64,000 bases of DNA, taken from positions 1 through 64,000 of the forward strand of contig NC_011295.1 in assembly GCF_000020945.1 (NCBI RefSeq), given 5' to 3'. The notes under the pieces are model-generated. The model did no database searches, was not told the origin of the DNA, and worked only from the letters and a program-made list of their open reading frames with translations. The stretch is from Coprothermobacter proteolyticus DSM 5265. GTDB taxonomy: Bacteria; Coprothermobacterota; Coprothermobacteria; Coprothermobacterales; Coprothermobacteraceae. Position numbers and translations under genes: made by a program. Positions 1 through 64,000 of this stretch are shown here, piece by piece (position 1 is the stretch's first letter; each line of letters opens with the position of its first letter).

Positions 1-27
1 CTTACTATGTATGGGAGGCGAAGTCAA

Positions 28-774
28 GTGAAAGCTGCGCTTGTGGTAAACGAAGTAACTGCGAACTTGGATGCAAACTACGAAAAAGTGCTAAGTTGCA
101 TTGATGAATGTGCACAAAATGGCGCTCAACTAATTGTTTTCGGTGAGGCAGCCATCACTGGACTTATCAATAATGATGAGCCAACACATGACTTTCCTTT
201 GGCTTCCCCAGTGCCCGGACCAATAACTGATACTCTCTGCAAAAAGGCCACAGAACTTAACGTCCACATAGCTACTGGCATATTGGAGAAAGATGGCTCC
301 AAACTTTATGACTCTGCAATCCTCATCTCCCCTGCTGAAAATGTCGTGCTTAAGTACAGGCGCATGAGCCCAGGATGGCACGGAGGGAGGGCAGATCCAA
401 AGGTTTACTGTGAAGGCACGGAAGTTAGTAAATGCTATACGCCTTTAGGCTCCTTTGCTTTTCTCATATGCGGAGACTTATTCGATGAACACATAAGAGC
501 TGAGGTGTGCAAGCTTCACCCGGACTGGCTGTTACACCTCATGGCACGCTCCTTGGAAGACGGTTCATTTGATCAAGCGCAGTGGGATAAAGAAAAACTC
601 GAATACGTTGAGCAGGTCAAAACGTGCGGCATTACCACATTAATGGTGAATTACCTTGCCTCGGCGGAGCTGGAGGACAAGAACTTTGGTGGAGCGATGG
701 TAGTACTGCCAAGCGGGCAAATCCTTTCGGAGCTGCCCATAGGCAAAGAAGGAATACTCTACGTGGACCTGTGA
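28..774 (+). CDS. Nitrilase-superfamily (carbon-nitrogen hydrolase) protein
   Basis: About 248 residues, the usual length for a single-domain C-N hydrolase acting on amides or nitriles. Two of the three catalytic positions are visible: Glu40 in FGEAAITG and Cys148 in ICGDLFDE. At the catalytic lysine position (YRK in relatives such as AmiE) the sequence reads YRRMSP, so Lys is replaced by Arg112. I chose GTG at 28 because GGGAGGCG lies about 11 bases upstream; an in-frame ATG at 7 sits before that ribosome binding site. The substrate is unknown, and the Lys change makes normal amidase activity uncertain. Confidence 0.75.
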   Translation: MKAALVVNEVTANLDANYEKVLSCIDECAQNGAQLIVFGEAAITGLINNDEPTHDFPLASPVPGPITDTLCKKATELNVHIATGILEKDGSKLYDSAILISPAENVVLKYRRMSPGWHGGRADPKVYCEGTEVSKCYTPLGSFAFLICGDLFDEHIRAEVCKLHPDWLLHLMARSLEDGSFDQAQWDKEKLEYVEQVKTCGITTLMVNYLASAELEDKNFGGAMVVLPSGQILSELPIGKEGILYVDL

Positions 775-936
775 GCAGTTTCTTATTCAGCCAATTAGCG
801 CCAGAAGACCATATAAAGTTGCTACTAATTTCACCACAATCAACTGCAGTGTCTCGTCAATAACAGCTATGAGGGTCATAATGTGTATGTGGCTTAGTCG
901 TCTTATGCAAAAGCTCATAGAGAGAAGGTGGACATA

Positions 937-1782
937 TTGGCAGGTAAAAGCTACAGCTACATAGTGTTGGTTACATTAATTGTTTTCTTATCTTTGGGGG
1001 CAGCTAGCTCCATTCTGCAAAACCACTTTGCAGACAGAATGGCTCAAGGCTATTTAATGGAATACTGTTTATCCACGGCAATTGTTCAGGTGCTTCTTTC
1101 TTTGCTTGTCATGTGGATCATGAAAAGGAACAATCTGTTCTATAAAAACGAGTTTACCAGTAAGGGCTTGTGGAAAGGGCTTAAGCTCGGCTGGCTTGCT
1201 TACATATTCGCCGTTTTACTATTCTCCCTGAACTACATGGGGCAAGATAAAACCCTATTCATTACTCCTAACCCCTTGTATGTACTCATAGTGCTTTTTT
1301 CTGCGCTGGCTACAGGTTTTCTTGAGGAGATACTGGTTCGTGGATTTGTGCTAAACGCCATAAATGTAAAGCTGCTTAATGTTAAAGATGGAACAAAGAA
1401 AGCCATGCTATGGTCTTCAATGATCTTTGCATTAGCTCATTTCTTCAACCTTGTTATGAACCCCAACTTTCTCCCTGTTTTGGCTAACGTCATACAAGCT
1501 TTTATGCTTGGTTTATACCTAGCTGCCATATATGTTCTTAGTGAAAACTTATTAGCCCCTTCCATCATCCATGGGCTCATAGATTTTGCATCCTTCATTT
1601 TCTACGCTATTCTTTCGCCTGAAGCACTTTCAAAAATGATGAGCGGGACGCAAGCAGCAGTAAGTAGCGGCCAAATTCTTGTCACGTTTTTTGTCCAAAT
1701 TGCGATAACTGTGCCATTTCTCATAGCTGCGCTCCTGATGATGAAGAACGTTAAACAAAAGGTACCAAAAGAAGTAATTTAG
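937..1782 (+). CDS. CPBP-family intramembrane metalloprotease
   Basis: A polytopic membrane protein with the CPBP (CAAX protease and bacteriocin-processing) signature: EEILVRG near residue 130, then FALAHFF and a late SIIHGLIDF, giving the glutamates and histidines expected to bind metal in the membrane. At least seven hydrophobic stretches are visible. TTG at 937 is preferred because AGAAGGTGG precedes it by about 6 bases; a GTG at 928 lies within that ribosome binding site. It stands alone after about 160 non-coding bases. Substrates are unknown; known family members process prenylated proteins or peptides, or give bacteriocin immunity. Confidence 0.75.
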   Translation: MAGKSYSYIVLVTLIVFLSLGAASSILQNHFADRMAQGYLMEYCLSTAIVQVLLSLLVMWIMKRNNLFYKNEFTSKGLWKGLKLGWLAYIFAVLLFSLNYMGQDKTLFITPNPLYVLIVLFSALATGFLEEILVRGFVLNAINVKLLNVKDGTKKAMLWSSMIFALAHFFNLVMNPNFLPVLANVIQAFMLGLYLAAIYVLSENLLAPSIIHGLIDFASFIFYAILSPEALSKMMSGTQAAVSSGQILVTFFVQIAITVPFLIAALLMMKNVKQKVPKEVI

Positions 1783-1866
1783 ACTAACATATAAAGCGGT
1801 TTACTTGGCCTAAAGCGACCAAGCACTTAACAGCAATTACCAAGTTTTTAAAAGGGGGGCATTACC

Positions 1867-2502
1867 ATGCACATGAGAAGAATTGAACCGTTCGAAAAGC
1901 ATGCAAAGGAATACGACGTCTGGTTTGATGAAAATGAGCTCGTGTACCTTAGTGAACTGGAAGCTGTAAGAAGCATGATCCCTGTGGACGGCACAGGCAT
2001 TGAAATTGGTGTGGGCACTGGCAGGTTTGCAGCGCCCTTAGGCATAAAGCTGGGGCTGGAACCGTCCAAAAGCATGGCATCCTTAGCACGTCAGCGGGGC
2101 ATTGAGGTAGTGGAAGGTGAAGCGGAAGCACTTCCTTTCGAAGATGGTTCTTTTGATTTTGTCCTGATGGTAACGGTCATATGCTTCCTTAATGATGTGG
2201 GAAAAGCGCTGAGCGAGGCGTACAGGGTATTAAAACCTGGAGGGTGCATTGTCATAGCTTTCATCGATAAAAACAGCCCCATAGGCAAAATGTATGAGCA
2301 GCGCAAAAATGAGGATGTGTTTTACAAGGAAGCCACATTTTACTCTGTAGAAGAAGTCAGCGCCGTGCTGCAGCAAGCAGGTTTTAAGAACCTCTCCTTC
2401 TGCCAGACAGTGTTCCAAGAGGAGACAAAGCCTGGTGAGGTACAAAAACCACAGCCGGGTTACGGTAAAGGCTCATTTGTGGTAGTAAGGGCAGAGAAAT
2501 AA
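1867..2502 (+). CDS. Class I SAM-dependent methyltransferase
   Basis: A 211-residue Rossmann-fold methyltransferase of the UbiE/type-11 kind. Motif I appears as GIEIGVGTGRFA (about residues 39-50), the acidic end of strand 2 as LGLEPSKSM, motif II as FDFVLMVTVICFL and motif III as AYRVLKPGGCIVIAF. A GGGGGG ribosome binding site precedes the ATG. The target molecule cannot be read from the sequence. It lies just upstream of the thiamine salvage genes, but separated by about 70 bases, so a shared function is not implied. Confidence 0.8.
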   Translation: MHMRRIEPFEKHAKEYDVWFDENELVYLSELEAVRSMIPVDGTGIEIGVGTGRFAAPLGIKLGLEPSKSMASLARQRGIEVVEGEAEALPFEDGSFDFVLMVTVICFLNDVGKALSEAYRVLKPGGCIVIAFIDKNSPIGKMYEQRKNEDVFYKEATFYSVEEVSAVLQQAGFKNLSFCQTVFQEETKPGEVQKPQPGYGKGSFVVVRAEK

Positions 2503-2570
2503 TACTTGAAAGGCTCTTCCCTTTGCGAAAATAATAGGACATTAGTCGTTTGTATTAAGAGGTGATGTTT

Positions 2571-3380
2571 GTGGGTTATAGGGGTATAGCAATGACCATT
2601 GCTGGAAGTGATTCTGGCGGTGGAGCAGGTATTGAAGCAGACTTAGCCACATTCCTGCATTTACACGTTTTTGGGACTGTAGCAATCACTGCAGTAACCG
2701 CACAGAACAGCAGAGGTGTACATGGAGTGTTCGACATTCCACCTGACGGCGTAAGGGCACAAATAGATGCCGTTTTAAAAGATTTTTCTGTGGGAGCAGT
2801 TAAAACAGGTATGCTCTCCAGAGAGGAGACTATTTCAGAAGTAGCTAAAGCTCTTAGCGAATATAATTGTAAAAAACTGGTCGTAGATCCAGTAATGGTC
2901 GCCCAAAGTGGAGATTCATTAATCTTTGGTGACGCAGTGAAAGCACTTGAGGAAAAACTACTTCCCTTAGCTTTTATAGTGACCCCAAATATACCTGAAG
3001 CACAAATACTAACTGGTATCACGATTAAGTCCTCAGAGGATATGAAAAAAGCGGCTAAGGCCATATCTAAACTAGGGCCTCAAAGTGTACTGGTCAAAGG
3101 AGGACATTTGGAAGAAAAGCAATTGGTTGACCTTTTCTATTACGAAGGCGAATTCTACACATTCACACACGAAAAAATAGATACTCTAGACCATCATGGC
3201 ACAGGCTGTACGCTGTCTGCTGCCATAACAGCCGAGCTTGCAGCTAACACAGAAACAGTAGAAGCTGTTAAAAGAGCTATTGATTACACCAGGCTTGGAA
3301 TTGAACACAGGTTTAAGGGAGGAAAAGGTTATGGCTGTGTAGGTCACATTTTTGACATTGACTGGTTACGAGAAGATTAG
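2571..3380 (+). CDS. thiD: Hydroxymethylpyrimidine/phosphomethylpyrimidine kinase ThiD
   Basis: Ribokinase-fold kinase that phosphorylates 4-amino-5-hydroxymethyl-2-methylpyrimidine (HMP) and HMP-phosphate for thiamine synthesis. The N-terminus AMTIAGSDSGGGAGIEADL is the family hallmark. GTPNIPEA-like (VTPNIPEAQIL) and the C-terminal anion-hole motif HHGTGCTLSAAI, with its catalytic Cys and Asp region, are also present. GTG at 2571 follows AAGAGGTG at a normal distance; GTG 2562 and ATG 2565 overlap that site. It is first of thiD-thiM-thiE, which together join salvaged pyrimidine and thiazole. I saw no TPP riboswitch upstream. Confidence 0.92.
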   Translation: MGYRGIAMTIAGSDSGGGAGIEADLATFLHLHVFGTVAITAVTAQNSRGVHGVFDIPPDGVRAQIDAVLKDFSVGAVKTGMLSREETISEVAKALSEYNCKKLVVDPVMVAQSGDSLIFGDAVKALEEKLLPLAFIVTPNIPEAQILTGITIKSSEDMKKAAKAISKLGPQSVLVKGGHLEEKQLVDLFYYEGEFYTFTHEKIDTLDHHGTGCTLSAAITAELAANTETVEAVKRAIDYTRLGIEHRFKGGKGYGCVGHIFDIDWLRED

Positions 3381-3408
3381 TTTTTCTGCCTAAAAAGGAG
3401 GAATCGTA

Positions 3409-4221
3409 ATGGTTAGTCAACCCTCTGTAAATATTAAGGAGATTTTGGAACAAGTAGTTTCTACAAAACCACTGGTTTATCACATGACAAACATGGTTGC
3501 CATGGCAGAGCAAGCACACCTAACATTGGCCATAGGTGCTTCGCCTGTTATGTCGCTGTCCTCTGAAGAAGCAGCAGAAATGGTAAATATTGCTAATGCA
3601 GTCTTGATAAACATTGGTACACCCTCAAAGGAAGCTAATGAAGCCATGTTGAGTGCAGCCCATACAGCAAAACGATTAGGCAAACCGGCAATTTTGGATC
3701 CCGTAGGCTATGGTGCAACAAAGCTGCGTATAAACCTTGTGGAAAGACTTCTTGAAACAGGAGCCTTTAGCCTTGTAAAAGGTAACGGTGGTGAAATCTC
3801 CCTGCTAGCAGGTGAACGTGCAGAAGTCCGAGGGGTAGATTCGGTGGGTTCACCACCAGCAGCCATTGCAGCGAAAACAGTAGCTCAGAAGTACAATTGC
3901 ATTGCAGCAGCAACGGGCCCTGATGATTATGTTTCAGACGGTGAAAGGGTCTATGTCCTTAGAAGCGGCCATGAATGGCTTACCAGAATTTCAGGGTCGG
4001 GTTGCTGGGCTGGTACGCTTATGGCGGCTTGCTTATCAGTGACAGAACCGCTGCCTGCTGCTATGTCAGCTCTTTCATTGATGGGTGCTGCATCTCAAAT
4101 AGCTGCAGAGCAATCAGATGGACCAGGAACATTTCGCATTCGAATGTTCGATGTTATGTACCAAATTACGCAGAATCCACACGCTTTCTCTTTCCCACAG
4201 TGGGAACTTATGGAGGTATGA
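3409..4221 (+). CDS. thiM: Hydroxyethylthiazole kinase ThiM
   Basis: Phosphorylates 4-methyl-5-(2-hydroxyethyl)thiazole, the salvage route to the thiazole half of thiamine. The 270-residue protein shows the family features: [12 protein letters not shown] near the N-terminus for substrate binding, [18 protein letters not shown] for ATP/Mg binding, and [11 protein letters not shown] with the catalytic Cys near the C-terminus. AAAGGAGG lies 8 bases before the ATG. It sits 28 bases after thiD and 4 bases before thiE, so the three are almost certainly one transcript. Confidence 0.93.
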
Positions 4222-4225
4222 AACC

Positions 4226-4861
4226 ATGGTTACAAAGGAACAGCTCAAAGAAAAGTTAAAACTGTATGTCATATTGGATAGAAAACTGGGAAACGGCGTT
4301 CCCTTAAGACAGCAAGCTCAGTTAGCCATAGCAGGTGGAGCAACGGCCATACAGTTGCGTGACAAAGAAATGAAAGGGCGGGATTACTATCAAGCAGCTC
4401 TGGTGATAAAAGACGTTTGCAAAGAAAACAATGTGCTTTTCATCGTAAATGATAGGCTTGATGTGGCATTGGCTGCCGAAGCTGACGGAGTGCATTTAGG
4501 GCAAGAAGATTTACCCCTGCATGCGGCAAAAAAACTAGCACCTCCTGGATTTATTATAGGCATCTCAGCAGTAAACGTGGAACAGGCAAAGTTAGCAGAG
4601 AAAGGCGGCGCAGACTACTTGGGTGTGGGAGACGTTTTTGGTACTGCGAGCAAACCCGATGCTAAGCTAACAGGTGTTGACATGCTCAAAATGATTTGTC
4701 AAAGCACTTCTTTGCCCTGTGTTGCCATCGGAGGAATAAATGTGAACAACGCAAAAATTGTATTGGATGCTGGAGCCATAGGCATTGCTGTAATATCTGC
4801 GGTGGTTTCTCAGAAGGATATCACTGGTGCCGCTAAAGCCCTCAGAGAATTGATACCTTAA
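4226..4861 (+). CDS. thiE: Thiamine-phosphate synthase ThiE
   Basis: Joins HMP-diphosphate with thiazole phosphate to make thiamine phosphate. The 211-residue TIM barrel shows LYVILDR at strand 1, AIQLRDKEM, FIVNDRLDVALAAEADGVHLGQEDL, YLGVGDVFGTASK and the phosphate-binding CVAIGGINV. The ATG at 4226 follows GGAGGT overlapping the end of thiM; longer upstream readings run inside thiM and are not credible. It completes the thiD-thiM-thiE salvage unit. No thiC, thiF or thiG is nearby, so this locus supports salvage rather than full synthesis. Confidence 0.93.
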   Translation: MVTKEQLKEKLKLYVILDRKLGNGVPLRQQAQLAIAGGATAIQLRDKEMKGRDYYQAALVIKDVCKENNVLFIVNDRLDVALAAEADGVHLGQEDLPLHAAKKLAPPGFIIGISAVNVEQAKLAEKGGADYLGVGDVFGTASKPDAKLTGVDMLKMICQSTSLPCVAIGGINVNNAKIVLDAGAIGIAVISAVVSQKDITGAAKALRELIP

Positions 4862-4974
4862 CAAAGACAAAACGGCTGTTAACGTATCACGCCAAAAAAG
4901 GGCTCAACCGAAACACTAACCTTACAAATCAAATAGAATGTTATGGGGATCTACAAAGAAGGAGGTATTCTTTT

Positions 4975-7065
4975 ATGTTTGAGAGTATCCGAAAAAGAGA
5001 CGGCCGCATTGTGCCTTTTGAAGCAGAGAAAATAACAAATGCCATAGCAAAAGCTGGACAAGCTACAGGAGAATTTGACAGGGACGTTGCGCAAAAGCTA
5101 ATGATAAAGGTAGTAAACGTGGCTCAAACTGTAATCAAGGAAGAAATCCCATCGGTAGAACAAATTCAAGACATAGTAGAAGAAGTCCTCTTGGATTCTC
5201 CTTACCGCAAAACAGCCAAAGCTTACATAATTTATCGAGAAGATCATGCCAAAATGAGAGAAATCGTTTCAAAAGCTAACTCCGACTTAGTGGATCAATA
5301 CCTTGAACGTATTGACTGGCAGGTTAATGAAAACAGCAACATGTCATTTTCTTTGCAGGGCTTGAACAACTACATATCTTCTGAAATAAGTAAGGTTTAT
5401 TGGCTTAACCGTATTTACCCGAAGGAAATAAGGCAAGCGCATCTAAACGGCGATTTTCACATACATGATTTGGGAACTCTTTCGGTTTACTGCGTTGGCT
5501 GGGATTTAATCGACCTACTCCGTTATGGATTCAAGGGCGCAGGCTCGGGAAAAGTGGAAAGCAAACCAGCTAAGCACTTCCGCAGTGCCCTGGGGCAGGT
5601 AGTAAACTTCTTCTACACACTTCAAGGAGAGGCTGCTGGAGCTCAAGCTTTTTCCAATTTTGATACGTTACTCGCCCCTTTTATTAGATACGATGGTTTG
5701 TCCTATCGCGAGGTCAAGCAAGCCGTGCAGGAATTCCTTTTCAACGTAAACGTGCCCACGAGAGTGGGTTTCCAAACACCTTTTACGAACATTACTCTGG
5801 ACCTCACACCACCAAAGCACTTGGCAAATCAACCCGTCATTATAGGCGGTGAGTTTCAAGAAGCCGTCTACGGCGACTTCCAAAAGGAAATGGACATGCT
5901 TAACAGAGCTTTCTTGGAAGTCATGTTGGAGGGTGATGCTAAAGGAAGGCCTTTCACCTTTCCCATTCCTACTTACAACATTACCGAGGACTTTGACTGG
6001 GACAACGAGAATATGGAGCTTCTGTGGGAAATTACGGCAAAGTACGGCATACCCTATTTCTCCAACTTCATCAACTCCGATATGAAGCCGGAAGATGTGA
6101 GATCCATGTGCTGCCGACTGCGAATCAATACTCAGAAACTGGAAAGAAAAGGCGGAGGGTTGTTCGGAGCTAATCCGAAAACAGGAAGCATTGGTGTGGT
6201 CACTATAAATCTGCCCAGATTGGCATATTTGTGCCACAGCGAAGAGGAGTTTTTTGAGGCACTGGCAAAGATGATGGATTTAGCCAAGAACAGCCTCGAG
6301 ATAAAGAGAAAGGTCTTAGAACGGTTCACAGAACAGGGACTTTATCCTTACACAAAGTTCTATCTAAAGGATATTAAGAATACGTTTGGCGGTTACTGGA
6401 AGAATCACTTCTCCACCATCGGCCTCATTGGCATGAATGAAGCTTGCCTAAATCTACTTGGAACTGATATTGGTAGTGAAGAAGGGCACCGGTTCGCTTT
6501 AAAAACTCTTGATTTCATGCGTGAGAGGCTCATTCAATATCAAGAAGAAACATCTAACAACTACAACTTGGAAGCTACGCCAGCAGAGGGCACTTCTTAC
6601 CGATTGGCCAAAATTGATAAGGAGAAATATCCAGATATCGTCTGTGCAAACGAAGCACATTGGAAAGAAGGTGCGGAGCCTTTTTATACCAACTCCACTC
6701 AGCTACCTGTTAACTACACCGATGACATATTTGAAGCATTGGATTTACAGGATGAGCTGCAAACAAAATACACTGGTGGCACAGTGATGCACTTGTTTGT
6801 GGGAGAAAGGATCTCTGACCCACGTACGGTAAAGTTACTGGTGAAAAGAATCTGTGAGAAGTATAGACTCCCCTACTTTACTGTTACACCAACATTCAGC
6901 ATATGCCCGAACCACGGTTATCTTTCAGGTGAGCATGATAAGTGTCCAGAGTGCGGCAGTGAGACCGAGGTTTACTCGAGGGTTGTAGGTTATTTGCGAC
7001 CTGTAAAGCAGTGGAATCATGGTAAGAAGGAAGAGTTTAGAATGAGAAAGACCTTCAAAGTTTAG
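4975..7065 (+). CDS. nrdD: Anaerobic ribonucleoside-triphosphate reductase NrdD
   Basis: Oxygen-sensitive glycyl-radical enzyme that reduces ribonucleoside triphosphates for DNA synthesis. The N-terminal ATP cone (about residues 1-95) begins FESIRKRDGRIVPFEAEKI. The catalytic barrel carries FHIHDLG and the reactive-site region SMCCRLRIN. Near the C-terminus come the zinc cysteines CPNHGYLSGEHDKCPECG and the radical-bearing loop RVVGYLRPVKQWNHGK, with the radical glycine near residue 672. The length of 696 matches the family. An AAGGAGG site precedes the ATG. The activase gene follows 17 bases downstream. No oxygen-dependent reductase occurs in the window. Confidence 0.96.
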   Translation: MFESIRKRDGRIVPFEAEKITNAIAKAGQATGEFDRDVAQKLMIKVVNVAQTVIKEEIPSVEQIQDIVEEVLLDSPYRKTAKAYIIYREDHAKMREIVSKANSDLVDQYLERIDWQVNENSNMSFSLQGLNNYISSEISKVYWLNRIYPKEIRQAHLNGDFHIHDLGTLSVYCVGWDLIDLLRYGFKGAGSGKVESKPAKHFRSALGQVVNFFYTLQGEAAGAQAFSNFDTLLAPFIRYDGLSYREVKQAVQEFLFNVNVPTRVGFQTPFTNITLDLTPPKHLANQPVIIGGEFQEAVYGDFQKEMDMLNRAFLEVMLEGDAKGRPFTFPIPTYNITEDFDWDNENMELLWEITAKYGIPYFSNFINSDMKPEDVRSMCCRLRINTQKLERKGGGLFGANPKTGSIGVVTINLPRLAYLCHSEEEFFEALAKMMDLAKNSLEIKRKVLERFTEQGLYPYTKFYLKDIKNTFGGYWKNHFSTIGLIGMNEACLNLLGTDIGSEEGHRFALKTLDFMRERLIQYQEETSNNYNLEATPAEGTSYRLAKIDKEKYPDIVCANEAHWKEGAEPFYTNSTQLPVNYTDDIFEALDLQDELQTKYTGGTVMHLFVGERISDPRTVKLLVKRICEKYRLPYFTVTPTFSICPNHGYLSGEHDKCPECGSETEVYSRVVGYLRPVKQWNHGKKEEFRMRKTFKV

Positions 7066-7082
7066 AGGTAAACAAGAAGGAC

Positions 7083-7775
7083 ATGATTATTGGTGGATTG
7101 CAGAAATTCTCTTTGATTGATTATCCTGGAAAGATAAGCGCCATCCTCTTTACAAGAGGCTGCAATTTTCGCTGCCCGTACTGCCACAACCCAGAACTTG
7201 TAGACCCACAGCAGTATGCTGAACCATGGCAGGAAGAAGAGTTCTGGGCGTTTCTTCAAAGCAGAACACAAAAACTGGATGCGGTAGTCGTTACAGGCGG
7301 CGAGCCAACGCTACAAGAAGATCTTCAGCCATTTTTAGAGAAAATTAGGAAGATGGGATTTCTCATAAAACTTGATACGAACGGCAGTAATCCAGACGTT
7401 CTAAAAGACTTACTTTCTGCAAACTTGGTAGATTACATTGCCATGGATATAAAGGCACCTTTGGAGAAATACTCAGAGGTGACAAAGGTGCCAGTAGATA
7501 AACCAGACATTGAAAAAAGCATTGAGCTAATAAAACAATCCACTGTAGACCATGAATTTCGCACCACAATAGCGAGAAATATTCTTTCAAGAGAAGACAT
7601 AGTAAACATTGCAAAAATGCTTCAAGGTGAGAAGCTGTACATCCTGCAACGTTGCGTACCAACAAAAATACTAGACCCCTTGTTCCTTGCACAGTTTGAA
7701 CCTTACACTCATGAAGAGCTTGAACAAATAGCAAATCTAACTGAAAATTACGTATTACAGTGCTTAGTACGATAA
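7083..7775 (+). CDS. nrdG: Anaerobic ribonucleotide reductase activating radical-SAM protein NrdG
   Basis: Radical-SAM enzyme that installs the glycyl radical on NrdD. The cluster-binding motif CNFRCPYCHNPEL (CxxxCxxC) lies near residue 27, and the SAM-binding TGGEPTL follows at about residue 79. At 230 residues it is longer than the E. coli type NrdG and matches the longer clostridial and archaeal type. It follows nrdD by 17 bases with an AAGAAGGAC ribosome binding site, forming a two-gene unit. Confidence 0.93.
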   Translation: MIIGGLQKFSLIDYPGKISAILFTRGCNFRCPYCHNPELVDPQQYAEPWQEEEFWAFLQSRTQKLDAVVVTGGEPTLQEDLQPFLEKIRKMGFLIKLDTNGSNPDVLKDLLSANLVDYIAMDIKAPLEKYSEVTKVPVDKPDIEKSIELIKQSTVDHEFRTTIARNILSREDIVNIAKMLQGEKLYILQRCVPTKILDPLFLAQFEPYTHEELEQIANLTENYVLQCLVR

Positions 7776-7811
7776 AGGGAGAGGATTAAAACACCTTTAA
7801 GTGTTAAGCAT

Positions 7812-7880
7812 AGGAGAAGCTTTCATTTTTACCTAAAACGCTATTGTAGGTAATGTTTTGCTTGTGTTAGTCTCCTTTTG
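7812..7880 (+). terminator. Long hairpin after nrdG, possible terminator
   Basis: Outer arms AGGAGA (7812-7817) and TCTCCT (7871-7876) enclose an inner inverted repeat TACCTA (7830-7835)/TAGGTA (7847-7852), followed by TTTGTGTTTT. The stem is imperfect and the T-run is interrupted, so this is only a plausible terminator for the nrd unit. Confidence 0.4.
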
Positions 7881-7975
7881 TGTTTTGCGTAGAAACTTAC
7901 TTAATTTATAACGATACGCACTGATAGGGTGTTAAGATTGTGCATGAATTAACGACAGCATAGGAGGATCGCAAA

Positions 7976-8728
7976 TTGATTGAACTTACAGGGGTCACAA
8001 AGATTTACAGGAGCGGTGTAAAGGCAGTCGATAACCTGAGCCTCACAGTTCAGTCCGGTGAGCTTTTCGGCTTCATCGGTCCTAACGGGGCTGGCAAGTC
8101 TACTACTATTAAAATGATGGTTGGCCTGTTAGAACCTACTTCTGGCTCTATCAAGATTGATGGCTATGATATACGCACTCAACCACTGGAAGTGAAAAAG
8201 TCCATCGCATACGTACCTGACAACCCTGATATTTACGAAAAGCTAACTGGTATTGAATATTTGAATTTCATAGCTGATGTGTACGATGTGCCATCGCACC
8301 TGCGTCAAGAACGCCTGAATTATTTGCTGGATGCTTTTGACATGACTAATGCCATAGGTGGGCTCATAGAAGGCTATTCACACGGTATGCGGCAAAAAAC
8401 CGTACTCATTGGTGCACTTCTGCATAATCCTTCAGTATGGATCTTGGACGAACCCATGGTGGGTTTGGATCCGCGTTCGGCTTTTCAACTTAAGAAGATG
8501 ATGAGAGAACACTGCGATCAGGGGCACACGGTATTTTTCTCCACGCACGTACTGGAAGTAGCAGAAAGGCTTTGCGACCGCATAGGCATCATTGACAGGG
8601 GCCGCTTAGTCGCCTGTGGTACGCTTGAGGAGCTGCGTCACGGACAACGCAACGAATCGCTTGAAGAGCTATTCCTGCAGTTAACTGATGAAGAAACAGT
8701 ACAAGGTGCGCAAAGTGAACAGCAATAA
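7976..8728 (+). CDS. ABC transporter ATP-binding protein
   Basis: A 250-residue ABC ATPase. Walker A is GPNGAGKST (about residues 36-44), the signature-like segment is SHGMRQKT rather than LSGGQ, Walker B is VWILDEPMVGLD, and the H-loop is STHVLEVAE. The start is TTG at 7976, well placed after AGGAGGATCG. It overlaps the adjacent permease gene, so the two form an ABC-2 type exporter. The substrate is unknown. Confidence 0.9.
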   Translation: MIELTGVTKIYRSGVKAVDNLSLTVQSGELFGFIGPNGAGKSTTIKMMVGLLEPTSGSIKIDGYDIRTQPLEVKKSIAYVPDNPDIYEKLTGIEYLNFIADVYDVPSHLRQERLNYLLDAFDMTNAIGGLIEGYSHGMRQKTVLIGALLHNPSVWILDEPMVGLDPRSAFQLKKMMREHCDQGHTVFFSTHVLEVAERLCDRIGIIDRGRLVACGTLEELRHGQRNESLEELFLQLTDEETVQGAQSEQQ

Positions 8729-10400
8729 TAGAGCCTTCCTTTCGTTAGTCAAAACCCAGTTAAAAGTGCAGTTCAATTTGTCTGCCCTCAGATACAAGAT
8801 CTTCAAGAACAAGCGCACCTTGATGCAGACGCTTTTTGCAGTCTTGATCATGCTTTTTTTGCTGTTCCTTTTCTTTGGCTTCTTTAGTACTGCTTTCAAC
8901 TTAGTTGTAAAAGCAGGTTTTATGGTTGGACAGCCAGAGCTTGTATTGGTGGTAGCACTGCTTTCTGCTCAGCTGCTTGGGTTGGTCACAGGCATCTTTA
9001 CCTTGATGAGCACTTTCTACTATTCTAAAGACTTGCCCATGCTTATTACGATGCCATTCAAACCTTGGCAGATAATTGCAACAAAGCTATTGGTCACACA
9101 GATTACCTTATACACTCTACTTGTTCCCCTTTTGGTAGCAGGCATAGGGCTTTATGCTTACTACATACAGGTAGGTGCGATGTACTGGATAGTTGCTGCC
9201 ATTGTGACTTTGACGTCTCCCCTTCTTCCACTTTCAATAGCAGCAGTCATTGTCGTTATCTTGATGCGTTTTGTGAATCTGACAAAGAACAGAACCATAT
9301 TTACTGTACTTGGTTCCTTGGTTGGCGCAGCTATTGGCATCGGTATCCAACTGTTTTCACAGCGCTTGACCACCATGGGCAATGCACCAGAGATCCTTTC
9401 GGAGCAGGCAAACATACTGAAGGCTGTTAGTGCCGCATTCCCACCTTCGCTATGGGGTGCAAAAGCTATTGCATTACCTAATGCACAGGGACTACTGTAC
9501 CTTCTCCTTTTTCTTGGTGTGTCATTTGCTGCTTTTATTTGTATGCTTGCCATATCAGAGCAGGTGTTTTACAAGGCTGCCATTGCAGGCATGGAATCAA
9601 CTGCACCTCAGAAGAGGCTAACACGCAAGGAAATCTCTAAGGCCTCTAATACAACAAGAAGCCATACCATGGCGCTTTTTTCTAAAGAATGGAAACTTTT
9701 CTGGCGAACGCCACTTTTCTTAAGTAATGCTTTGTCCCCTTTCATAATCTTTTTTATTGCAGTGTTTTTGCCCATGATCACATCTTCCAGCGGAGGGCAA
9801 AGGGGGAACGACTTAAGCCAGCTACTAAATGTCCCCAATGGCGATCTCATAGTGAACTTCATATTGGCCGGTATTTTGTTAATGAGCATTGCCATGAACT
9901 CCGTAAGTTACACAGCGTTTAGCAGAGAAGGAAGCACTTACTGGATGTCTTTAACCATACCCGTGGAAAGAAGGGAACAAGTAAATGCAAAACTTATGAA
10001 CTGTGTTGCCATTGAGACTGTTTTTGCAACATTGATAACCGTAGCTTTCTCCCTGCTACTTCGTAGGTCGCTGTCGGACACAGTTATGGTGCTTGCATTG
10101 CTTGTTCCTGCCATGATTCCGCCCATCTGTGTAAACATGGCACTCGACGCTTTGATGCCTAAACTCGACTGGGTAACACCACAACAACTCTTCAAACGTG
10201 GAATCTTTACACTATTGTTTTTCCTTTTATCTCTTATACCAGTGGGTATCATGGGGGCAACTGCCATCTTCCTTCTAAACAAACAAGTGAGTGCTAACCT
10301 CATTTACGTAAGCATAATTTGTTTATCCGTAGTGATTGCAGCAATTACCTATGAACTGCTACTCATGGCTTCCAAAAACTTTTACAAACTTCCACAGTAA
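8715..10400 (+). CDS. ABC-2 type transporter permease (large)
   Basis: About 561 residues with roughly a dozen hydrophobic segments in two halves separated by a hydrophilic stretch (about residues 285-335), resembling the large clostridial ABC permeases of the putative ABC exporter family. GTG at 8715 has AAGGTG six bases upstream; an in-frame ATG at 8688 lies deeper in the ATPase gene and is the alternative start. It is translationally coupled to the ATPase. I cannot name the substrate. Confidence 0.8.
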   Translation: MNSNNRAFLSLVKTQLKVQFNLSALRYKIFKNKRTLMQTLFAVLIMLFLLFLFFGFFSTAFNLVVKAGFMVGQPELVLVVALLSAQLLGLVTGIFTLMSTFYYSKDLPMLITMPFKPWQIIATKLLVTQITLYTLLVPLLVAGIGLYAYYIQVGAMYWIVAAIVTLTSPLLPLSIAAVIVVILMRFVNLTKNRTIFTVLGSLVGAAIGIGIQLFSQRLTTMGNAPEILSEQANILKAVSAAFPPSLWGAKAIALPNAQGLLYLLLFLGVSFAAFICMLAISEQVFYKAAIAGMESTAPQKRLTRKEISKASNTTRSHTMALFSKEWKLFWRTPLFLSNALSPFIIFFIAVFLPMITSSSGGQRGNDLSQLLNVPNGDLIVNFILAGILLMSIAMNSVSYTAFSREGSTYWMSLTIPVERREQVNAKLMNCVAIETVFATLITVAFSLLLRRSLSDTVMVLALLVPAMIPPICVNMALDALMPKLDWVTPQQLFKRGIFTLLFFLLSLIPVGIMGATAIFLLNKQVSANLIYVSIICLSVVIAAITYELLLMASKNFYKLPQ

Positions 10401-10405
10401 AAATG

Positions 10406-10434
10406 TTGCATTTACTTTGTCCGGGTGTTATACT
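10406..10434 (+). promoter_or_regulatory. Sigma-A type promoter for the methionine operon
   Basis: TTGCAT (10406-10411) and TATACT (10429-10434) are separated by exactly 17 bases, close to the consensus for the main sigma factor. The start of transcription would fall near 10441, giving a leader of about 260 bases before the first large gene. Confidence 0.65.
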
Positions 10435-10461
10435 ACGACAAATTGAATGTGGGTGAACGAA

Positions 10462-10560
10462 GTGGATAAATTAGACAAGAGCACAATGGATTTTTTCTGT
10501 TCTTTTAGTATGTCTATGATAATGTGCACCAACGCCCCGGGAGGTGCTCCGGGCGTGTAG
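10462..10560 (+). CDS. Candidate methionine-rich leader peptide
   Basis: A short reading frame between the promoter and the terminator of the methionine operon. From GTG 10462 (GGGTGA about 6 bases upstream) it encodes 32 residues; ATG 10447 is an in-frame alternative. It contains the run SMSMIMCTN, with ATG codons at 10510, 10516 and 10522 plus one at 10486, and ends at TAG 10558-10560. The Met codons sit just before the strand AACGCCCC (10531-10538), which can pair with the left arm of the terminator. This layout is what leader-peptide attenuation by methionyl-tRNA supply would need. It is inferred from sequence only. Confidence 0.5.
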   Translation: MDKLDKSTMDFFCSFSMSMIMCTNAPGGAPGV

Positions 10561-10631
10561 TGCATAACACTTGCGCTCGGAGGTACCCGAAGGGGCGTTC
10601 TCTATATGCTTTTTGAGAACGCCCCTTTTTT
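10523..10631 (+). terminator. Attenuator region with intrinsic terminator of the methionine leader
   Basis: GGGGCGTTCTC (10592-10602) and GAGAACGCCCC (10615-10625) form a perfect 11-bp stem followed by TTTTTTATTT, a clear intrinsic terminator lying before the first large gene. Upstream, AACGCCCC (10531-10538) is complementary to GGGGCGTT and could act as antiterminator. That strand is also held in another hairpin (10533-10537 with 10551-10555, and 10540-10543 with 10547-10550), enclosed by 10523-10529 pairing with 10560-10566. Mutually exclusive pairings of this kind indicate conditional termination. I do not recognise a known riboswitch class. Confidence 0.75.
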
Positions 10632-10706
10632 ATTTGGTCATCGCAGGAACTTACCTCTGAGCATGAACAAACCAGAAGCACCATGGCGAAAGGAGGGAAA
10701 GAAACA

Positions 10707-11270
10707 GTGGCAAAGGTTTATGTACCAGAAAAGGCAACCTGCATGCCTGACAAGAAGGTTTTCCTGGCGCGCGCTGGAGCGCGCTATGCGTTTCTTGTCA
10801 AAGAAAAAGACTTCATGGAACGAGCAAACAGACTGTTCTTAGAGGGCTTTTCCCACATTGATCCTGTGATCTACTACATCACCAGTGACTCACAAACGCT
10901 CCTGCCACAACTCCTGCCTAGCATATTCCAGGGAGTGAAACAAGTAACTGTTTTTCTTTCTACGCTTGGAGAAGAAATTGACAATCTAATCAGCTCATAT
11001 CTGAATCGAGGTAAAACCTTTGATGCGTTCTTGCTAGATGCCTGGGCATCAGAAGCATTAGAAACCCTCAATGAAAGCTTTGATAAGGAACTGCGCCAGA
11101 AGTTTGGAGAAGGTACTATGAGGTTCTCTCCTGGTTACGGAGATGTGGATGTCCGCATGAATCAATACATTGTGAAGGAGCTGATCAGAGTGGAAAACGT
11201 AAGAGTACTAAGCAGTGGCGAAATGGTACCTCGGAAAACAACCACTTGCATGATTGGGTGGTATCAATGA
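10707..11270 (+). CDS. Stand-alone methionine synthase activation-domain protein
   Basis: About 187 residues resembling the C-terminal reactivation domain of cobalamin-dependent methionine synthase, which binds SAM and rescues oxidised cob(II)alamin. The MetH encoded directly downstream lacks this domain, so here the domain is a separate protein, as in some other anaerobes. Features include RFSPGYGDVDVRMNQ, the family's RxSPGYG-like SAM-binding loop, and the KTTTCMIG end segment. GTG 10707 follows AAAGGAGGG; ATG 10683 is an alternative. The stop overlaps the metH start as ATGA. Confidence 0.85.
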   Translation: MAKVYVPEKATCMPDKKVFLARAGARYAFLVKEKDFMERANRLFLEGFSHIDPVIYYITSDSQTLLPQLLPSIFQGVKQVTVFLSTLGEEIDNLISSYLNRGKTFDAFLLDAWASEALETLNESFDKELRQKFGEGTMRFSPGYGDVDVRMNQYIVKELIRVENVRVLSSGEMVPRKTTTCMIGWYQ

Positions 11271-13594
11271 ACAGAAAAACATTCTTAGAACTGTTAAGTG
11301 AACGTGTTTTATTTCTTGATGGTGCCTATGGTACGGAGTTTTTCAAGCAGGGTTACAAAGGCGCGGTGGAACTGCTTAATATTGACACCCCCAAAGTAGT
11401 AGAAGATCTTCAGAAAGCGTACGCTGAGGCAGGAGCTGATGTTGTACTTACCAATACCTTCAGTGCTAACCGCCTAAAACTGCGATCCATGGGGTTGGAA
11501 GAGTACATAAGAAAAATAAATGAGAACGCTGTGAAGATTGCCCGCCACGCAGCTCCCGGCAAATTGGTACTTGGTGATATGTCTTCCACGGGCATGTTTG
11601 TAAGGCCTCTGGGCGACTTGGATTTTGAAGAAGCATACAACGTATTTCGAGAACAAGCCGCGCTGCTCATTGACGCTGGAGTAGACGGCATCATTGTGGA
11701 GACCATGTCCGACTTGAAAGAGCTAAAAGCAGCCATATTGGCCATCCGCAACGTATCAACGGATATACCGCTCATTGCCCACATGACTTTTGAAGCAGAT
11801 GGTATCAGTGTTACGGGAACATCAGTGGAGATTTTTGCAACTTTGATGAACGATTTAGATGTGGACGTAGTTGGCATAAACTGCACCTTGGAACCAAAGG
11901 ACATGCTTCCCGTGTTCATGCGATTAGCAGAATATTGCCACAAGCCCCTCTCTGTGGAACCCAACGCAGGTAAACCCTTGTATAACAAAGGTGTGCTTAC
12001 GTATAAAAGCACACCGGAAGAATTTGCAGTTTACATGGCAGATTTTGTGGAATTGGGAGCAAACTTGGTGGGCGGCTGCTGTGGTACTGGTCCAGACCAT
12101 ATAGCGCTCATGAGCAAGTATGTGGGGAAGCAAAAACCACGTCAGAGAACTGTAAGAAATGACCAGTTTTTGTCATCACGCACTGTGATAAAAACTGTAG
12201 AACCGTTTTTGGTAATCGGGGAACGCATAAACGCCAGTGGACGTAAAAAGCTACAGAAGAGCTTCCAGGATATGGACTACACAGAGATACTCAATTTGGC
12301 ACGCAAGCAAGAAGAAGAGGGCTCCGCAGTTATTGACGTAAACTTGGGCATAGAAAAGCTGCTCACTCATGAACACTTTAAACAAGCCGTACTGGAATTA
12401 GATAGGGTTTCTTCTTTACCTCTTTCCTTGGACATACAAGACGCAGCCTTTTTGGAAACGGCCATGCGTGAATACGTGGGCAGGCCGCTTATCAACTCAG
12501 CTCTGGCAAGAGAAGAACACCTTAACAGTAGGCTAGCTCTGCTAAAGAAGTACGGGGGCATGCTCATTGTACTTACCATGGAGAAAGACATTCCACAGAC
12601 TGCACAGGAACGCTTAAGTGTGGCAAAAAAAGCTGTAGAAATCATTAAAGCTAACGGTGTTGACCTAAAAAGGGTGTTTTTTGATCCATTAGTTTTGCCA
12701 CTAGGGGCTGGCAGTGACTACCATGTAACACTAAATACCATTAAATTGCTCACGGAATCTGGCTTACAAACTTCCATAGGGCTGTCCAATTTAAGCTTTG
12801 GTCTGCCAAATAGGGAAAGTATTAATGCCGCTTTCCTAGGGCTAAGTGTGGAAAACGGACTCAGCGCCGCCATATTGAACAGCAAGGAAGCCACCACTAT
12901 GAACGTTCTTCAAGGATGTCTGGCGCTGAAGGGCAAACAGCTTGGTACGACGCAGAACGCCATTGATGACGAGCTGGTAAACCTCATAGTAAAGGGGCAA
13001 AAAGATGCGTTGCTGGAGTTCACCAAGCAACAGCTAAAGGAGCATGATCCACTTTATGTGAGTCAACACATTCTGGCTGAAGCCATGCAAAAAGTGGGTG
13101 AGCTTTATGCAAAAGGCGTTATTTACCTGCCACACCTCATATTAGCAGCAGAAACAGTCCAGCCTTGTTTTGATTACCTAAACAGCCTATTGGGTGAGGC
13201 ACAGGTAAAACTGGGAAAAGTACTTCTTGCCACAGTTCACGGAGATATTCATGACATTGGGAAGAACATAGTAGCCACCGTACTAAGAAGCGGTGGTTTC
13301 GATGTTTATGATGTGGGCAAAGACGTCCCAGCTCACACCATTCTTGAAGCTTGCCAAGAGTACAAGCCCGATATTGTGGGCCTGTCAGCCATGATGACCA
13401 CCACCGTATCGCGAGTGAAAGAAGTGGTGGATATGCTCAAGGCGAACAACATACAAGCCTTTGTCATAGCCGGCGGAGCCTCCATGAACAGACAACTGGC
13501 AGATGAATTCGGTGTGGAGTACGCAAAAGATGCCATGGAAGCACTGCAAATCTGCAAAGCCTTCATGGAAAGAAAAGGTGGCAATGAGCCGTGA
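11267..13594 (+). CDS. metH: Cobalamin-dependent methionine synthase MetH (no activation domain)
   Basis: Transfers a methyl group from methyl-tetrahydrofolate via cobalamin to homocysteine. In order it has a homocysteine-binding domain (about 1-300, zinc cysteines in INCTLEP and GGCCGTGPDH), a pterin-binding domain (about 320-570, starting LVIGERINASGR), a helical cap and a B12-binding domain (about 640-775, with DIHDIGKN and its cobalt-ligating His, then GLSAMMTTT). The length of about 775 reflects absence of the C-terminal activation domain, supplied by the preceding gene. The ATG overlaps the previous stop, with GGGTGG upstream. Confidence 0.95.
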   Translation: MNRKTFLELLSERVLFLDGAYGTEFFKQGYKGAVELLNIDTPKVVEDLQKAYAEAGADVVLTNTFSANRLKLRSMGLEEYIRKINENAVKIARHAAPGKLVLGDMSSTGMFVRPLGDLDFEEAYNVFREQAALLIDAGVDGIIVETMSDLKELKAAILAIRNVSTDIPLIAHMTFEADGISVTGTSVEIFATLMNDLDVDVVGINCTLEPKDMLPVFMRLAEYCHKPLSVEPNAGKPLYNKGVLTYKSTPEEFAVYMADFVELGANLVGGCCGTGPDHIALMSKYVGKQKPRQRTVRNDQFLSSRTVIKTVEPFLVIGERINASGRKKLQKSFQDMDYTEILNLARKQEEEGSAVIDVNLGIEKLLTHEHFKQAVLELDRVSSLPLSLDIQDAAFLETAMREYVGRPLINSALAREEHLNSRLALLKKYGGMLIVLTMEKDIPQTAQERLSVAKKAVEIIKANGVDLKRVFFDPLVLPLGAGSDYHVTLNTIKLLTESGLQTSIGLSNLSFGLPNRESINAAFLGLSVENGLSAAILNSKEATTMNVLQGCLALKGKQLGTTQNAIDDELVNLIVKGQKDALLEFTKQQLKEHDPLYVSQHILAEAMQKVGELYAKGVIYLPHLILAAETVQPCFDYLNSLLGEAQVKLGKVLLATVHGDIHDIGKNIVATVLRSGGFDVYDVGKDVPAHTILEACQEYKPDIVGLSAMMTTTVSRVKEVVDMLKANNIQAFVIAGGASMNRQLADEFGVEYAKDAMEALQICKAFMERKGGNEP

Positions 13595-14940
13595 AAAGCA
13601 TTGTCTTGAAATTTGGTGGTTCCACGCTGAAAAGCAAAGGTGATTTGGAAAAGATTCAAAACATTTTGCGGCTGCGTCAAACACCGTTTGTACTCGTGGT
13701 ATCAGCCGTTAACGGCGTAACTAACATGCTAAAAGAGGCACTCGATAATCTAGCAACCTTGGACATCGAAGAGTTTCTTGAGAACATGGAGCATATTTAT
13801 CAGGCTTTTTTGCGAAACCCGTCCTTAGAGCTGCACCAACGCGTATTTGCCATAAGGGATTTCCTTCTCGGTGCTCAGCTCATAGGTGAAGCCCCTCCAT
13901 TCGTTTACGATTACGTTCTCAGTCACGGAGAACGCTGCTCTTCTCTGCTACTCACAATCCATCTTAATGGCCGCGGCATAACCTGCTCAGAAATGCTTCC
14001 AGAACAGTTCGGTCTCATAACTGATGGCACTTACGGGAATGCCACAGTGGACCTAAGTCAAACAGAAGCCCACGTGAAACAGCATTTTGAAGAAGATCAA
14101 AATTACGTGGTCCCCGGATTTTACGGTGTTTGCGATGGCAAGGTCACCGTACTAGGCAGAGGAGGTAGCGATTACACAGCCACTTCACTTGCTTATTGCC
14201 TGAGTGCTGAAAGGGTTGAGCTGTACAAGGATGTACCTGGTTTCATGAGCTGTGACCCAAAATTCCTAAAAGAAGCAAAACCCATAAGGCAGCTCAGCTA
14301 CGATGAAGCAGCAGAGCTTTCTTACTTTGGAGCCAAAATTCTTCACCATTCTGCTATTGAACCAGCTAGCAAGGGGCACATTCCCGTACACATTTACAAC
14401 ATGAACACATTCAATTCGCAAGAAGGACCCGACACAGTTATCTCTGCTGATTCTTGCATAACCCACGGTGTGGTAAAGAGCATTTCTTTCACTGACGATG
14501 TAGCCGTAATCCAGTTTGCCGGAGAAAATGTAGGAAGAGTACCAGGTATTTTAGGTACCATTGCATCCACTCTGGGCAACGCGAACATAAACATAAAGTC
14601 CGTTATAACTTCGCAGACCAGCATTAATGTGCTGATTTCCAAACAAGACATCGATAAATGCAAGAAAGCCACGCAGCGCATGAACATCCCTCATGTGGAA
14701 AACATTCTTTACAAGGCAGACATATCTCTTATCGCAGCTGTGGGTGACGGCTTACTTAAAAGACACAGTGTGGCAGCACGCATATTCTCTGCAGTATCCA
14801 AACAAGGAATAAATGTTGAAATGATATCAGCTGGGGCATCAAACGTAACCATTTATTTCCTTGTGCGCACAGCAGACAGGCAAAAGGCATTAAAAGCCAT
14901 CCATGAAGAGTTTTTCAGTGGAGGTGAACAGAACCCATGA
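13591..14940 (+). CDS. lysC: Aspartate kinase
   Basis: Catalyses the first step from aspartate toward methionine, threonine and lysine. It begins KFGGSTLKSKGD, the kinase signature (family KFGGTS), with GRGGSDYTAT for nucleotide binding and KDVPGFMSCDPK. Two ACT domains at the C-terminus (about residues 300-449) suggest allosteric control by an end product. Translation starts at GTG overlapping the metH stop by four bases (GTGA). Its place in this cluster points to a role in supplying aspartyl phosphate for homocysteine. Confidence 0.93.
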   Translation: MKSIVLKFGGSTLKSKGDLEKIQNILRLRQTPFVLVVSAVNGVTNMLKEALDNLATLDIEEFLENMEHIYQAFLRNPSLELHQRVFAIRDFLLGAQLIGEAPPFVYDYVLSHGERCSSLLLTIHLNGRGITCSEMLPEQFGLITDGTYGNATVDLSQTEAHVKQHFEEDQNYVVPGFYGVCDGKVTVLGRGGSDYTATSLAYCLSAERVELYKDVPGFMSCDPKFLKEAKPIRQLSYDEAAELSYFGAKILHHSAIEPASKGHIPVHIYNMNTFNSQEGPDTVISADSCITHGVVKSISFTDDVAVIQFAGENVGRVPGILGTIASTLGNANINIKSVITSQTSINVLISKQDIDKCKKATQRMNIPHVENILYKADISLIAAVGDGLLKRHSVAARIFSAVSKQGINVEMISAGASNVTIYFLVRTADRQKALKAIHEEFFSGGEQNP

Positions 14941-16268
14941 AGACCATTGAGGAAATCAATGCCAAAATACGCAGTGGGCAGGCTGTTGTCTTGACAGCGG
15001 AAGAAGTTGTGCAAATGGCAAAAGAATCTTCCCCCAAAGAAATTGCAGAAAAGGTGGACGTGGTGACAACTGGTACTTTTGCTCCCATGTGTTCCAGCGG
15101 TGCATTTATCAACTTTGGCCATACCACACCCCCAATGCGCATGGAAAAAATAAAACTGAGTGATGTAGAGGTTTACGGTGGTGTTGCTGCCGTAGATGGT
15201 TTCCTAGGAGCTACGCAAGAATCAGATGAGGACAAATCTTTTGGCGGAGCTCACATTATTGAAGCACTCATAAAAGGCAAAGATGTCTTCTTAGAAGCTC
15301 AGGGTAAGGGAACGGACTGCTATCCGAGGAAAGCTTTTGCAGGTTTTATTAACAAGGACATGATCAACGATTTCTTCTTGTTCAACCCGAGAAATGCTTA
15401 TCAAAACTATGCAGCAGCAACCAACAGCAGTAAAAGAATACTTTACACCTACATGGGAAAACTGCTGCCCAATTTTGGGAACATGAACTACTCCACGTCA
15501 GGTGAACTGAGCCCGCTACTAAAAGACCCTAACATGCTCACCATTGGTTTGGGAACACGTATCTTTTTGTGTGGCACAGAAGGGTACGTGGTTTGGCCGG
15601 GAACTCAGTTCACTGATCAGGTGCAGGTTAATCAATGGGGCATACCCATGGGAAGTGCAAGAACACTTGCAGTTATTGGCGATGCAAAAAAGATGAATGC
15701 ACGTTACCTCAGAGCTGCTTATTTCAAAAATTACGGTGTGACCCTGTTTGTGGGCATCGGCATACCCATACCCATAATAAACGATGATGTGGCTTACTTT
15801 GCCTCGCGGAGCAATGCTGAAATAACCACAGAAATCAAGGACTATGCGTTGCAAGATCACCCGACCATTGGCTACATAACCTACGAAGAGCTTCGCTCAG
15901 GTTTTGCAGAGTTAAACGGCAAGAAAGTGAAAACAGCTCCCATATCAAGTTTGAACATGGCAAGAGAAATTGCAGATGTTCTGAAACACTGGATCAGCCA
16001 AGGTGCATTTTTGCTTACAGAGCCAGTAGCGTATTTTCATGAGCCACGCATAGTAAAAAAGCTTCCACAAGAACTGGAAGGAAAACCCCTTACAAAAGAC
16101 GATCCCACTTGCGTGGATTGTGGCTTATGCACCTCCGTTTGTCCAACTGGCGCTTTGAAGCTTATCAACGCTAAACTTGCGTTCACAAAAGAAGCCTGTA
16201 CTAAGTGCGGACTATGCAGTGACATATGCCCTGTGGGAGTGAGGCTTCCATTCGATGAACAACGCTAG
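14937..16268 (+). CDS. DUF39 homocysteine biosynthesis protein fused to 2[4Fe-4S] ferredoxin
   Basis: About 443 residues. The first 370 form a DUF39 domain; relatives in methanogens (MA1821 type) are L-aspartate semialdehyde sulfurtransferases that make homocysteine directly from aspartate semialdehyde. The two conserved cysteines appear as PMCSSGAF (Cys52) and GTDCYPRK (Cys128). The C-terminal 60 residues are a ferredoxin with CVDCGLCTSVCP and CTKCGLCSDICP, a separate protein (MA1822 type) in methanogens. It overlaps lysC by four bases (ATGA). Its neighbours aspartokinase, Asd, MetH and MetF complete the route, which strongly supports the function. Confidence 0.9.
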   Translation: MKTIEEINAKIRSGQAVVLTAEEVVQMAKESSPKEIAEKVDVVTTGTFAPMCSSGAFINFGHTTPPMRMEKIKLSDVEVYGGVAAVDGFLGATQESDEDKSFGGAHIIEALIKGKDVFLEAQGKGTDCYPRKAFAGFINKDMINDFFLFNPRNAYQNYAAATNSSKRILYTYMGKLLPNFGNMNYSTSGELSPLLKDPNMLTIGLGTRIFLCGTEGYVVWPGTQFTDQVQVNQWGIPMGSARTLAVIGDAKKMNARYLRAAYFKNYGVTLFVGIGIPIPIINDDVAYFASRSNAEITTEIKDYALQDHPTIGYITYEELRSGFAELNGKKVKTAPISSLNMAREIADVLKHWISQGAFLLTEPVAYFHEPRIVKKLPQELEGKPLTKDDPTCVDCGLCTSVCPTGALKLINAKLAFTKEACTKCGLCSDICPVGVRLPFDEQR

Positions 16269-17007
16269 GCGTTTTTACAGAAGCTGGCATAAAGGACGAT
16301 TTCATAGCTTTTCTGTGGGCTACAAAGAAACTGACTTATGGATTGGCGTTGACAAAACCTATGAAGAAATGCCTGAAGCCACCCTTCAGTTCATAACCAG
16401 ATTACGCCAGCAACTGGAAGATTACATAAAACAAAATCCCGTCTTTCTGACGTCCTTCAAACCAGTAAACGACCCCATTGCAGTGGGCATTGTACGAAAA
16501 ATGTTAGATGCAGCAGAACTTGCCCATGTTGGGCCCATGGCTGCGGTGGCAGGAGCAGTAGCTGACCAAGTGGGGAGTTTTCTTTCTTACGAGTTCGGTT
16601 GTAGGGAAGTTATCGTGGAAAATGGTGGCGACCTATTTGTGAAAGTGCAGCAGCCCATCGTGGTTTCCATATTTGCAGGGAACTCTCCTCTTTCAGGCAG
16701 AATCGGCTTAGAAGTGCCAGCAGGGAACTATGGCATTTGCACTTCCTCTGGCACAGTGGGCCCTTCCATAAGCTTCGGTAAAGCAGACGCGGTAACAATG
16801 GTTGCTCGCTCAGGAGCATTGGCGGATGCCTTTGCCACATATTACGGTAACCAAATAAGACAACCCAGCGACGTTCGAAGTATTCTGAATTCTCCCCTAC
16901 ATCCTGAGGTTGACACGCTCCTAGTCATCATAGGAAATACCATGGGTACAGTGGGAAAACACCAGCTAAGAATTCTTGAAGGGGGTGGTAATGATGAAAG
17001 TTACTGA
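16255..17007 (+). CDS. UPF0280 (COG2122, ApbE-like) family protein
   Basis: About 250 residues of the UPF0280 family, structurally related to ApbE flavin transferases. Visible conserved stretches are AVAGAVADQVG, VENGGDLFV, GICTSSGTVGPSISFGKADAV and the late GALADAFATYYGN. In methanogens a COG2122 protein was linked genetically to sulfide-dependent homocysteine formation with the DUF39 protein, and the same pairing occurs here. The ATG overlaps the DUF39-ferredoxin gene by 14 bases, with GTGAGG as ribosome binding site. A role in maturing or supporting that enzyme is an inference. Confidence 0.85.
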   Translation: MNNARRFYRSWHKGRFHSFSVGYKETDLWIGVDKTYEEMPEATLQFITRLRQQLEDYIKQNPVFLTSFKPVNDPIAVGIVRKMLDAAELAHVGPMAAVAGAVADQVGSFLSYEFGCREVIVENGGDLFVKVQQPIVVSIFAGNSPLSGRIGLEVPAGNYGICTSSGTVGPSISFGKADAVTMVARSGALADAFATYYGNQIRQPSDVRSILNSPLHPEVDTLLVIIGNTMGTVGKHQLRILEGGGNDESY

Positions 17008-17950
17008 CAAAATCAAGCAGGGACGGATCATTTCCATAGAAGTCCTGCCACCGAATCGAGGACACAGTGCGGAAGACATCTTTAAAGCCGTTGACGAGCT
17101 TATAACTGATTACCCCATAAGCTTCATAAACGTGACCAGACATGCAGCTGAGACTACTTATGTGGAGCTTGAAGACGGTATCATCGTGAAGGTGCCGAAG
17201 GTGAAGAGGCCTGGTACAGTAGGTTTAACAGCTGCATTGATGAAACGTTACTCAGTGGACGTAGTGCCACACGTTCTTTGCCGCGGCATGAATAAGTTTG
17301 AGCTTGAAGACTTACTCATTGACTTGTATTTGATTGGTGTGCAGAATGTGTTTGCCATTAGAGGTGAATACGAAAACGCTGAAGGAGAAAGCAAGCAAGA
17401 GAACAACAAAGACTACCACACATATGCAGTGGATTTAGTGCAGCAAATTGCGCATATGAACAAAGGACACTACCTGTATCAGAAAGAAAGCACCATGTCC
17501 ACTGATTTCTGTATTGGAGTAGCTGGTTACCCAGAAAAGCATTTTGAAGCTCCCAATTTGGAGGAAGACATGAAGCACCTAAAAGAAAAAGTGGAAGCAG
17601 GGGCAAACTACATCATTACCCAAATGGTCTTCGACTTCGACGTGTACAAAGACTTTGTAGAAAGAGCCAGAAGCATCGGTATAAATGTACCCATTATTCC
17701 AGGCATAAAACCCGTGGTCAGCCTCAAATCCATTTACAGCATACCGAGAAAATTCTTCGTCAACATTCCCCACGCTTTTCTGGAAAAAATGCAAGAAGCC
17801 AAGAGCAGCAAAGAGGAGTTTGAAGTGGGCACAGCGTTCATGGCATCACTTGTTGAAAAGCTACTTTCGTGGGGGGCTCCCGGCTTACACCTATTTACCA
17901 TGGGTAAAAGTAAGTCAGCCAAAGCGCTTCTCCAAGCCGTATGGCGCTAA
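16991..17950 (+). CDS. metF: Methylenetetrahydrofolate reductase
   Basis: Makes 5-methyl-tetrahydrofolate, the methyl donor for MetH. The 319-residue TIM barrel begins IISIEVLPPNRG, in which the family's E-x-x-P-P motif binds FAD and substrate. FAIRGEYENAEGE (usual LRGD region), GVAGYPEKH and ITQMVFDFDVY are also present; the last corresponds to the family's TQxxFD motif. ATG 16991 follows GGGGGTGG at the end of the UPF0280 gene. No MetV-like partner is seen. Confidence 0.92.
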   Translation: MMKVTDKIKQGRIISIEVLPPNRGHSAEDIFKAVDELITDYPISFINVTRHAAETTYVELEDGIIVKVPKVKRPGTVGLTAALMKRYSVDVVPHVLCRGMNKFELEDLLIDLYLIGVQNVFAIRGEYENAEGESKQENNKDYHTYAVDLVQQIAHMNKGHYLYQKESTMSTDFCIGVAGYPEKHFEAPNLEEDMKHLKEKVEAGANYIITQMVFDFDVYKDFVERARSIGINVPIIPGIKPVVSLKSIYSIPRKFFVNIPHAFLEKMQEAKSSKEEFEVGTAFMASLVEKLLSWGAPGLHLFTMGKSKSAKALLQAVWR

Positions 17951-17979
17951 AGAATAGAAAGGAGGATACAAAAAACCAC

Positions 17980-19014
17980 ATGAAGAAACGAAAAGTGGCC
18001 ATTTTAGGGGCAACGGGCTTAGTGGGACAACGCTTTATTCAGCTTTTGGAAAATCATCCCTATTTCCAGATAAGTACACTTGCAGCTTCTCAAAATTCCG
18101 CTGGGAAAACGTATAAAGAGGCTGTTACGTGGAGACTAAATACTGCCATGCCGGATTCCATTTCAGACATGCTAATTGAAGAGTGCAGGCCCACTTTCCA
18201 TTGCGATTATGTTTTCTCCGCTCTACCGTCAAGTGTGGCGGGCCCCATAGAAGATATGTTTGTGAACGCAGGCTATACCGTGTTTTCCAATGCAGCCTGT
18301 CACCGCATGGATGCAAACGTGCCATTGGTAGTACCCGAGGTAAACTGGCAGCACCTTTCACTGACTCGTTATCAAACCACACCCGGCGTCATCATTACGA
18401 ATCCAAATTGCTCCACCGTGGGCCTTGTCATGGCACTAAAACCTGTTGCTGATCTATTCGGCTTGGAAGAAGTTAACGTGGTAACCATGCAAGCATTGTC
18501 CGGTGCAGGTTATCCCGGCGTATCATCTTTGGATATTGTGGACAACGTAATCCCCCACATAAACGGTGAAGAACAGAAGCTAACCAGTGAACCGCTAAAA
18601 ATACTGGGCAATTACAATGAACATGAAGGGGCCATCGACTTTGCGCCTTTCAAGGTTTACGCTCAGTGCAACCGCGTGCCCGTGGTAGATGGCCACCTGC
18701 TGTCAGTGTCTGTAAAAACAAAAGAAAAGGTCAGTATTACAGCCCTCATTGACGCCATCAATAACTTCCAGCCCCTAAAGGGCTTTAACCTGCCATCAGC
18801 ACCGGAAAAGCCGTTAATTTACTTACCTCAAAGCGATGCTCCCCAACCTCGACTGCATCGTAATCTGGGTGGCGGCATGACGGTGAGCATGGGGCAGCTT
18901 GTGCAGTACTCTGATCGCTCCCTAAGATTCCTTGCCTTGGTTCACAACACCATACGGGGTGCTGCTGGCTGTGCCATACTAAATGCCGAAATGTATGAAG
19001 CCATGAACGGTTAA
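17980..19014 (+). CDS. asd: Aspartate-semialdehyde dehydrogenase (archaeal/fungal type)
   Basis: NADPH-dependent reduction of aspartyl phosphate to aspartate semialdehyde, here the substrate for the DUF39 enzyme. It begins VAILGATGLVGQRF (dinucleotide binding) and has the nucleophile in ITNPNCSTVGL and the later CNRVPVVDGHLLSVS with catalytic His and Arg regions. About 344 residues; the motif wording matches the archaeal and yeast branch. AAAGGAGGAT lies 15 bases upstream of the chosen ATG; a start at 17941 would overlap metF and precede this site. It is the last gene of the methionine operon. Confidence 0.92.
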   Translation: MKKRKVAILGATGLVGQRFIQLLENHPYFQISTLAASQNSAGKTYKEAVTWRLNTAMPDSISDMLIEECRPTFHCDYVFSALPSSVAGPIEDMFVNAGYTVFSNAACHRMDANVPLVVPEVNWQHLSLTRYQTTPGVIITNPNCSTVGLVMALKPVADLFGLEEVNVVTMQALSGAGYPGVSSLDIVDNVIPHINGEEQKLTSEPLKILGNYNEHEGAIDFAPFKVYAQCNRVPVVDGHLLSVSVKTKEKVSITALIDAINNFQPLKGFNLPSAPEKPLIYLPQSDAPQPRLHRNLGGGMTVSMGQLVQYSDRSLRFLALVHNTIRGAAGCAILNAEMYEAMNG

Positions 19015-19379
19015 GCATTATCTCTTGAAATAACTGCATCACAAAGGCATTTCCCGCACATGCCACACATTGTGGCACGTTCTACTAGAATCTGTATACG
19101 CGTATGTGTTGAGAAACTGAAAACGCATGTGCTACCTGAAAAGTCCAATTACAGCTGAAAGGTATAATTTAAGCTCATGTTCTAAATGCCAAACGTTCGG
19201 CAGTCAAAAAGCAGAGTTCCTGACGTTTTTGGGGCTCAAGACTTTATCTTCTTTTCTCACGAGCTAAAGAAGTTCAACAATTTTGCCGCCACCACACACA
19301 AGCAAAGCATCTTTTCCAGCTTTATATCTTTTTGCCCTTCTGAGTTGTTTTATAGGTTAGATGCGGCTAAAGTGGTGTT
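19015..19379 (+). other. Intergenic region between asd and the sigma-factor operon
   Basis: About 365 bases without a credible gene. It has a 7-bp hairpin TGCCACA (19061-19067)/TGTGGCA (19071-19077) without a T-run, possibly ending the methionine operon, and a TATAAT at 19163-19168 without a good -35 box. Nothing else is recognised. Confidence 0.5.
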
Positions 19380-19922
19380 ATGGTGGACGAAATAAAGCTC
19401 ATAGATAGGATTAAGCACGGTGACAGACGCGCGCTGGACACTCTCATAAAAGCTTATTACCAAAATATTTTCGCTTACTTCTACTACCACACGCAAAACC
19501 GCGAAATATCAATGGACTTAACGCAGGAGGTTTTTGTGAAGATGGTGGCTTCCATAGAAACTTATGAGAATCGTGGTAAGTTCCGTTCGTGGCTCTTTAC
19601 CATTGCCGCGAACCATCTAAGGAATCACTGGAAATATGAAAGCAGGCATGAGGAATACGAGTTCGAAGAAGAGAGCGAAAATGACATTACTTCAAGCTTG
19701 GAAAACGTAACAGACAGCGCAGAGCTGTTAAATGCGCTGTCTAGGATTCCTACCGATCAAAGAGATTGCATCGTACTTAAGTACTACTACGGTTTTACTA
19801 GTAGGGAAATTGCAGAGATGCTCAAAGTTAAAGAGCCCACAGTTAAAGCGCGAATACGGTACGGACTTAACAAGCTTTCCATACTGCTAAAGGGGGAAGA
19901 GACAGATGGAGAAGAGCAGTAA
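19380..19922 (+). CDS. ECF-type RNA polymerase sigma factor
   Basis: A 180-residue sigma-70 family protein with only regions 2 and 4. Region 2 covers about residues 20-90 with the core-binding segment DLTQEVFVKM and the -10 recognition part FRSWLFTIAANHLRNHW. Region 4 covers about 120-175 with LSRIPTDQRDCIVLKYYYGFTSREIAEMLK as helix-turn-helix. It overlaps by 17 bases with a membrane protein gene and then an ABC transporter, a common arrangement in which the membrane protein acts as anti-sigma. Its regulon is unknown but likely includes this operon. Confidence 0.9.
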   Translation: MVDEIKLIDRIKHGDRRALDTLIKAYYQNIFAYFYYHTQNREISMDLTQEVFVKMVASIETYENRGKFRSWLFTIAANHLRNHWKYESRHEEYEFEEESENDITSSLENVTDSAELLNALSRIPTDQRDCIVLKYYYGFTSREIAEMLKVKEPTVKARIRYGLNKLSILLKGEETDGEEQ

Positions 19923-20667
19923 CGAAGATAAGCATATCGAGCAGCTCTTTAAAAGTGTGAATATACCGCAAATCCCAGAGCAGCAGATCGAATCTGTGGT
20001 ACAAATAGCTGCTGATTATCTACCTGTAGAAAGAAAACGGATTAATCTATGGGATATCGCTATTTTGCAGCTTACCACAACATCCATTGTCTTCTGGGCT
20101 GCGTGCGCTGCGTTTATGGCAATAACCGTACTCTCTATAAGTAGCGCTAAATCCTCGCTTTCTGCAGTAGGTATTTTTGTTGCTGGGGCACCCGTTCCGT
20201 TGCTTTTAAGCTTACTAGAAGTTATGACCACTAGAACACCGGCCGTAGTAGAGCTGGAAAAAGCTTGCAAATACAATGCAAATCAACTTTACGTAGTAAA
20301 GATCATGATCGGTACAGTGTTGAATGTAGCATTATTAGCCTTAGTCACCACTTTTACATCGCAAAACTTGATCACTCCTTTAAGAATGTTCCTCACGGGC
20401 TCCACTATGATGTTCTTCATCGGTTTTTTGGCTCTATTGGTCGCAACAAAATTCGGTCAGTCCTTACCAGTAATGGGCATACTTGCAGGGTGGATTATCG
20501 CATCTGCCATGCTCTTCGAAAATAGGCACGAACTGGCTATGATGCTACTCAATATAAGACTTTTCCCGTTGCTCATCATACTTGGGGTAAGTACTATGCT
20601 GTTTATTTTTTCGCTACATGCCTTTAGCCACCAATTGACAACATTGGATTTAGGAGGTACATGTTAA
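19906..20667 (+). CDS. Membrane protein, probable anti-sigma factor
   Basis: 253 residues: a soluble N-terminal part of about 50 residues, then about six hydrophobic segments. No zinc-finger anti-sigma motif (HxxxCxxC) is visible. The position directly after and overlapping the sigma factor gene, with a short cytoplasmic head joined to membrane helices, suggests it restrains that sigma factor. This is inferred from context. The stop overlaps the next start as TAATG. Confidence 0.6.
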   Translation: MEKSSNEDKHIEQLFKSVNIPQIPEQQIESVVQIAADYLPVERKRINLWDIAILQLTTTSIVFWAACAAFMAITVLSISSAKSSLSAVGIFVAGAPVPLLLSLLEVMTTRTPAVVELEKACKYNANQLYVVKIMIGTVLNVALLALVTTFTSQNLITPLRMFLTGSTMMFFIGFLALLVATKFGQSLPVMGILAGWIIASAMLFENRHELAMMLLNIRLFPLLIILGVSTMLFIFSLHAFSHQLTTLDLGGTC

Positions 20668-21536
20668 TGCGACTTAGAACACAAAACCTAACAAAAAACT
20701 TTGGAAATAGATGTGCCGTAGACCATGTGAGCTTAAACTTTGAACGCGGTGTATACGGTTTGCTGGGCCCTAATGGAGCCGGGAAGACCACGCTTATGCG
20801 CATGATGGTGGGCGTTTTGCCACCTTCTTCAGGTAAAGTCACCCTAGATGGCGTAACCATAGGTGAACTAGGAGCCAAATACCGAGACATTCTCGGTTAC
20901 ATGCCCCAGGAGGTCGGTTACTACAGAGATTTCACGGCAAAGCGCTTTTTGCAGTACCTTGGGGCACTCAAAGGGCTGGACCCAAAGTACGCAAACCGCA
21001 GAATAGATGAACTTCTCGATTTAGTGGGTTTAGCAGATGTGAAAAATAAGAAACTTGGTCAGTTTTCCGGAGGCATGATAAGGCGTATCGGCATTGCCCA
21101 GGCGCTTCTAAATGACCCCAAAATTCTTATTCTGGACGAACCCACAGCTGGCTTAGATCCAAACGAACGAATACGTTTTAAGAACATTCTTTCTGAGCTT
21201 TCCGAAGAACGCATCGTCATACTTTCTACGCACATCGTCTCTGATGTGCAGTCCATAGCAGGCCAAGTCATTCTACTAAAGGAAGGCAAAGTCGTAAACT
21301 GTGATACCACGGAAAACCTCCGTCACATGGTTGAAGGAAAGGTATGGCTTGCTACTGTTACACATCGAGAGCTTAATGAACTTAAAAGGCAGTTTCCCAT
21401 TGGCAACGTGCTGCAAAGAGATGACCATTTTGAAATTCGTATCGTAAGTGATTCGAAACCTCTTCAAAATGCAACTGCAGTAGAACCTTCCTTGGAAGAT
21501 GTGTTTATATACGTGTTTGGAGGCCAGCAAGAATGA
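20667..21536 (+). CDS. ABC transporter ATP-binding protein
   Basis: About 290 residues. Walker A is GPNGAGKTT, the Q-loop lies at MPQEVGYY, the signature is FSGGMIRRIGIAQ, Walker B is ILILDEPTAGLD and the H-loop STHIV. ATG 20667 is preferred over 20661 because it lies at normal spacing from AGGAGGTAC. It is third in the sigma-factor operon and drives the two permease genes that follow. The family includes bacitracin/lantibiotic-type and YtrB-like exporters, but the substrate cannot be read. Confidence 0.9.
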   Translation: MRLRTQNLTKNFGNRCAVDHVSLNFERGVYGLLGPNGAGKTTLMRMMVGVLPPSSGKVTLDGVTIGELGAKYRDILGYMPQEVGYYRDFTAKRFLQYLGALKGLDPKYANRRIDELLDLVGLADVKNKKLGQFSGGMIRRIGIAQALLNDPKILILDEPTAGLDPNERIRFKNILSELSEERIVILSTHIVSDVQSIAGQVILLKEGKVVNCDTTENLRHMVEGKVWLATVTHRELNELKRQFPIGNVLQRDDHFEIRIVSDSKPLQNATAVEPSLEDVFIYVFGGQQE

Positions 21537-22711
21537 GCCTTGTTGGTGTGGAATTCAAGAAAATTATTTCAAAAAGGTATGTGTGGGTACTGACTCTACT
21601 CCTCGCTCTTTTCTATGCGTACCTTATTTTAAACATTGCCGACAATTTCTCTGTAGTGTACAGCAAAAGAGCGTTGCAGCCGGTGTTTCAGGAAATAATG
21701 GATGCAGCTTATGATCCGCAAGTACAAGCGTATGTTATAAAAAATGAATTTAACGTTACTTTTGACGAGCTACAGCCGCTTATTTCGCCCAGAATAGCAC
21801 AAACTATTGAACAATACCAAGGGAAAATCTACAAAGGTTATGATGTGGAAAAACAGTTGAAGGATGAAGCAGCACTGCGCATTGAAAGCTTAGTTGAGCG
21901 AAACGTTACCTTGAATAAAAGGATACAAGAACTAAAGAACGAACCAGATACACCGCTCAACAGGTATTTGCTTCAGCAGTACACAAACATGCCTAAGATG
22001 GAGCCGAATCTTACACGCTGGGATGACTGGATAGATATTAACAACTCTATGCTTCCATTACTGATAGCCTTTGTGGTGATACTTGGCGTAGCTGGTGTTT
22101 ACACGGGCGAATACACCAGTAAAATGCATGGCATATTACTTACGACCAAAAATGGCAGAAGCGAATTATTTTGGAGCAAGCTACTGGCAAGTTGCTTATT
22201 TGCCGCAATAGTTGTAATCATATTCCAAGCTCTAGCAGCGCTTCTTTATATGCACGTTTACGGCCTTCCCTTCAAAAACACCCCCATAAACAGCCTTACA
22301 TCCTTTTACAGGATGCCTAATACCATGTGGGCTTTGCAGTTCTATTTTTGCCAGCTTGCAGGATCTCTACTGGGAGCCATCGTCTTGACGGCGGTAACAT
22401 TGTGCATATCCTCCTTCTGCAGAAGTAATTTGGTTAGCTTTTTCCTTTCAAGCATCTATTTTGCCATTGGTGCCCTTTATTCTCTAAATGTTGAAGGTCA
22501 ATATATTAGTTCCATGAGGACCATATTCGCTGACGTTAGCACATTCTCTCTTATGTCACTTACAGACGTTTTGGGAAACGGAAAAGTATTTATTGTTGGG
22601 AACAGTGCCATTCCCACTATAAGACTTACGTTGATTACTCAAGCAGTTATATTCGCTGTAGCTATTTTGCTCACTTATGTTTTCTACAACAGGAAGGAGA
22701 TAATTGCATGA
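21533..22711 (+). CDS. ABC-2 type permease subunit
   Basis: 392 residues: one N-terminal transmembrane helix (about 18-38), a long extracytoplasmic domain (about 40-170), then five or six helices. This shape is typical of ABC-2 permeases that work with a matching second permease. It overlaps the ATPase gene by four bases (ATGA) and the next permease by four bases. Confidence 0.75.
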   Translation: MSLVGVEFKKIISKRYVWVLTLLLALFYAYLILNIADNFSVVYSKRALQPVFQEIMDAAYDPQVQAYVIKNEFNVTFDELQPLISPRIAQTIEQYQGKIYKGYDVEKQLKDEAALRIESLVERNVTLNKRIQELKNEPDTPLNRYLLQQYTNMPKMEPNLTRWDDWIDINNSMLPLLIAFVVILGVAGVYTGEYTSKMHGILLTTKNGRSELFWSKLLASCLFAAIVVIIFQALAALLYMHVYGLPFKNTPINSLTSFYRMPNTMWALQFYFCQLAGSLLGAIVLTAVTLCISSFCRSNLVSFFLSSIYFAIGALYSLNVEGQYISSMRTIFADVSTFSLMSLTDVLGNGKVFIVGNSAIPTIRLTLITQAVIFAVAILLTYVFYNRKEIIA

Positions 22712-23544
22712 GCGCTAAAGGCGGAACCTACCAACACCTTATGATGGCTGAACTAAAAATACTACTAAACAGCCATTGGACATTGATTGTGCTTACTGTT
22801 TACGTGCTTTTTACCTGCGGCGTCTATTTTTCGTTAAACTTTAGACAAACGTGGCTACAAGTACTTGATGGAAACCTGTTTACTACAATGATAAATCTTT
22901 ACTTGCCTACATTTCTCTTTATAGCTGTTCTTCTCAATGCAGCGCCGATTTTTGCTGGTGACAAGAAGAACGGTATGGAAGAACTCGCAGATACCTGCTT
23001 TTATGGCAAAACGTTTAGGAAAAAAGCAAAAATCGAAGCCACCACATTTTACACAATTCTCATTACAGCAGCAGGTTTTTTGGTAACTGCCGCTATATCT
23101 TTGGCAAGTAAAACACCTCTCGACCTAGGCAGCAAAGCTTTTGAAACAGCAAACTTAGATATAAGCATGAGCAATGGGATGTTTTACCTATTTTGCTTTG
23201 CCATGGTTGTACTTGGCTTAATTGCCGTTGCATCCGCAGTAGTGCTTATTTCTTCAAGAAGCGATGATGTGATTGTGCCTTTAGCAACAGGCATACTAAT
23301 TTATGGGGTAGAACTGGCGCTATATCTAAAACCACTTGTAAGAATACTGTGGGATGTAAACCTCTTGAAGCTCTTGAGGCCTTATACAATGTTAAGTGTT
23401 TCCTTGTATTTTGATTCCACCATTAAAGCCTTAGCTGCCAATGTTATCGCTTTCATTTTGTTAAGCGTAGCACTATTCTTGCTTACGTTTGCCGATGGTT
23501 CCGAGATAAGAGCAAAACGCGCTTTGTCTTCTCAAAGTAGTTAG
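22708..23544 (+). CDS. ABC-2 type permease subunit
   Basis: 278 residues with about six hydrophobic helices. AGDKKNGMEELADTCFYGK between helices 2 and 3 resembles the cytoplasmic coupling segment of ABC-2 permeases. It is the last gene of the sigma/anti-sigma/ATPase/permease operon; all members overlap or nearly overlap, so they are probably co-translated. Confidence 0.75.
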   Translation: MSAKGGTYQHLMMAELKILLNSHWTLIVLTVYVLFTCGVYFSLNFRQTWLQVLDGNLFTTMINLYLPTFLFIAVLLNAAPIFAGDKKNGMEELADTCFYGKTFRKKAKIEATTFYTILITAAGFLVTAAISLASKTPLDLGSKAFETANLDISMSNGMFYLFCFAMVVLGLIAVASAVVLISSRSDDVIVPLATGILIYGVELALYLKPLVRILWDVNLLKLLRPYTMLSVSLYFDSTIKALAANVIAFILLSVALFLLTFADGSEIRAKRALSSQSS

Positions 23545-23670
23545 TAGATGTACATAACAAAAACTCTTAAGGGGCTTGCCCATCTTTGCAGGCCTACTTT
23601 GTTTGTACGAGTGTATTAATAGTTTCACTGCTAAAATTCAAATAGGCAAACTTTCATTGGGAGGTATACA

Positions 23671-24123
23671 ATGCTGGAAAACATTCTAACTGAAAAAGCG
23701 ATTCGTCTTAAAGCTCAGGCTAAGGATTGGCAAGAAGCAGTGCGCATGGGCGGAGAGCTGTTGGTAAATGCAGGCTTTGCCAAACCAAGTTATATAGAGG
23801 CTATGGTAGAAACAGTAAAACAACTTGGACCTTACAGCGTCATAGCACCTGGCATTGCCATGCCACATGCAAGGCCCGAGGCCGGAGTTATCAAGCCTGG
23901 TTTAAGTTTGGTAACCTTGGCAACCCCAGTGGAGTTCGGTAACAAAGAGAACGATCCGGTGGACATTGTAGTTTCATTCTGTGCCACCGATAACACCTCT
24001 CACATACAGATGCTTGCAGAGCTTGCTCAGCTACTTGGCAGCGATGAAGCTGTAACTACGATAAGAAACGCAAAGGAGGTGAGCGAAGTAACCCAGCTGA
24101 TAAAGGTTTTCCAATTCTCATAA
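23671..24123 (+). CDS. PTS EIIA component (ascorbate/fructose-mannitol type)
   Basis: A 150-residue PTS EIIA domain of the fructose-mannitol fold. The phosphorylated His is in GIAMPHARPE, near residue 67. It passes phosphate from HPr to the EIIB encoded in the same operon. GGGAGG precedes the ATG. The partner EIIC is of the UlaA kind, so ascorbate or a related sugar acid is a likely substrate; the window has no catabolic gene that would confirm it. Confidence 0.9.
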   Translation: MLENILTEKAIRLKAQAKDWQEAVRMGGELLVNAGFAKPSYIEAMVETVKQLGPYSVIAPGIAMPHARPEAGVIKPGLSLVTLATPVEFGNKENDPVDIVVSFCATDNTSHIQMLAELAQLLGSDEAVTTIRNAKEVSEVTQLIKVFQFS

Positions 24124-24139
24124 AAAGGGGTGAAAAGTT

Positions 24140-25417
24140 ATGGCGGCGTTTATCAATTTTCTGGTGAACAACATTTTTAACCAGGTGCCCATTTTAATCG
24201 GCATTGTAGCCATGATCGGTCTTATTCTCCAAATAAAACCTGTAGAAGAGGTCATATCAGGTACTATAAAGGCCGTCGTTGGCATTTTGATCATGCTCGC
24301 AGGTACCGACCTCTTCACCGCTGGCTTGTCTTCTTTCCAGACCATTGTTTCTTCCGCTTTCGGCATAACAGCGCCTGTTGCGGCCAATACTTTAGACAAC
24401 TTTACCGCGAATTTTGGCAGCATAGCAGTATCCATAATGGCTTTGGGCTTTCTCATACATCTAATCCTAGTAAGGTTGTTTAACACGGGTTTTGTGTATT
24501 TGACCGGTCACTTGATGTGGTGGATTTCCTTAGTAATCACAGCAAGTTTCTTAGAAGTGTTCCCAACGATGAATCAGGGTTGGCTCATTGTTGTTGGTGC
24601 CATATTGATTGCTCTTTACTGGACTTTGCAGCCTCGCATAATTCATAAATACATGAAAAAGGTGACCAAATCTGATGACGTCGGATATGGCCACACCTCC
24701 TCCAGTGTTGCTTATTTGGCAGCATCATTAGGTGGATACATAGGCAAACCCGAAGAGAGTACTGAAAACATCAAAATACCACAGCGTTTGTCTTTCATGA
24801 ACGATATCACAGTTGGAACTGCATTCATAATCGGCATTATTCTACTAATAGCGGTGTTCTTTGCAGATAGAGCCGTTGTAGTTGAACTTGCAGGTAACCT
24901 AAACTTTGTGGTATGGGCAATCCTGCAGGGCTTACGGTTCGCAGCGGGAATAACCATTCTACTCTATGGCGTAAGGCTCTTCTTGGGTGAAATCGTTCCT
25001 GCATTCAGAGGTATTTCTCAAAAACTCATTCCAGGTGCAAGACCTGCTTTGGATGTTCCCGTAGTATTCCCCTATGCGCCTACAGCAGTACTCGTCGGAT
25101 TCATAAGTTCCACAATTGTGTTCCTCATTCTCATGGTTATCTTTGGTGTAACGGGCTACGCCACAATTGTGCCATCCATGATCATGCTGTTTTTCCCAGG
25201 TGCAGGTGCTGCCATATTTGGCAACGCTACTGGTGGCTGGAAAGGAGCTGTACTTGGTGGTGCTGTTAACGGTTTGTTCTTGGCTTTCGGGCAAGCTATC
25301 ACTTGGCCCATGCTTAGCAATACGGCTCCTGAACTTGCAGTACTGGCAGATCCCGACTGGTATATAATCACATGGATCATTGTTGGCATAAGCAGTCTGA
25401 TAAAGTCACTGATGTAA
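24140..25417 (+). CDS. PTS EIIC component, UlaA/SgaT family
   Basis: 425 residues, about eleven transmembrane helices, opening with VNNIFNQVPILIGIVAMIGLI and the internal GTIKAVVGILIMLAGTDLF, both characteristic of the ascorbate-specific EIIC family. It forms the sugar channel and sits between its EIIA and EIIB genes. AAAAGGGGTG is the ribosome binding site. Confidence 0.9.
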   Translation: MAAFINFLVNNIFNQVPILIGIVAMIGLILQIKPVEEVISGTIKAVVGILIMLAGTDLFTAGLSSFQTIVSSAFGITAPVAANTLDNFTANFGSIAVSIMALGFLIHLILVRLFNTGFVYLTGHLMWWISLVITASFLEVFPTMNQGWLIVVGAILIALYWTLQPRIIHKYMKKVTKSDDVGYGHTSSSVAYLAASLGGYIGKPEESTENIKIPQRLSFMNDITVGTAFIIGIILLIAVFFADRAVVVELAGNLNFVVWAILQGLRFAAGITILLYGVRLFLGEIVPAFRGISQKLIPGARPALDVPVVFPYAPTAVLVGFISSTIVFLILMVIFGVTGYATIVPSMIMLFFPGAGAAIFGNATGGWKGAVLGGAVNGLFLAFGQAITWPMLSNTAPELAVLADPDWYIITWIIVGISSLIKSLM

Positions 25418-25439
25418 ACAAATAGCGGAGGTGCAATGA

Positions 25440-25739
25440 ATGGCAAATAAGCTAAAAGTGGTGGCAGCATGCGGCGTTGGTATGGGAAGCAGCTTGATCC
25501 TGAAAATGAACGTTGAAGATGTGCTCAAGGAGCTTAACGTACCAGCCACAGTTGAGCACTCTGACATTGGAAGCTTAGTTGGGTCAAACTACGATATTGT
25601 GGTGGTGCAAACCTTCTACGCAGATCAAGTGAAAAACTACGGAAAAACTGTAGTAGGAGTAGATGATTTCTTTAACAAAGAAAAATTAAAGGAGAAACTT
25701 CAAGAAGCACTAAAAATCTTGGGAGTAATAGAAGAGTAG
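25440..25739 (+). CDS. PTS EIIB component (SgaB/UlaB-like)
   Basis: A 99-residue EIIB of the lactate/ascorbate type. The phosphocysteine lies in the P-loop VVAACGVGMGSS, around residue 11. It phosphorylates the sugar during uptake through the upstream EIIC. GGAGGTGCA precedes the ATG, and an intrinsic terminator follows at once. Confidence 0.92.
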   Translation: MANKLKVVAACGVGMGSSLILKMNVEDVLKELNVPATVEHSDIGSLVGSNYDIVVVQTFYADQVKNYGKTVVGVDDFFNKEKLKEKLQEALKILGVIEE

Positions 25740-25756
25740 TAAGGCAACAAAAAAAC

Positions 25757-25813
25757 AAGAAGGCGGGGTCTGGATGTTTCTCCGAATAATCCTTGCTCCG
25801 CCTTCTTTACTTT
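25757..25813 (+). terminator. Intrinsic terminator of the PTS operon
   Basis: AAGAAGGCGG (25757-25766) pairs with CCGCCTTCTT (25798-25807) around a 31-base loop, followed by a T-rich tail TACTTT. It begins about 17 bases after the EIIB stop. Confidence 0.7.
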
Positions 25814-26216
25814 GATGCGGATGCGTGAAAGAAGCAATGCATATGGAGAGGTATGGTTTGTTTTTCAGCTGCAGCTTTCCACTGTTTAGGTTAAGTTCTC
25901 TTAGGCTATTAAGCTTTCATGTGCTAGCTCCTAACACTCACGATGACGCGTACAGTAGTCAAATGCGGACAGGATACGTTAAAACATACCAAAAACGGTT
26001 TATCGACCAAGGAAGATCTAAACTCTTACAATTGTTGAGAAAAGGAAGAAGGACTTTTTCTATAATAACTAAAAACACTACATGGATCTCAAATATGGTG
26101 TAATATTTATTTATGAATAGTGCAAAGAGATGCCAACTTTCCAAAAGGAATAATATCAGGACTCTAGCCCATAAGGTAAGAAGAAATGAGATAAATAGAA
26201 AGGCTAGAAATACCAA
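25814..26216 (+). other. Intergenic region before the sensor kinase
   Basis: About 400 bases. A reading frame at 25825-26103 has no good ribosome binding site and no recognisable protein character, so I leave it out. The last 150 bases are AT-rich, as expected for a promoter region, but I cannot define the boxes. Confidence 0.4.
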
Positions 26217-28316
26217 ATGAATACCCTACAACTGATAACTGCGCTGGCGAGTTTTTCAGCTTTTTTGGTTTATGTTTTCCTGATGTGGTTTGTATTGAAT
26301 TTGAACCAGAAGGAACTACTAAACAAGCTATGTGCCTTGACTATAGCATCATTTGCTGTTTGGAGCTTTTCGTCTACCTTTCTACATAGTGCTACTTCGC
26401 TACATACAGCCAAATTATGGACAAACGTATCTTCAATAGGTTGGTGCAGTTTTCCTGTATTCGCTTTCTGGTTTTACGCAGCTTTTTCAAACCATGATAA
26501 ACTGCTCAAGAGCCGGAGCTTTATTGCTATGTGCTTGTTCTTGGCTGCATTTTTCACATACCAGCAATGGAAAGGCAATCTAATCGTTGATCTTGTAAGA
26601 CAGCCATATGGGTGGTCCAATGTTTGGGCAATTTCACCTGTATCTATTGGCTTTTCCATGTATTACATCCTATTTGTCGTTGGCTGTATGTATTTTGCTT
26701 TGGATTTTGAACGCAAAACTAAGAGTGCGCGTGAAAAGAAACAGGCAAGAATATTCTATGTTTCAGCACTTGCTTCACTTGTTTTGGGCACGATGACAGA
26801 CGTCGCACTTCCTATGTTAGGAATTGGTGCTATACCTCCCTTAGCAGATGTTTTCATTCTTCTTTGGGCAGTTGGGTTGGTTTATGCCATAAAAAGGTAT
26901 GGTTTTATGGGTTTGACTTTAGCCACAGCTGCTGAAGACATATTGTCTACGGTAGCCGACTCACTAATGCTAGTCGGGCTGGACAGCAGAATTGTCCTTG
27001 CCAATAGGAAAGTTCATGACCTATTAGGATACAAAGGAGAAGAGCTAAAAGGAAAAGATATCGTAAGCATAGTAAGTGATATAGAAATCACTGCCATAGT
27101 GGAATCAGGTGGAGTTTACAGCAACGAAACCACGTTTCTAACGAAGAGCGGAAAACAAGTTCCGGTACTTGTCTCGGCCTCAGTAGTAAGGGATCGAGAA
27201 GAAGAAGTGGCGGGAATTGTGTTAACAGCTTTGGACATAAGTAAGCGAAAACAAATGGAGCAAGAATTGAGAGCCTCCGAAGAAAAATACAGAACTCTTG
27301 TTGATCATGCACTGGTAGGTATTGGCATACACCAGGATAACAGAATCGTCTTTGCTAACCAAAGAATGGCTACAATGTTTGGTTACACTCTGGAAGAATT
27401 GATAGGTTTACCTATTGCTGACTTGCTGCACCCTGAAGAACGCAGTTTAGTTCTTGCACGCGTAAACGGCACAGACCCGCAGCCTCCTGAGTCGAATACC
27501 TACGAAACAAGATTGCTAAAGAAAGACGGCAGCTTCTTTTATGCACTCGTAAGCAACAGTTTGATTACATACAACGACAGAGTGGCTACGCTCTTTACAA
27601 TTTCAGACATAACAGATACAAAAGCACGCAAAGAATTAGAAGAAGCCAACAGGGAGCTAGAAGCTTTTAGTTACTCAGTATCCCATGATCTTCGTGCACC
27701 TCTGAGAAGCATAGATGGCTTCAGTCAAATGCTACTGGAAGACTATGCAGATAAGTTAGACGATCAGGGCAGAGATTATTTGAAACGTATTCGCGCCGCA
27801 ACTCAGCGCATGTCTCAGCTGATTAATGACCTTTTGACCTTGTCCCGCATAAGTAGAGCTGATATGCACTTCGAAGAGCTTAACTTAACAGCTATGGCTG
27901 AAGACATTGCAGCTGAACTTAAGCAAAGCCAACCCGAAAGGGATGTAGAGTTCATTATTGAACCAAACGTCAAGGCATATGGAGATTCTCATCTACTAAG
28001 GATAGTTTTGGAGAATCTCTTGAGGAACGCATGGAAATTTACTTCGAAACACAAGAGTGCCATTATAGAGTTTGGTGTAAAAGAACATGACGGCAAGACA
28101 GTTTATTTTGTTAGAGACAATGGTGCAGGCTTCGATATGGCTTACGTTGACAAGCTATTTGTCCCCTTCCAGCGCTTACATGAGCAAGATGAATTCGAAG
28201 GAACTGGTATCGGCCTTGCAACAGTGCAAAGAATCGTGCATCGTCATGGTGGCACAGTCTGGGCGGAGGGTGAAGTTGAAAAAGGTGCAACCTTTTACTT
28301 CACCCTTCGAGAATGA
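26217..28316 (+). CDS. 7TM-PAS-PAS sensor histidine kinase
   Basis: 699 residues. The first 225 form seven hydrophobic helices like the 7TM N-terminal domain of histidine kinases. Two PAS domains follow (about 235-350 and 355-470), then a coiled linker, a HisKA domain with the phosphorylated His490 in [12 protein letters not shown], and an ATPase domain with N box [11 protein letters not shown]1 DNGAGFD and G2 GTGIGLATV. The HisKA form resembles phytochrome-type kinases that signal to Rcp1-like single-domain regulators, and such a regulator is encoded next (12 bases away). The stimulus is unknown. Confidence 0.9.
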
Positions 28317-28327
28317 GGGAGGCGTTT

Positions 28328-28774
28328 ATGCATAGAAAATTTGTTCTGCTCGTAGAGGACAGCCCTGATGACGTTGAGCTAATTCTAAGAGCACTTTCCA
28401 GGAGCGACACCACAGTTGAAGTAGTAGTGGCTCATGATGGCGTTGAAGCGTTGAATTTCTTATTTGGAACTGGTGCTTACGCTGGACGCAATATAAATGT
28501 CATGCCCACAGTTGTTTTCCTTGACCTAAAGTTGCCAAGGATAAATGGTTTTGAAGTGCTTGAGCGTATACGCTCAGATGAACGCACAAAGCTACTTCCT
28601 GTGGTTATTCTGACTTCCTCTAACGAGGAAAAAGACTTGATCCGCAGTTATGAACTTGGGGCAAATAGTTACGTTTGTAAAACAGTGGATTTCACAGAAT
28701 TTTCTAACGCCATACGCCAGTTAGGTTCATACTGGCTATTCTTAAATGAGTCACCCATGAAGGAGAATGAATAA
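28328..28774 (+). CDS. Single-domain response regulator (Rcp1-like)
   Basis: 149 residues, a single receiver domain and no output. The acidic pocket is LVEDSPDD, the phosphorylated Asp is in VVFLDLKLPRING, and the switch Thr and Lys are in VILTSS and VCKTVDF. The extra loop NFLFGTGAYAG is typical of the Rcp1 type that partners phytochrome-like kinases. ATG 28328 follows GAGGGAGGCG. Confidence 0.92.
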   Translation: MHRKFVLLVEDSPDDVELILRALSRSDTTVEVVVAHDGVEALNFLFGTGAYAGRNINVMPTVVFLDLKLPRINGFEVLERIRSDERTKLLPVVILTSSNEEKDLIRSYELGANSYVCKTVDFTEFSNAIRQLGSYWLFLNESPMKENE

Positions 28775-30136
28775 ATGTCTATACGACTTCGCGTATTGTT
28801 TGTGGAAGACTGGGAAGATGATGTACTGCTAATAGTACGTGAGCTCAGGCGTGCTGGATATGATGTTTCTTTCAGAAAGGTTGATACCCCCGAAGAGATG
28901 AGAAATGCTTTATCCAACGAGGAATGGGATATTATTCTTTCGGACTACGTCATGCCACATTTTACTACAGCTGAAGCGTTGAACATTCTTAAAGAAACTG
29001 GACTCGACATACCTTTTATCATTGTGTCAGGTGCAATCGGCGAACAGACCGCCGTGGAACTTATGAAAGCAGGTGCGCACGATTTCGTCATGAAGGATAG
29101 CTTAGCAAAGCTTGGACCTGTTGTTCAAAGAGAACTTAGAGATGCCGATACGCGCCGCGAACGAAGACAAGCACAAGAAAGACTAAAAGAATCGGAAGAA
29201 GGGTACCGCCTCCTTTTTCAGAGTTCGCCAAACGTAATCGCTCAAGTTGATTCAGAAGGAAGATTTTTGATAGCCAACATGGCCATGATCAGAAGCTTAG
29301 GTTTTTCCTCTGAGAAGGAAGTTATCGGTAAAACCTTGCACGATCTGATGCCCCAAGATGTTGCAAATTATCGCCTAAAAATGGTCAGGAAAGCTTGCAA
29401 TGAAGCTCGAATACAAGTCTTTGAAGACCAGCGCCAAGGAAGATGGTTCCAGAATATCTTCGTTCCCATTGAAGCCCCAGAAGTAGGAGAAATGACTGTG
29501 CAAATCATTGCGATGGACATAACCGAAAAGAAAAAAACAGAAGAACAACTAGAACGCTCTTTCGTAGATTTAGCAGAAACAGTCTCACGTGCAATGGTTT
29601 CCAGAGACCCCTATACTGCAACTCACCAGCGAAATGTGGCTGAACTCTCACGACTCGTGGGTAAAAAAATGGGGTTGGATGAAAACAGGTTAAAAGGACT
29701 GTATATTGGTGGACTGCTCCATGATATCGGAAAGATATCAATCCCCGAAAGCCTTCTTAACAAGCCTGGACAACTTACGGAGGAAGAGTGGAATCTGGTT
29801 CGTACTCATGCAAAGAGAGGATATGAAATACTAAAAGATGCAAATTTCCCTTGGCCAGTAGCGGAAATGGCACTTCATCACCATGAACGCCTCGACGGAT
29901 CAGGTTATCCAGACGGTCTAAGCGGTGACGAGCTAAGCCTTGAAGTGAGAATCCTTAGTGCCTGCGATGCTGCTGAAGCAATGATTGCTTATCGTCCCTA
30001 CAGGCCTGCAAAAAGTATTCAAGAAACTATAGATGAGCTGGAAAGTGGTAAAGGAGAAAAGTACGATGCAACCGTGGCTGACATCTTGCTGCAAATTATC
30101 AGAGAAGGAAAATTCGATTTTAACAGTTGTCTGTAG
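28775..30136 (+). CDS. Response regulator with PAS and HD-GYP domains (probable c-di-GMP phosphodiesterase)
   Basis: 453 residues: receiver domain (about 1-125, acceptor Asp in IILSDYVMPH), PAS domain (about 140-255) and HD-GYP domain (about 270-445). The hallmark motifs are LHDIGKISIP (HD) and HHERLDGSGYPDGL (GYP), which in the family hydrolyse cyclic di-GMP. It starts next to the Rcp1-like regulator's stop, so kinase, regulator and HD-GYP form one signalling operon. No diguanylate cyclase (GGDEF) is in the window. Confidence 0.92.
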   Translation: MSIRLRVLFVEDWEDDVLLIVRELRRAGYDVSFRKVDTPEEMRNALSNEEWDIILSDYVMPHFTTAEALNILKETGLDIPFIIVSGAIGEQTAVELMKAGAHDFVMKDSLAKLGPVVQRELRDADTRRERRQAQERLKESEEGYRLLFQSSPNVIAQVDSEGRFLIANMAMIRSLGFSSEKEVIGKTLHDLMPQDVANYRLKMVRKACNEARIQVFEDQRQGRWFQNIFVPIEAPEVGEMTVQIIAMDITEKKKTEEQLERSFVDLAETVSRAMVSRDPYTATHQRNVAELSRLVGKKMGLDENRLKGLYIGGLLHDIGKISIPESLLNKPGQLTEEEWNLVRTHAKRGYEILKDANFPWPVAEMALHHHERLDGSGYPDGLSGDELSLEVRILSACDAAEAMIAYRPYRPAKSIQETIDELESGKGEKYDATVADILLQIIREGKFDFNSCL

Positions 30137-30305
30137 TCTTAATATCCTTTAGAACTGCATAAACCTTCCGAACATGGCGGGTTTAGATACGTGCCTTTTC
30201 ATTCCGGCATACACGTCAATGTGCACGTGCTTAAATGTCATTTAATATGCTTCAAGGTTTTTTGTTTTATAGTTAGCTCTAATAAACCTTTAGGAGGTGA
30301 CCTTA

Positions 30306-30449
30306 ATGCGGTCTACAGTACTAGCAGTCAGAGAACGTTGCTCGGCTGCAAGAAGCACTTTCACCCCACGGAAACCCATTGTTTCCTCAGAGGCCACGCT
30401 AAAGTGGCAATCCCCTTCTCACCTCCTTTGGCGCTGGCGCAGCGCATAA
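30306..30449 (+). CDS. Candidate tryptophan-operon leader peptide (TrpL-like)
   Basis: A 47-codon frame with a strong AGGAGGTGA (30293-30301) five bases before its ATG, upstream of trpB-trpA. It contains Trp codons at positions 34, 42 and 44; the last two lie in LLWRWRSA just before TAA. The last Trp codons fall inside the hairpin GCGCT/AGCGC (30431-30445), which is followed by a T-run. A ribosome paused for tryptophanyl-tRNA would therefore sit on the hairpin. In addition AGGAGGTGA is perfectly complementary to TCACCTCCT (30418-30426) inside the frame. It is unlike known TrpL sequences in length; evidence is positional and codon based. Confidence 0.6.
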   Translation: MRSTVLAVRERCSAARSTFTPRKPIVSSEATLKWQSPSHLLWRWRSA

Positions 30450-30457
30450 TACTTTTT
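30431..30457 (+). terminator. Terminator-like hairpin overlapping the Trp codons
   Basis: GCGCT (30431-30435) pairs with AGCGC (30441-30445) over a GGCGC loop; a T-rich stretch ending in TTTTTT follows at 30452-30457. The 5-bp stem is short but GC-only at its base. Three further hairpins lie upstream: 30324-30329/30344-30349, 30370-30375/30381-30386 and 30393-30397/30404-30408. Confidence 0.5.
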
Positions 30458-30730
30458 TCCCATTAAAAAAGCAAAGCATTTTCTCTTTTCATAGAAAGCT
30501 TGAAACGTACTTAGAAACCTTTGCATTCTCAAGAACAGGTAAATGCCTCAGCGCTGTTCTTTTCAACGAGTTACGCATACAAGCTAGTTCTTTGGTCCAT
30601 AACAGCGGCTTTTCAAGAACCTTCAGTTCCACTAACACGAAGCTATGTCTGCGCATGGCAAATGCTCACGGTGGAACACCACATAGCCAATTAGGCTTAA
30701 TTCTTTCAATAAAAGGGAGGTCTTTTACCC
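30458..30730 (+). promoter_or_regulatory. Remaining trp leader with hairpins
   Basis: About 270 non-coding bases before trpB. AAGAACAG (30531-30538)/CTGTTCTT (30554-30561) is followed by a short T-run. Farther down, GCTATGT and ACATAGC arms bracket a region containing GGTGGAACACC, then a small AGCC/GGCT hairpin before a T-rich stretch. This looks like regulated leader RNA, but I cannot assign it to a known class. Confidence 0.4.
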
Positions 30731-31921
30731 ATGATTACAAATAAAAAGGCAAAATTCGGTGAGTTTGGAGGGCAATACGTGCCCGAGGCCGTAATGCAGG
30801 CACTCATTGAGCTGGAAAATGAATTCAACAGAGCAAAAAATGATGAGCAGTTCTTGGAAGAATACCACTATTACTTACGTGAATATGATGGACGTCCCAC
30901 TCCACTTTACTATGCAGAAAATCTAACCAGAACGTTAGGTGGAGCCAAGATTTACCTAAAGAGGGAAGACCTGAACCACACGGGCGCTCACAAAATCAAC
31001 AACGCATTGGGACAAGTTCTTTTAGCAAAACGCATGGGAAAGAAACGCATCATTGCGGAAACTGGTGCTGGGCAACACGGCGTCGCCACAGCTACTGTGG
31101 CAGCATTGTTCGGCATGGAATGTGAAATCTTCATGGGAGCAGAAGACGTGCAGAGACAGCGGTTGAACGTTTTTCGCATGGAACTTCTTGGCGCAAAGGT
31201 GAGAAGCGTAACCTCTGGGAGTTCCACCCTTAAAGACGCTGTGAACGAGGCCATAAAGGATTGGGTAGAACACATCGATAGCACATTCTACCTTATCGGT
31301 TCAGCAGTAGGACCACACCCCTACCCACTCATGGTCAGGGAATTTCAAAAGGTTATTGGAGAAGAAGCTCGGGAACAAATACTTCAAAAAGAAGGGCGCC
31401 TTCCAGACTACGTGCTGGCTTGCGTGGGCGGAGGTAGCAATGCTATTGGCATTTTCTATCCGTTCGTGCAGGACACCCAAGTTAGGCTGATTGGTGTGGA
31501 GGCAGCAGGCAAAGGTCTTGACACTAACAAGCACGCAGCCACATTCAACAGAGGAACCGTGGGTATCATTCATGGCATGAAAACCTATCTATTGCAAAGC
31601 CCTGATGGTGAAATCACAGAGCCTTACTCAGTGGCAGCAGGCCTGGATTATCCGGGTGTGGGACCTGAACACAGCTACTTAAAAGACATCGGCAGAGCCA
31701 AGTATGAAAGTGCCACCGACGAAGAAGCATTGGCAGCCTTTGAACTTCTATCACGTGTAGAAGGCATCATTCCTGCCTTAGAAAGCTCGCATGCCTTGGC
31801 ATACGCTATAAAACTGGCGCCAAAGCTGAGCAAAGATCAGATCATCATTGTGAACCTATCAGGCAGAGGAGACAAAGACGTGCAGCAAGTGGCAAAAATG
31901 AAAGGCATTGAAGAAATTTAG
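30731..31921 (+). CDS. trpB: Tryptophan synthase beta subunit
   Basis: Condenses indole with serine using PLP. All hallmarks of the canonical TrpB1 branch are present: [10 protein letters not shown] at the N-terminus, PLP lysine in [11 protein letters not shown], catalytic Glu in AETGAGQHG, phosphate-binding VGGGSNAIG and the late SGRGDKDV. 396 residues is normal. It is paired only with a TrpA homologue; trpE, trpD, trpC and trpF are absent here. Given the altered TrpA, this enzyme may mainly use imported or recycled indole (inference). Confidence 0.95.
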
Positions 31922-31946
31922 GTGGAAAACGAAGGAGGGCCATGTA

Positions 31947-32771
31947 ATGGAAAACAAAAACACCAGAATACAAAAGGCTTTCGAGGAAATAAACCGGGAA
32001 AGAAGAAAAGTGCTCATCGCCTATATCACGGCAGGATATCCTAGTTTACAAAGCTTGGGCCCCATCGTTAAAGCTTTAGAGGATGGTGGGGCAAACATGG
32101 TGCAAATAGGTATTCCTTTCTTAGATCCCGTGGGTGATGCTCCAGTAGTTCAAATACTCTCAAAAAAAGCCATAGAAAACGGTTTTACTATGGAGAAGTT
32201 TTTTCGAGCTCTCAGCAAGCTCAGAGAAGAAACTACTCTACCACTCATACTCAGAGCCTACTACACTACCATATTTGGCTATGGAGAAGACAGGTTTGTG
32301 CAGGCATGCAAAGAAGCAAGCGTAGATGCGGTTGTGGTCCCCGACCTGCCACTTGAAGAAAGTGGTATCTTGAAATCAAAACTGGATGCCATAGGCGTAC
32401 CGCTGGTGCCCATAGTGGTTCCTGCACCCCAAGAGAGAATAAAGGCTATTGTGGCCAGCGGCGGTGGATTCGTCTACTTAATGATGGGGCCAGCAGAAAA
32501 TGAAACGGCATTCGTTAATCAGCTTAATGACTTTGCAAAGCAAGTAAAACAAATCACAAACTTACCTCTTTGCCTGGGCATTGAACTGAGAGACCCCATA
32601 CTTGCTAAGAAGCTTACCAAAGACGCAGACAACATCGACAGCATCTTAGTTGGTGATGTGCTCATGGAAACTGTGCGACACGCATGTGAAACTAATGAGT
32701 TTTGTCATTTAACGGATGAACTTGCACGAATTGTTGAGGATTTCAGCACCTCCCTCGTACTAAGAAGATAA
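31947..32771 (+). CDS. trpA: TrpA homologue with substituted catalytic residues
   Basis: 274 residues, clearly homologous to tryptophan synthase alpha, which cleaves indole-glycerol phosphate. However, the catalytic Glu (Glu49 in E. coli, in ELGIPFSDP) is Gln53 in QIGIPFLDP. Asp60 is kept as Asp64. The mobile loop 6 RAGVTG is replaced by MGPAENET, and the phosphate-binding GIS and GAISGSA segments read GIELRDP and SILVGD. Such a protein should not be a normal lyase; it may only activate TrpB or have another role. ATG 31947 follows GAAGGAGGG. Confidence 0.85.
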   Translation: MENKNTRIQKAFEEINRERRKVLIAYITAGYPSLQSLGPIVKALEDGGANMVQIGIPFLDPVGDAPVVQILSKKAIENGFTMEKFFRALSKLREETTLPLILRAYYTTIFGYGEDRFVQACKEASVDAVVVPDLPLEESGILKSKLDAIGVPLVPIVVPAPQERIKAIVASGGGFVYLMMGPAENETAFVNQLNDFAKQVKQITNLPLCLGIELRDPILAKKLTKDADNIDSILVGDVLMETVRHACETNEFCHLTDELARIVEDFSTSLVLRR

Positions 32772-32877
32772 GACAAAATCAGAGGGCAGTGGCATCAGGC
32801 AGCTGGCTTGGTATAAACTTACATAAAAGGCGGTAAAGTATGAAGCTGCTAAGCCTTTTAAAGGAGGCATGAACTGA

Positions 32878-33495
32878 ATGGAGATAGAGTTTTTCCATGA
32901 TGTACTTTGTGCCTGGTGCTATGCCCTCTCTCCACGTTTAAGGCGCTTAACAGAGGAATTTCCTGACATTAAAGTGATACATCGTGGCTTTCCCTTAGCC
33001 CCAGAGCCAAACGATATTGTCCAAATGTTTGGCAGCAAAGAAAAAGGCAAAAGAGACATACTTCAGCATTGGAAAGCTGCCAATATGAATGATGATGAAC
33101 ACCGCATAAACGCAGAACTCATGGAGCAAAGGGACTTTGATTACCCCTACTCCACTCCAGCTCTATTGGCGTGCAAAGCAGCTGAGCTTCAAGGTGGTCA
33201 AGCAATGCACTGGAACTACTTCGACAAAGTTCAAGAAGCACATCTCACACTGTGCAGAAACATTGCTGATTTTGATGTTCTTACCGACATTGCCAGAGAA
33301 CTCAGCTTGGATGTGGAAAAGTTTAGTGCTGACTTAAGAGGCGAACAGGTTAAATACTTGCTGCGTCTTGACATAGACCGAGCCTTGGAGCTTGGTGTGG
33401 AAGCAACCCCCACCTTAGTAGCAAATGATGGCATGCTCACAGGTGCAGTACCTTACGACAGCTTGAAGCGCTGGTACGTGAAAGTTCGCCAGTAA
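32878..33495 (+). CDS. DsbA-family thioredoxin-fold oxidoreductase (FrnE-like)
   Basis: 205 residues of the DsbA/FrnE family with the redox motif CAWC near residue 11 (FHDVLCAWCYALSPR), the helical insertion and the cis-Pro region GVEATPTLVAND. No signal peptide is present, so it acts in the cytoplasm, as FrnE-like proteins do. AAAGGAGGC precedes the ATG. It follows trpA by about 100 bases; a link with tryptophan synthesis is not evident. Confidence 0.85.
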   Translation: MEIEFFHDVLCAWCYALSPRLRRLTEEFPDIKVIHRGFPLAPEPNDIVQMFGSKEKGKRDILQHWKAANMNDDEHRINAELMEQRDFDYPYSTPALLACKAAELQGGQAMHWNYFDKVQEAHLTLCRNIADFDVLTDIARELSLDVEKFSADLRGEQVKYLLRLDIDRALELGVEATPTLVANDGMLTGAVPYDSLKRWYVKVRQ

Positions 33496-33593
33496 GGCTG
33501 AGAAATGGAGCCGACGCAAACGCAAGCATATTGTTCGCGCCGGCTAAAAAAGTGTTTCCGAACATGAATCGTTGCAACAACCAAGATCGTATG

Positions 33594-34484
33594 CTATTGC
33601 AGAAACCAAGCACTTGGGTTGTCAATAAGTAAACGATCAACGTCTTGCGACGTCAAACCTTGCTCATAGAGCATTGGAATGAACTTTTCAAACAAGTACA
33701 CGTGGCCGTAACCACCGTAGGACTTTAAATGTGATTTTCTCGTAATATCCAGTGATAGAAGTATGCTATTTCCAAAACCCAATTTAACTAGGGCGGCAAT
33801 ATTCTTTGCTCTGATTTCATCTGGTTGGTAACTTATCTTACCAACCGTGTCGAAACCCATATAGCAACCATAATCAGCCACGCGCTTGTAGTATTCCATA
33901 TCTGGATTCAAATCCAGGTGTCCTATAACCACCTTTGCCGGATTGACACCATTATTTATTAGAAACTCAATTTGTTCAATACCAAGCTTTCCTAATGTCG
34001 TATGGGTGTAAATAGGTACTCCAGTTCGGAGATGAGCAAGAGCTGCTGCTTCGAACACTTTCTTTTCAGAATCTGTCATTTGGTCGCTGGTCCCTATTTC
34101 GCCTATAAGAGCGGCTTTTATCTCAGTACCGTCTATACCTTTGGTTATTTCCAGCTCCATAATGGAACAAAGCTGTTCTACTGAGAGCTGTTCTACTTCT
34201 GAAGGCAGATAAGGAGATTTGTAATAACCAGTTGAGGCTATAACATTCATACCAGATTGTATTGACAGTTTTCGCATTCTTTCAATGTTTCTACCCATAC
34301 CTATGTTAGTAACATCTATGATGGTATCAACACCCGCAGCTTTAAGATCTTTCAGATCCTCTAACATGGCTAAGTCATCATTCAGATTTGAATCATCACT
34401 CTTATTAAACGAAAGATTTATCGTTAAGTGCTCGTGTGCCAGAGTCTTGCCAAGAGCGGTAATGTTACCTAAGACTGATTCCAT
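33594..34484 (-). CDS. Phosphotriesterase-related (YhfV/Php-like) metal hydrolase
   Basis: 296 residues of the amidohydrolase superfamily, phosphotriesterase branch. Metal ligands are visible in order: LAHEHL (HxH), ALIGEIGTS (the bridging position, Glu as in some homologues instead of carboxylated Lys), YTHTT, GHLDLN and SLDITR. Its immediate neighbour is a YhfT-like transporter, as in the yhf cluster of enterobacteria; the substrate is unknown. The order of genes implies transcription from the truncated end of the cluster. Confidence 0.85.
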   Translation of the reverse strand: MESVLGNITALGKTLAHEHLTINLSFNKSDDSNLNDDLAMLEDLKDLKAAGVDTIIDVTNIGMGRNIERMRKLSIQSGMNVIASTGYYKSPYLPSEVEQLSVEQLCSIMELEITKGIDGTEIKAALIGEIGTSDQMTDSEKKVFEAAALAHLRTGVPIYTHTTLGKLGIEQIEFLINNGVNPAKVVIGHLDLNPDMEYYKRVADYGCYMGFDTVGKISYQPDEIRAKNIAALVKLGFGNSILLSLDITRKSHLKSYGGYGHVYLFEKFIPMLYEQGLTSQDVDRLLIDNPSAWFLQ

Positions 34485-34495
34485 TAGTGCTCACC

Positions 34496-35776
34496 TTATA
34501 TTGTGGGTGGAATATAGAGACCAATGACAGCTAATATATTTACAAGAATTCCTACTATGATAGCTCCTACTGGACCCACTGCCATGTGCACTATGGGCCG
34601 CCCAGCAGCTTCATTAAGCAAGTAAATACCTATTACCAAGAGCATGCCCAAACCTGGTAGCATCGCATTACCTGCATTAATCCCGCCAACAAGCAACGCT
34701 ATTTCCAATAGTTGGCTCATCGACGACCTTATGTTGTCTGCAGACTTTCTTATACCAGGAAATTTATCTAAGAAGCCAGCAATGGCACCCAGAAGGTAAA
34801 CCTCCGCAAAGATAATCACGAAGCCTAACACAGCAGCAATAATTGGGTTGTTCACAAACAAAGCAGCAGCAAAAATGAACGTCATACCCACTGGACCATA
34901 TACTCCTGTTGCAATGGCAGTAGTTCCAACCAGAGGAACAAAACCGATAGCTCTTGCTAAAGCAGCTAAAGCGGCATCAGTGTAGTTTCCAGCTTTAACC
35001 AGGTTTAAAGAGATTGGATCCCCGGCTAGCAGGTGCATGGCCGTTGCTGCAGCAACTAAAGCACCCATCAACCCCAATACCCACACATTACTCTTTATTC
35101 TTGCCACTCTGTCCGAAAACAATGCTGCCAAGCCTGTCCCTTCGGTAGCCTTTTCCTGTGCGGCGTAGATGAGCAGAACGATCATACCAGCAAGCATGGC
35201 CATGCCATCAGGGTTAAGAGAAATACTAACGCCACCTATGACAAAGGGGCTAAATCTAACGATGAGTACTCTAACAAGGGCCGATATGGAAAGGGTGATG
35301 ATTCCCTTGCTCACGCCATGCTGCAAAGCCACGGCTAAGGCAGGGAAAGCAGCAAAGGCAAGGGTGACTGGTGTTCCCACAGCGCCCATGGCATCGAAGA
35401 CGTTTACTGGCAAAGATTTGAACACATTTACTATCCATTGAAGTCCAAGTAGCAGTCCGACGCCGTACAGTGCGCCTATGATAGCCGCTATAAGGCTACC
35501 CGTATTCCCCTTAGGTGACCAAGTACCGATAATATCAGTCCCAAGCAATATGCTATGTACAAGCAGTATGGCTGCCCCTATCGAAACCGGTATGCCGAAG
35601 CCAATAACAAGACCAAAACTCAAAGCAAAACTGGTAGCAGCAAGCTCAGCTTTCGTCATCCTTCCTTCTAGGTACTCCGGCATGATAGGTCTAAGCCCAT
35701 CGTTGAAAACAGCTATGCCTCTTTGTGCTAATAGAGCAGCCAAAGCACCTATAGCTGCTATTATGACTATGTTCAT
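34496..35776 (-). CDS. YhfT-family membrane transporter
   Basis: 426 residues, highly hydrophobic, about twelve helices. It begins IAAIGALAALLAQRGIAVFNDGLRPIMPE and has repeated glycine-rich helices such as GVGLLLGLQWIVNV, characteristic of the uncharacterised YhfT family. It lies 11 bases from the phosphotriesterase-like gene and one base from the remnant of a YhfU-like gene, the conserved yhfU-yhfT-yhfV order. The substrate is unknown. Confidence 0.85.
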   Translation of the reverse strand: MNIVIIAAIGALAALLAQRGIAVFNDGLRPIMPEYLEGRMTKAELAATSFALSFGLVIGFGIPVSIGAAILLVHSILLGTDIIGTWSPKGNTGSLIAAIIGALYGVGLLLGLQWIVNVFKSLPVNVFDAMGAVGTPVTLAFAAFPALAVALQHGVSKGIITLSISALVRVLIVRFSPFVIGGVSISLNPDGMAMLAGMIVLLIYAAQEKATEGTGLAALFSDRVARIKSNVWVLGLMGALVAAATAMHLLAGDPISLNLVKAGNYTDAALAALARAIGFVPLVGTTAIATGVYGPVGMTFIFAAALFVNNPIIAAVLGFVIIFAEVYLLGAIAGFLDKFPGIRKSADNIRSSMSQLLEIALLVGGINAGNAMLPGLGMLLVIGIYLLNEAAGRPIVHMAVGPVGAIIVGILVNILAVIGLYIPPTI

Positions 35777-35932
35777 CTATACTTCCCCCTTTTCCTTTAG
35801 TATTGCGTTCACAATCATTGGTACTGCTCGATCAATGTGGTCGTTTGTGAATCCAAAAGCAACTTTCCCTTGCTTTACCGCATTTACCACCTCCTCCTCT
35901 TTTGGCGGCCTTCCAGCCATGGAGATAGTTGG
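35777..35932 (-). pseudogene. 3' remnant of a YhfU-like (DUF2620) gene
   Basis: The last 48 codons of a YhfU-like gene, with SMAGRPPKEEEVVNAV and FGFTNDHIDRAVP still readable before a stop one base from the YhfT start. A stop in the same frame occurs at 35933-35935, and upstream sequence no longer resembles the family (normally about 120 residues). The break marks the left edge of the foreign segment, so the native promoter of the yhf cluster is probably lost. Confidence 0.75.
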
Positions 35933-35944
35933 TCAAATTGCCAC

Positions 35945-36325
35945 ATGAAAAATATGTTAGTGATAAAGCAAAATCTGATACCGGCTAGTCCGGGAGAACC
36001 TCTACCATATAATACCGGATTTGGGTTGACAGAGAGGCTTTATGAGTTGCTTTTAAAAGCATCGAAAGATATGAGGACAACCATGTCGGAAGTAATAAGG
36101 ATGGCACTGAATTATGTGATTTTTGATGAAAAGCAAATTAAGCAACTAAGAGAAAAAAAGGAGGAAAATGATAAATTAGCATGTTGGCGAACGGTAAATT
36201 TAAATGAATTACAAGCAAAAAAAATTACCGAGTTAAGTACGAAATACGGAATTTCCAAGTCAAAAATTATTAACATGTCGATTGGGATATTTCTGAAACA
36301 AATTTATAATAGGGATGCGTTATAA
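35945..36325 (+). CDS. Small ribbon-helix-helix-like protein
   Basis: About 126 residues. Two short segments, TTMSEVIRMALNYVIF and KYGISKSKIINMSIGIFL, both look like ribbon-helix-helix or related DNA-binding helices separated by a charged linker. ATG 35945 and 35954 are possible starts; neither has a clear ribosome binding site, which fits a gene whose upstream region was cut by the junction. It is AT-rich compared with neighbours. Function unknown. Confidence 0.5.
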   Translation: MKNMLVIKQNLIPASPGEPLPYNTGFGLTERLYELLLKASKDMRTTMSEVIRMALNYVIFDEKQIKQLREKKEENDKLACWRTVNLNELQAKKITELSTKYGISKSKIINMSIGIFLKQIYNRDAL

Positions 36326-36713
36326 ATGAGAGATAGAGCATCAAAATATGCGATTACGGCAATAGTAATTTTTTTCTTTCTCTTATCTCTTCAACTGCCA
36401 GTATTGGCTGCTGCCCCCAAAATTATCATTGATGGAACTGAACTCAAAATTGACGCAAATCCCGTTGTCGTCGATGGAAGGACTTTGGTTCCTTTAAGAG
36501 GCATTTTTGAAGCGCTGGGTGCTATAATTTCTTGGGATGGTAATACAAAAACCATTACAGCCCAAAAAATATGTGGGGAGCATAGAAAGCAATAAATATC
36601 ACCTGCCAACCTGCCGGGTTGAGCAAATTAAACCGGAGAACAGGATATGGTTTGATTCCGAAGAAGAAGCTCAAAAAGCGGGTTATGAGCCGTGCAAGGT
36701 ATGTAACCCGTAA
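36326..36713 (+). pseudogene. Frameshifted stalk-domain protein with Ada-like metal-binding tail
   Basis: The first part encodes a signal peptide and about half of a copper-amine-oxidase-type stalk domain (VVDGRTLVPLRGIFEALGA, WDGNTKTITAQK), ending at TAA 36593-36595. One frame over, and continuing to TAA 36711-36713, the sequence encodes KYHLPTCRVEQIKPENR and ends AGYEPCKVCNP, the Ada-type zinc-binding tail. The joint lies near 36570-36590, and the usual second half of the stalk domain is missing, so a deletion with frameshift is likely. The same tail ends the nuclease lipoprotein at 43.2 kb. Confidence 0.75.
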
Positions 36714-36756
36714 GAAAGCAATTGCCCAGGGAATGATAGGTCTGGGCTGTTTATTT

Positions 36757-36865
36757 GCAATATAATCTCGCAATATAAGTGCAGTTATACTGCAAGTTTT
36801 ATTCATTTTTGGTATAATAAATGCCAAAACAACCCCAATTATCCCCTGCGAAATTCGCAATATAA
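36757..36865 (+). repeat. Repeated GCAATATAA motifs and palindrome upstream of the integrase
   Basis: GCAATATAA occurs at 36757, 36770 and 36857; the last two share TCGCAATATAA. A perfect inverted repeat GCAGT-TAT-ACTGC lies at 36780-36792. They sit just before the integrase gene and may be binding or attachment sites, but no matching copy was found at the other end of the island. Confidence 0.4.
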
Positions 36866-36884
36866 CTTTTTTGGGGTGCTTTTT

Positions 36885-37751
36885 ATGCTAGAATTGTACC
36901 ATGAATACTTGGTAAAGAAGGGGAAAAGCCCGCATACTATAAAAAATTACATATCAGACCTGATGCAGTTCCAAAAGTGGTTCGAGGAGTCTACAGGGGA
37001 ACAATTTTCCCCCGGCAAAATAACCGAAATAGATGTCAGAAGCTACAGGAGTTACCTGATTAACATAAGGCAGTTAAAACCATCTTCGATAAAAAGAAAG
37101 CTAGAGGCAATCCGAAAATTCCTCGACTGGACCGTTAAGCAGGATATCATATCGAAGAACCCGGCTAAAGAGGTAGAAGCTCCAGCATCCGTTACGCTGC
37201 CACCGAGAAGTTTGTCAGAAAAGGAATTTCTCCGTTTGCGTAGAAGTTTTTATAAAGAAGGGAATGAAAGGGATATAGCGATATTTGAAGTGCTCGCAAA
37301 TACGGGTATAAGGGTATCGGAACTGTGTTCGCTGAAGCTTTCGGACGTCCAGATTTCCGAGCGGAAGGGCAAGCTCATCGTGAGGTACGGCAAGGGCCAA
37401 AAATATCGAGAGGTGCCCTTGAACAGCGACGCAAGAAAAGCCCTCAATGAATACCTCAAATCCAGAGCGGATGAAAATAACGAGCGTTTATTCCTCGGCG
37501 AAAGAGGGCCGCTGACGCCTTCGGGGGTATTCAGAATAATAAAGAGATATGCGAGGGATGCAGGGGTAGAGGTGTCGCCACACCAGCTAAGGCATACCTT
37601 TGCGAGGCGACTGTTGCAGTCCGGTGCCGACATCGTAACAGTCCAACAGATCCTCGGACACGCTAACCTCAATACCACGGCAGTGTATCTTAAGCCGGAC
37701 TATGCGGAACAGGAAGAGGCTGTCGAAAAGATAAGCAAACTTCACTTGTGA
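36885..37751 (+). CDS. Tyrosine recombinase / integrase (XerC/D-like)
   Basis: About 288 residues. The N-terminal SAM-like domain (about 5-85) begins LYHEYLVKKGKSPHTIKNYISDLM. The catalytic domain shows all tyrosine-recombinase residues: Arg in NTGIRVSELCSL, Lys in the RYGKGQKYREV hairpin, HQLRHTFA (HxxR), GHANLNTTAVY with His and the nucleophilic Tyr. ATG 36885 is chosen after GGGGTG; GTG 36876 lies on that site. It is the only recombinase in the island, and may have mobilised it or may be a cargo Xer paralogue. Confidence 0.92.
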   Translation: MLELYHEYLVKKGKSPHTIKNYISDLMQFQKWFEESTGEQFSPGKITEIDVRSYRSYLINIRQLKPSSIKRKLEAIRKFLDWTVKQDIISKNPAKEVEAPASVTLPPRSLSEKEFLRLRRSFYKEGNERDIAIFEVLANTGIRVSELCSLKLSDVQISERKGKLIVRYGKGQKYREVPLNSDARKALNEYLKSRADENNERLFLGERGPLTPSGVFRIIKRYARDAGVEVSPHQLRHTFARRLLQSGADIVTVQQILGHANLNTTAVYLKPDYAEQEEAVEKISKLHL

Positions 37752-37764
37752 GGGGGATTACTCA

Positions 37765-38361
37765 GTGCTGCACCTTCAGCTTTATTTCGAACGGTTTTGC
37801 CGAAAGTGCAAAAAACGAATAGCCGTGCTTGTCCATGATTACGGTACCATTAACTCAATAGACGAGGCGGATCAAAAGCTGGGTAATCTAAATATACCGG
37901 TGATGCCGATCAGGTGTCCACAATGCGGGGGAGAAGACTGGCCCGAATACGCTCTGGCGCATGACGCCACAAGAAACGTCACATTCCAACGAATTGCCAT
38001 CGGCACCGAAGACTTGCCCATAGTAGGCGGAAGTGTCCCCTATGCACACGTCCGCTCCCCTGAAGAACAGGCCGAGCTGGAACGCGGACTTGCAAAACTC
38101 AAGGATTTCTTTTCGGAAAGGGAAGGAAAATTCTGGGATGAATACTGCCGGTGGGCAGTCGAGAGGTGGAATGAAGCGCTAAAATGGCTGGCAGACATCG
38201 AGTGGAGAAAGGCTTATAAGGAGCTAGGCATAGGTATAGGAGCAAACTCCGGTCCTGCAGCATACCGCAAAGATGCGGAAAAAAGATTCATAACGCAGGA
38301 AGAGAAAGAAAGGTTCTGGCGCACGGCTAATTCACATCTTGTCTATTTCGAGCTGCTCTAG
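37765..38361 (+). CDS. Zinc-ribbon protein of unknown function
   Basis: 198 residues that I do not recognise. Two CxxC pairs, CRKCKK near residue 12 and CPQCGG near residue 52, suggest one zinc ribbon split by 40 residues. The rest is acidic and helical, rich in Glu, Lys and Trp. GTG start follows GAGGGGGAT. The stop is directly followed by the GTG of the DUF2325 gene, so the two are translationally coupled and perhaps functionally linked. Confidence 0.6.
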   Translation: MLHLQLYFERFCRKCKKRIAVLVHDYGTINSIDEADQKLGNLNIPVMPIRCPQCGGEDWPEYALAHDATRNVTFQRIAIGTEDLPIVGGSVPYAHVRSPEEQAELERGLAKLKDFFSEREGKFWDEYCRWAVERWNEALKWLADIEWRKAYKELGIGIGANSGPAAYRKDAEKRFITQEEKERFWRTANSHLVYFELL

Positions 38362-39192
38362 GTGCCCATCGACACATGGCCGATAGAAGAATACGTAAGG
38401 GTGTACGGCAGGGAAAGGATTACCTGGCTTTTGTTGAATCTTCCCCTGCCGGAAGAATTGGAGCGATACAGGACCGAAAAACTGGCAGCGGTCATACCAA
38501 AGAAATCGTCGGGACCGCAGGCAGTACTATGGGAGAGGATAAAACAATTGGGGGACGAACTGACAAGGCAACGCCGCAGGGCCGAAAATCTCGCAAAACA
38601 ACTTTTTGAAGAGCACGCAGAAAAAGCAAGGTTGAGTGAAGAACTGCACGTTCTTAGAAAAGAAATCGAGCAACTCAAAAATAACAGTCAATCCGCTACC
38701 AGGAACATCGACGATGTTTTAAGAATAAAAAGGCTAAAGACGCTAATCAGCGAGCTAAGGGAAGAGAACACAAAGTTAAGGCGGCAGCTCGAAGAGCTGG
38801 GCATTAAAGAAGTGCAAGATATCGAAGGCGAGTATGAAGAAAGAAATGATGAAGCGGTTGAAGCGGTAGGGAAAACTCAAGACATTGAAGAAGATGTATT
38901 AGGACGAATAAGAAATAAGAATGTTGCTGTATACGGGCGTGTAGGGTAAAATTATGACAAAGGGCCGGTTATAGCATTCTATGAGGGAGATAAATGGGAT
39001 GTAGATGCTCAAAGGCTTGCCAGGGAAAGCGATATACTTGTTGTGCTTACACGACTTTGCTCGCATGAGGTTATGTGGGCGGCCAAGGAATATGTTGCGG
39101 ACACCGGAAAGCCTATCGCCTTTTCGCGGGCAAGTGGTGTAGAAGGAATCGTGAGAGAAGTTTACAAATTACTAACGGAAAAGGAGGAATGA
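38362..39192 (+). pseudogene. DUF2325-type protein interrupted by an in-frame TAA
   Basis: The gene begins GTG directly after the zinc-ribbon stop. Residues 1-190 are helical and coiled coil (ELHVLRKEIEQLKN, LRREENTKLRR-like). The frame reaches RNKNVAVYGRVG, then TAA at 38947-38949, and continues in the same frame without another stop through YDKGPVIAFYEGDK, SDILVVLTRLCSHEVMWAAK and GKPIAFSRASGVEGI to TGA 39190-39192. The latter part is the second half of a DUF2325 domain, whose first strand is before the TAA. A single nonsense codon thus splits a 276-codon gene. Readthrough cannot be excluded. Confidence 0.75.
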
Positions 39193-39195
39193 CCA

Positions 39196-39604
39196 ATGAA
39201 AAAGCTTTACTATCACGGGGGGGGTTATTCTCCAAGAAGGCAGGGCGATTTGCTCGATGTGCGGCGTGGAAGTTGACGATAACCTGCTCAGCGAAAAACC
39301 ATGCAGCATCCCTACGGCACACTACGTAGTATTTGACGAACTGCCAGAATATGCGGACGTGTACTGGGTGATCAGCGTCAGCAATTTCAGAGCGGCGCTT
39401 TTGGCGGGAAAGCAAGTGCCCGGAGGGATGCGATATGTATCGGTTTCGGTTAAGGATGATTGCCTGGTGGAACAGCTAGAGGATATTCTTCTGACCAGTG
39501 TTGAGGCAAGCGGCGGCGCAAGGAATATCTCAGGATTTTATGGGATATCCGATAAACTGGCGAATCTACTCCTGAGGGAGGCAAGTCCATGGAAACAAGA
39601 CTAA
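39196..39604 (+). pseudogene. Small unknown protein frameshifted in a run of eight G
   Basis: ATG 39196 after GGAGGAATGACCA starts MKKLYYHGG, but the frame closes after 27 codons. One frame over, the reading from the G-run (39117-39124) continues GVILQEGRAICSMCGVEVDD to TGA at 39602-39604, with two cysteines that could bind metal. Removing one G would join both parts into 135 residues. This could be a real mutation, slippage at the homopolymer, or a sequencing error. The family is not recognised. Confidence 0.6.
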
Positions 39605-40935
39605 ATACCGAAACAAAATTACCTCCCAGCTATAAAACTGTATATATCCCCGTTATTTACAAATTTTTTATCGCACAGTCAATTGCATTTACCTGGATGA
39701 TATTTTCAATTAGAATATCTATACCCTGGCTGAAAGATTTAAGCAGTGTTGTTGGGCTACCTTTGGCTGTATTTATAATAGCTTTTATAGCATATATTCC
39801 TGGATATCTTGTAGCTTTTGTTGCAGTCAGCCTGCTTTTGGATAGACAGCCTCCATTCAAAGAGAAGAACCCTGATTTGCATGTAACAATTCTAATAGCG
39901 GCAAGGAATGAAGCAGCGAAAATTAGAAATACTCTGAAATATATAGCAAATCAGGATTACAATGGGAAAATAGACGTAATTATCGTAGATAATAATTCTA
40001 CTGACGGGACGTTAGAGGCTGCCCAAAAAGCAGCAAATGAGTACGGATTAAACTGTACATTCCTGTTCGAGCCTAAAGCTGGGAAAAGCTATGCTCTGAA
40101 CACTGGCCTAAAAGCTATAAAAACTGAATATTTTATGACTTTGGATGCTGATACACTACTACATAAAAAAGCTGTGAATAATATAGTGGCAAGAATATTA
40201 AGTTCGCCTTCAGATGTCTGTGCTGTAGCGGGACACGTACTTGCGAGAAATAGCAGAGACAACATACTGACTAGGATGCAGGAATGGGACTACTTTTTGG
40301 GCATAGCTTCTCTGAAAAGAATGCAAGGACTATATCAGGGAACTCTTGTTGCACAAGGGGCCTTTAGTCTATACAAGACAGATGTGGTAAGAGAAGTAGG
40401 CGGTTGGGATGATGTGATAGGTGAGGACATTGTGTTGACATGGAAATTTTTCGAAAAAGGATATAGGGTCTTCTTTGAACCCTTAGCTATAGCTTTTACA
40501 GAAGTTCCAAATAGATTTAAACACTTTACGAGGCAGAGGAGTCGATGGACTAGAGGGATGCTTGAAGGTTTAAAAAAAGCGGGGCCGTGGAAACAGGAGA
40601 GGTTTTTGGCCATCTTTTTGCTGGGAATAGATATTTTGATACCATTAATAGATCTAGCATTCACTATATTTTGGATACCAGGACTTGTATTGGCGTTCTT
40701 TGGGAAATATTACATTGTAGGTCCCTATACACTGTTAGTTTTACCTTTGAATGTATTAGTGACTGTAATTATGTATTCTTTTCAAAAAAATATATTTGAT
40801 GCACTAGGATTGCGAGTTCGCCGAAATAGAATTGGGTATACATTTTATTTGCTTTTTTATCAGATTATTCATTCACCTATATCCGTTATGGGTTATATTC
40901 AAGAAATTTTTAAATTGGAGAGAGTATGGAAATGA
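39589..40935 (+). CDS. Family 2 membrane glycosyltransferase
   Basis: 448 residues. Two N-terminal transmembrane helices, a GT-A catalytic domain (about 95-300) and three C-terminal helices. Catalytic motifs: IIVDNNSTDGT, LDADTLLH (DxD), GEDIVLTW and the RQRSRWTRGM (QxxRW-like) acceptor site, as in processive synthases of the hyaluronan/cellulose/PgaC group. It is AT-rich and overlaps the frameshifted gene before it by 16 bases. The polymer it makes is unknown. Confidence 0.88.
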   Translation: METRLNTETKLPPSYKTVYIPVIYKFFIAQSIAFTWMIFSIRISIPWLKDLSSVVGLPLAVFIIAFIAYIPGYLVAFVAVSLLLDRQPPFKEKNPDLHVTILIAARNEAAKIRNTLKYIANQDYNGKIDVIIVDNNSTDGTLEAAQKAANEYGLNCTFLFEPKAGKSYALNTGLKAIKTEYFMTLDADTLLHKKAVNNIVARILSSPSDVCAVAGHVLARNSRDNILTRMQEWDYFLGIASLKRMQGLYQGTLVAQGAFSLYKTDVVREVGGWDDVIGEDIVLTWKFFEKGYRVFFEPLAIAFTEVPNRFKHFTRQRSRWTRGMLEGLKKAGPWKQERFLAIFLLGIDILIPLIDLAFTIFWIPGLVLAFFGKYYIVGPYTLLVLPLNVLVTVIMYSFQKNIFDALGLRVRRNRIGYTFYLLFYQIIHSPISVMGYIQEIFKLERVWK

Positions 40936-41456
40936 ATTAGGAAGCTTTTAAAGTTTTATCGCTGCCTTTATCATCCTGCAATGGTTCCATGCCTTTGGTC
41001 GTTTTGGATCAGCTTTCTAATTACGTTTCTTTACTTTTTGACATTTCTTCGTTGCCCTGGGATAACCTGCCAAGAAAAAAGCTATTGAACGAAACTATGG
41101 CACATTACAATTTTGGAAAACCTGCAATTCGTTCATCGTTTTTATCGTTCCTATAAGGAAGGAAAACAGCTTCTGATATTTGCAGAGTGCAATAAACATC
41201 ATAGTTTAGTTTTTATCGTTCCTATAAGGAGTAATGAAGAAGAACTTTTCAGTAATCTGGGGCAAATTTACAATTAGGAAAGAAAAACTCACAAAGGGGA
41301 AACATGCCATCCTTGCTATTGTTTGGATTTATATAGAAACTCCTCTCTGCTATGAAAGTGGTTATTTTTTCTCTGAACATATAAACTTTCTAAGCAGGAA
41401 AACTTTGTTCGCCATAGAATTAAGAAAGTACGAAATAACGATAGGGGGGACTGAAA
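40936..41456 (+). other. Non-coding stretch around the CRISPR-like remnant
   Basis: About 520 bases between the glycosyltransferase and rmuC. It contains the two-repeat element at 41138-41238. A frame at 41234-41584 starts inside the second repeat and overlaps rmuC, so I do not accept it. The rest resembles no gene I recognise. Confidence 0.4.
41138..41238 (+). CRISPR. Degenerate two-repeat CRISPR-like remnant
   Basis: The first 22 bases (GTTTTTATCG, then TTCCTATAAGGA) occur at 41138-41159 and again, identical, at 41209-41230, a spacing of 71 bases. Taken as 30-mers, copy one ends GGAAAAC and copy two ends differently, as with terminal degenerate repeats. The spacer is about 41 bases. The start and style match 30-base repeats common in thermophilic Clostridia, which usually end GAAAC. 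There are no cas genes or further repeats in the window. Confidence 0.6.
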
Positions 41457-42797
41457 TTGCAGGGTACGTCTTTATTGCCATATATTTTTCTTGTGATTAT
41501 TGCACTTTTGCAAATTGCTATATATGTGGCGGTAACGAAGCGCAGAGAAGATCCGGAACTAATAAAATTCCTAACGGGGCTTGAGGACAATCAGAAGCAG
41601 CTGGAAAGTCTTATAAAGGATGGGATGAAATCGAGCAAGGAAGAGATGACGAATCTTGTGGCGAACTTAGCCAATATGATTACAACGAACATAAGCGAGA
41701 TGAACAGCACGATAACCAAAAATATAAGCGAGATGGGAATATCCCAGCAGAATCTAATAAAGAATTTTTCGGACACCGTATCATCGCTTGCCGACAAGAC
41801 CGAAGAAAGGCTAAACAGGATGAGGGATACGATAGAGGCAAAGCTGAAGGAAATCCAGGACGAGAACAGCAGCAAGCTCGAACAGATGAGGCAGACAGTC
41901 GACGAAAAGCTCCAGTCAACGCTCAACGCCAGGATATCCGAATCCTTCAAGTTAGTGAGCGAGAGGCTGGAGCAGGTCCACAGCGGCCTTGGCGAAGTCC
42001 AGAGCCTGGTGAACGACGTTGGTGACCTGAAGAAGGTGCTTTCCAACATAAAGACCAGGGGGATCCTTGGTGAAGACCAGCTGGAGGCGATAATAGAAGA
42101 CATACTGGTGCCAGGCCAGTATGAGAAGAACGTAATAGTAAGGCCCGGCAGCAGGGAAGTTGTTGAGTTCGCTGTGAAGATTCCCGTGGAAAACGGCGGT
42201 AACGGGAGCTATATGTGGCTTCCCATCGATGCCAAATTCCCGATGGAAGACTTCGAAAGGTTAATAGATGCGGAAGAAAGGTGCGACACTGCGGAGTGCG
42301 AGAGGTTGAGGAAGGAACTGGAGAACCGCCTCAAACAATGTGCGAAGGATATAAGGGACAAATACATAGACCCACCAAACACAACGGATTTTGCCATAAT
42401 GTTTCTTCCTGCCGAAAGCCTTTTTGCCGAGGCATTAAGGAAGCCCGGATTTATCGAAGTACTGCAAAGGGAGTGCAGGGTGCTGATAACGGGGCCGACT
42501 ACGCTTTCGGCAGTATTGAACAGCCTGCGTCAGGGGTTCAAGATTTTCGCCATAGAGAAGAAAGCGGAAGAAGTGTGGAAGCTGCTTGGGGCGGTCAAGA
42601 CTGAAGTAGGCAAATTCGGCGACCTGCTGGAGAAGGTGAACAAGAAGCTCCAGGAAGCTCAGAACGTTATAGAAGACGCATCTAGGAAGACTCGTACCAT
42701 CGACAGAAAACTCCGGAACGTGGAAGAAATATCTCCCGAAGAAACTGCAGAACTTCTTGCTCTTTCTCCTTCGTCGCCCGACGATGATGCTTTTTAG
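41457..42797 (+). CDS. rmuC: RmuC-family DNA recombination protein
   Basis: 446 residues: an N-terminal transmembrane helix (about 4-24), a long coiled coil (about 35-175) and the RmuC nuclease-like domain (about 185-400), with RGILGEDQLEAIIEDIL, PIDAKFPMEDFERL and DFAIMFLPAESLFAEALR. E. coli RmuC limits inversions at repeats and is related to PD-(D/E)XK nucleases. The start is TTG after AGGGGGGAC. It seems intact, in contrast with several neighbours. Confidence 0.92.
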   Translation: MQGTSLLPYIFLVIIALLQIAIYVAVTKRREDPELIKFLTGLEDNQKQLESLIKDGMKSSKEEMTNLVANLANMITTNISEMNSTITKNISEMGISQQNLIKNFSDTVSSLADKTEERLNRMRDTIEAKLKEIQDENSSKLEQMRQTVDEKLQSTLNARISESFKLVSERLEQVHSGLGEVQSLVNDVGDLKKVLSNIKTRGILGEDQLEAIIEDILVPGQYEKNVIVRPGSREVVEFAVKIPVENGGNGSYMWLPIDAKFPMEDFERLIDAEERCDTAECERLRKELENRLKQCAKDIRDKYIDPPNTTDFAIMFLPAESLFAEALRKPGFIEVLQRECRVLITGPTTLSAVLNSLRQGFKIFAIEKKAEEVWKLLGAVKTEVGKFGDLLEKVNKKLQEAQNVIEDASRKTRTIDRKLRNVEEISPEETAELLALSPSSPDDDAF

Positions 42798-42799
42798 CC

Positions 42800-43208
42800 A
42801 TGAAAAAGGAGATAATTAAGCATTTAAAGCTGCTGATTTTGCTGAACGCCTTTGATGGCATAGTAACGCACATAGGGGTTTCAGCTGGATATATAGAGGA
42901 GTGGAACTCGAAAACGCCAAGAAAATGGGCGCAATGAACATACGGTTTCAGCTGGATATATAGAGGAGTGGAACCCGCTAATGCGGGGCGTAGTATCCGA
43001 TTTTCCCTTGCTGGTATTGGCGAAGATTGCAATACCAACTTTTATTTTGGCCGTTATAATTGTTTTGATAAACTCTAGCAAGTATTTGCCGGGAAGGATG
43101 ATAAGGAAACTCATAAAAGCAGCCCTTTTGGCATATACGGCCGTTTTGCTAATCCATGTTTTTTGGATATTAAAAGTTATTATCCTCCTGCGTGCGAGGT
43201 GTTTTTGA
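42800..43208 (+). pseudogene. DUF5658-like membrane protein gene split by a 67-bp insertion
   Basis: ATG 42800 begins KEIIKHLKLLILLNAFDG and VSAGYIEEWN, then runs into SKTPRKWAQ and a stop at 42935-42937. A second copy of the VSAGYIEEWN coding segment, in the same codon register, starts at 42945 and continues PLMRGVVSDFPLLVLAK through two further membrane helices to the stop at 43206-43208. Removing 42908-42974 restores one frame of about 113 residues with the EEWNPLMRG motif typical of small DUF5658-type membrane proteins. The insertion shifts the frame by one, so the gene is broken unless translation restarts at ATG 42981. Confidence 0.75.
42877..42974 (+). repeat. 31-bp direct repeat flanking a 36-bp insert inside the DUF5658-like gene
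   Basis: Bases 42877-42907 and 42944-42974 are identical over 31 bases (GGTTTCAGCTGG... ending GAGTGGAAC). Between them lie 36 bases (42908-42943) foreign to the reading frame. The dimensions, 30-31-base repeat plus 36-37-base spacer, are those of one CRISPR repeat-spacer unit, but the repeat itself is ordinary coding sequence of the disrupted gene. It begins GTTT and ends GGAAC, as CRISPR repeats of this size often do. Confidence 0.85.
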
Positions 43209-43209
43209 T

Positions 43210-44091
43210 ATGAAGAAGCTTATTGCCGTTTCCGTGATGCTAATACTGATTGCAGGGCTGCTAGCTGCCTGCGGGAATGAGGCAGCTCCAACTCCTCCTG
43301 CAGCGGGCAAAACAGCAGAAGCAGCAAGTAACGCGCAACACGTCGAAGCCGTATCTTCCTCGGGCTCCAAACAACCTAAGCAGGAACAACAGCCGACGGT
43401 AGAGAAACCCGCTGCGGGCGATAAGATTGAGCAGGTGACATCAACGGAAAACGAAAAAGCCGAAGAAGGGATAGAACTTATAAAAGCCAAAGTGACCAAA
43501 GCGGTTGACGGCGACACCGTATATGTTAAACTTGAAAGCGACAAAGAAGAAAAAGTCCGGTTCATAGGTGTAGACACGCCTGAAAGCACGACAAAGGTTG
43601 AGCCTTATGGGAAAGAGGCCACGGCCTACACGAAGTCGAAGCTTCTTAACAAAGACGTGTGGCTTGAGCTTGACGTGCAGGAGAGGGACAAATACGGTAG
43701 ACTCTTAGCGTACGTGTGGCTTTCACCGCCAACAAAGGAAAGCGACGAAGAGATAAGGACAAAGATGTTCAACGCCGTGCTCCTGCTGGAAGGCTATGCT
43801 CAGGTCATGACAGTACCGCCGAATGTGAAGTATGCTGAGTATTTCAGGAAATACCAGCAGGAGGCAATGGAGAAGAGTGCAGGCCTCTGGGGGTTGGAGG
43901 TAAAAGAAGAAAAGCCTGCGTTTTCTCAAGCAGTGTCAGCTTCTTACATCGGCAATAAGAACAGCAAGAAGTTTCATCTCCCTGACTGCCAGTGGACAGA
44001 AAAGATAGCGCCGGGGAACAGAGTATACTTCAAGTCGCGTGACGAAGCAATAAAGGCGGGGTATGAGCCGTGTAAGGTGTGTAAGCCGTAA
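43210..44091 (+). CDS. Thermonuclease-like lipoprotein with Ada-type zinc-binding tail
   Basis: About 293 residues. A lipoprotein signal (ILIAGLLAAC, lipobox LAAC) is followed by a low-complexity Ala/Gln/Glu linker to about residue 90. A staphylococcal-nuclease domain spans about 95-230, with VDGDTVYVKL, VRFIGVDTPES and ERDKYGRLLAYVW containing the usual Arg and Asp catalytic positions. The C-terminal 45 residues, KFHLPDCQW to YEPCKVCKP, form an Ada-like metal-binding domain. It probably degrades DNA outside the membrane. ATG 43210 has GAGGTG upstream and restores the signal peptide. Confidence 0.9.
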   Translation: MKKLIAVSVMLILIAGLLAACGNEAAPTPPAAGKTAEAASNAQHVEAVSSSGSKQPKQEQQPTVEKPAAGDKIEQVTSTENEKAEEGIELIKAKVTKAVDGDTVYVKLESDKEEKVRFIGVDTPESTTKVEPYGKEATAYTKSKLLNKDVWLELDVQERDKYGRLLAYVWLSPPTKESDEEIRTKMFNAVLLLEGYAQVMTVPPNVKYAEYFRKYQQEAMEKSAGLWGLEVKEEKPAFSQAVSASYIGNKNSKKFHLPDCQWTEKIAPGNRVYFKSRDEAIKAGYEPCKVCKP

Positions 44092-44217
44092 CCCTGCATT
44101 CTTAATTATTAACACAGAACTAAATAGGAATTTGAATGGACGGAGTAGAAATTTTCATAAACAGAGAATGTAGAGGAAGCGAGTTAGGTAGCTGAAATAG
44201 AAGAGAGGAGAAGAGAA

Positions 44218-45033
44218 ATGGGAACAAGCGACGAAAATAAAACCCTCAAACTATTTTCGCTTTCCGCACTGGAGAAACTAGCTGATATTGTTGCTGATTA
44301 TCATACCGGTTCAGGAATTACAGAACTCTTTCGCAAAGCAGGTTTTCCAGAGATCCGGCACGATGGATCGACGAAGCGGTGGTTTGTCTACCAAGCCCTG
44401 CAGCAGGTTCATCAGCAACACTACGGCCCTTATAATGTGTTAAAGGTAATTGAGGCACTGTGTAATCCAGAAGAGTTCATTGGTAAACCTCAGGTACAAC
44501 AGCAGGTTTTGGAAAAGGTGAATGAAATTTTGAGGTTCTATGACCTATTCGTTGGAGAAGATGGCAAAGTCCGAAGGACCAGTGAAACAGAAACTGCGCT
44601 AACCACCCGACTACTCGAAGGTCGCCGTTTCGATGAGCGCGGGTTTCACCCTGAGATTCGAAAACACGCTCGTCAGCTTTTTCTCGAAGGATATTACTTC
44701 CATGCCGTTCTGGAATGTTGTAAGGCTTTGGAAAAGTTTGTACGTGAAAAGTCTGGTATAAATAAACACGGGGCAGAATTAATGAGTGCGGCCCTGAACC
44801 TTAACAATGGCCCGCTTAAGTTGAACAGCCAGCGAACTGAGAGCGAACGCAACGAGCAGGAAGGAGTAATGCATCTGTGCATCGGCTTAATGCGAGCCAT
44901 CCGCAATCCAGCCAGTCACGAGCCTGCTTTAGATTGGACTATTACCCGAGAGGACGCCTTGGATCTCTTGTCCTTAATTAGCTATCTTTTCCGACAGATT
45001 GAGCAAGCTGTTTACTTTAGAATTAGAAACTAG
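44218..45033 (+). CDS. TIGR02391-family protein (restriction-modification-associated)
   Basis: 271 residues. The C-terminal half, from about residue 140 (FHPEIRKHARQLFLEGYYFHAVLECCKALE) through IRNPASHEP, is the TIGR02391/Ymh domain. That family is often encoded beside type I restriction-modification genes, and a truncated hsdM follows here. Function is unproven. AGAGGAGAAGAG precedes the ATG. It appears complete. Confidence 0.8.
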   Translation: MGTSDENKTLKLFSLSALEKLADIVADYHTGSGITELFRKAGFPEIRHDGSTKRWFVYQALQQVHQQHYGPYNVLKVIEALCNPEEFIGKPQVQQQVLEKVNEILRFYDLFVGEDGKVRRTSETETALTTRLLEGRRFDERGFHPEIRKHARQLFLEGYYFHAVLECCKALEKFVREKSGINKHGAELMSAALNLNNGPLKLNSQRTESERNEQEGVMHLCIGLMRAIRNPASHEPALDWTITREDALDLLSLISYLFRQIEQAVYFRIRN

Positions 45034-45167
45034 TGATAAGAGCAGCAGGATAAGGAGAGGGTAATGTTGCCTCTGATCTATGATGAAGTTCTACCTATAG
45101 AAAAGCCTAATGATTGAGGCATGTTTCCACTGTATTTTAAGAGCTATTTATGTGAGGAGGTTGAGCT

Positions 45168-45797
45168 ATGGCTACAAACACGCTGGACTTACCAACTCTT
45201 GAAAATTGGCTGTGGGAGGCCGCTTGTAAGATCCGTGGGCCAGTAGATGCACCTAAGTTCAAAGATTACATTCTGCCGTTAATATTTCTCAAACGACTCT
45301 CGGACGTCTTCGAGGATGAAGTAAACCACCTTGCCGAAGAATTCGGAAGCACCGATGTGGCCTGGAAGTTGGTGGAGGAGGCACATCAACACGGACAGCC
45401 TTTAGTGCGGTTTTACCTCCCGCCGGAGGCTAGGTGGGATGTAATTCGGCAAAAGACTACCGGCCTCGGAGAGTATCTTACCGATGTGATGCGCGCCGTG
45501 GCCCGCGAGAACCCGAAACTTCATGGGGTTATAGACGTAGTAGACTTCAATGCTACCGCAGCAGGGCAGCGTATAATTGACGACCCTCCGCTGGCTGAGC
45601 TAATCCAAGTACTTAGCAAGTACCGTCTGGGACTGAAGGACGTAGAGCCGGATATCCTGGGCCGGGCCTATGAGTACCTCCTGCGGAAGTTCGCCGAGGG
45701 CTGGCTCGGAGCAGCAGGTAGCGTCGTTGCTCTTGTATTAATGGCAGGCATAATCTACACACTCTACACCAATTCGCTCAAAAGAGAGAAACCATAA
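45168..45797 (+). pseudogene. hsdM: HsdM N-terminal fragment fused to a transmembrane tail
   Basis: Residues 1-178 are the N-terminal helical domain of a type I restriction methyltransferase subunit (LENWLWEAACKIRGPVDAPKFKDYILPLIFLKRLSDVF in overlapping view, with YEYLLRKFAEG at its end). The next residues in HsdM should be GQSAGEFYTP and the SAM/NPPF domain, which are missing. Instead the frame runs into WLGAAGSVVALVLMAG and a single transmembrane helix, ending KREKP. The break near 45702 marks the right edge of the foreign island. The product could still be made, but it cannot methylate DNA. Confidence 0.8.
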
Positions 45798-45821
45798 AAA
45801 CAGAAAGAAGGTCGGGTATTA

Positions 45822-46712
45822 ATGAAGAGTGTTGTGAGTCAAATGAGGAATATTTCTACCTTTTCCATTGTGGCGAGAGATCCCAAAACAGGTGAACTGG
45901 GCATTGCAGTGCAGTCAAAGTTTTTAGCTGTTGGAGCAGTAGTCCCATGGGCTAAAGCTGGCGTTGGAGCCATAGCTACACAGGCTGCTGCAAATCTCGA
46001 TTACGGTGAACTTGGACTAAAGCTACTTAAGAAGGGTTACTCTCCTCAAGCTGTTTTAGATGCACTGCTGGCGCTGGATGATGGCAGAGAAGACCGCCAA
46101 GTAGGCATTGTCGATGCAAATGGTAATTCTGTTACTTACACAGGTGAAAATTGCTTCCCTTGGGCAGGGGGCATAGCTGGACAGGATTTTGCATGCCAAG
46201 GTAACATTCTGGTGAGTGAGGCCACTGTGAATGCTCTTAAGGAAACGTTTTTGAGTACAGAAGGGCCCTTGGCAAAAAGACTGGTAACTGCATTGGACGC
46301 TGCTCAGGATGCTGGGGGAGACAGGAGGGGTCGACAATCAGCGGCGCTTCTCGTAGTCAAAGAAAAAGGTAGTTATGGAGGGTACAACGATCGATACATA
46401 GACCTTAGGGTGGACGATCATCCTGACCCCATAAAGGAACTCATCAGGCTACTTGATCTCTACAACATGTATTTCAGCAAGACTACCGAGGGAGAGAAAG
46501 TGAAGGTGACGCCAGAAATAGTTTCGAGTATGCAGGAAGCTCTGAGGAACCTGGGTTATTATGATGGACCTGTTAGCGGCGCTTTCGATGAAAAGACGAA
46601 GAACGCATATAAAAACTTCTGCGAATTTGAAAACTTTGAGGAACGTTTGTGCGAAGGCAACTTCGTTGACAAAAGAGTCATAGAGTTCTTGCTTAATAAG
46701 GGGAAAGCATAG
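45822..46712 (+). CDS. DUF1028 Ntn-hydrolase-like protein with peptidoglycan-binding-type tail
   Basis: 296 residues. The DUF1028 domain (about 10-215) starts NISTFSIVARDPKTGELGIAVQSKFLAVG and has GAIATQAAANLDYG and QSAALLVVKEKG. This family has an Ntn-hydrolase fold with unknown substrate. The C-terminal 80 residues, including SSMQEALRNLGYYDGPVSGAFDEKTK, match a peptidoglycan-binding-like repeat fused to DUF1028 in many bacteria. No signal peptide is visible. ATG 45822 is used; ATG 45843 is possible. Confidence 0.85.
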   Translation: MKSVVSQMRNISTFSIVARDPKTGELGIAVQSKFLAVGAVVPWAKAGVGAIATQAAANLDYGELGLKLLKKGYSPQAVLDALLALDDGREDRQVGIVDANGNSVTYTGENCFPWAGGIAGQDFACQGNILVSEATVNALKETFLSTEGPLAKRLVTALDAAQDAGGDRRGRQSAALLVVKEKGSYGGYNDRYIDLRVDDHPDPIKELIRLLDLYNMYFSKTTEGEKVKVTPEIVSSMQEALRNLGYYDGPVSGAFDEKTKNAYKNFCEFENFEERLCEGNFVDKRVIEFLLNKGKA

Positions 46713-46741
46713 ATTTCTCATACGGCCGCAGTGATTAAGTA

Positions 46742-46830
46742 AGTGGCTGTCCCTTCAAGTAAGCCACTAAAGAAGGCCGTGGATTAAGCTCTTCTAATGC
46801 AAAAAGGAAGAAGTCTGTAGCCTTCTTTTT
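46742..46830 (+). terminator. Terminator region after the DUF1028 gene
   Basis: A first hairpin AGTGGCT (46742-46748)/AGCCACT (46762-46768) is followed by arms AGAAGGC (46771-46777)/GCCTTCT (46820-46826) with a TTTTT tail. The second pair is the likely terminator. Confidence 0.6.
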
Positions 46831-46921
46831 ATGAAAAACAAAAAGTTTCTTTGTCTTTGTTCAAAGAATATTTTTAAGTGTTACTATTAGAGTAGCTAAA
46901 GTTTGTAGGGAGGTTGACATT

Positions 46922-47743
46922 ATGAGTGTACTTACAGAAACGTATGTGCTACATAATGGGGTAAAAATCCCAAAAATCGGTTTTGGGACGTGGCAGATAC
47001 CTAATGGAGAAGTGGCTTACAACTCAGTTTCATACGCTTTGGAAGTTGGCTACAGGCACGTGGATACAGCTTATGTCTATGGTAATGAAGAAAGCGTAGG
47101 AAAGGCCATAAGAGAATCTGGCATCCCGCGGGACCAGATTTTTGTTACTTCCAAGCTGCCTGCTGATGTAAAGACCTATGATGGAACTTTGGATTATTTT
47201 GAAAGGACCCTTAGAAACCTGAACATGGATTATTTAGATTTGTACCTAATTCACTGGCCATGGCCTTGGAACGAAAAAGGTAAAGACTACAAAAAAGAAA
47301 ACATAGAAGTGTGGCACGCCATGGAAGAACTGTACAAGAGTGGACGCATACGTGCCATAGGTGTCTCCAACTTTGATGTGGAATATCTTCAAGTGCTCAT
47401 GGACAACTGCAGCGTAAAACCCATGGTAAACCAAATAAGGTTTTTCATAGGAAACACGCAAGAAGAAATTACCCAGTTCTGCCAGCAAAACGGCATTCTG
47501 GTTGAGGCGTATTCACCTTTAGCCACAGGCAGGCTCATTGAAAACGACACCATAAAGAAGATTGCTGACAAATACAACAAAACAGTGGCGCAGATTTGCA
47601 TCAGGTATGTCATCCAGAGAAACGCTCTTCCGCTGCCAAAATCTACTACTCCAAGCCGCATAAAAGAAAATGCTGACGTGGATTTTGAAATCTCACCTGA
47701 GGATATGGAGTACCTTAACAGCTTGAAGGACACAGTGGAATAG
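46922..47743 (+). CDS. Aldo/keto reductase
   Basis: 273 residues, a typical AKR TIM barrel using NADPH. Catalytic tetrad: Asp and Tyr in HVDTAYVYGNEESVG, Lys in VTSKLPAD and His in LIHWPWPW. The nucleotide-binding end shows LPKSTTPSRIKEN. GGGAGGTTG precedes the ATG. A strong terminator follows, so it is monocistronic. The natural substrate is unknown; similar enzymes reduce methylglyoxal and other small carbonyls. Confidence 0.92.
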   Translation: MSVLTETYVLHNGVKIPKIGFGTWQIPNGEVAYNSVSYALEVGYRHVDTAYVYGNEESVGKAIRESGIPRDQIFVTSKLPADVKTYDGTLDYFERTLRNLNMDYLDLYLIHWPWPWNEKGKDYKKENIEVWHAMEELYKSGRIRAIGVSNFDVEYLQVLMDNCSVKPMVNQIRFFIGNTQEEITQFCQQNGILVEAYSPLATGRLIENDTIKKIADKYNKTVAQICIRYVIQRNALPLPKSTTPSRIKENADVDFEISPEDMEYLNSLKDTVE

Positions 47744-47773
47744 AGAAACAAAAACCATCCTCACACTTACCTA

Positions 47774-47810
47774 GTGCAGCCTACCTAAATGGTAGGCTGC
47801 ACGCTTTTTT
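47774..47810 (+). terminator. Intrinsic terminator of the aldo/keto reductase gene
   Basis: GTGCAGCCTACC (47774-47785) and GGTAGGCTGCAC (47791-47802) form a perfect 12-bp stem with a 5-base loop, followed by GCTTTTTT. Confidence 0.93.
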
Positions 47811-47880
47811 GAAATGTTAAGAAAAACATTGTGCACTTTTTTGTTCACTTAGCATTGGTTTTTCATACAGGAGGTCTGTC

Positions 47881-47934
47881 TTGGGTATACACTATTACGT
47901 AACAAAACCAGAGCGACTTAGTGCGCTAGCATAA
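47881..47934 (+). CDS. Possible small ORF in the cysE leader
   Basis: A 17-codon frame from TTG with AGGAGGT five bases upstream, encoding MGIHYYVTKPERLSALA. It has no Cys codon and no recognised relatives. It is listed because of the strong ribosome binding site between the aldo/keto reductase terminator and cysE. Confidence 0.3.
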   Translation: MGIHYYVTKPERLSALA

Positions 47935-47955
47935 AGCATTAGGAGGCGACGTGAA

Positions 47956-48036
47956 ATGGGATGCGGTTGTACATATTGGGAACAGAACTTAAAAAGGCGA
48001 GAAACGCTCTTAAGGAAGATCGTCAAGCTCTTCTAA
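47956..48036 (+). CDS. Possible Cys-containing uORF overlapping the cysE start
   Basis: ATG 47956 lies nine bases after AGGAGG (47941-47946), a better spacing than the cysE ATG at 47961 (14 bases). It encodes MGCGCTYWEQ and ends at TAA 48034-48036, in a different frame from cysE. Two Cys codons at positions 3 and 5 could let cysteinyl-tRNA supply influence initiation on cysE. It may equally be coincidental. Confidence 0.35.
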   Translation: MGCGCTYWEQNLKRRETLLRKIVKLF

Positions 48037-48530
48037 AGAGCGATCCTTCCATTGAAACCCCCGCAGATATTAGATTCCATGCAGGCTATAGAAGTTTACG
48101 TCTTTACAGGTATGCTCACGCTTTCTACGTAGCAGGTTTTAGGAATGTATCAGCGTTTATTCACTTCATAAGCCGCGTGCTCTATGCTGTGGACATTCAC
48201 CCCGCAGCAGAAATTGAACCAGGCGTAGTAGTTGATCACGGTATGGGGGTTGTTATCGGAAGCACAGCCAAGGTTGGATCGGGCACGGTGATATACCACG
48301 GTGTAACTTTGGGAGCCAAGAATATCACCACAGGCAAAAGGCATCCACAGGTGGGGAAGAATGTTTTTATTGGCGCTGGAGCCACATTGCTTGGTGCCAT
48401 CAATGTGGGAGATGGCGCACGCATCGGTGCAGGAAGCGTTGTAGTGGAAGATGTGCCCCCTTACAGTACTGTGGTAGGTGTACCTGCTAAAGTAGTTAAG
48501 CAGGACTGCGTAAAGGAGGTAGTAGCATGA
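47961..48530 (+). CDS. cysE: Serine O-acetyltransferase
   Basis: Acetylates serine with acetyl-CoA, the first step to cysteine. The 189-residue protein has an N-terminal helical region (about 1-70) and a left-handed beta-helix with hexapeptide repeats: IHPAAEIEPGVVVDHGMGVVIGS-type repeats including the catalytic His-Asp region, GTVIYHGVTLGAKN and GARIGAGSVV. ATG 47961 is the only plausible start because an in-frame stop lies 9 bases upstream. It overlaps cysK by four bases (ATGA). Confidence 0.92.
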   Translation: MRLYILGTELKKARNALKEDRQALLKSDPSIETPADIRFHAGYRSLRLYRYAHAFYVAGFRNVSAFIHFISRVLYAVDIHPAAEIEPGVVVDHGMGVVIGSTAKVGSGTVIYHGVTLGAKNITTGKRHPQVGKNVFIGAGATLLGAINVGDGARIGAGSVVVEDVPPYSTVVGVPAKVVKQDCVKEVVA

Positions 48531-49396
48531 TAGGCATTATGGAAACTCCTTTGGTATGTATTGAGCCATATGGTATATACGCAAAGCTGGAACGCTTTAA
48601 CCCCACAGGCAGTATAAAAGACCGGCCAGCTTATTTCATGCTCGTGCATGCTCTCAAAGAAAACTTGATACAACCAGGAGGTACCCTGGTAGAACCAACT
48701 TCAGGCAATACAGGGATCTCGCTGGCTGCCTTGGGTTCACAGGTTGGCATAAAAGTCATACTCACCATGCCAGCTTCTGTTACCCCTGAGCGGGTAAAAC
48801 TAGCCCAAAGTTACGGAGCTGAAGTTATCCTAACACCCGCTGAAAAGGGCATTCCTGGAGCCATAGAAAAAGCCAAACAGCTTCAGGAGAAGCACCACGC
48901 CTACATTCCCGACCAGTTCAATAACCCTTTCAACGTATTGGCTCATGAACTCACCACCGGCCCCGAAATACTTAAACAAACAAACTGGGAAGTGGATGCT
49001 TTTGTGGCAGGCGTAGGCAGTGGCGGAACCATATCAGGTGTAGGCAGAGCGCTGCGAAGAGTTCTGGGGAATAGAGTGAAAATCATTGCTGTGGAGCCTG
49101 CAGAATCCCCTGTGCTTTCCGGGGGAAAAGGTGGAAGCCACATCATACAGGGCATAGGAGCAGGCTTCATACCCACCATATTTGATAAAGATCTAGTGGA
49201 TGAGATTATTACCGTGAGAGGAAACGAAGCACTGGAAGGTGTAAAAATGCTCAGCGCCAAGGGATATTCAGTAGGCATATCCTCCGGGGCAAACTTCATA
49301 GCCGCTTTAAGAATAAAAGAAAAATACAATTTAGCACATGTGGTAACAGTATTCCCTGACGACGGCTTAAAGTACCTGAGCACCATTGCTTATTAA
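48527..49396 (+). CDS. cysK: Cysteine synthase (O-acetylserine sulfhydrylase)
   Basis: PLP enzyme replacing the acetyl group of O-acetylserine with sulfide. The PLP lysine is in FNPTGSIKDRPA and the substrate loop is EPTSGNTGISLA; VGSGGTISGVGR binds the PLP phosphate. 289 residues is slightly short (about 300-310 usual) because the N-terminal segment before METPLV is brief. It is co-translated with cysE, so the pair converts serine and sulfide to cysteine. CysM versus CysK cannot be settled by eye. Confidence 0.9.
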   Translation: MIGIMETPLVCIEPYGIYAKLERFNPTGSIKDRPAYFMLVHALKENLIQPGGTLVEPTSGNTGISLAALGSQVGIKVILTMPASVTPERVKLAQSYGAEVILTPAEKGIPGAIEKAKQLQEKHHAYIPDQFNNPFNVLAHELTTGPEILKQTNWEVDAFVAGVGSGGTISGVGRALRRVLGNRVKIIAVEPAESPVLSGGKGGSHIIQGIGAGFIPTIFDKDLVDEIITVRGNEALEGVKMLSAKGYSVGISSGANFIAALRIKEKYNLAHVVTVFPDDGLKYLSTIAY

Positions 49397-49520
49397 ATGA
49401 TTGTTTAGGAAGGTGTGTTTTAAGTATGGGAATAAGGGTATAATAAAAGCAGTGGAAGGTTGAAATATAACCTTTGTGGTAGGTATGGGCAATGCACCTC
49501 CCGCTCCATCCCGACCACAG

Positions 49521-49590
49521 CCCCCTTCCCCATCTCATAGTTACTTAACTCCCGGCCTCCGATTCCCCCCGTCGGAGGCTCTTTTCTTTT
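49521..49590 (+). terminator. Terminator repeat, copy A
   Basis: GCCTCCGA/TCGGAGGC (49555-49562 with 49572-49579) is followed by TCTTTTCTTTTT, a good intrinsic terminator probably serving cysE-cysK. The 30 bases from 49521 match those at 50364 in 27 positions, so the same unit flanks the peroxiredoxin gene on both sides. Confidence 0.8.
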
Positions 49591-49647
49591 TAATCCGCAT
49601 TCGAAGAAGCTGCTTTTTGAGAATAAGTACCATTTTGGTGTTCCATG

Positions 49648-49685
49648 TTTTGAATAAGTCAAAAATTGGGTATACTAGAACTAGT
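49648..49685 (+). promoter_or_regulatory. Peroxiredoxin promoter with small palindrome
   Basis: TTTTGA (49648-49653), a 17-base spacer and TATACT (49671-49676) form a sigma-A type promoter. The inverted repeat ACTAG-AA-CTAGT (49674-49685) overlaps the -10 box and could be an operator. Confidence 0.55.
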
Positions 49686-49710
49686 AGCGTCAGAAAAGGA
49701 GTGATAGTAC

Positions 49711-50361
49711 ATGTTTGAGGAGCAAACGCGAATGCCGTTAATCGGTGATAAGTTCCCTGAATTGGAGGTAAAAACCACATTTGGTCCCATGAAACTACCC
49801 GACGATTTCAACGGAAAATGGGTAGTATTCTTCAGTCACCCGGGAGATTTCACTCCGGTCTGTACTACAGAATTCGTAGCATTTCAGAAGAGATTCGATG
49901 AGTTCAAGGCTTTGAACACAGAGCTCATTGGACTATCAGTGGACCAGGTACCATCACACATCAAATGGGTTCAGTGGATAAAAGACAATCTGGGCGTAGA
50001 AATTCAATTCCCCATCATTGCAGATGAATTAGGTCGCATAGCAAAGGCTCTTGGGCTTATACACCCTGCTAAAGGCACGAACACAGTCAGAGCTGTTTAC
50101 ATCGTGGACCCCAAGGGCATTATCAGAGCCATTCTTTATTACCCACAGGAAATTGGTAGAAACATCGATGAAATCATCAGGATGATCAAAGCTTTCCAGA
50201 CAGCTGATGCCAATCACGTGGCTATTCCAGCAAACTGGCCTAACAACGAACTCATGGGTGATGAAGTTATCATCCCTCTACCGCCAGACATTAAAGGTGC
50301 AGAGGAGCGTATGAATCAGCCCAACTGTTACGATTGGTGGCTCTGCCACAAGAAAATTTGA
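49711..50361 (+). CDS. Peroxiredoxin (Prx6/archaeal TPx type)
   Basis: Reduces hydrogen peroxide and organic peroxides. 216 residues with the peroxidatic Cys in [15 protein letters not shown] near residue 50 and the C-terminal extension typical of the Prx6 group. Two further Cys close the protein ([13 protein letters not shown]), as in thermophilic archaeal thioredoxin peroxidases that use them for resolution. AAAAGGAGTG precedes the ATG. It has its own promoter and terminator. Peroxide defence fits a strict anaerobe. Confidence 0.93.
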
Positions 50362-50363
50362 TT

Positions 50364-50430
50364 CCCCCTTCCCCATCCCATAATCACTTAACTTTAAGCC
50401 TCCGATCCCACATCGGAGGCTTTTTCATTT
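50364..50430 (+). terminator. Terminator repeat, copy B
   Basis: GCCTCCGAT (50398-50406) and ATCGGAGGC (50412-50420) form a perfect 9-bp stem followed by TTTTTCATTT, ending the peroxiredoxin transcript. It is preceded by the same CCCCCTTCCCCATC block as copy A at 49521. Confidence 0.88.
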
Positions 50431-50441
50431 ATAATGAAGAT

Positions 50442-52427
50442 GTGGATTCTGTGGATTTAAGTAAACTAAATGAGGCTCAAAAGCAAGCAGTAACTGCCCC
50501 TCCAAAACCCCTTGCCATCATAGCAGGGCCTGGTTCGGGCAAAACAAGGGTGCTAACTTATAGAGCTCTTTTTGCTGTCAAGGAGTGGCATCTGCCTCCA
50601 GAACGCATTTTGGCAATAACCTTTACCAATAAGGCTGCTGATGAGCTAAAGGAACGCCTAGGAAGACTTATTCCTGAGGGCGACCGCATTTTTGCAGCAA
50701 CCATGCACAGCTTCGCGGCACGGATGCTCAGGTACTTTGCCCCCTATGCTGGAATTAGCCAGAACTTTGTTATTTACGATGACGATGACAGTAAGGGCCT
50801 CATTGAAGACATCCTAAAGCAGATGAACATGGATACAAAGAGATTTAGGCCCAATGACGTACTCAATCACATTTCCGCTGCGAAGGCAAGGATGTTTGAC
50901 TGCAACACGTTTCCTGAATTCATCAGGCAGCGTTACGGTTCATGGGGGTATTACTTCGATACTGTGCACCAAGTGTTCATGACATACGAAAGATTAAAAG
51001 AACAGAGTCAAGCCCTGGATTTTGATGATCTCATCATGGTCTTGGCGCAGCGTATGGAAGATAGGCCTGAACTGAGGGAGATGATTGCCGGTCTATTCGA
51101 CTTAGTCATGGTGGATGAGTTCCAGGACACAAACTTTGCGCAGTACCAGATGCTCCTTTATATGACAAACCCACACTATTCCGGCATGAACAACGTCACT
51201 ATTGTAGGCGACCCTGACCAATCCATTTACGGTTTCAGGGCTGCCGAGTACTACAATATAAAGCGTTTCATCGATGATTACAATCCAGAAGTTGTGTTCT
51301 TGGATTTGAATTACAGAAGCAATAGAACCATTGTGGATTCTGCTTCCGCTTTAATTAACGACAGCCCATCGGCGCTCTTTGAAAGAAAATTAGAGAGTAT
51401 CAAGGGAGCAGGCAACAAGCTCATCCTGAGGAGACCTTTTGACGATGCTGATGCCGCCATAACAGCAGCGTTCGAAGTACAAAGATTGCACAAGATGGGC
51501 ATACCATACGAAGAAATTGCCGTTCTGATGCGCACACGTGCTTTAACCGCGCGTGTGGAACGGGAATTTGCTACCAGGAATATACAATACCACATCATTG
51601 GGGGTGTACCTTTCTTTGCTCGCCGTGAAATAAAAGACATTCTTGCTTATTTGAGGCTGAGTAGAAACGCCATGGATCGAGTAAGTTTGAAACGCATATT
51701 GACTATGAAAAAGAGAGGATTTGGAACAGCGAGCCTGGAGAAACTGTTCAACTTTGCCGAAGAGAACAAGCTAACACTGTTGGAAGCCATGAAAGCCGCA
51801 GTAGAGTCGCTCCTGTTTAAGAAGTTATCCATGAACGATTACTTAGAGAGCCTATATACCCTCATTCAAACAATTCAGGAAATTGCTGAGCCTTCTCAAG
51901 CCATTTACCTTGTGATGGAACAGGAAAATCTCTTGGACCACTTTAGAAGCATCAGTAAGTCTGAGGAAGAATACATCGAGCGAACAGAAAACGTAAAGCA
52001 ATTAATCTCCATTGCCGAAGAGAGCGCTGACATGGATGATTTTTTACAGCGATCCGCTTTGGGAACACGCGAAAACAACGGTGGAGTAGAAGGTGTTGCT
52101 ATTTCCACGGTTCACGGTGTAAAAGGGTTGGAGTTCCAAGCTGTCATCTTGTATTACGTTACTGATGGGTTCTTCCCCCACAGCTTGTCTGTGACCACAG
52201 CCGAAAAAGAAGAAGAACGTCGTCTTCTTTATGTAGCCATGACGCGAGCCAAAGAGCATTTAATTTTTTACGTTCCATATAAGCAACCTTGGGGGAATGG
52301 TTTTGAACAAATGGCAAGACCCTCACCTTTCCTGCGCTCCATTCCAAAAGAACTTTGGGATGGAAAACCTAACGAAATAGAATCGCTATACGCTCCCTAT
52401 TCACCTCAGCAAAAGTGGTCGGAATAA
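50442..52427 (+). CDS. UvrD/PcrA/Rep superfamily 1 DNA helicase
   Basis: About 661 residues, a 3'-5' helicase of the UvrD/PcrA/Rep group. Motifs in order: Q motif LNEAQKQAV, Walker A AGPGSGKTR, Ia TFTNKAADEL, Walker B VDEFQDTN, III GDPDQSIYGFR, IV LNYRSN, V VHGVKGLEF and VI YVAMTRAK. GTG 50442 (or GTG 50451) is inferred as start; upstream frame lies in the terminator. No ribosome binding site is evident, and a TATAAT ends seven bases before 50442, so the mRNA may be leaderless. It likely acts in DNA repair. Confidence 0.9.
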   Translation: MDSVDLSKLNEAQKQAVTAPPKPLAIIAGPGSGKTRVLTYRALFAVKEWHLPPERILAITFTNKAADELKERLGRLIPEGDRIFAATMHSFAARMLRYFAPYAGISQNFVIYDDDDSKGLIEDILKQMNMDTKRFRPNDVLNHISAAKARMFDCNTFPEFIRQRYGSWGYYFDTVHQVFMTYERLKEQSQALDFDDLIMVLAQRMEDRPELREMIAGLFDLVMVDEFQDTNFAQYQMLLYMTNPHYSGMNNVTIVGDPDQSIYGFRAAEYYNIKRFIDDYNPEVVFLDLNYRSNRTIVDSASALINDSPSALFERKLESIKGAGNKLILRRPFDDADAAITAAFEVQRLHKMGIPYEEIAVLMRTRALTARVEREFATRNIQYHIIGGVPFFARREIKDILAYLRLSRNAMDRVSLKRILTMKKRGFGTASLEKLFNFAEENKLTLLEAMKAAVESLLFKKLSMNDYLESLYTLIQTIQEIAEPSQAIYLVMEQENLLDHFRSISKSEEEYIERTENVKQLISIAEESADMDDFLQRSALGTRENNGGVEGVAISTVHGVKGLEFQAVILYYVTDGFFPHSLSVTTAEKEEERRLLYVAMTRAKEHLIFYVPYKQPWGNGFEQMARPSPFLRSIPKELWDGKPNEIESLYAPYSPQQKWSE

Positions 52428-52454
52428 ACCTTATTATTCCTAATCTTCTTGTAA

Positions 52455-52472
52455 ATGTTCCACGTGGAACAT
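52455..52472 (+). promoter_or_regulatory. parS-like centromere site
   Basis: ATGTTCCACGTGGAACAT is a perfect palindrome matching the bacterial parS consensus (TGTTNCACGTGNAACA). Flanks extend the symmetry to 52453-52474. It lies between helicase and moaD genes, 5.3 kb from the copy beside dnaA. ParB would bind here. Confidence 0.88.
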
Positions 52473-52534
52473 TTCTTTGAAGTCCAGCTTCATCATTACT
52501 TCTTTCCTACTAATGACCAACTAGCAAGTTCATA

Positions 52535-52573
52535 CAAAAAAAAGAGGAAGGAGCGTCTACGCTATCTCCTTCC
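52535..52573 (-). terminator. Terminator of the aor-moaD unit
   Basis: Read on the minus strand, GGAAGGAG and CTCCTTCC arms (52546-52553 with 52566-52573) are followed by TCTTTTTTTT. It lies about 50 bases beyond the MoaD-like stop. Confidence 0.85.
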
Positions 52574-52619
52574 CCCTAACCGAGTAAGCTTAATTCCTTG
52601 AGGACTCTTTAGTAACTGA

Positions 52620-52889
52620 TTACCCGCCTGCAATGGGCGGTAGAAACACCACTGTGCAGCCTTCCTTCAAAGGCGCGTCTGTGCCACCCAAAATGCTACT
52701 GTCTCTGCCATCTATAAGTATTCGAAGACCTTTTATGGCATCCATGGCGTTTCTATATTCTGGGCCGTATTTTTGTTCCAAAAGCTCTATCAAAGTCGCC
52801 AACGTAGCCTCTGAGGGTACTTCCAAAGTTTCTTTCTCCTTTAATGTAGCTTCCCTCAGATGGCCAAAATACAGCACATTTACCAGCAT
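52620..52889 (-). CDS. MoaD/ThiS-family sulfur-carrier protein
   Basis: About 90 residues, ubiquitin-like fold with the thiocarboxylate-forming C-terminus PPIAGG. MoaD donates sulfur to molybdopterin; copies next to aldehyde ferredoxin oxidoreductase genes probably serve the tungsten pterin cofactor. ATG 52889 is preferred: GTGAGG, overlapping the aor stop, lies at correct spacing. A frame extended to 52910 would overlap aor. Confidence 0.9.
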   Translation of the reverse strand: MLVNVLYFGHLREATLKEKETLEVPSEATLATLIELLEQKYGPEYRNAMDAIKGLRILIDGRDSSILGGTDAPLKEGCTVVFLPPIAGG

Positions 52890-52896
52890 GGTAGCC

Positions 52897-54726
52897 TCAC
52901 TGAGCTGCATAATCCAGAGTAAAGTCTAGTCCAAGCTCACGAAGCTTTTCTGCCTTCGGAATCCCGGTCACCTTGTCCCAACCGCGTGCCTCGTAGTATT
53001 GGTCAAGTAGCTCATCTTGCTCAAACACCTGACCAGCGGAAGGACCATAGGGCAGAGGATCTTTCACAATACGCTCTGGCATTCTATCGTCTTCCCTGGT
53101 AAAGCCTTCACGAGCATTAAACATGCGCTCCAAGTTTACTATGCGCTCCCCTACTACCCACATGTAGTTTGGATCAGCAAATTCTTCCACTCCCGTAGCG
53201 CCATACAAAAGTTGGCTGAAGATGTCAGGACCCGTCATCAAAGATGCGAATGTGCAAAGGATACCCGTCTCAGTAAATGCTGCCCAGTCCTGGTTAAACT
53301 TAGTTATTTCTCCCTTTCCTTCCACAGCAAAGCGATCCACAGGATGTGGTATGGGAACGCCAAATAGCTCCTGAGAACCGTAGCCATAGTTATGGTCAGC
53401 ACCCAACGGCGACGTAGCCAAGTTCAAGCCGTGTGCTTTGGCCCCTCTGGGGTCATAGGCCGGTAACTCCAGCCCTTTGACTTGAATGGCATAATACTCT
53501 GAGCCTTGATTATACTTCTCTGCCATACGTTTTGTCCCTTCAGCCAACACGTTGCCGAAACCTTCTCTACGAGCGATCATTTCGATAAGTCTCGGAACAG
53601 GTTCGATGTTCCCATAGACAAGTTCTAAACCGTCAGTATCCTCTTTTGTTATTATGCCTTTTTCGTAGAGCTCATACGCAAAACCGATGCTCTGTCCTGC
53701 AGAAATCGTATCCATCCCGAGATCATCACAAAGTCTGTCTGCCAAGACAGTGAGACCTATTTCTGCCTTTCCAATGGGGCCAGAAAAAGACCAAAGTGTT
53801 TCATACTCGGGGCCCTCACTCCACACACCTTTGTAAGGCCCGTCCCAAACTTTGGTTATTTGGCTGCAGCGTATCATGCAGTTCTGACAGCCCATCTTAC
53901 GCACACGGAGCTTGTTGAACTCTGAAGCCTGTAGTTTCTCCCATTCAGGTCCTGGTGCTTCCCTAAAGTTTTTCCAAGGATACATGCCCAGCACTGCCGT
54001 AAGTTCAGATGCCTGCGTACCCGTGGTGTGCATCATCTCGTACATGGGATTACCTTTATAAGCGCCGACTTGAGCCTTCAAAGCTTGCTGGAACGCTTCG
54101 TTATTAGCTATGGGAACTTTTTGATGGCCCCTCACAGCCACGCCTTTCAGGTTTTTGGAGCCCATCACAGCTCCGCCGCCTCCACGTGCTGCCGCACGTC
54201 GGTCGCTGAAAACCCCCGCATACTTGACCAGATTCTCACCTGCGGGTCCAATGGCAGCTACACGCACATAAGGATCATTGAGTTCTTCACGGATCAATTG
54301 CTCGGTGTCGGCTAGCCCCAAACCCCACAAGTAAGAAGCATCTTTGAACTCAACTTTGTCATCATGAATCCACAGATACACAGGTTTTTCTGATTTCCCT
54401 TTTATGATGATAGCGTCGTAACCAGCAAATTTCATTTCAGGAGCAAAGAAACCACCACCTGATGACTGAAAATAGCCGCCTGTTTGTGGTGACTTGAAGT
54501 AAATCTCGAAACGAGCGCATGATTGAGCTCCAGTAGCAGCTAAAGGCCCTGCAATGAAGATGATTTCATTTTCTTCGCCCAGAGGGTCAATACCAGGCTT
54601 TAGGTCGTCATAAAGAAACTTGGCTCCAAAACCCCTTCCTCCAATGTAATCACGGACAAGTTTTTCATCCAACTCCTCAGTCGTCCACGTTCTGTTGGAC
54701 AGGTCCACACGCAGGATGCGGTTCAT
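52897..54726 (-). CDS. aor: Aldehyde ferredoxin oxidoreductase (tungsten enzyme)
   Basis: About 609 residues. Oxidises aldehydes to acids with ferredoxin, using a tungsten bis-pterin and a [4Fe-4S] cluster. Visible: the N-terminal domain RVDLSNRTWTTEELDE and GGRGFGAKF, the cluster cysteines in MGCQNCMIRCSQ with the fourth in ETGILCTFA, and pterin-contact segments such as DPRGAKAHGLNLAT. ATG 54726 follows GGGAGGTTAT; the frame could extend to 54741. In peptide fermenters this enzyme handles aldehydes from amino acid oxidation. Confidence 0.94.
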   Translation of the reverse strand: MNRILRVDLSNRTWTTEELDEKLVRDYIGGRGFGAKFLYDDLKPGIDPLGEENEIIFIAGPLAATGAQSCARFEIYFKSPQTGGYFQSSGGGFFAPEMKFAGYDAIIIKGKSEKPVYLWIHDDKVEFKDASYLWGLGLADTEQLIREELNDPYVRVAAIGPAGENLVKYAGVFSDRRAAARGGGGAVMGSKNLKGVAVRGHQKVPIANNEAFQQALKAQVGAYKGNPMYEMMHTTGTQASELTAVLGMYPWKNFREAPGPEWEKLQASEFNKLRVRKMGCQNCMIRCSQITKVWDGPYKGVWSEGPEYETLWSFSGPIGKAEIGLTVLADRLCDDLGMDTISAGQSIGFAYELYEKGIITKEDTDGLELVYGNIEPVPRLIEMIARREGFGNVLAEGTKRMAEKYNQGSEYYAIQVKGLELPAYDPRGAKAHGLNLATSPLGADHNYGYGSQELFGVPIPHPVDRFAVEGKGEITKFNQDWAAFTETGILCTFASLMTGPDIFSQLLYGATGVEEFADPNYMWVVGERIVNLERMFNAREGFTREDDRMPERIVKDPLPYGPSAGQVFEQDELLDQYYEARGWDKVTGIPKAEKLRELGLDFTLDYAAQ

Positions 54727-54858
54727 ATAACCTCCCTGCATCAGACATCGCCTCCCAAATATATAGTGTATTTTAGAATTGTATCATAATTGAAACATTA
54801 TGACGAACAATTATGCAGTGCGGGAAATGCTGAAGTGCTTTTAACATACTTAATTGCA

Positions 54859-54890
54859 GACAAGGGAGACCTTATTAGCTCTCCCTTGTC
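54859..54890 (-). terminator. Hairpin after tldE
   Basis: GACAAGGGAGA (54859-54869) and TCTCCCTTGTC (54880-54890) form a perfect 11-bp stem beyond the tldE stop. No good T-run follows on the minus strand, so termination strength is uncertain. Confidence 0.5.
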
Positions 54891-54913
54891 GTGAATAATG
54901 TTACATTTACTTG

Positions 54914-56245
54914 TTACATAAAGTTAAACTTTTCAATTTTTAGGGCTGGTGCTGTGAAAGATCCAAACTCTTCTCCAACCATCATGAGCTCGGAGCCAAT
55001 ATCTGTGGTATTTTGAAGTGCCTCCACAAAGCTTTGCAGGAATCTTGTATTGTTAAGTGCTTTGGTGACCTTCCCATCCTCGATGAGGAAGGTGCCATTT
55101 CTCGTTATACCCGTAGCAAGAACAGTCAAAGGATCCAAATAACTTCTCACGTAGTTGAGCATGGTGACGATTATGCCATGTTCTGTTTCCGCTATGAGTT
55201 GGTCCATGGACTTTTGTCCTGGGAGCATAATCACGTTGAGTGGTATGGGTGAGTAACTCATAGCTTCAGGTGGCAGAGCATGTCCAGTATTTGGATGGTT
55301 CAGTATTTTCGCAAAGCGGCTGTCAAAGACCACATCTTTGGCTTCTCCGCCTTCTATGAACTGGACAGGCTTCTTAAGGTATCCCTCAAAGTCCATAGGC
55401 AAGCGGAGTGCTGTGAGATCATCTAAGCCCCAGTCATAAATGGTCATAAACTTGGGGAATAACTGTTCACCACGATGCTGCCAGATGTAACTGTGGCCCT
55501 GATAAGCTGCCCTGGCATTAAAGCTGAAGCTGGCCATCTCACCAAGCAGCGTCCCAACAGCGAGAGGCTCTAAGATGACCGTGTATTTGCCAGGTTCCAA
55601 TGGCTCGGGATGCTGGCTATCTAAACATTTCTGCAAGGCTTTTTCAGCAAGCTGCTCCCAGATAAAGTTACCTGGATTGTTGAACTGACCAATTTGATAA
55701 CCGCTCCCCTGCCCCTTCATGTACATGGCTTTTACTAACCCCACACTGCCTTCCCACTGCAGGTGTGTTCCAGCGCTGTTTCTTATGATGACTTTTTCTC
55801 TTGTGGCATTCAGCACACCAAAAGCGTCAGCCTGTGCTTTCTCGCCTCTTTCTATCATGTTTGCTACTATGCGTGCCCTTTCGTCGTGAGCTTCTATCAA
55901 ATCCTCCACAAACCGCGATTTCATATCAAACTGCTGCTCACCTGTCTCAGCAAGCTCCAGTGTACTTTCTCCGGAAGAAAGCTCAGCATTTTGTAGAGCT
56001 TTATTCAGAAGAGCATCGGCTTCCTCAGGTTTCAGCGAGCTGGTTCCAGCAATACCTACCTTTTTGTCCTTTTCCACCACCACTGTCACGTTCAATGTTT
56101 CTTGTCGAACGTGCTGGTGTATGCGATTTACTGCAAAGCGCGTAAGCAGATTCTCTTCTGCTTGCGCCACAACAAGCGTCTTATCGGCTTTGCCGTTGTT
56201 AACAAGTTTTTCTACCATATGGCTTAAAGCGTCATCCATCATCAT
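54914..56245 (-). CDS. tldE: TldE/PmbA-family protease subunit
   Basis: 443 residues of the TldD/PmbA family without the HExxxH motif, so the inactive partner (TldE/PmbA). Family sequence includes GSVGLVKAMYMKGQG and the C-terminal GTFLIEDGKVTKALNNTRF. In E. coli TldD-TldE form a heterodimer degrading unfolded peptides and maturing microcin B17. It overlaps tldD by four bases (ATGA). Confidence 0.9.
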   Translation of the reverse strand: MMMDDALSHMVEKLVNNGKADKTLVVAQAEENLLTRFAVNRIHQHVRQETLNVTVVVEKDKKVGIAGTSSLKPEEADALLNKALQNAELSSGESTLELAETGEQQFDMKSRFVEDLIEAHDERARIVANMIERGEKAQADAFGVLNATREKVIIRNSAGTHLQWEGSVGLVKAMYMKGQGSGYQIGQFNNPGNFIWEQLAEKALQKCLDSQHPEPLEPGKYTVILEPLAVGTLLGEMASFSFNARAAYQGHSYIWQHRGEQLFPKFMTIYDWGLDDLTALRLPMDFEGYLKKPVQFIEGGEAKDVVFDSRFAKILNHPNTGHALPPEAMSYSPIPLNVIMLPGQKSMDQLIAETEHGIIVTMLNYVRSYLDPLTVLATGITRNGTFLIEDGKVTKALNNTRFLQSFVEALQNTTDIGSELMMVGEEFGSFTAPALKIEKFNFM

Positions 56246-57675
56246 TCGTTGCCACCTACCTTTATGTTCTTAAACAGCGCAGGAGCTGTGCCGTGTGCCA
56301 CACGCATGACCTGTCCAGGTTCTCCCTTGCCGCAGTTCGGTAAGCCCCAAACACGCCACTCCTGAGGACCAGCTACTGCCACCAGGCTGTTCCAGAACTC
56401 CGGCGTTATACCCCAGTAAGATGGGTTTTTGTAAAGCCTGCCCTTCTTACCATTCTTGATTTCCCATGCTGCTTCAGACCCAAAGTGGAAATTCAAGCGC
56501 TTGTCATCGATGGACCAGTTTTTATTTATGTCAAACACGAAACCTTCGCCAGCCATGTCCATGAGTTCTTCTAACGTTTTATCTCCGGGCAATAGGTTCA
56601 CATTGGTCATACGAACAATGGGCAAGGACCACCAGCCGTCACCCCTACTGGCACCAGAAGAACTATGCCCAATCTGAGCAGAGGTCTCCCTGTCGCTCAA
56701 GTAATCCACCAGTAGGCCTTCCTTGATAAGGTAAACCTGATGGGCCGGCGTTCCTTCATCATCCCAACCAAAACTGCCTAGGCCATAAGGAAGTGTTGGA
56801 TCGCTGGTTATGTTCATGGCTGGACTGCCATATTGAAGCTTGCCCAGGTTATCCAGAGTTGCAAAGGATGTGCCTGCGTAAGATGCCTCATAACCCAACA
56901 CGCGGTCCAATTCCGTGGCATGACCCACAGATTCATGTACTTGGAGTGAGAGTTGTGGGCCCAATATGATGATGTTTGCTACGCCCTGGGGTAAATTTGG
57001 TGCTGTTAAAAGTGCCACGGCCAGGTCAGCCACTTCTTCAGCGTGATGTACAAAATCCATCTCTTCAATGAACTCCCAGCCAGCTTTACGAAAATCGCCA
57101 AAAGAATTGGGATAACTCTTTACTTGCATTTGTGTGCCTTCCATGGCAGTACACTGAATTTGCCCGCCTGACTCTACATAATGTTGAGTCACATAAGAGC
57201 CTTCAGAGCTGAAAAACTCCTTTTCCTCTTCCCAAAACTGCAAAAAATGCTCGCGGTGCTTCAATTGCGGCTTTGTAGCCATAACCTTGTCAGCCTCTAA
57301 CAGCAAGCTGACTTTTTTATCTAGTGGAACCGTAAAAGGGTCAATCTCCATGGGGCCTTCGTAATGTCCACTTACTGGGGGCTGATGTAGCCACTCAATT
57401 TTTTTCTTGTTTACGTTGGCAGAAGCCCGTGCAATGCCCACTGCATCAGAAACAACCTTCTCAGGCTTGTCAAAATCATAACTGGCTGCAAAACCAAAGG
57501 AACCGTCTACCAGCACCCTAAGGTTGTAACCTTCTGTTTCTTCCAACCCTACTTGCTCCAACTTTCCGTCGCGGACGAAAATGTTTTCAGTTCTTCTGCG
57601 TACCCTTCTGGCATCAGCGTAACTTGCTCCTTGGTCTAAAGCTTTCTGCACTAAACCTTCTAGGAAATCTTTCAA
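56242..57675 (-). CDS. tldD: TldD-family metalloprotease subunit
   Basis: 477 residues. The zinc site VHESVGHATELDR has the HExxxH motif of active TldD. Also seen are RRRTENIFVRDGKLE near the start, typical of the family, and SDRETSAQIGHSSSGASRGDGWW. The start follows GGAGGTGG read on the minus strand. The partner subunit follows in the same operon. The gene diverges from dnaA across the origin-proximal region. Confidence 0.93.
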   Translation of the reverse strand: MKDFLEGLVQKALDQGASYADARRVRRRTENIFVRDGKLEQVGLEETEGYNLRVLVDGSFGFAASYDFDKPEKVVSDAVGIARASANVNKKKIEWLHQPPVSGHYEGPMEIDPFTVPLDKKVSLLLEADKVMATKPQLKHREHFLQFWEEEKEFFSSEGSYVTQHYVESGGQIQCTAMEGTQMQVKSYPNSFGDFRKAGWEFIEEMDFVHHAEEVADLAVALLTAPNLPQGVANIIILGPQLSLQVHESVGHATELDRVLGYEASYAGTSFATLDNLGKLQYGSPAMNITSDPTLPYGLGSFGWDDEGTPAHQVYLIKEGLLVDYLSDRETSAQIGHSSSGASRGDGWWSLPIVRMTNVNLLPGDKTLEELMDMAGEGFVFDINKNWSIDDKRLNFHFGSEAAWEIKNGKKGRLYKNPSYWGITPEFWNSLVAVAGPQEWRVWGLPNCGKGEPGQVMRVAHGTAPALFKNIKVGGNE

Positions 57676-57794
57676 TTGAAACCCACCTCCTTATATACAC
57701 AGCTATTATATACACGGTTTACCTTCGAAAAAACGTTTTTCTAAGAAACCCAAAAAACATGTTTCACCTTTGTTTACAACAATTCTTTCTCGAA

Positions 57795-57812
57795 ATGTTC
57801 CACGTGGAACAT
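57795..57812 (+). promoter_or_regulatory. parS-like centromere site next to dnaA
   Basis: Same perfect palindrome ATGTTCCACGTGGAACAT as at 52455, here 118 bases before the dnaA start. A half-site TGTTTCAC lies about 35 bases upstream. Origin-proximal parS is the rule in bacteria with ParB. Confidence 0.9.
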
Positions 57813-57841
57813 GGAAAAGGGTGTTGGAACTTTTTTGTGGG

Positions 57842-57915
57842 TTTTCCACAGAGCCCTGTGGAAAATGTGGATAACTTTTTAGTAAGCTGTGGATATGTGA
57901 TAGAATTTTCCACAG
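57842..57915 (+). promoter_or_regulatory. DnaA-box cluster upstream of dnaA
   Basis: A 10-bp inverted repeat TTTTCCACAG (57842-57851)/CTGTGGAAAA (57856-57865) is followed by TGTGGATAA (57866-57874, a perfect DnaA box), TGTGGATAT (57888-57896) and TTTTCCACAG (57906-57915). It probably serves dnaA autoregulation and as the upstream half of a bipartite origin. Confidence 0.8.
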
Positions 57916-57929
57916 GAGGTGTGGAGAAC

Positions 57930-59255
57930 ATGGACCCGAAAGAGCTTTGGAAAAGGTTTTTGCTGGAAATCCAGAAGTACGTAAGCAAACCGGCTTTCGA
58001 GATGTGGTTTAAAGACAGTGCCATAGACAGTCTAAGCGAAGACAAAGTTACCATTTCTGTATCGTCTGATACTGCAAAGGACTACATCGAAGAGAACTAC
58101 ATGCCCATAGTAAAAGAAGCATTGAGGCGCATTACGGGCATGGCTTTAGAAGTAGAAGTAATTGTTCAGAAAAAGAATACCCCTGATGTTTTCTCAGATA
58201 ACCCGGTAAAAAAAGGTAAGCCAAAATCCCTCATTAGGCTGAATCCACGATATACCTTTGACGAGTTCGTGGTAGGAGATTCCAACAGACTTGCCTATGC
58301 TGGAGCCAGAGCAGTGGCAGAAAACCCCGGAAAGAGATTCAACCCATTGTTCATATGGGGAGGCGTTGGGCTGGGCAAAACACACCTTTTGCATGCCATA
58401 GGTAACTACCTCCTTCAACAGCAGGAACCGGACATGCAAGTACTGTACATCACCGCTGAAGAGTTCACCAACGAGATGGTGGAAAGTATTAAAAAGAATA
58501 GCCCAGAAGATTTTCGCGCCCACTACAGGACAGTGGACGTCTTGCTCATAGACGATATACAGTTCATTGCAGGCAAGGAAGCTACTCAGACTGAATTCTT
58601 CCACACGTTCAACACCTTGTATCAGGCTGGAAAACAAATTGTCATAACCAGCGATCATCCACCGCAAGAGCTAACGCTGCTAGAAGACAGGCTCAGGAGC
58701 CGCTTCCAACAAGGACTTACCGTGGACATACAAAGACCAGACTTTGAAACCCGCGTTGCCATACTGGAGCGGAAAGCACAGAAAGAAGGACTTGACGTAC
58801 CCAGTGAAGTTATAGAATTCATAGCTCACGCCGTGGCCACAAACATAAGAGAACTAGAAGGTGCTTTAACTAAGGTAACTGCATTAGCCACTTTGCAGAA
58901 TGTACCGATGACCTTGGGACTAGCAAAGCAAGCCTTGGGCGATGTGAATACCAACCAAAGCGCTGTTTTAAATGCACAAACCATAGCTGAGCAGGTAGCG
59001 TCCTATTTTGGCATGACCTTAGAAGACCTTAAGTCCAGTAAAAGAAACCAGGATTTAGTTATGCCAAGACAAATTGCCATGTATCTTATTCGCCAATACA
59101 CCGATATGTCATATCCAGAAATTGCAGCTTTTTTCAACAAGAAGGACCACACTACTGTCATGTATGCCATAACCAAAATAAAAGATGCACAGCTTAACAA
59201 TGTTTCCATCAGGCATTACGTTAACGATATAAAGAAAAGACTTAACTTGTTGTAA
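57930..59255 (+). CDS. dnaA: Chromosomal replication initiator DnaA
   Basis: 441 residues. Domain I (about 1-85) begins DPKELWKRFLLEIQKYVSKPAF. A short linker follows. The AAA+ domain III (about 105-330) carries Walker A GGVGLGKTHLLHA and Walker B VDVLLIDDIQF; SRFQQGLTVDIQRPDFETR is the sensor/arginine-finger region. Domain IV (about 345-441) ends with the DnaA-box-binding signature YFNKKDHTTVMYA. ATG 57930 follows AGGAGGTG; the longer open frame from 57624 crosses the origin motifs and is rejected. Confidence 0.97.
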   Translation: MDPKELWKRFLLEIQKYVSKPAFEMWFKDSAIDSLSEDKVTISVSSDTAKDYIEENYMPIVKEALRRITGMALEVEVIVQKKNTPDVFSDNPVKKGKPKSLIRLNPRYTFDEFVVGDSNRLAYAGARAVAENPGKRFNPLFIWGGVGLGKTHLLHAIGNYLLQQQEPDMQVLYITAEEFTNEMVESIKKNSPEDFRAHYRTVDVLLIDDIQFIAGKEATQTEFFHTFNTLYQAGKQIVITSDHPPQELTLLEDRLRSRFQQGLTVDIQRPDFETRVAILERKAQKEGLDVPSEVIEFIAHAVATNIRELEGALTKVTALATLQNVPMTLGLAKQALGDVNTNQSAVLNAQTIAEQVASYFGMTLEDLKSSKRNQDLVMPRQIAMYLIRQYTDMSYPEIAAFFNKKDHTTVMYAITKIKDAQLNNVSIRHYVNDIKKRLNLL

Positions 59256-59297
59256 CTCTGCTTCGAAAAAGTATCTTGTGAATAAGACTATTCACCT

Positions 59298-59534
59298 TGT
59301 GGATCAACAAAAGAAAAACTGGGGATGCTGTGGATAAGTTTTTATGATTCCATTTTCAGGTGCATACTGTGGAAAATAGTCCACAGGTTTTCCACAGTAT
59401 GCACACCCTTTATACGCACGTTTCGTTAGAGTTTTCCACAATGTACACAGTAATACTACGACGACGGGATTATTTTTCCATAATTAAAACACATAGTAGC
59501 CGTCATAGAACATCGGAAAAGTACAAGAAAAATA
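59298..59534 (+). other. Replication origin region (oriC candidate)
   Basis: Non-coding, between dnaA and the ZIP/dnaN genes. DnaA boxes: TGTGGATCA (59298), TGTGGATAA (59329, perfect), TGTGGAAAA (59368), TTTTCCACA (59388) and TTTTCCACA (59432). Two of these form arms of a perfect 17-bp inverted repeat (59360-59376 with 59388-59404). AT-rich sequence at about 59466-59534 could be the unwinding element. With the boxes upstream of dnaA this gives a bipartite origin as in Bacillus. Confidence 0.82.
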
Positions 59535-60326
59535 TTAGCCCAGAGCCACGTCCAGAATCATCATAATTACAAAACCAATGGCTACTCCAATAGTGCTCAC
59601 ATTTGAATGTGGCCCAGTCTGTGATTCAGGAATAAGCTCTTCTACTACCACATAGATCATTGCACCAGCGGCAAAGGCAAGAAGATAAGGGAGTATGCTT
59701 ACCACCACATTGGTTAAAAGCAAAGTAATAACAGCGGCAACAGGTTCTACTATACCTGAGAGAATCCCATAAATGACAGATTTGCTTAAGGGTAGCCCTT
59801 CTGCTCTCAAAGGGAGAGATATGATTGCCCCTTCTGGTATGTTCTGAAGAGCAATGCCCAGTGAAAGAACATACGCCGCAGCGAAGCTGGTCTGTGCGGA
59901 ACCTTGCAAAGCACTGGCGAAAAGAACACCTACAGCCATACCTTCAGGAATGTTGTGCAAAGTAACAGCAAGTACAAGCATGGTAACCCGCTGTAAATTA
60001 GACCGAGGCCCCTCCGGAGACTGCTGATCAAGGTGGAGGTGAGGGATCACATTGTCAAGAAAAAGCAGAAAAAAGATGCCAAACAAAAAGCCCACAGCTG
60101 CTGGTAGCCAAGCAAATCTACCAAATTGTTCAGACATTTCAATAGAGGGTAGGAGCAAAGACCAAACTGATGCGGCAATCATCACACCAGCAGAAAACCC
60201 TAAGAGAAAGTTCTGAAGAGATGGTTTGGGTTCTTTTTTCATTAGTAGCACCGAAAGGGCGCCAGCTGAGGTCCCAATAAAAGGGATCAATATGCCCAAA
60301 GCTATAGTCCAAGGGATTGACAGAAT
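59535..60326 (-). CDS. ZIP-family metal transporter
   Basis: About 264 residues, eight helices. The metal-binding helices carry TLHNIPEGMAVG (HNxPEG) and LQNIPEGAIIS, typical of the GufA/ZupT branch that imports zinc and other divalent metals; a His-rich loop PHLHLD lies before helix 4. An in-frame stop precedes ATT 60326 and CTG 60323; the strong AAGGAGG lies seven bases before ATT. The first ATG/GTG/TTG choice, TTG 60299, is too far from that site and would remove part of helix 1, so an unusual start codon is likely. Confidence 0.85.
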   Translation of the reverse strand: MLSIPWTIALGILIPFIGTSAGALSVLLMKKEPKPSLQNFLLGFSAGVMIAASVWSLLLPSIEMSEQFGRFAWLPAAVGFLFGIFFLLFLDNVIPHLHLDQQSPEGPRSNLQRVTMLVLAVTLHNIPEGMAVGVLFASALQGSAQTSFAAAYVLSLGIALQNIPEGAIISLPLRAEGLPLSKSVIYGILSGIVEPVAAVITLLLTNVVVSILPYLLAFAAGAMIYVVVEELIPESQTGPHSNVSTIGVAIGFVIMMILDVALG

Positions 60327-60594
60327 GCATCAGCCTCCTTCCACTAGTTATTAATGATTATAAGCAACGCTTAATGGTTCTCCAGCCATGAGCAAAAAGC
60401 AGAACTACTTTGCATCTGGTTAAAGCAAAATCAGAGTAAGCTAACTGCATAGTTCCCACTGTGAAGTAGGATGGCAGCTTTTAGTGTTTGTGATAAAATT
60501 GTAATATATATAAAGAGGTATAGATAAAACCACAGGAATTAAGATATATTGAAGGCGCTCTGGAAGAATAAATTAGCGGGGAGGTACACACGTT

Positions 60595-61680
60595 ATGCCA
60601 ATAATACTACGTAAAGAAGAGCTTATTCAATCCTTAGAAGCGGTCCTCAGGCATGTTCCAAAGAAAACCACTCAACCGGTTTTGTACAATATTCTGCTGG
60701 AAGCCACTGATACCGCTCTAAAGATAACTGGTACCGACATGAAAAGTGCATTGTCCTACAAAATAGCATTGGAAGCAGCGGAAGAACTTCGTACTACGGT
60801 ACCTGCAAAGTTTTTCTCTGACTTTGTAAAGAAAGCCCCAGGATCTGAAGTACAGTTGGAAGTGGGTGAGAATTATCTATCCATTTCCTCTGGTAGCGCT
60901 TCCCTAAAGCTTTCTACCCTGCCGCCAGAGGAGTATCCAGAGCTCGAAGTTTTGCAGGGAAACACTTTTACCGTGGATGCTGCTACTCTTAAAAAGGCTG
61001 TTGATGCCGTGAAAAAGAACGTCTCCAAAGGCGAGCTAAGGAATCCAGTGTTGGAGGGCATTCTCCTGGATGGATCAGAGGGTATGCTCATTGCAGTGGG
61101 AACAGATGGCCACAGGTTGGCTGCCTGTAAAACAGACTTACAGGTCACCGAAACAGCTTGTTTGCCTGCTGATGTGCTTAGCGATGTTTGTGATACGTTG
61201 GTAAATACGGGTAGCACAGCCTATATAACCTTTGGTGACGGCGAAGTTGCTTTCGAAAACGATGTCATTTATGCGGTAATACGTACTTTAGAAGGCCAAT
61301 TTCCGCCCTGGAGAAGTGTTATTCCAAAAACCGTCGAAACCACAGTGAGACTCTCCAAGAAGACCATGGGAGATGTACTGGATCGTGCAGGTATGCTTGC
61401 GAAAACCTATGACGATGCTGTGCGTCTAACACTAGAAGATGGAAGTTTAACCATATCGGCTGAGGTCCCCGAGCTCGGTTCCTTCGTGGAGAGTATTCCT
61501 GTAGATAAAGAGGGACCTGATTTAAAAATAGCTTGCAATTATGCTTATTTACAGGATGTGCTTTCTGGCATCGACGAAGACAATGTTGTATTTGGACTAA
61601 CCAGCCCACTGCATCCCATAGTAATCAGGCCGGTGGAGTCTGAAAACTATGTGGGGTTGGTTATGCCTATGAAACTGTGA
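60595..61680 (+). CDS. dnaN: DNA polymerase III beta sliding clamp
   Basis: 361 residues, three repeats of the clamp fold: VLRHVPKKTTQPVLYNILLEA near the start, KGELRNPVLEGILLDGSEGML with TDGHRLA in the middle and the terminal YVGLVMPMKL corresponding to the family's ending MPMRL. It holds the replicative polymerase on DNA. GGGGAGG precedes the ATG by ten bases. The S4-domain gene follows immediately. Confidence 0.97.
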   Translation: MPIILRKEELIQSLEAVLRHVPKKTTQPVLYNILLEATDTALKITGTDMKSALSYKIALEAAEELRTTVPAKFFSDFVKKAPGSEVQLEVGENYLSISSGSASLKLSTLPPEEYPELEVLQGNTFTVDAATLKKAVDAVKKNVSKGELRNPVLEGILLDGSEGMLIAVGTDGHRLAACKTDLQVTETACLPADVLSDVCDTLVNTGSTAYITFGDGEVAFENDVIYAVIRTLEGQFPPWRSVIPKTVETTVRLSKKTMGDVLDRAGMLAKTYDDAVRLTLEDGSLTISAEVPELGSFVESIPVDKEGPDLKIACNYAYLQDVLSGIDEDNVVFGLTSPLHPIVIRPVESENYVGLVMPMKL

Positions 61681-61914
61681 TTGAGTAGGGAAGCTATCGT
61701 CATCATGATTGAGCTGCAGCAGTTTCTAAAAATTGTTCTAAATGTAACTGGAGGCGAAGCAAAGCACATTATCCAAGATGGCTTGGTTTGCGTAAATGGC
61801 GTCGTAGAAACTCGCCGTTCACGGAAGCTCGCTCAGGAAGATGTAGTGGAAGTAAATTTGGAAGAGGTAGCTGGTGAAAAATTCAAGGTGTCTGATTTCA
61901 TAAAAGGACAGTAG
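61681..61914 (+). CDS. S4-domain RNA-binding protein (YaaA/RlbA-like)
   Basis: A 77-residue S4 domain: LQQFLKIVLNVTGGEAKHIIQDGLVCVNGVVETRRSRKL shown in part, with the family's GGEAK and VNG-E-RR pattern. TTG 61681 abuts the dnaN stop; ATG 61705 is the alternative. In Firmicutes the homologue (yaaA) lies between dnaN and recF; here recF does not follow. Its function is likely in ribosome assembly. Confidence 0.88.
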   Translation: MSREAIVIMIELQQFLKIVLNVTGGEAKHIIQDGLVCVNGVVETRRSRKLAQEDVVEVNLEEVAGEKFKVSDFIKGQ

Positions 61915-61939
61915 AAAGCGTTTAGAATCCATGGCAGAG

Positions 61940-61978
61940 CGTAGGGTTCACTCATCTTTGGGTGAACCCTACGTTTTT
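61940..61978 (+). terminator. Intrinsic terminator after dnaN-S4
   Basis: CGTAGGGTTCAC (61940-61951) and GTGAACCCTACG (61962-61973) form a perfect 12-bp stem followed by TTTTT. Confidence 0.93.
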
Positions 61979-62172
61979 ATCGCCTATTAACAAGTGCAAA
62001 AACTTAAAGCTTACCACCTAATTGCTTGGTTGTTTACCAATCAAACCGAAACAGTGTATCATATATAATATCGTTTTGCAAAGCAAAATATTTTACATAT
62101 AAACCGTTTCTAATATGACCTTGCAAAAGATCATAAAAGATTATTTGTGACTATCAAGGAGGTGCTCGACGA

Positions 62173-63627
62173 TTGGATAAACCGGAATACGTTGTGCCTC
62201 AAGAAAATTCAGGGGACTGCAACAACACAATCACAACTGATGCAGAGGTGCCAACTAAGACCACGTCAGACGGTATTTCCATTGAGGAGCTTATCAAAGA
62301 CCCAAAACTCATAAACAAGCGTGTTTGGCAGCTTGCTTGGCCTGCCATGGTGGAACTTTTACTTAGTACGTTGTTTAGTATGGTGGACATGATCATGGTG
62401 GGGCGTATAAGCTACCAAGCTCTCACTGCGGTAGGGCTTACAAACCATCCTACCATGCTTGCTTTAGCTGTTTTCCAAGCATTAAACGTGGGTAGCACCG
62501 CTTTAGTGGCTCGTTTTATAGGTTCTGGAGATATTAAGAATGCCAAAGCCACAGTACGCCAATCGATGGTGCTGGTAACCATACTGGGGATAGTAGTTTC
62601 AATTGCCGGTTATTTGCTTTCCCCAGCCATTATAACGTTTATGAGAGCTGAACCAGACGTGTACCCCATGAGCGTGACCTATTTGCAAATTGTCTCTTTG
62701 GGGTGGTTATTCACGACAATTTCTTTGAATGTGGGGGCAATCCTTAGAGGTAGCGGCGACACCATGACGCCCATGCGGTATAACCTTTTGTCAAACTTGC
62801 TTAACGTGGTCGGCAACTACGTATTAATTTTCGGGAAATTTGGATTTCCTGCTATGGGCGTGGCAGGGGCAGCGTTATCCACTACACTGTGCCGTGGGGT
62901 TGCTGCTTTTCTTGCCCTTCGTGCCATATTCAACAAGAACCGCAACATTGGTGTGTCGTTAAAAGACGACTACCGCATTGACAAGAATCTCTTAGAGCGT
63001 TTAATCAGTATTGGCTTACCCTCAGCCATGGAGCAGTTCCTGCTAAGGCTGGGGCAGGTGTTTTTCTCCCGTGCCGTAGCAGGGTTGGGAACGGCTGTTT
63101 ATGCGGCACACCAAACAGCAATCAATATCTCTTCTTTGACTTTTACGCCAGGCCAGGCTTTTGGTATGGCAGCTACCACCATGGTGGGGCAGAGCTTGGG
63201 TGCTAAACACCCAGATGTGGCAGAAAAAGCAGGCCTTGTCGCTAGAAGGATGGGGCTCATAATTGCTTTGGCCATTGCCATTGTCCTGTTCTTCTTTGGA
63301 TACGATGTTGCTCTGCTTTACGTTGATGACCCTGAGGTAGCTCGTGCAGCTGCCAATGCCTTAAAGATCCTTGCCATTATGCAGCCTATGCAGTCAACAC
63401 AGTTTATTTTAGCTGGAGCCCTTCGTGGTGCTGGAGATACACGTTGGCCGCTTTATTCTACTGCAATAGGCATTTGGGGTATCAGGGTTGTACTGGTGCA
63501 CGTGTTCATTGCCATGGGCATGGGGCTCATGGGTGCTTGGGTTGCACAGCTCTGTGACCAAGCTTTTCGAGCCGTGTTCATTTACACTAGATACAAATCG
63601 GGTGCTTGGAAGCACTCAAAAGTATGA
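62173..63627 (+). CDS. MATE-family efflux transporter
   Basis: 484 residues, twelve helices in two similar halves after a hydrophilic head of about 45 residues. Each half begins alike: WQLAWPAMVELLLSTLFSMVDMIMVG and ISIGLPSAMEQFLLRLGQVFFSRAVAGLG. GSGD and ALRGAGDTRWP are typical MATE loops. Exports drugs or toxic cations with Na+ or H+. The start is TTG 62173 after AAGGAGGTG. Monocistronic. Confidence 0.92.
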   Translation: MDKPEYVVPQENSGDCNNTITTDAEVPTKTTSDGISIEELIKDPKLINKRVWQLAWPAMVELLLSTLFSMVDMIMVGRISYQALTAVGLTNHPTMLALAVFQALNVGSTALVARFIGSGDIKNAKATVRQSMVLVTILGIVVSIAGYLLSPAIITFMRAEPDVYPMSVTYLQIVSLGWLFTTISLNVGAILRGSGDTMTPMRYNLLSNLLNVVGNYVLIFGKFGFPAMGVAGAALSTTLCRGVAAFLALRAIFNKNRNIGVSLKDDYRIDKNLLERLISIGLPSAMEQFLLRLGQVFFSRAVAGLGTAVYAAHQTAINISSLTFTPGQAFGMAATTMVGQSLGAKHPDVAEKAGLVARRMGLIIALAIAIVLFFFGYDVALLYVDDPEVARAAANALKILAIMQPMQSTQFILAGALRGAGDTRWPLYSTAIGIWGIRVVLVHVFIAMGMGLMGAWVAQLCDQAFRAVFIYTRYKSGAWKHSKV

Positions 63628-63673
63628 AGAATTAGTTAGATAAAGTCAAGCCGAGAGGATGTACATTAACTTA

Positions 63674-63686
63674 ATGTTATTAACAT
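63674..63686 (+). promoter_or_regulatory. Palindrome in front of the stalk-domain gene
   Basis: ATGTTA-T-TAACAT is a perfect inverted repeat in AT-rich sequence, about 30 bases before TATAAAT (63711 region) and 68 bases before the gene. It may be an operator; no regulator is assigned. Confidence 0.3.
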
Positions 63687-63753
63687 AACATATACTTCCC
63701 TTAAAGTGTGGTATAAATTTCTTAGAAAACGCTTGGAGGGAGGTTGAATTGTT

Positions 63754-64000
63754 ATGAAAAAAACTTTAAGCATGTTAGTAATGGTTGCGCTACTTCTGGG
63801 CTTCGCTACGGTGTTGCCAACCACTGCTCAAACCAACAAACTTCTAGAATTGTACATAGGAGATACCACTGCTTATGTAAACGCTGCTTCAGTGAAGTTG
63901 GATTCACCACCAGTCATACAGAATTCTAGAACCTTGGTTCCTGTAAGGTTCATCAGTGAACAGATGGGAGCAAAGGTCACTTGGAACGATGTAAAACGTC
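63754..64000 (+). CDS. Secreted stalk-domain (copper amine oxidase N-terminal-like) protein, partial
   Basis: Open to the window end. A signal peptide (KKTLSMLVMVALLLGFATVL, cleavage after TTAQ-like site near residue 26) precedes a stalk domain: LYIGDTTAYVNAASVKLDSPPVIQNSRTLVPVRFISEQMG in part, WNDVKR. Such domains are cell-surface modules common in thermophilic Firmicutes and relatives. GGAGGGAGGTTG lies before ATG 63754. What follows the stalk domain cannot be seen. Confidence 0.85.
   Translation, partial: MKKTLSMLVMVALLLGFATVLPTTAQTNKLLELYIGDTTAYVNAASVKLDSPPVIQNSRTLVPVRFISEQMGAKVTWNDVKR

Follow-up and report, generated by a model that had tools for sequence, protein, structure and literature searches.

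A DUF5658 gene of Coprothermobacter proteolyticus DSM 5265 carries the scar of what was very probably an off-target integration by an ancestral type I-B Cas1-Cas2, the cas1 gene being lost later. The genome is a single contig of 1,424,912 bases and is 99.5% complete, and the scar lies within its first 64 kb; this 64-kb stretch, which was analysed as a whole, is referred to here as the window. A sequence-only reading had proposed a natural fossil of off-target CRISPR adaptation, in which a neo-array was created and a gene inactivated. This proposal is supported by the lengths of the duplication and the insert, by the likeness of the duplicated segment to the host CRISPR repeat and by remnants of cas1 and cas2 in the host. 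It is also supported by comparisons with homologues and with the host chromosome, neither of which supplied the inserted bases.

Anatomy of the duplication and the broken gene

Identical direct repeats of 31 bp occupy positions 42877-42907 and 42944-42974 with a spacing of 67 and 36 bp between them, as had been described from the letters. A G precedes GTTTC in both copies, and therefore a 30-bp duplication, GTTTCAGCTGGATATATAGAGGAGTGGAAC, around a 37-nt insert, TCGAAAACGCCAAGAAAATGGGCGCAATGAACATACG (42908-42944), is an equally valid reading. The first G of GGTTTC can be assigned to the insert (30/37 reading) or to the duplication (31/36). The features in the window are as follows.

42800-42937, plus strand: 5' half of the broken DUF5658 gene, 45 aa, read from the sequence; matches PF18902 profile positions 1-24; TGA inside the insert
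42878-42907, plus strand: repeat copy 1 of the proposed neo-array, 30 nt, GTTTCAGCTGGATATATAGAGGAGTGGAAC; identity extends 1 base further left (42877); 17/30 to the host CRISPR repeat
42908-42944, plus strand: candidate stray spacer, 37 nt, TCGAAAACGCCAAGAAAATGGGCGCAATGAACATACG (36 nt under the 31-bp reading); single-copy in the genome; length of a host spacer
42945-42974, plus strand (42944-42974 as 31 bp): repeat copy 2 of the proposed neo-array, an exact direct repeat of copy 1
42975-43208, plus strand: 3' half of the broken DUF5658 gene, starting PLMRGVV; matches PF18902 positions 16-82 together with repeat copy 2; possible restart ATG at 42981

The frame of the upstream half begins with the ATG at 42800, continues across copy 1 and terminates within the insert at a TGA (42935-42937). 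The downstream half reads copy 2 in its own frame into PLMRGVV and stays open until the stop at 43206-43208. Both copies encode VSAGYIEEWN, each in frame with the gene half to which it belongs, and removal of 67 bp restores a single frame of 113 codons without a stop, so that these two claims of the sequence-only reading were confirmed. Its assignment of a DUF5658-like gene also held, because the flank-joined 113-aa protein covered the whole Pfam model PF18902 (DUF5658) in a profile search (columns 1-82 of 82, 64.8 bits). The separate halves scored 24.3 bits (profile 1-24) and 44.0 bits (16-82), which means that profile columns 16-24 are present twice.

In intact homologues from other genomes, the split point is uninterrupted and follows the pattern E-x-NP-x-(M/L)-R, for example EELNPVMR and EANPFLR compared with EEWNPLMR in the restored protein. 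The possibility that homologues naturally contain the 36-base segment is not borne out, because they are contiguous across the split point, in agreement with the empty-site reading, and the PF18902 domain is complete when the flanks are joined. On the same grounds, the duplicated site is the native sequence from before the insertion, as judged from a single genome of the species. A complete domain on joining and contiguous homologues also suggest that the insertion broke what looks like a working gene. The predicted empty allele without the 67 bp would have a single GTTTCAGC...GGAAC copy leading into CCGCTAATGC; no such allele was found in relatives, at the level of DNA or protein, or in plasmids or viral contigs.

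A scan for exact spaced repeats (16 bp or longer, period 20-150) covered 504 kb, consisting of the window, the CRISPR region and 20 spread stretches rather than the whole chromosome. The scan returned only the CRISPR arrays, a pair of repeats at 41138 and the DUF5658 duplication, and the spaced duplication in DUF5658 exceeds chance.

Host CRISPR repeats and remnants of the adaptation module

The CRISPR arrays of the host lie at 1.26 Mb on its single contig (C1) and share a 30-nt repeat, GTTTCTAGCTTACCTACAAGGGATTGAAAC. The features compared with the scar are listed below.

C1:1263870-1264966, minus strand: CRISPR array with the host repeat (main array)
C1:1273433-1273529, minus strand: CRISPR array with the host repeat
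C1:1276629-1276790, minus strand: CRISPR array with the host repeat (array 3, three repeats)
C1:1264701-1264735 and 1264967-1264995 (L029 9701-9735 and 9967-9995): main-array spacer and its self-protospacer, inside a truncated subtilase-like gene
C1:1276966-1277482 (L030 1966-2482): degraded type I-B adaptation module, a cas2 frame and a cas1 remnant, beside array 3, found by tblastn
Window 41138-41230, intergenic: two 22-bp copies of GTTTTTATCGTTCCTATAAGGA, 71 apart; weak match to Rfam CRISPR-DR2 (26.5 bits, below the gathering score)

The host spacers are 36 (10), 37 (5), 38 (2), 35 and 40 nt long (n=19), and 15 of the 19 are thus 36-37 nt. Repeats of 30 nt and spacers of mostly this length are what the sequence-only reading had proposed to look for in the host. 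The length of the stray duplication, 30 (or 31) bp, agrees with the 30-nt host repeat, and the insert of 37 (or 36) nt and the period of 67 are typical of the host arrays.

The duplicated 30-mer agrees with the host repeat at 17/30 positions, chiefly at the ends (GTTTC...GGAgTGgAAC); the agreement is partial, and unrelated 30-mers scoring 18 occur several times within the window. Among 798,840 genomic 30-mers from 400 kb, the fraction scoring at least 17/30 was 3.1e-4, and this figure becomes about 1e-3 once two registers and two strands are allowed for. When the site was shifted by 1-3 bp on the same strand, 5-11 matches to the host repeat were obtained. The suggestion that the duplicated segment is a repeat mimic is therefore supported against the array repeat (17/30; 3.1e-4 of genomic 30-mers). 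The duplication is the gene's own coding sequence and not a host CRISPR repeat by descent, as indicated by the 17/30 match and the DUF5658 profile.

The sequence-only reading had compared the segment with the repeat at 41138. This was the wrong model, being decayed and of another kind, and the relevant repeat is that of the arrays at 1.26 Mb. When the 41138 repeat is extended to 30 nt, the duplicated 30-mer agrees with it at 16 positions, which is less rare (1.4e-3), and the array repeat was preferred as the model. The 41138-41230 pair is a decayed two-repeat CRISPR (mini-array) with a repeat type other than that of the host, and the 22-bp repeat has no further copies in the genome. The pair is located only 1.7 kb from the stray integration. 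A separate observation concerns the main array, in which one spacer shares 29 identical bases with the chromosome directly before the first repeat, and the edge of the array falls exactly at this self-protospacer. The arrangement looks as if recombination between spacer and target had removed the leader and neighbouring genes.

Pfam searches of the host genome were negative for Cas1 and Cas7. A truncated cas1 remnant missed by the profile was found by tblastn with the proteins of G004, a relative from the same family. The cas2 frame (C1:1276966-1277226) looks intact and is 93% identical to that of the same-genus genome G002. Cas1 is represented by a C-terminal piece in two frames (frameshifted, 1277239-1277482), which is 86% identical to G002 over the last 59 residues. 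This wreckage lies immediately upstream of array 3, and the Cas1 that the host genome now carries is truncated and broken. The type I-B operon of G004 is complete (cas6, cas8b, cas7/csh2, cas5b, cas3, cas4, cas1b and cas2) and adjoins an array whose repeat differs from that of the host at 3 positions. G002 has an operon of the same type I-B kind, and the modules are full or near-full in both genomes. The cas2 frame and the cas1 fragment beside array 3 indicate that the lineage once had a type I-B adaptation module.

The DUF5658 gene (window 42800-43208) sits between rmuC and a nuclease-like lipoprotein gene, and no significant homologue was found in the eight same-phylum relatives searched. 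The gene may have been horizontally acquired, in which case the integration could date from an earlier host whose repeat was similar. That the site matches the repeat of the present host argues, short of proof, for integration in the present lineage. No leader-like sequence was found upstream of the duplication (P 0.68 against the leader of array 3). Such a sequence is present beside some off-target sites and is not required.

Mechanism and rival explanations

In the proposed mechanism, type I-B Cas1-Cas2 loaded with a 36-37-bp prespacer would attack both ends of the repeat-like 30-bp coding segment. Staggered joining followed by gap fill-in would then leave 30 bp duplicated on either side of the new spacer, and the product would be a one-spacer neo-array. 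The 67-bp insertion shifts the frame and introduces a stop codon, so that the gene for the DUF5658 membrane protein is broken. The truncation of cas1 would have come after the integration. Since the two repeat copies have kept full identity and the halves of the gene are otherwise intact, little time, as measured by sequence decay, seems to have passed since the integration.

The insert had been called foreign. It has no second copy in its own genome at up to 3 mismatches, and this part of the claim stands; a templated copy from the chromosome, the adjacent sequence included, was rejected on this basis. The database search proposed for the insert gave nothing significant in phages, plasmids or viral contigs, so that no donor or protospacer can be named for it. 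The main array of the host likewise gave no significant phage match, which makes the negative donor search for the insert weak. We infer that the spacer came from outside the genome. A lone wobble-pattern match in genome contigs (L036, from a planctomycete) lies on the reverse strand of an unrelated gene, the product of which, judged by its translation, looks like uroporphyrinogen decarboxylase, and it was taken as chance.

The scar might instead have arisen by break repair with captured filler, in which staggered overhangs of about 30 nt were filled in, doubling 31 bp, and an unrelated 36-bp fragment was ligated between them with no CRISPR enzyme involved. A duplication with filler is the anatomy expected of such an event, Cas1 is broken in the present genome and there is no leader near the site. 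However, chance would have to account for a duplication as long as the host repeat, an insert as long as a host spacer and a site that ranks among the top 3e-4 for repeat-likeness, and the 504 kb contain no second scar of this type with 16 bp or more. We consider break repair unlikely. A 67-bp tandem duplication by slippage, followed by divergence of the initial 36 bp of the second copy, is very improbable. At the most favourable offset nearby, which was picked post hoc, the insert matches the upstream sequence at 18 positions (P 0.025), but this match is one base off register and the gapped local score is ordinary (P 0.64). Furthermore, identity would have to have fallen to about half over 36 bp and stayed at 100% over the 31 bp next to them. 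The tandem duplication was disfavoured on these grounds, and the earlier judgement that slippage accounts poorly for a single-copy insert is borne out.

An insert with a target duplication also resembles transposition, and the scar could be the footprint of a mobile element or of another integrase with target duplications of 30-31 bp, for example a casposon relic, since casposases of the Cas1 family duplicate their targets. Casposase duplications are 14-15 bp, however (PMC6977970), the insert is just 36-37 bp, and no inverted repeat is reported at its ends; the chance of such an origin is slight. An artefact of sequencing or assembly has to be considered because a single genome sequence of the species was analysed, but the genome is a single contig with 99.5% completeness, and an artefact is unlikely to copy the lengths of CRISPR repeats and spacers. 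We give this explanation hardly any weight.

Comparison with known systems and significance

Most of what is known about off-target spacer integration comes from experiments with overexpression, and natural examples are rare. In the 2018 work of Nivala, Shipman and Church, the off-target sites reportedly resemble the native locus, and putative natural cases are said to be found in Yersinia pestis and Sulfolobus islandicus. Because natural off-target cases have reportedly been described already, the DUF5658 case joins a known phenomenon. It is a new natural instance that lies inside a gene and comes from a different lineage and a different system subtype.

Integration of spacers outside the array upon overexpression of Cas1-Cas2 is attributed to Nivala et al. 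2018 (Nat Microbiol 3:310; doi 10.1038/s41564-017-0097-z) in the papers that cite it (PMC9456107, PMC11788318). The DUF5658 scar is similar in that a spacer lies in the chromosome outside an array. It differs in its host, a thermophilic Coprothermobacter whose repeats are of type I-B, in the lack of a recognised leader-like element, in its target, a coding gene that was broken, and in the later decay of the host cas1. With two repeats, one spacer and no nearby cas genes, the scar also resembles an orphan CRISPR mini-array. Unlike in such an array, the repeat here is the coding sequence of a gene (VSAGYIEEWN; DUF5658 profile) and is not CRISPR by descent. Casposon integration shares a Cas1-family integrase and a target duplication. 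Casposons, however, carry genes and terminal inverted repeats and make target duplications of 14-15 bp (PMC6977970), whereas the DUF5658 scar has a duplication of 30-31 bp and an insert of 36-37 bp.

Our data suggest that the type I-B Cas1-Cas2 of a deep-branching thermophile probably inactivated a gene by off-target integration in nature, and that this was a first step of array birth, kept because the integrase was lost soon after. The scar would provide a concrete type I-B target with testable sequence requirements, and a repeat-length duplication around a spacer-length insert within a gene may serve as a search rule for more cases. As a natural case in which the target can be read from the broken gene, it would mean that integration escapes the leader in the wild, and that it can mutate genes and seed arrays.
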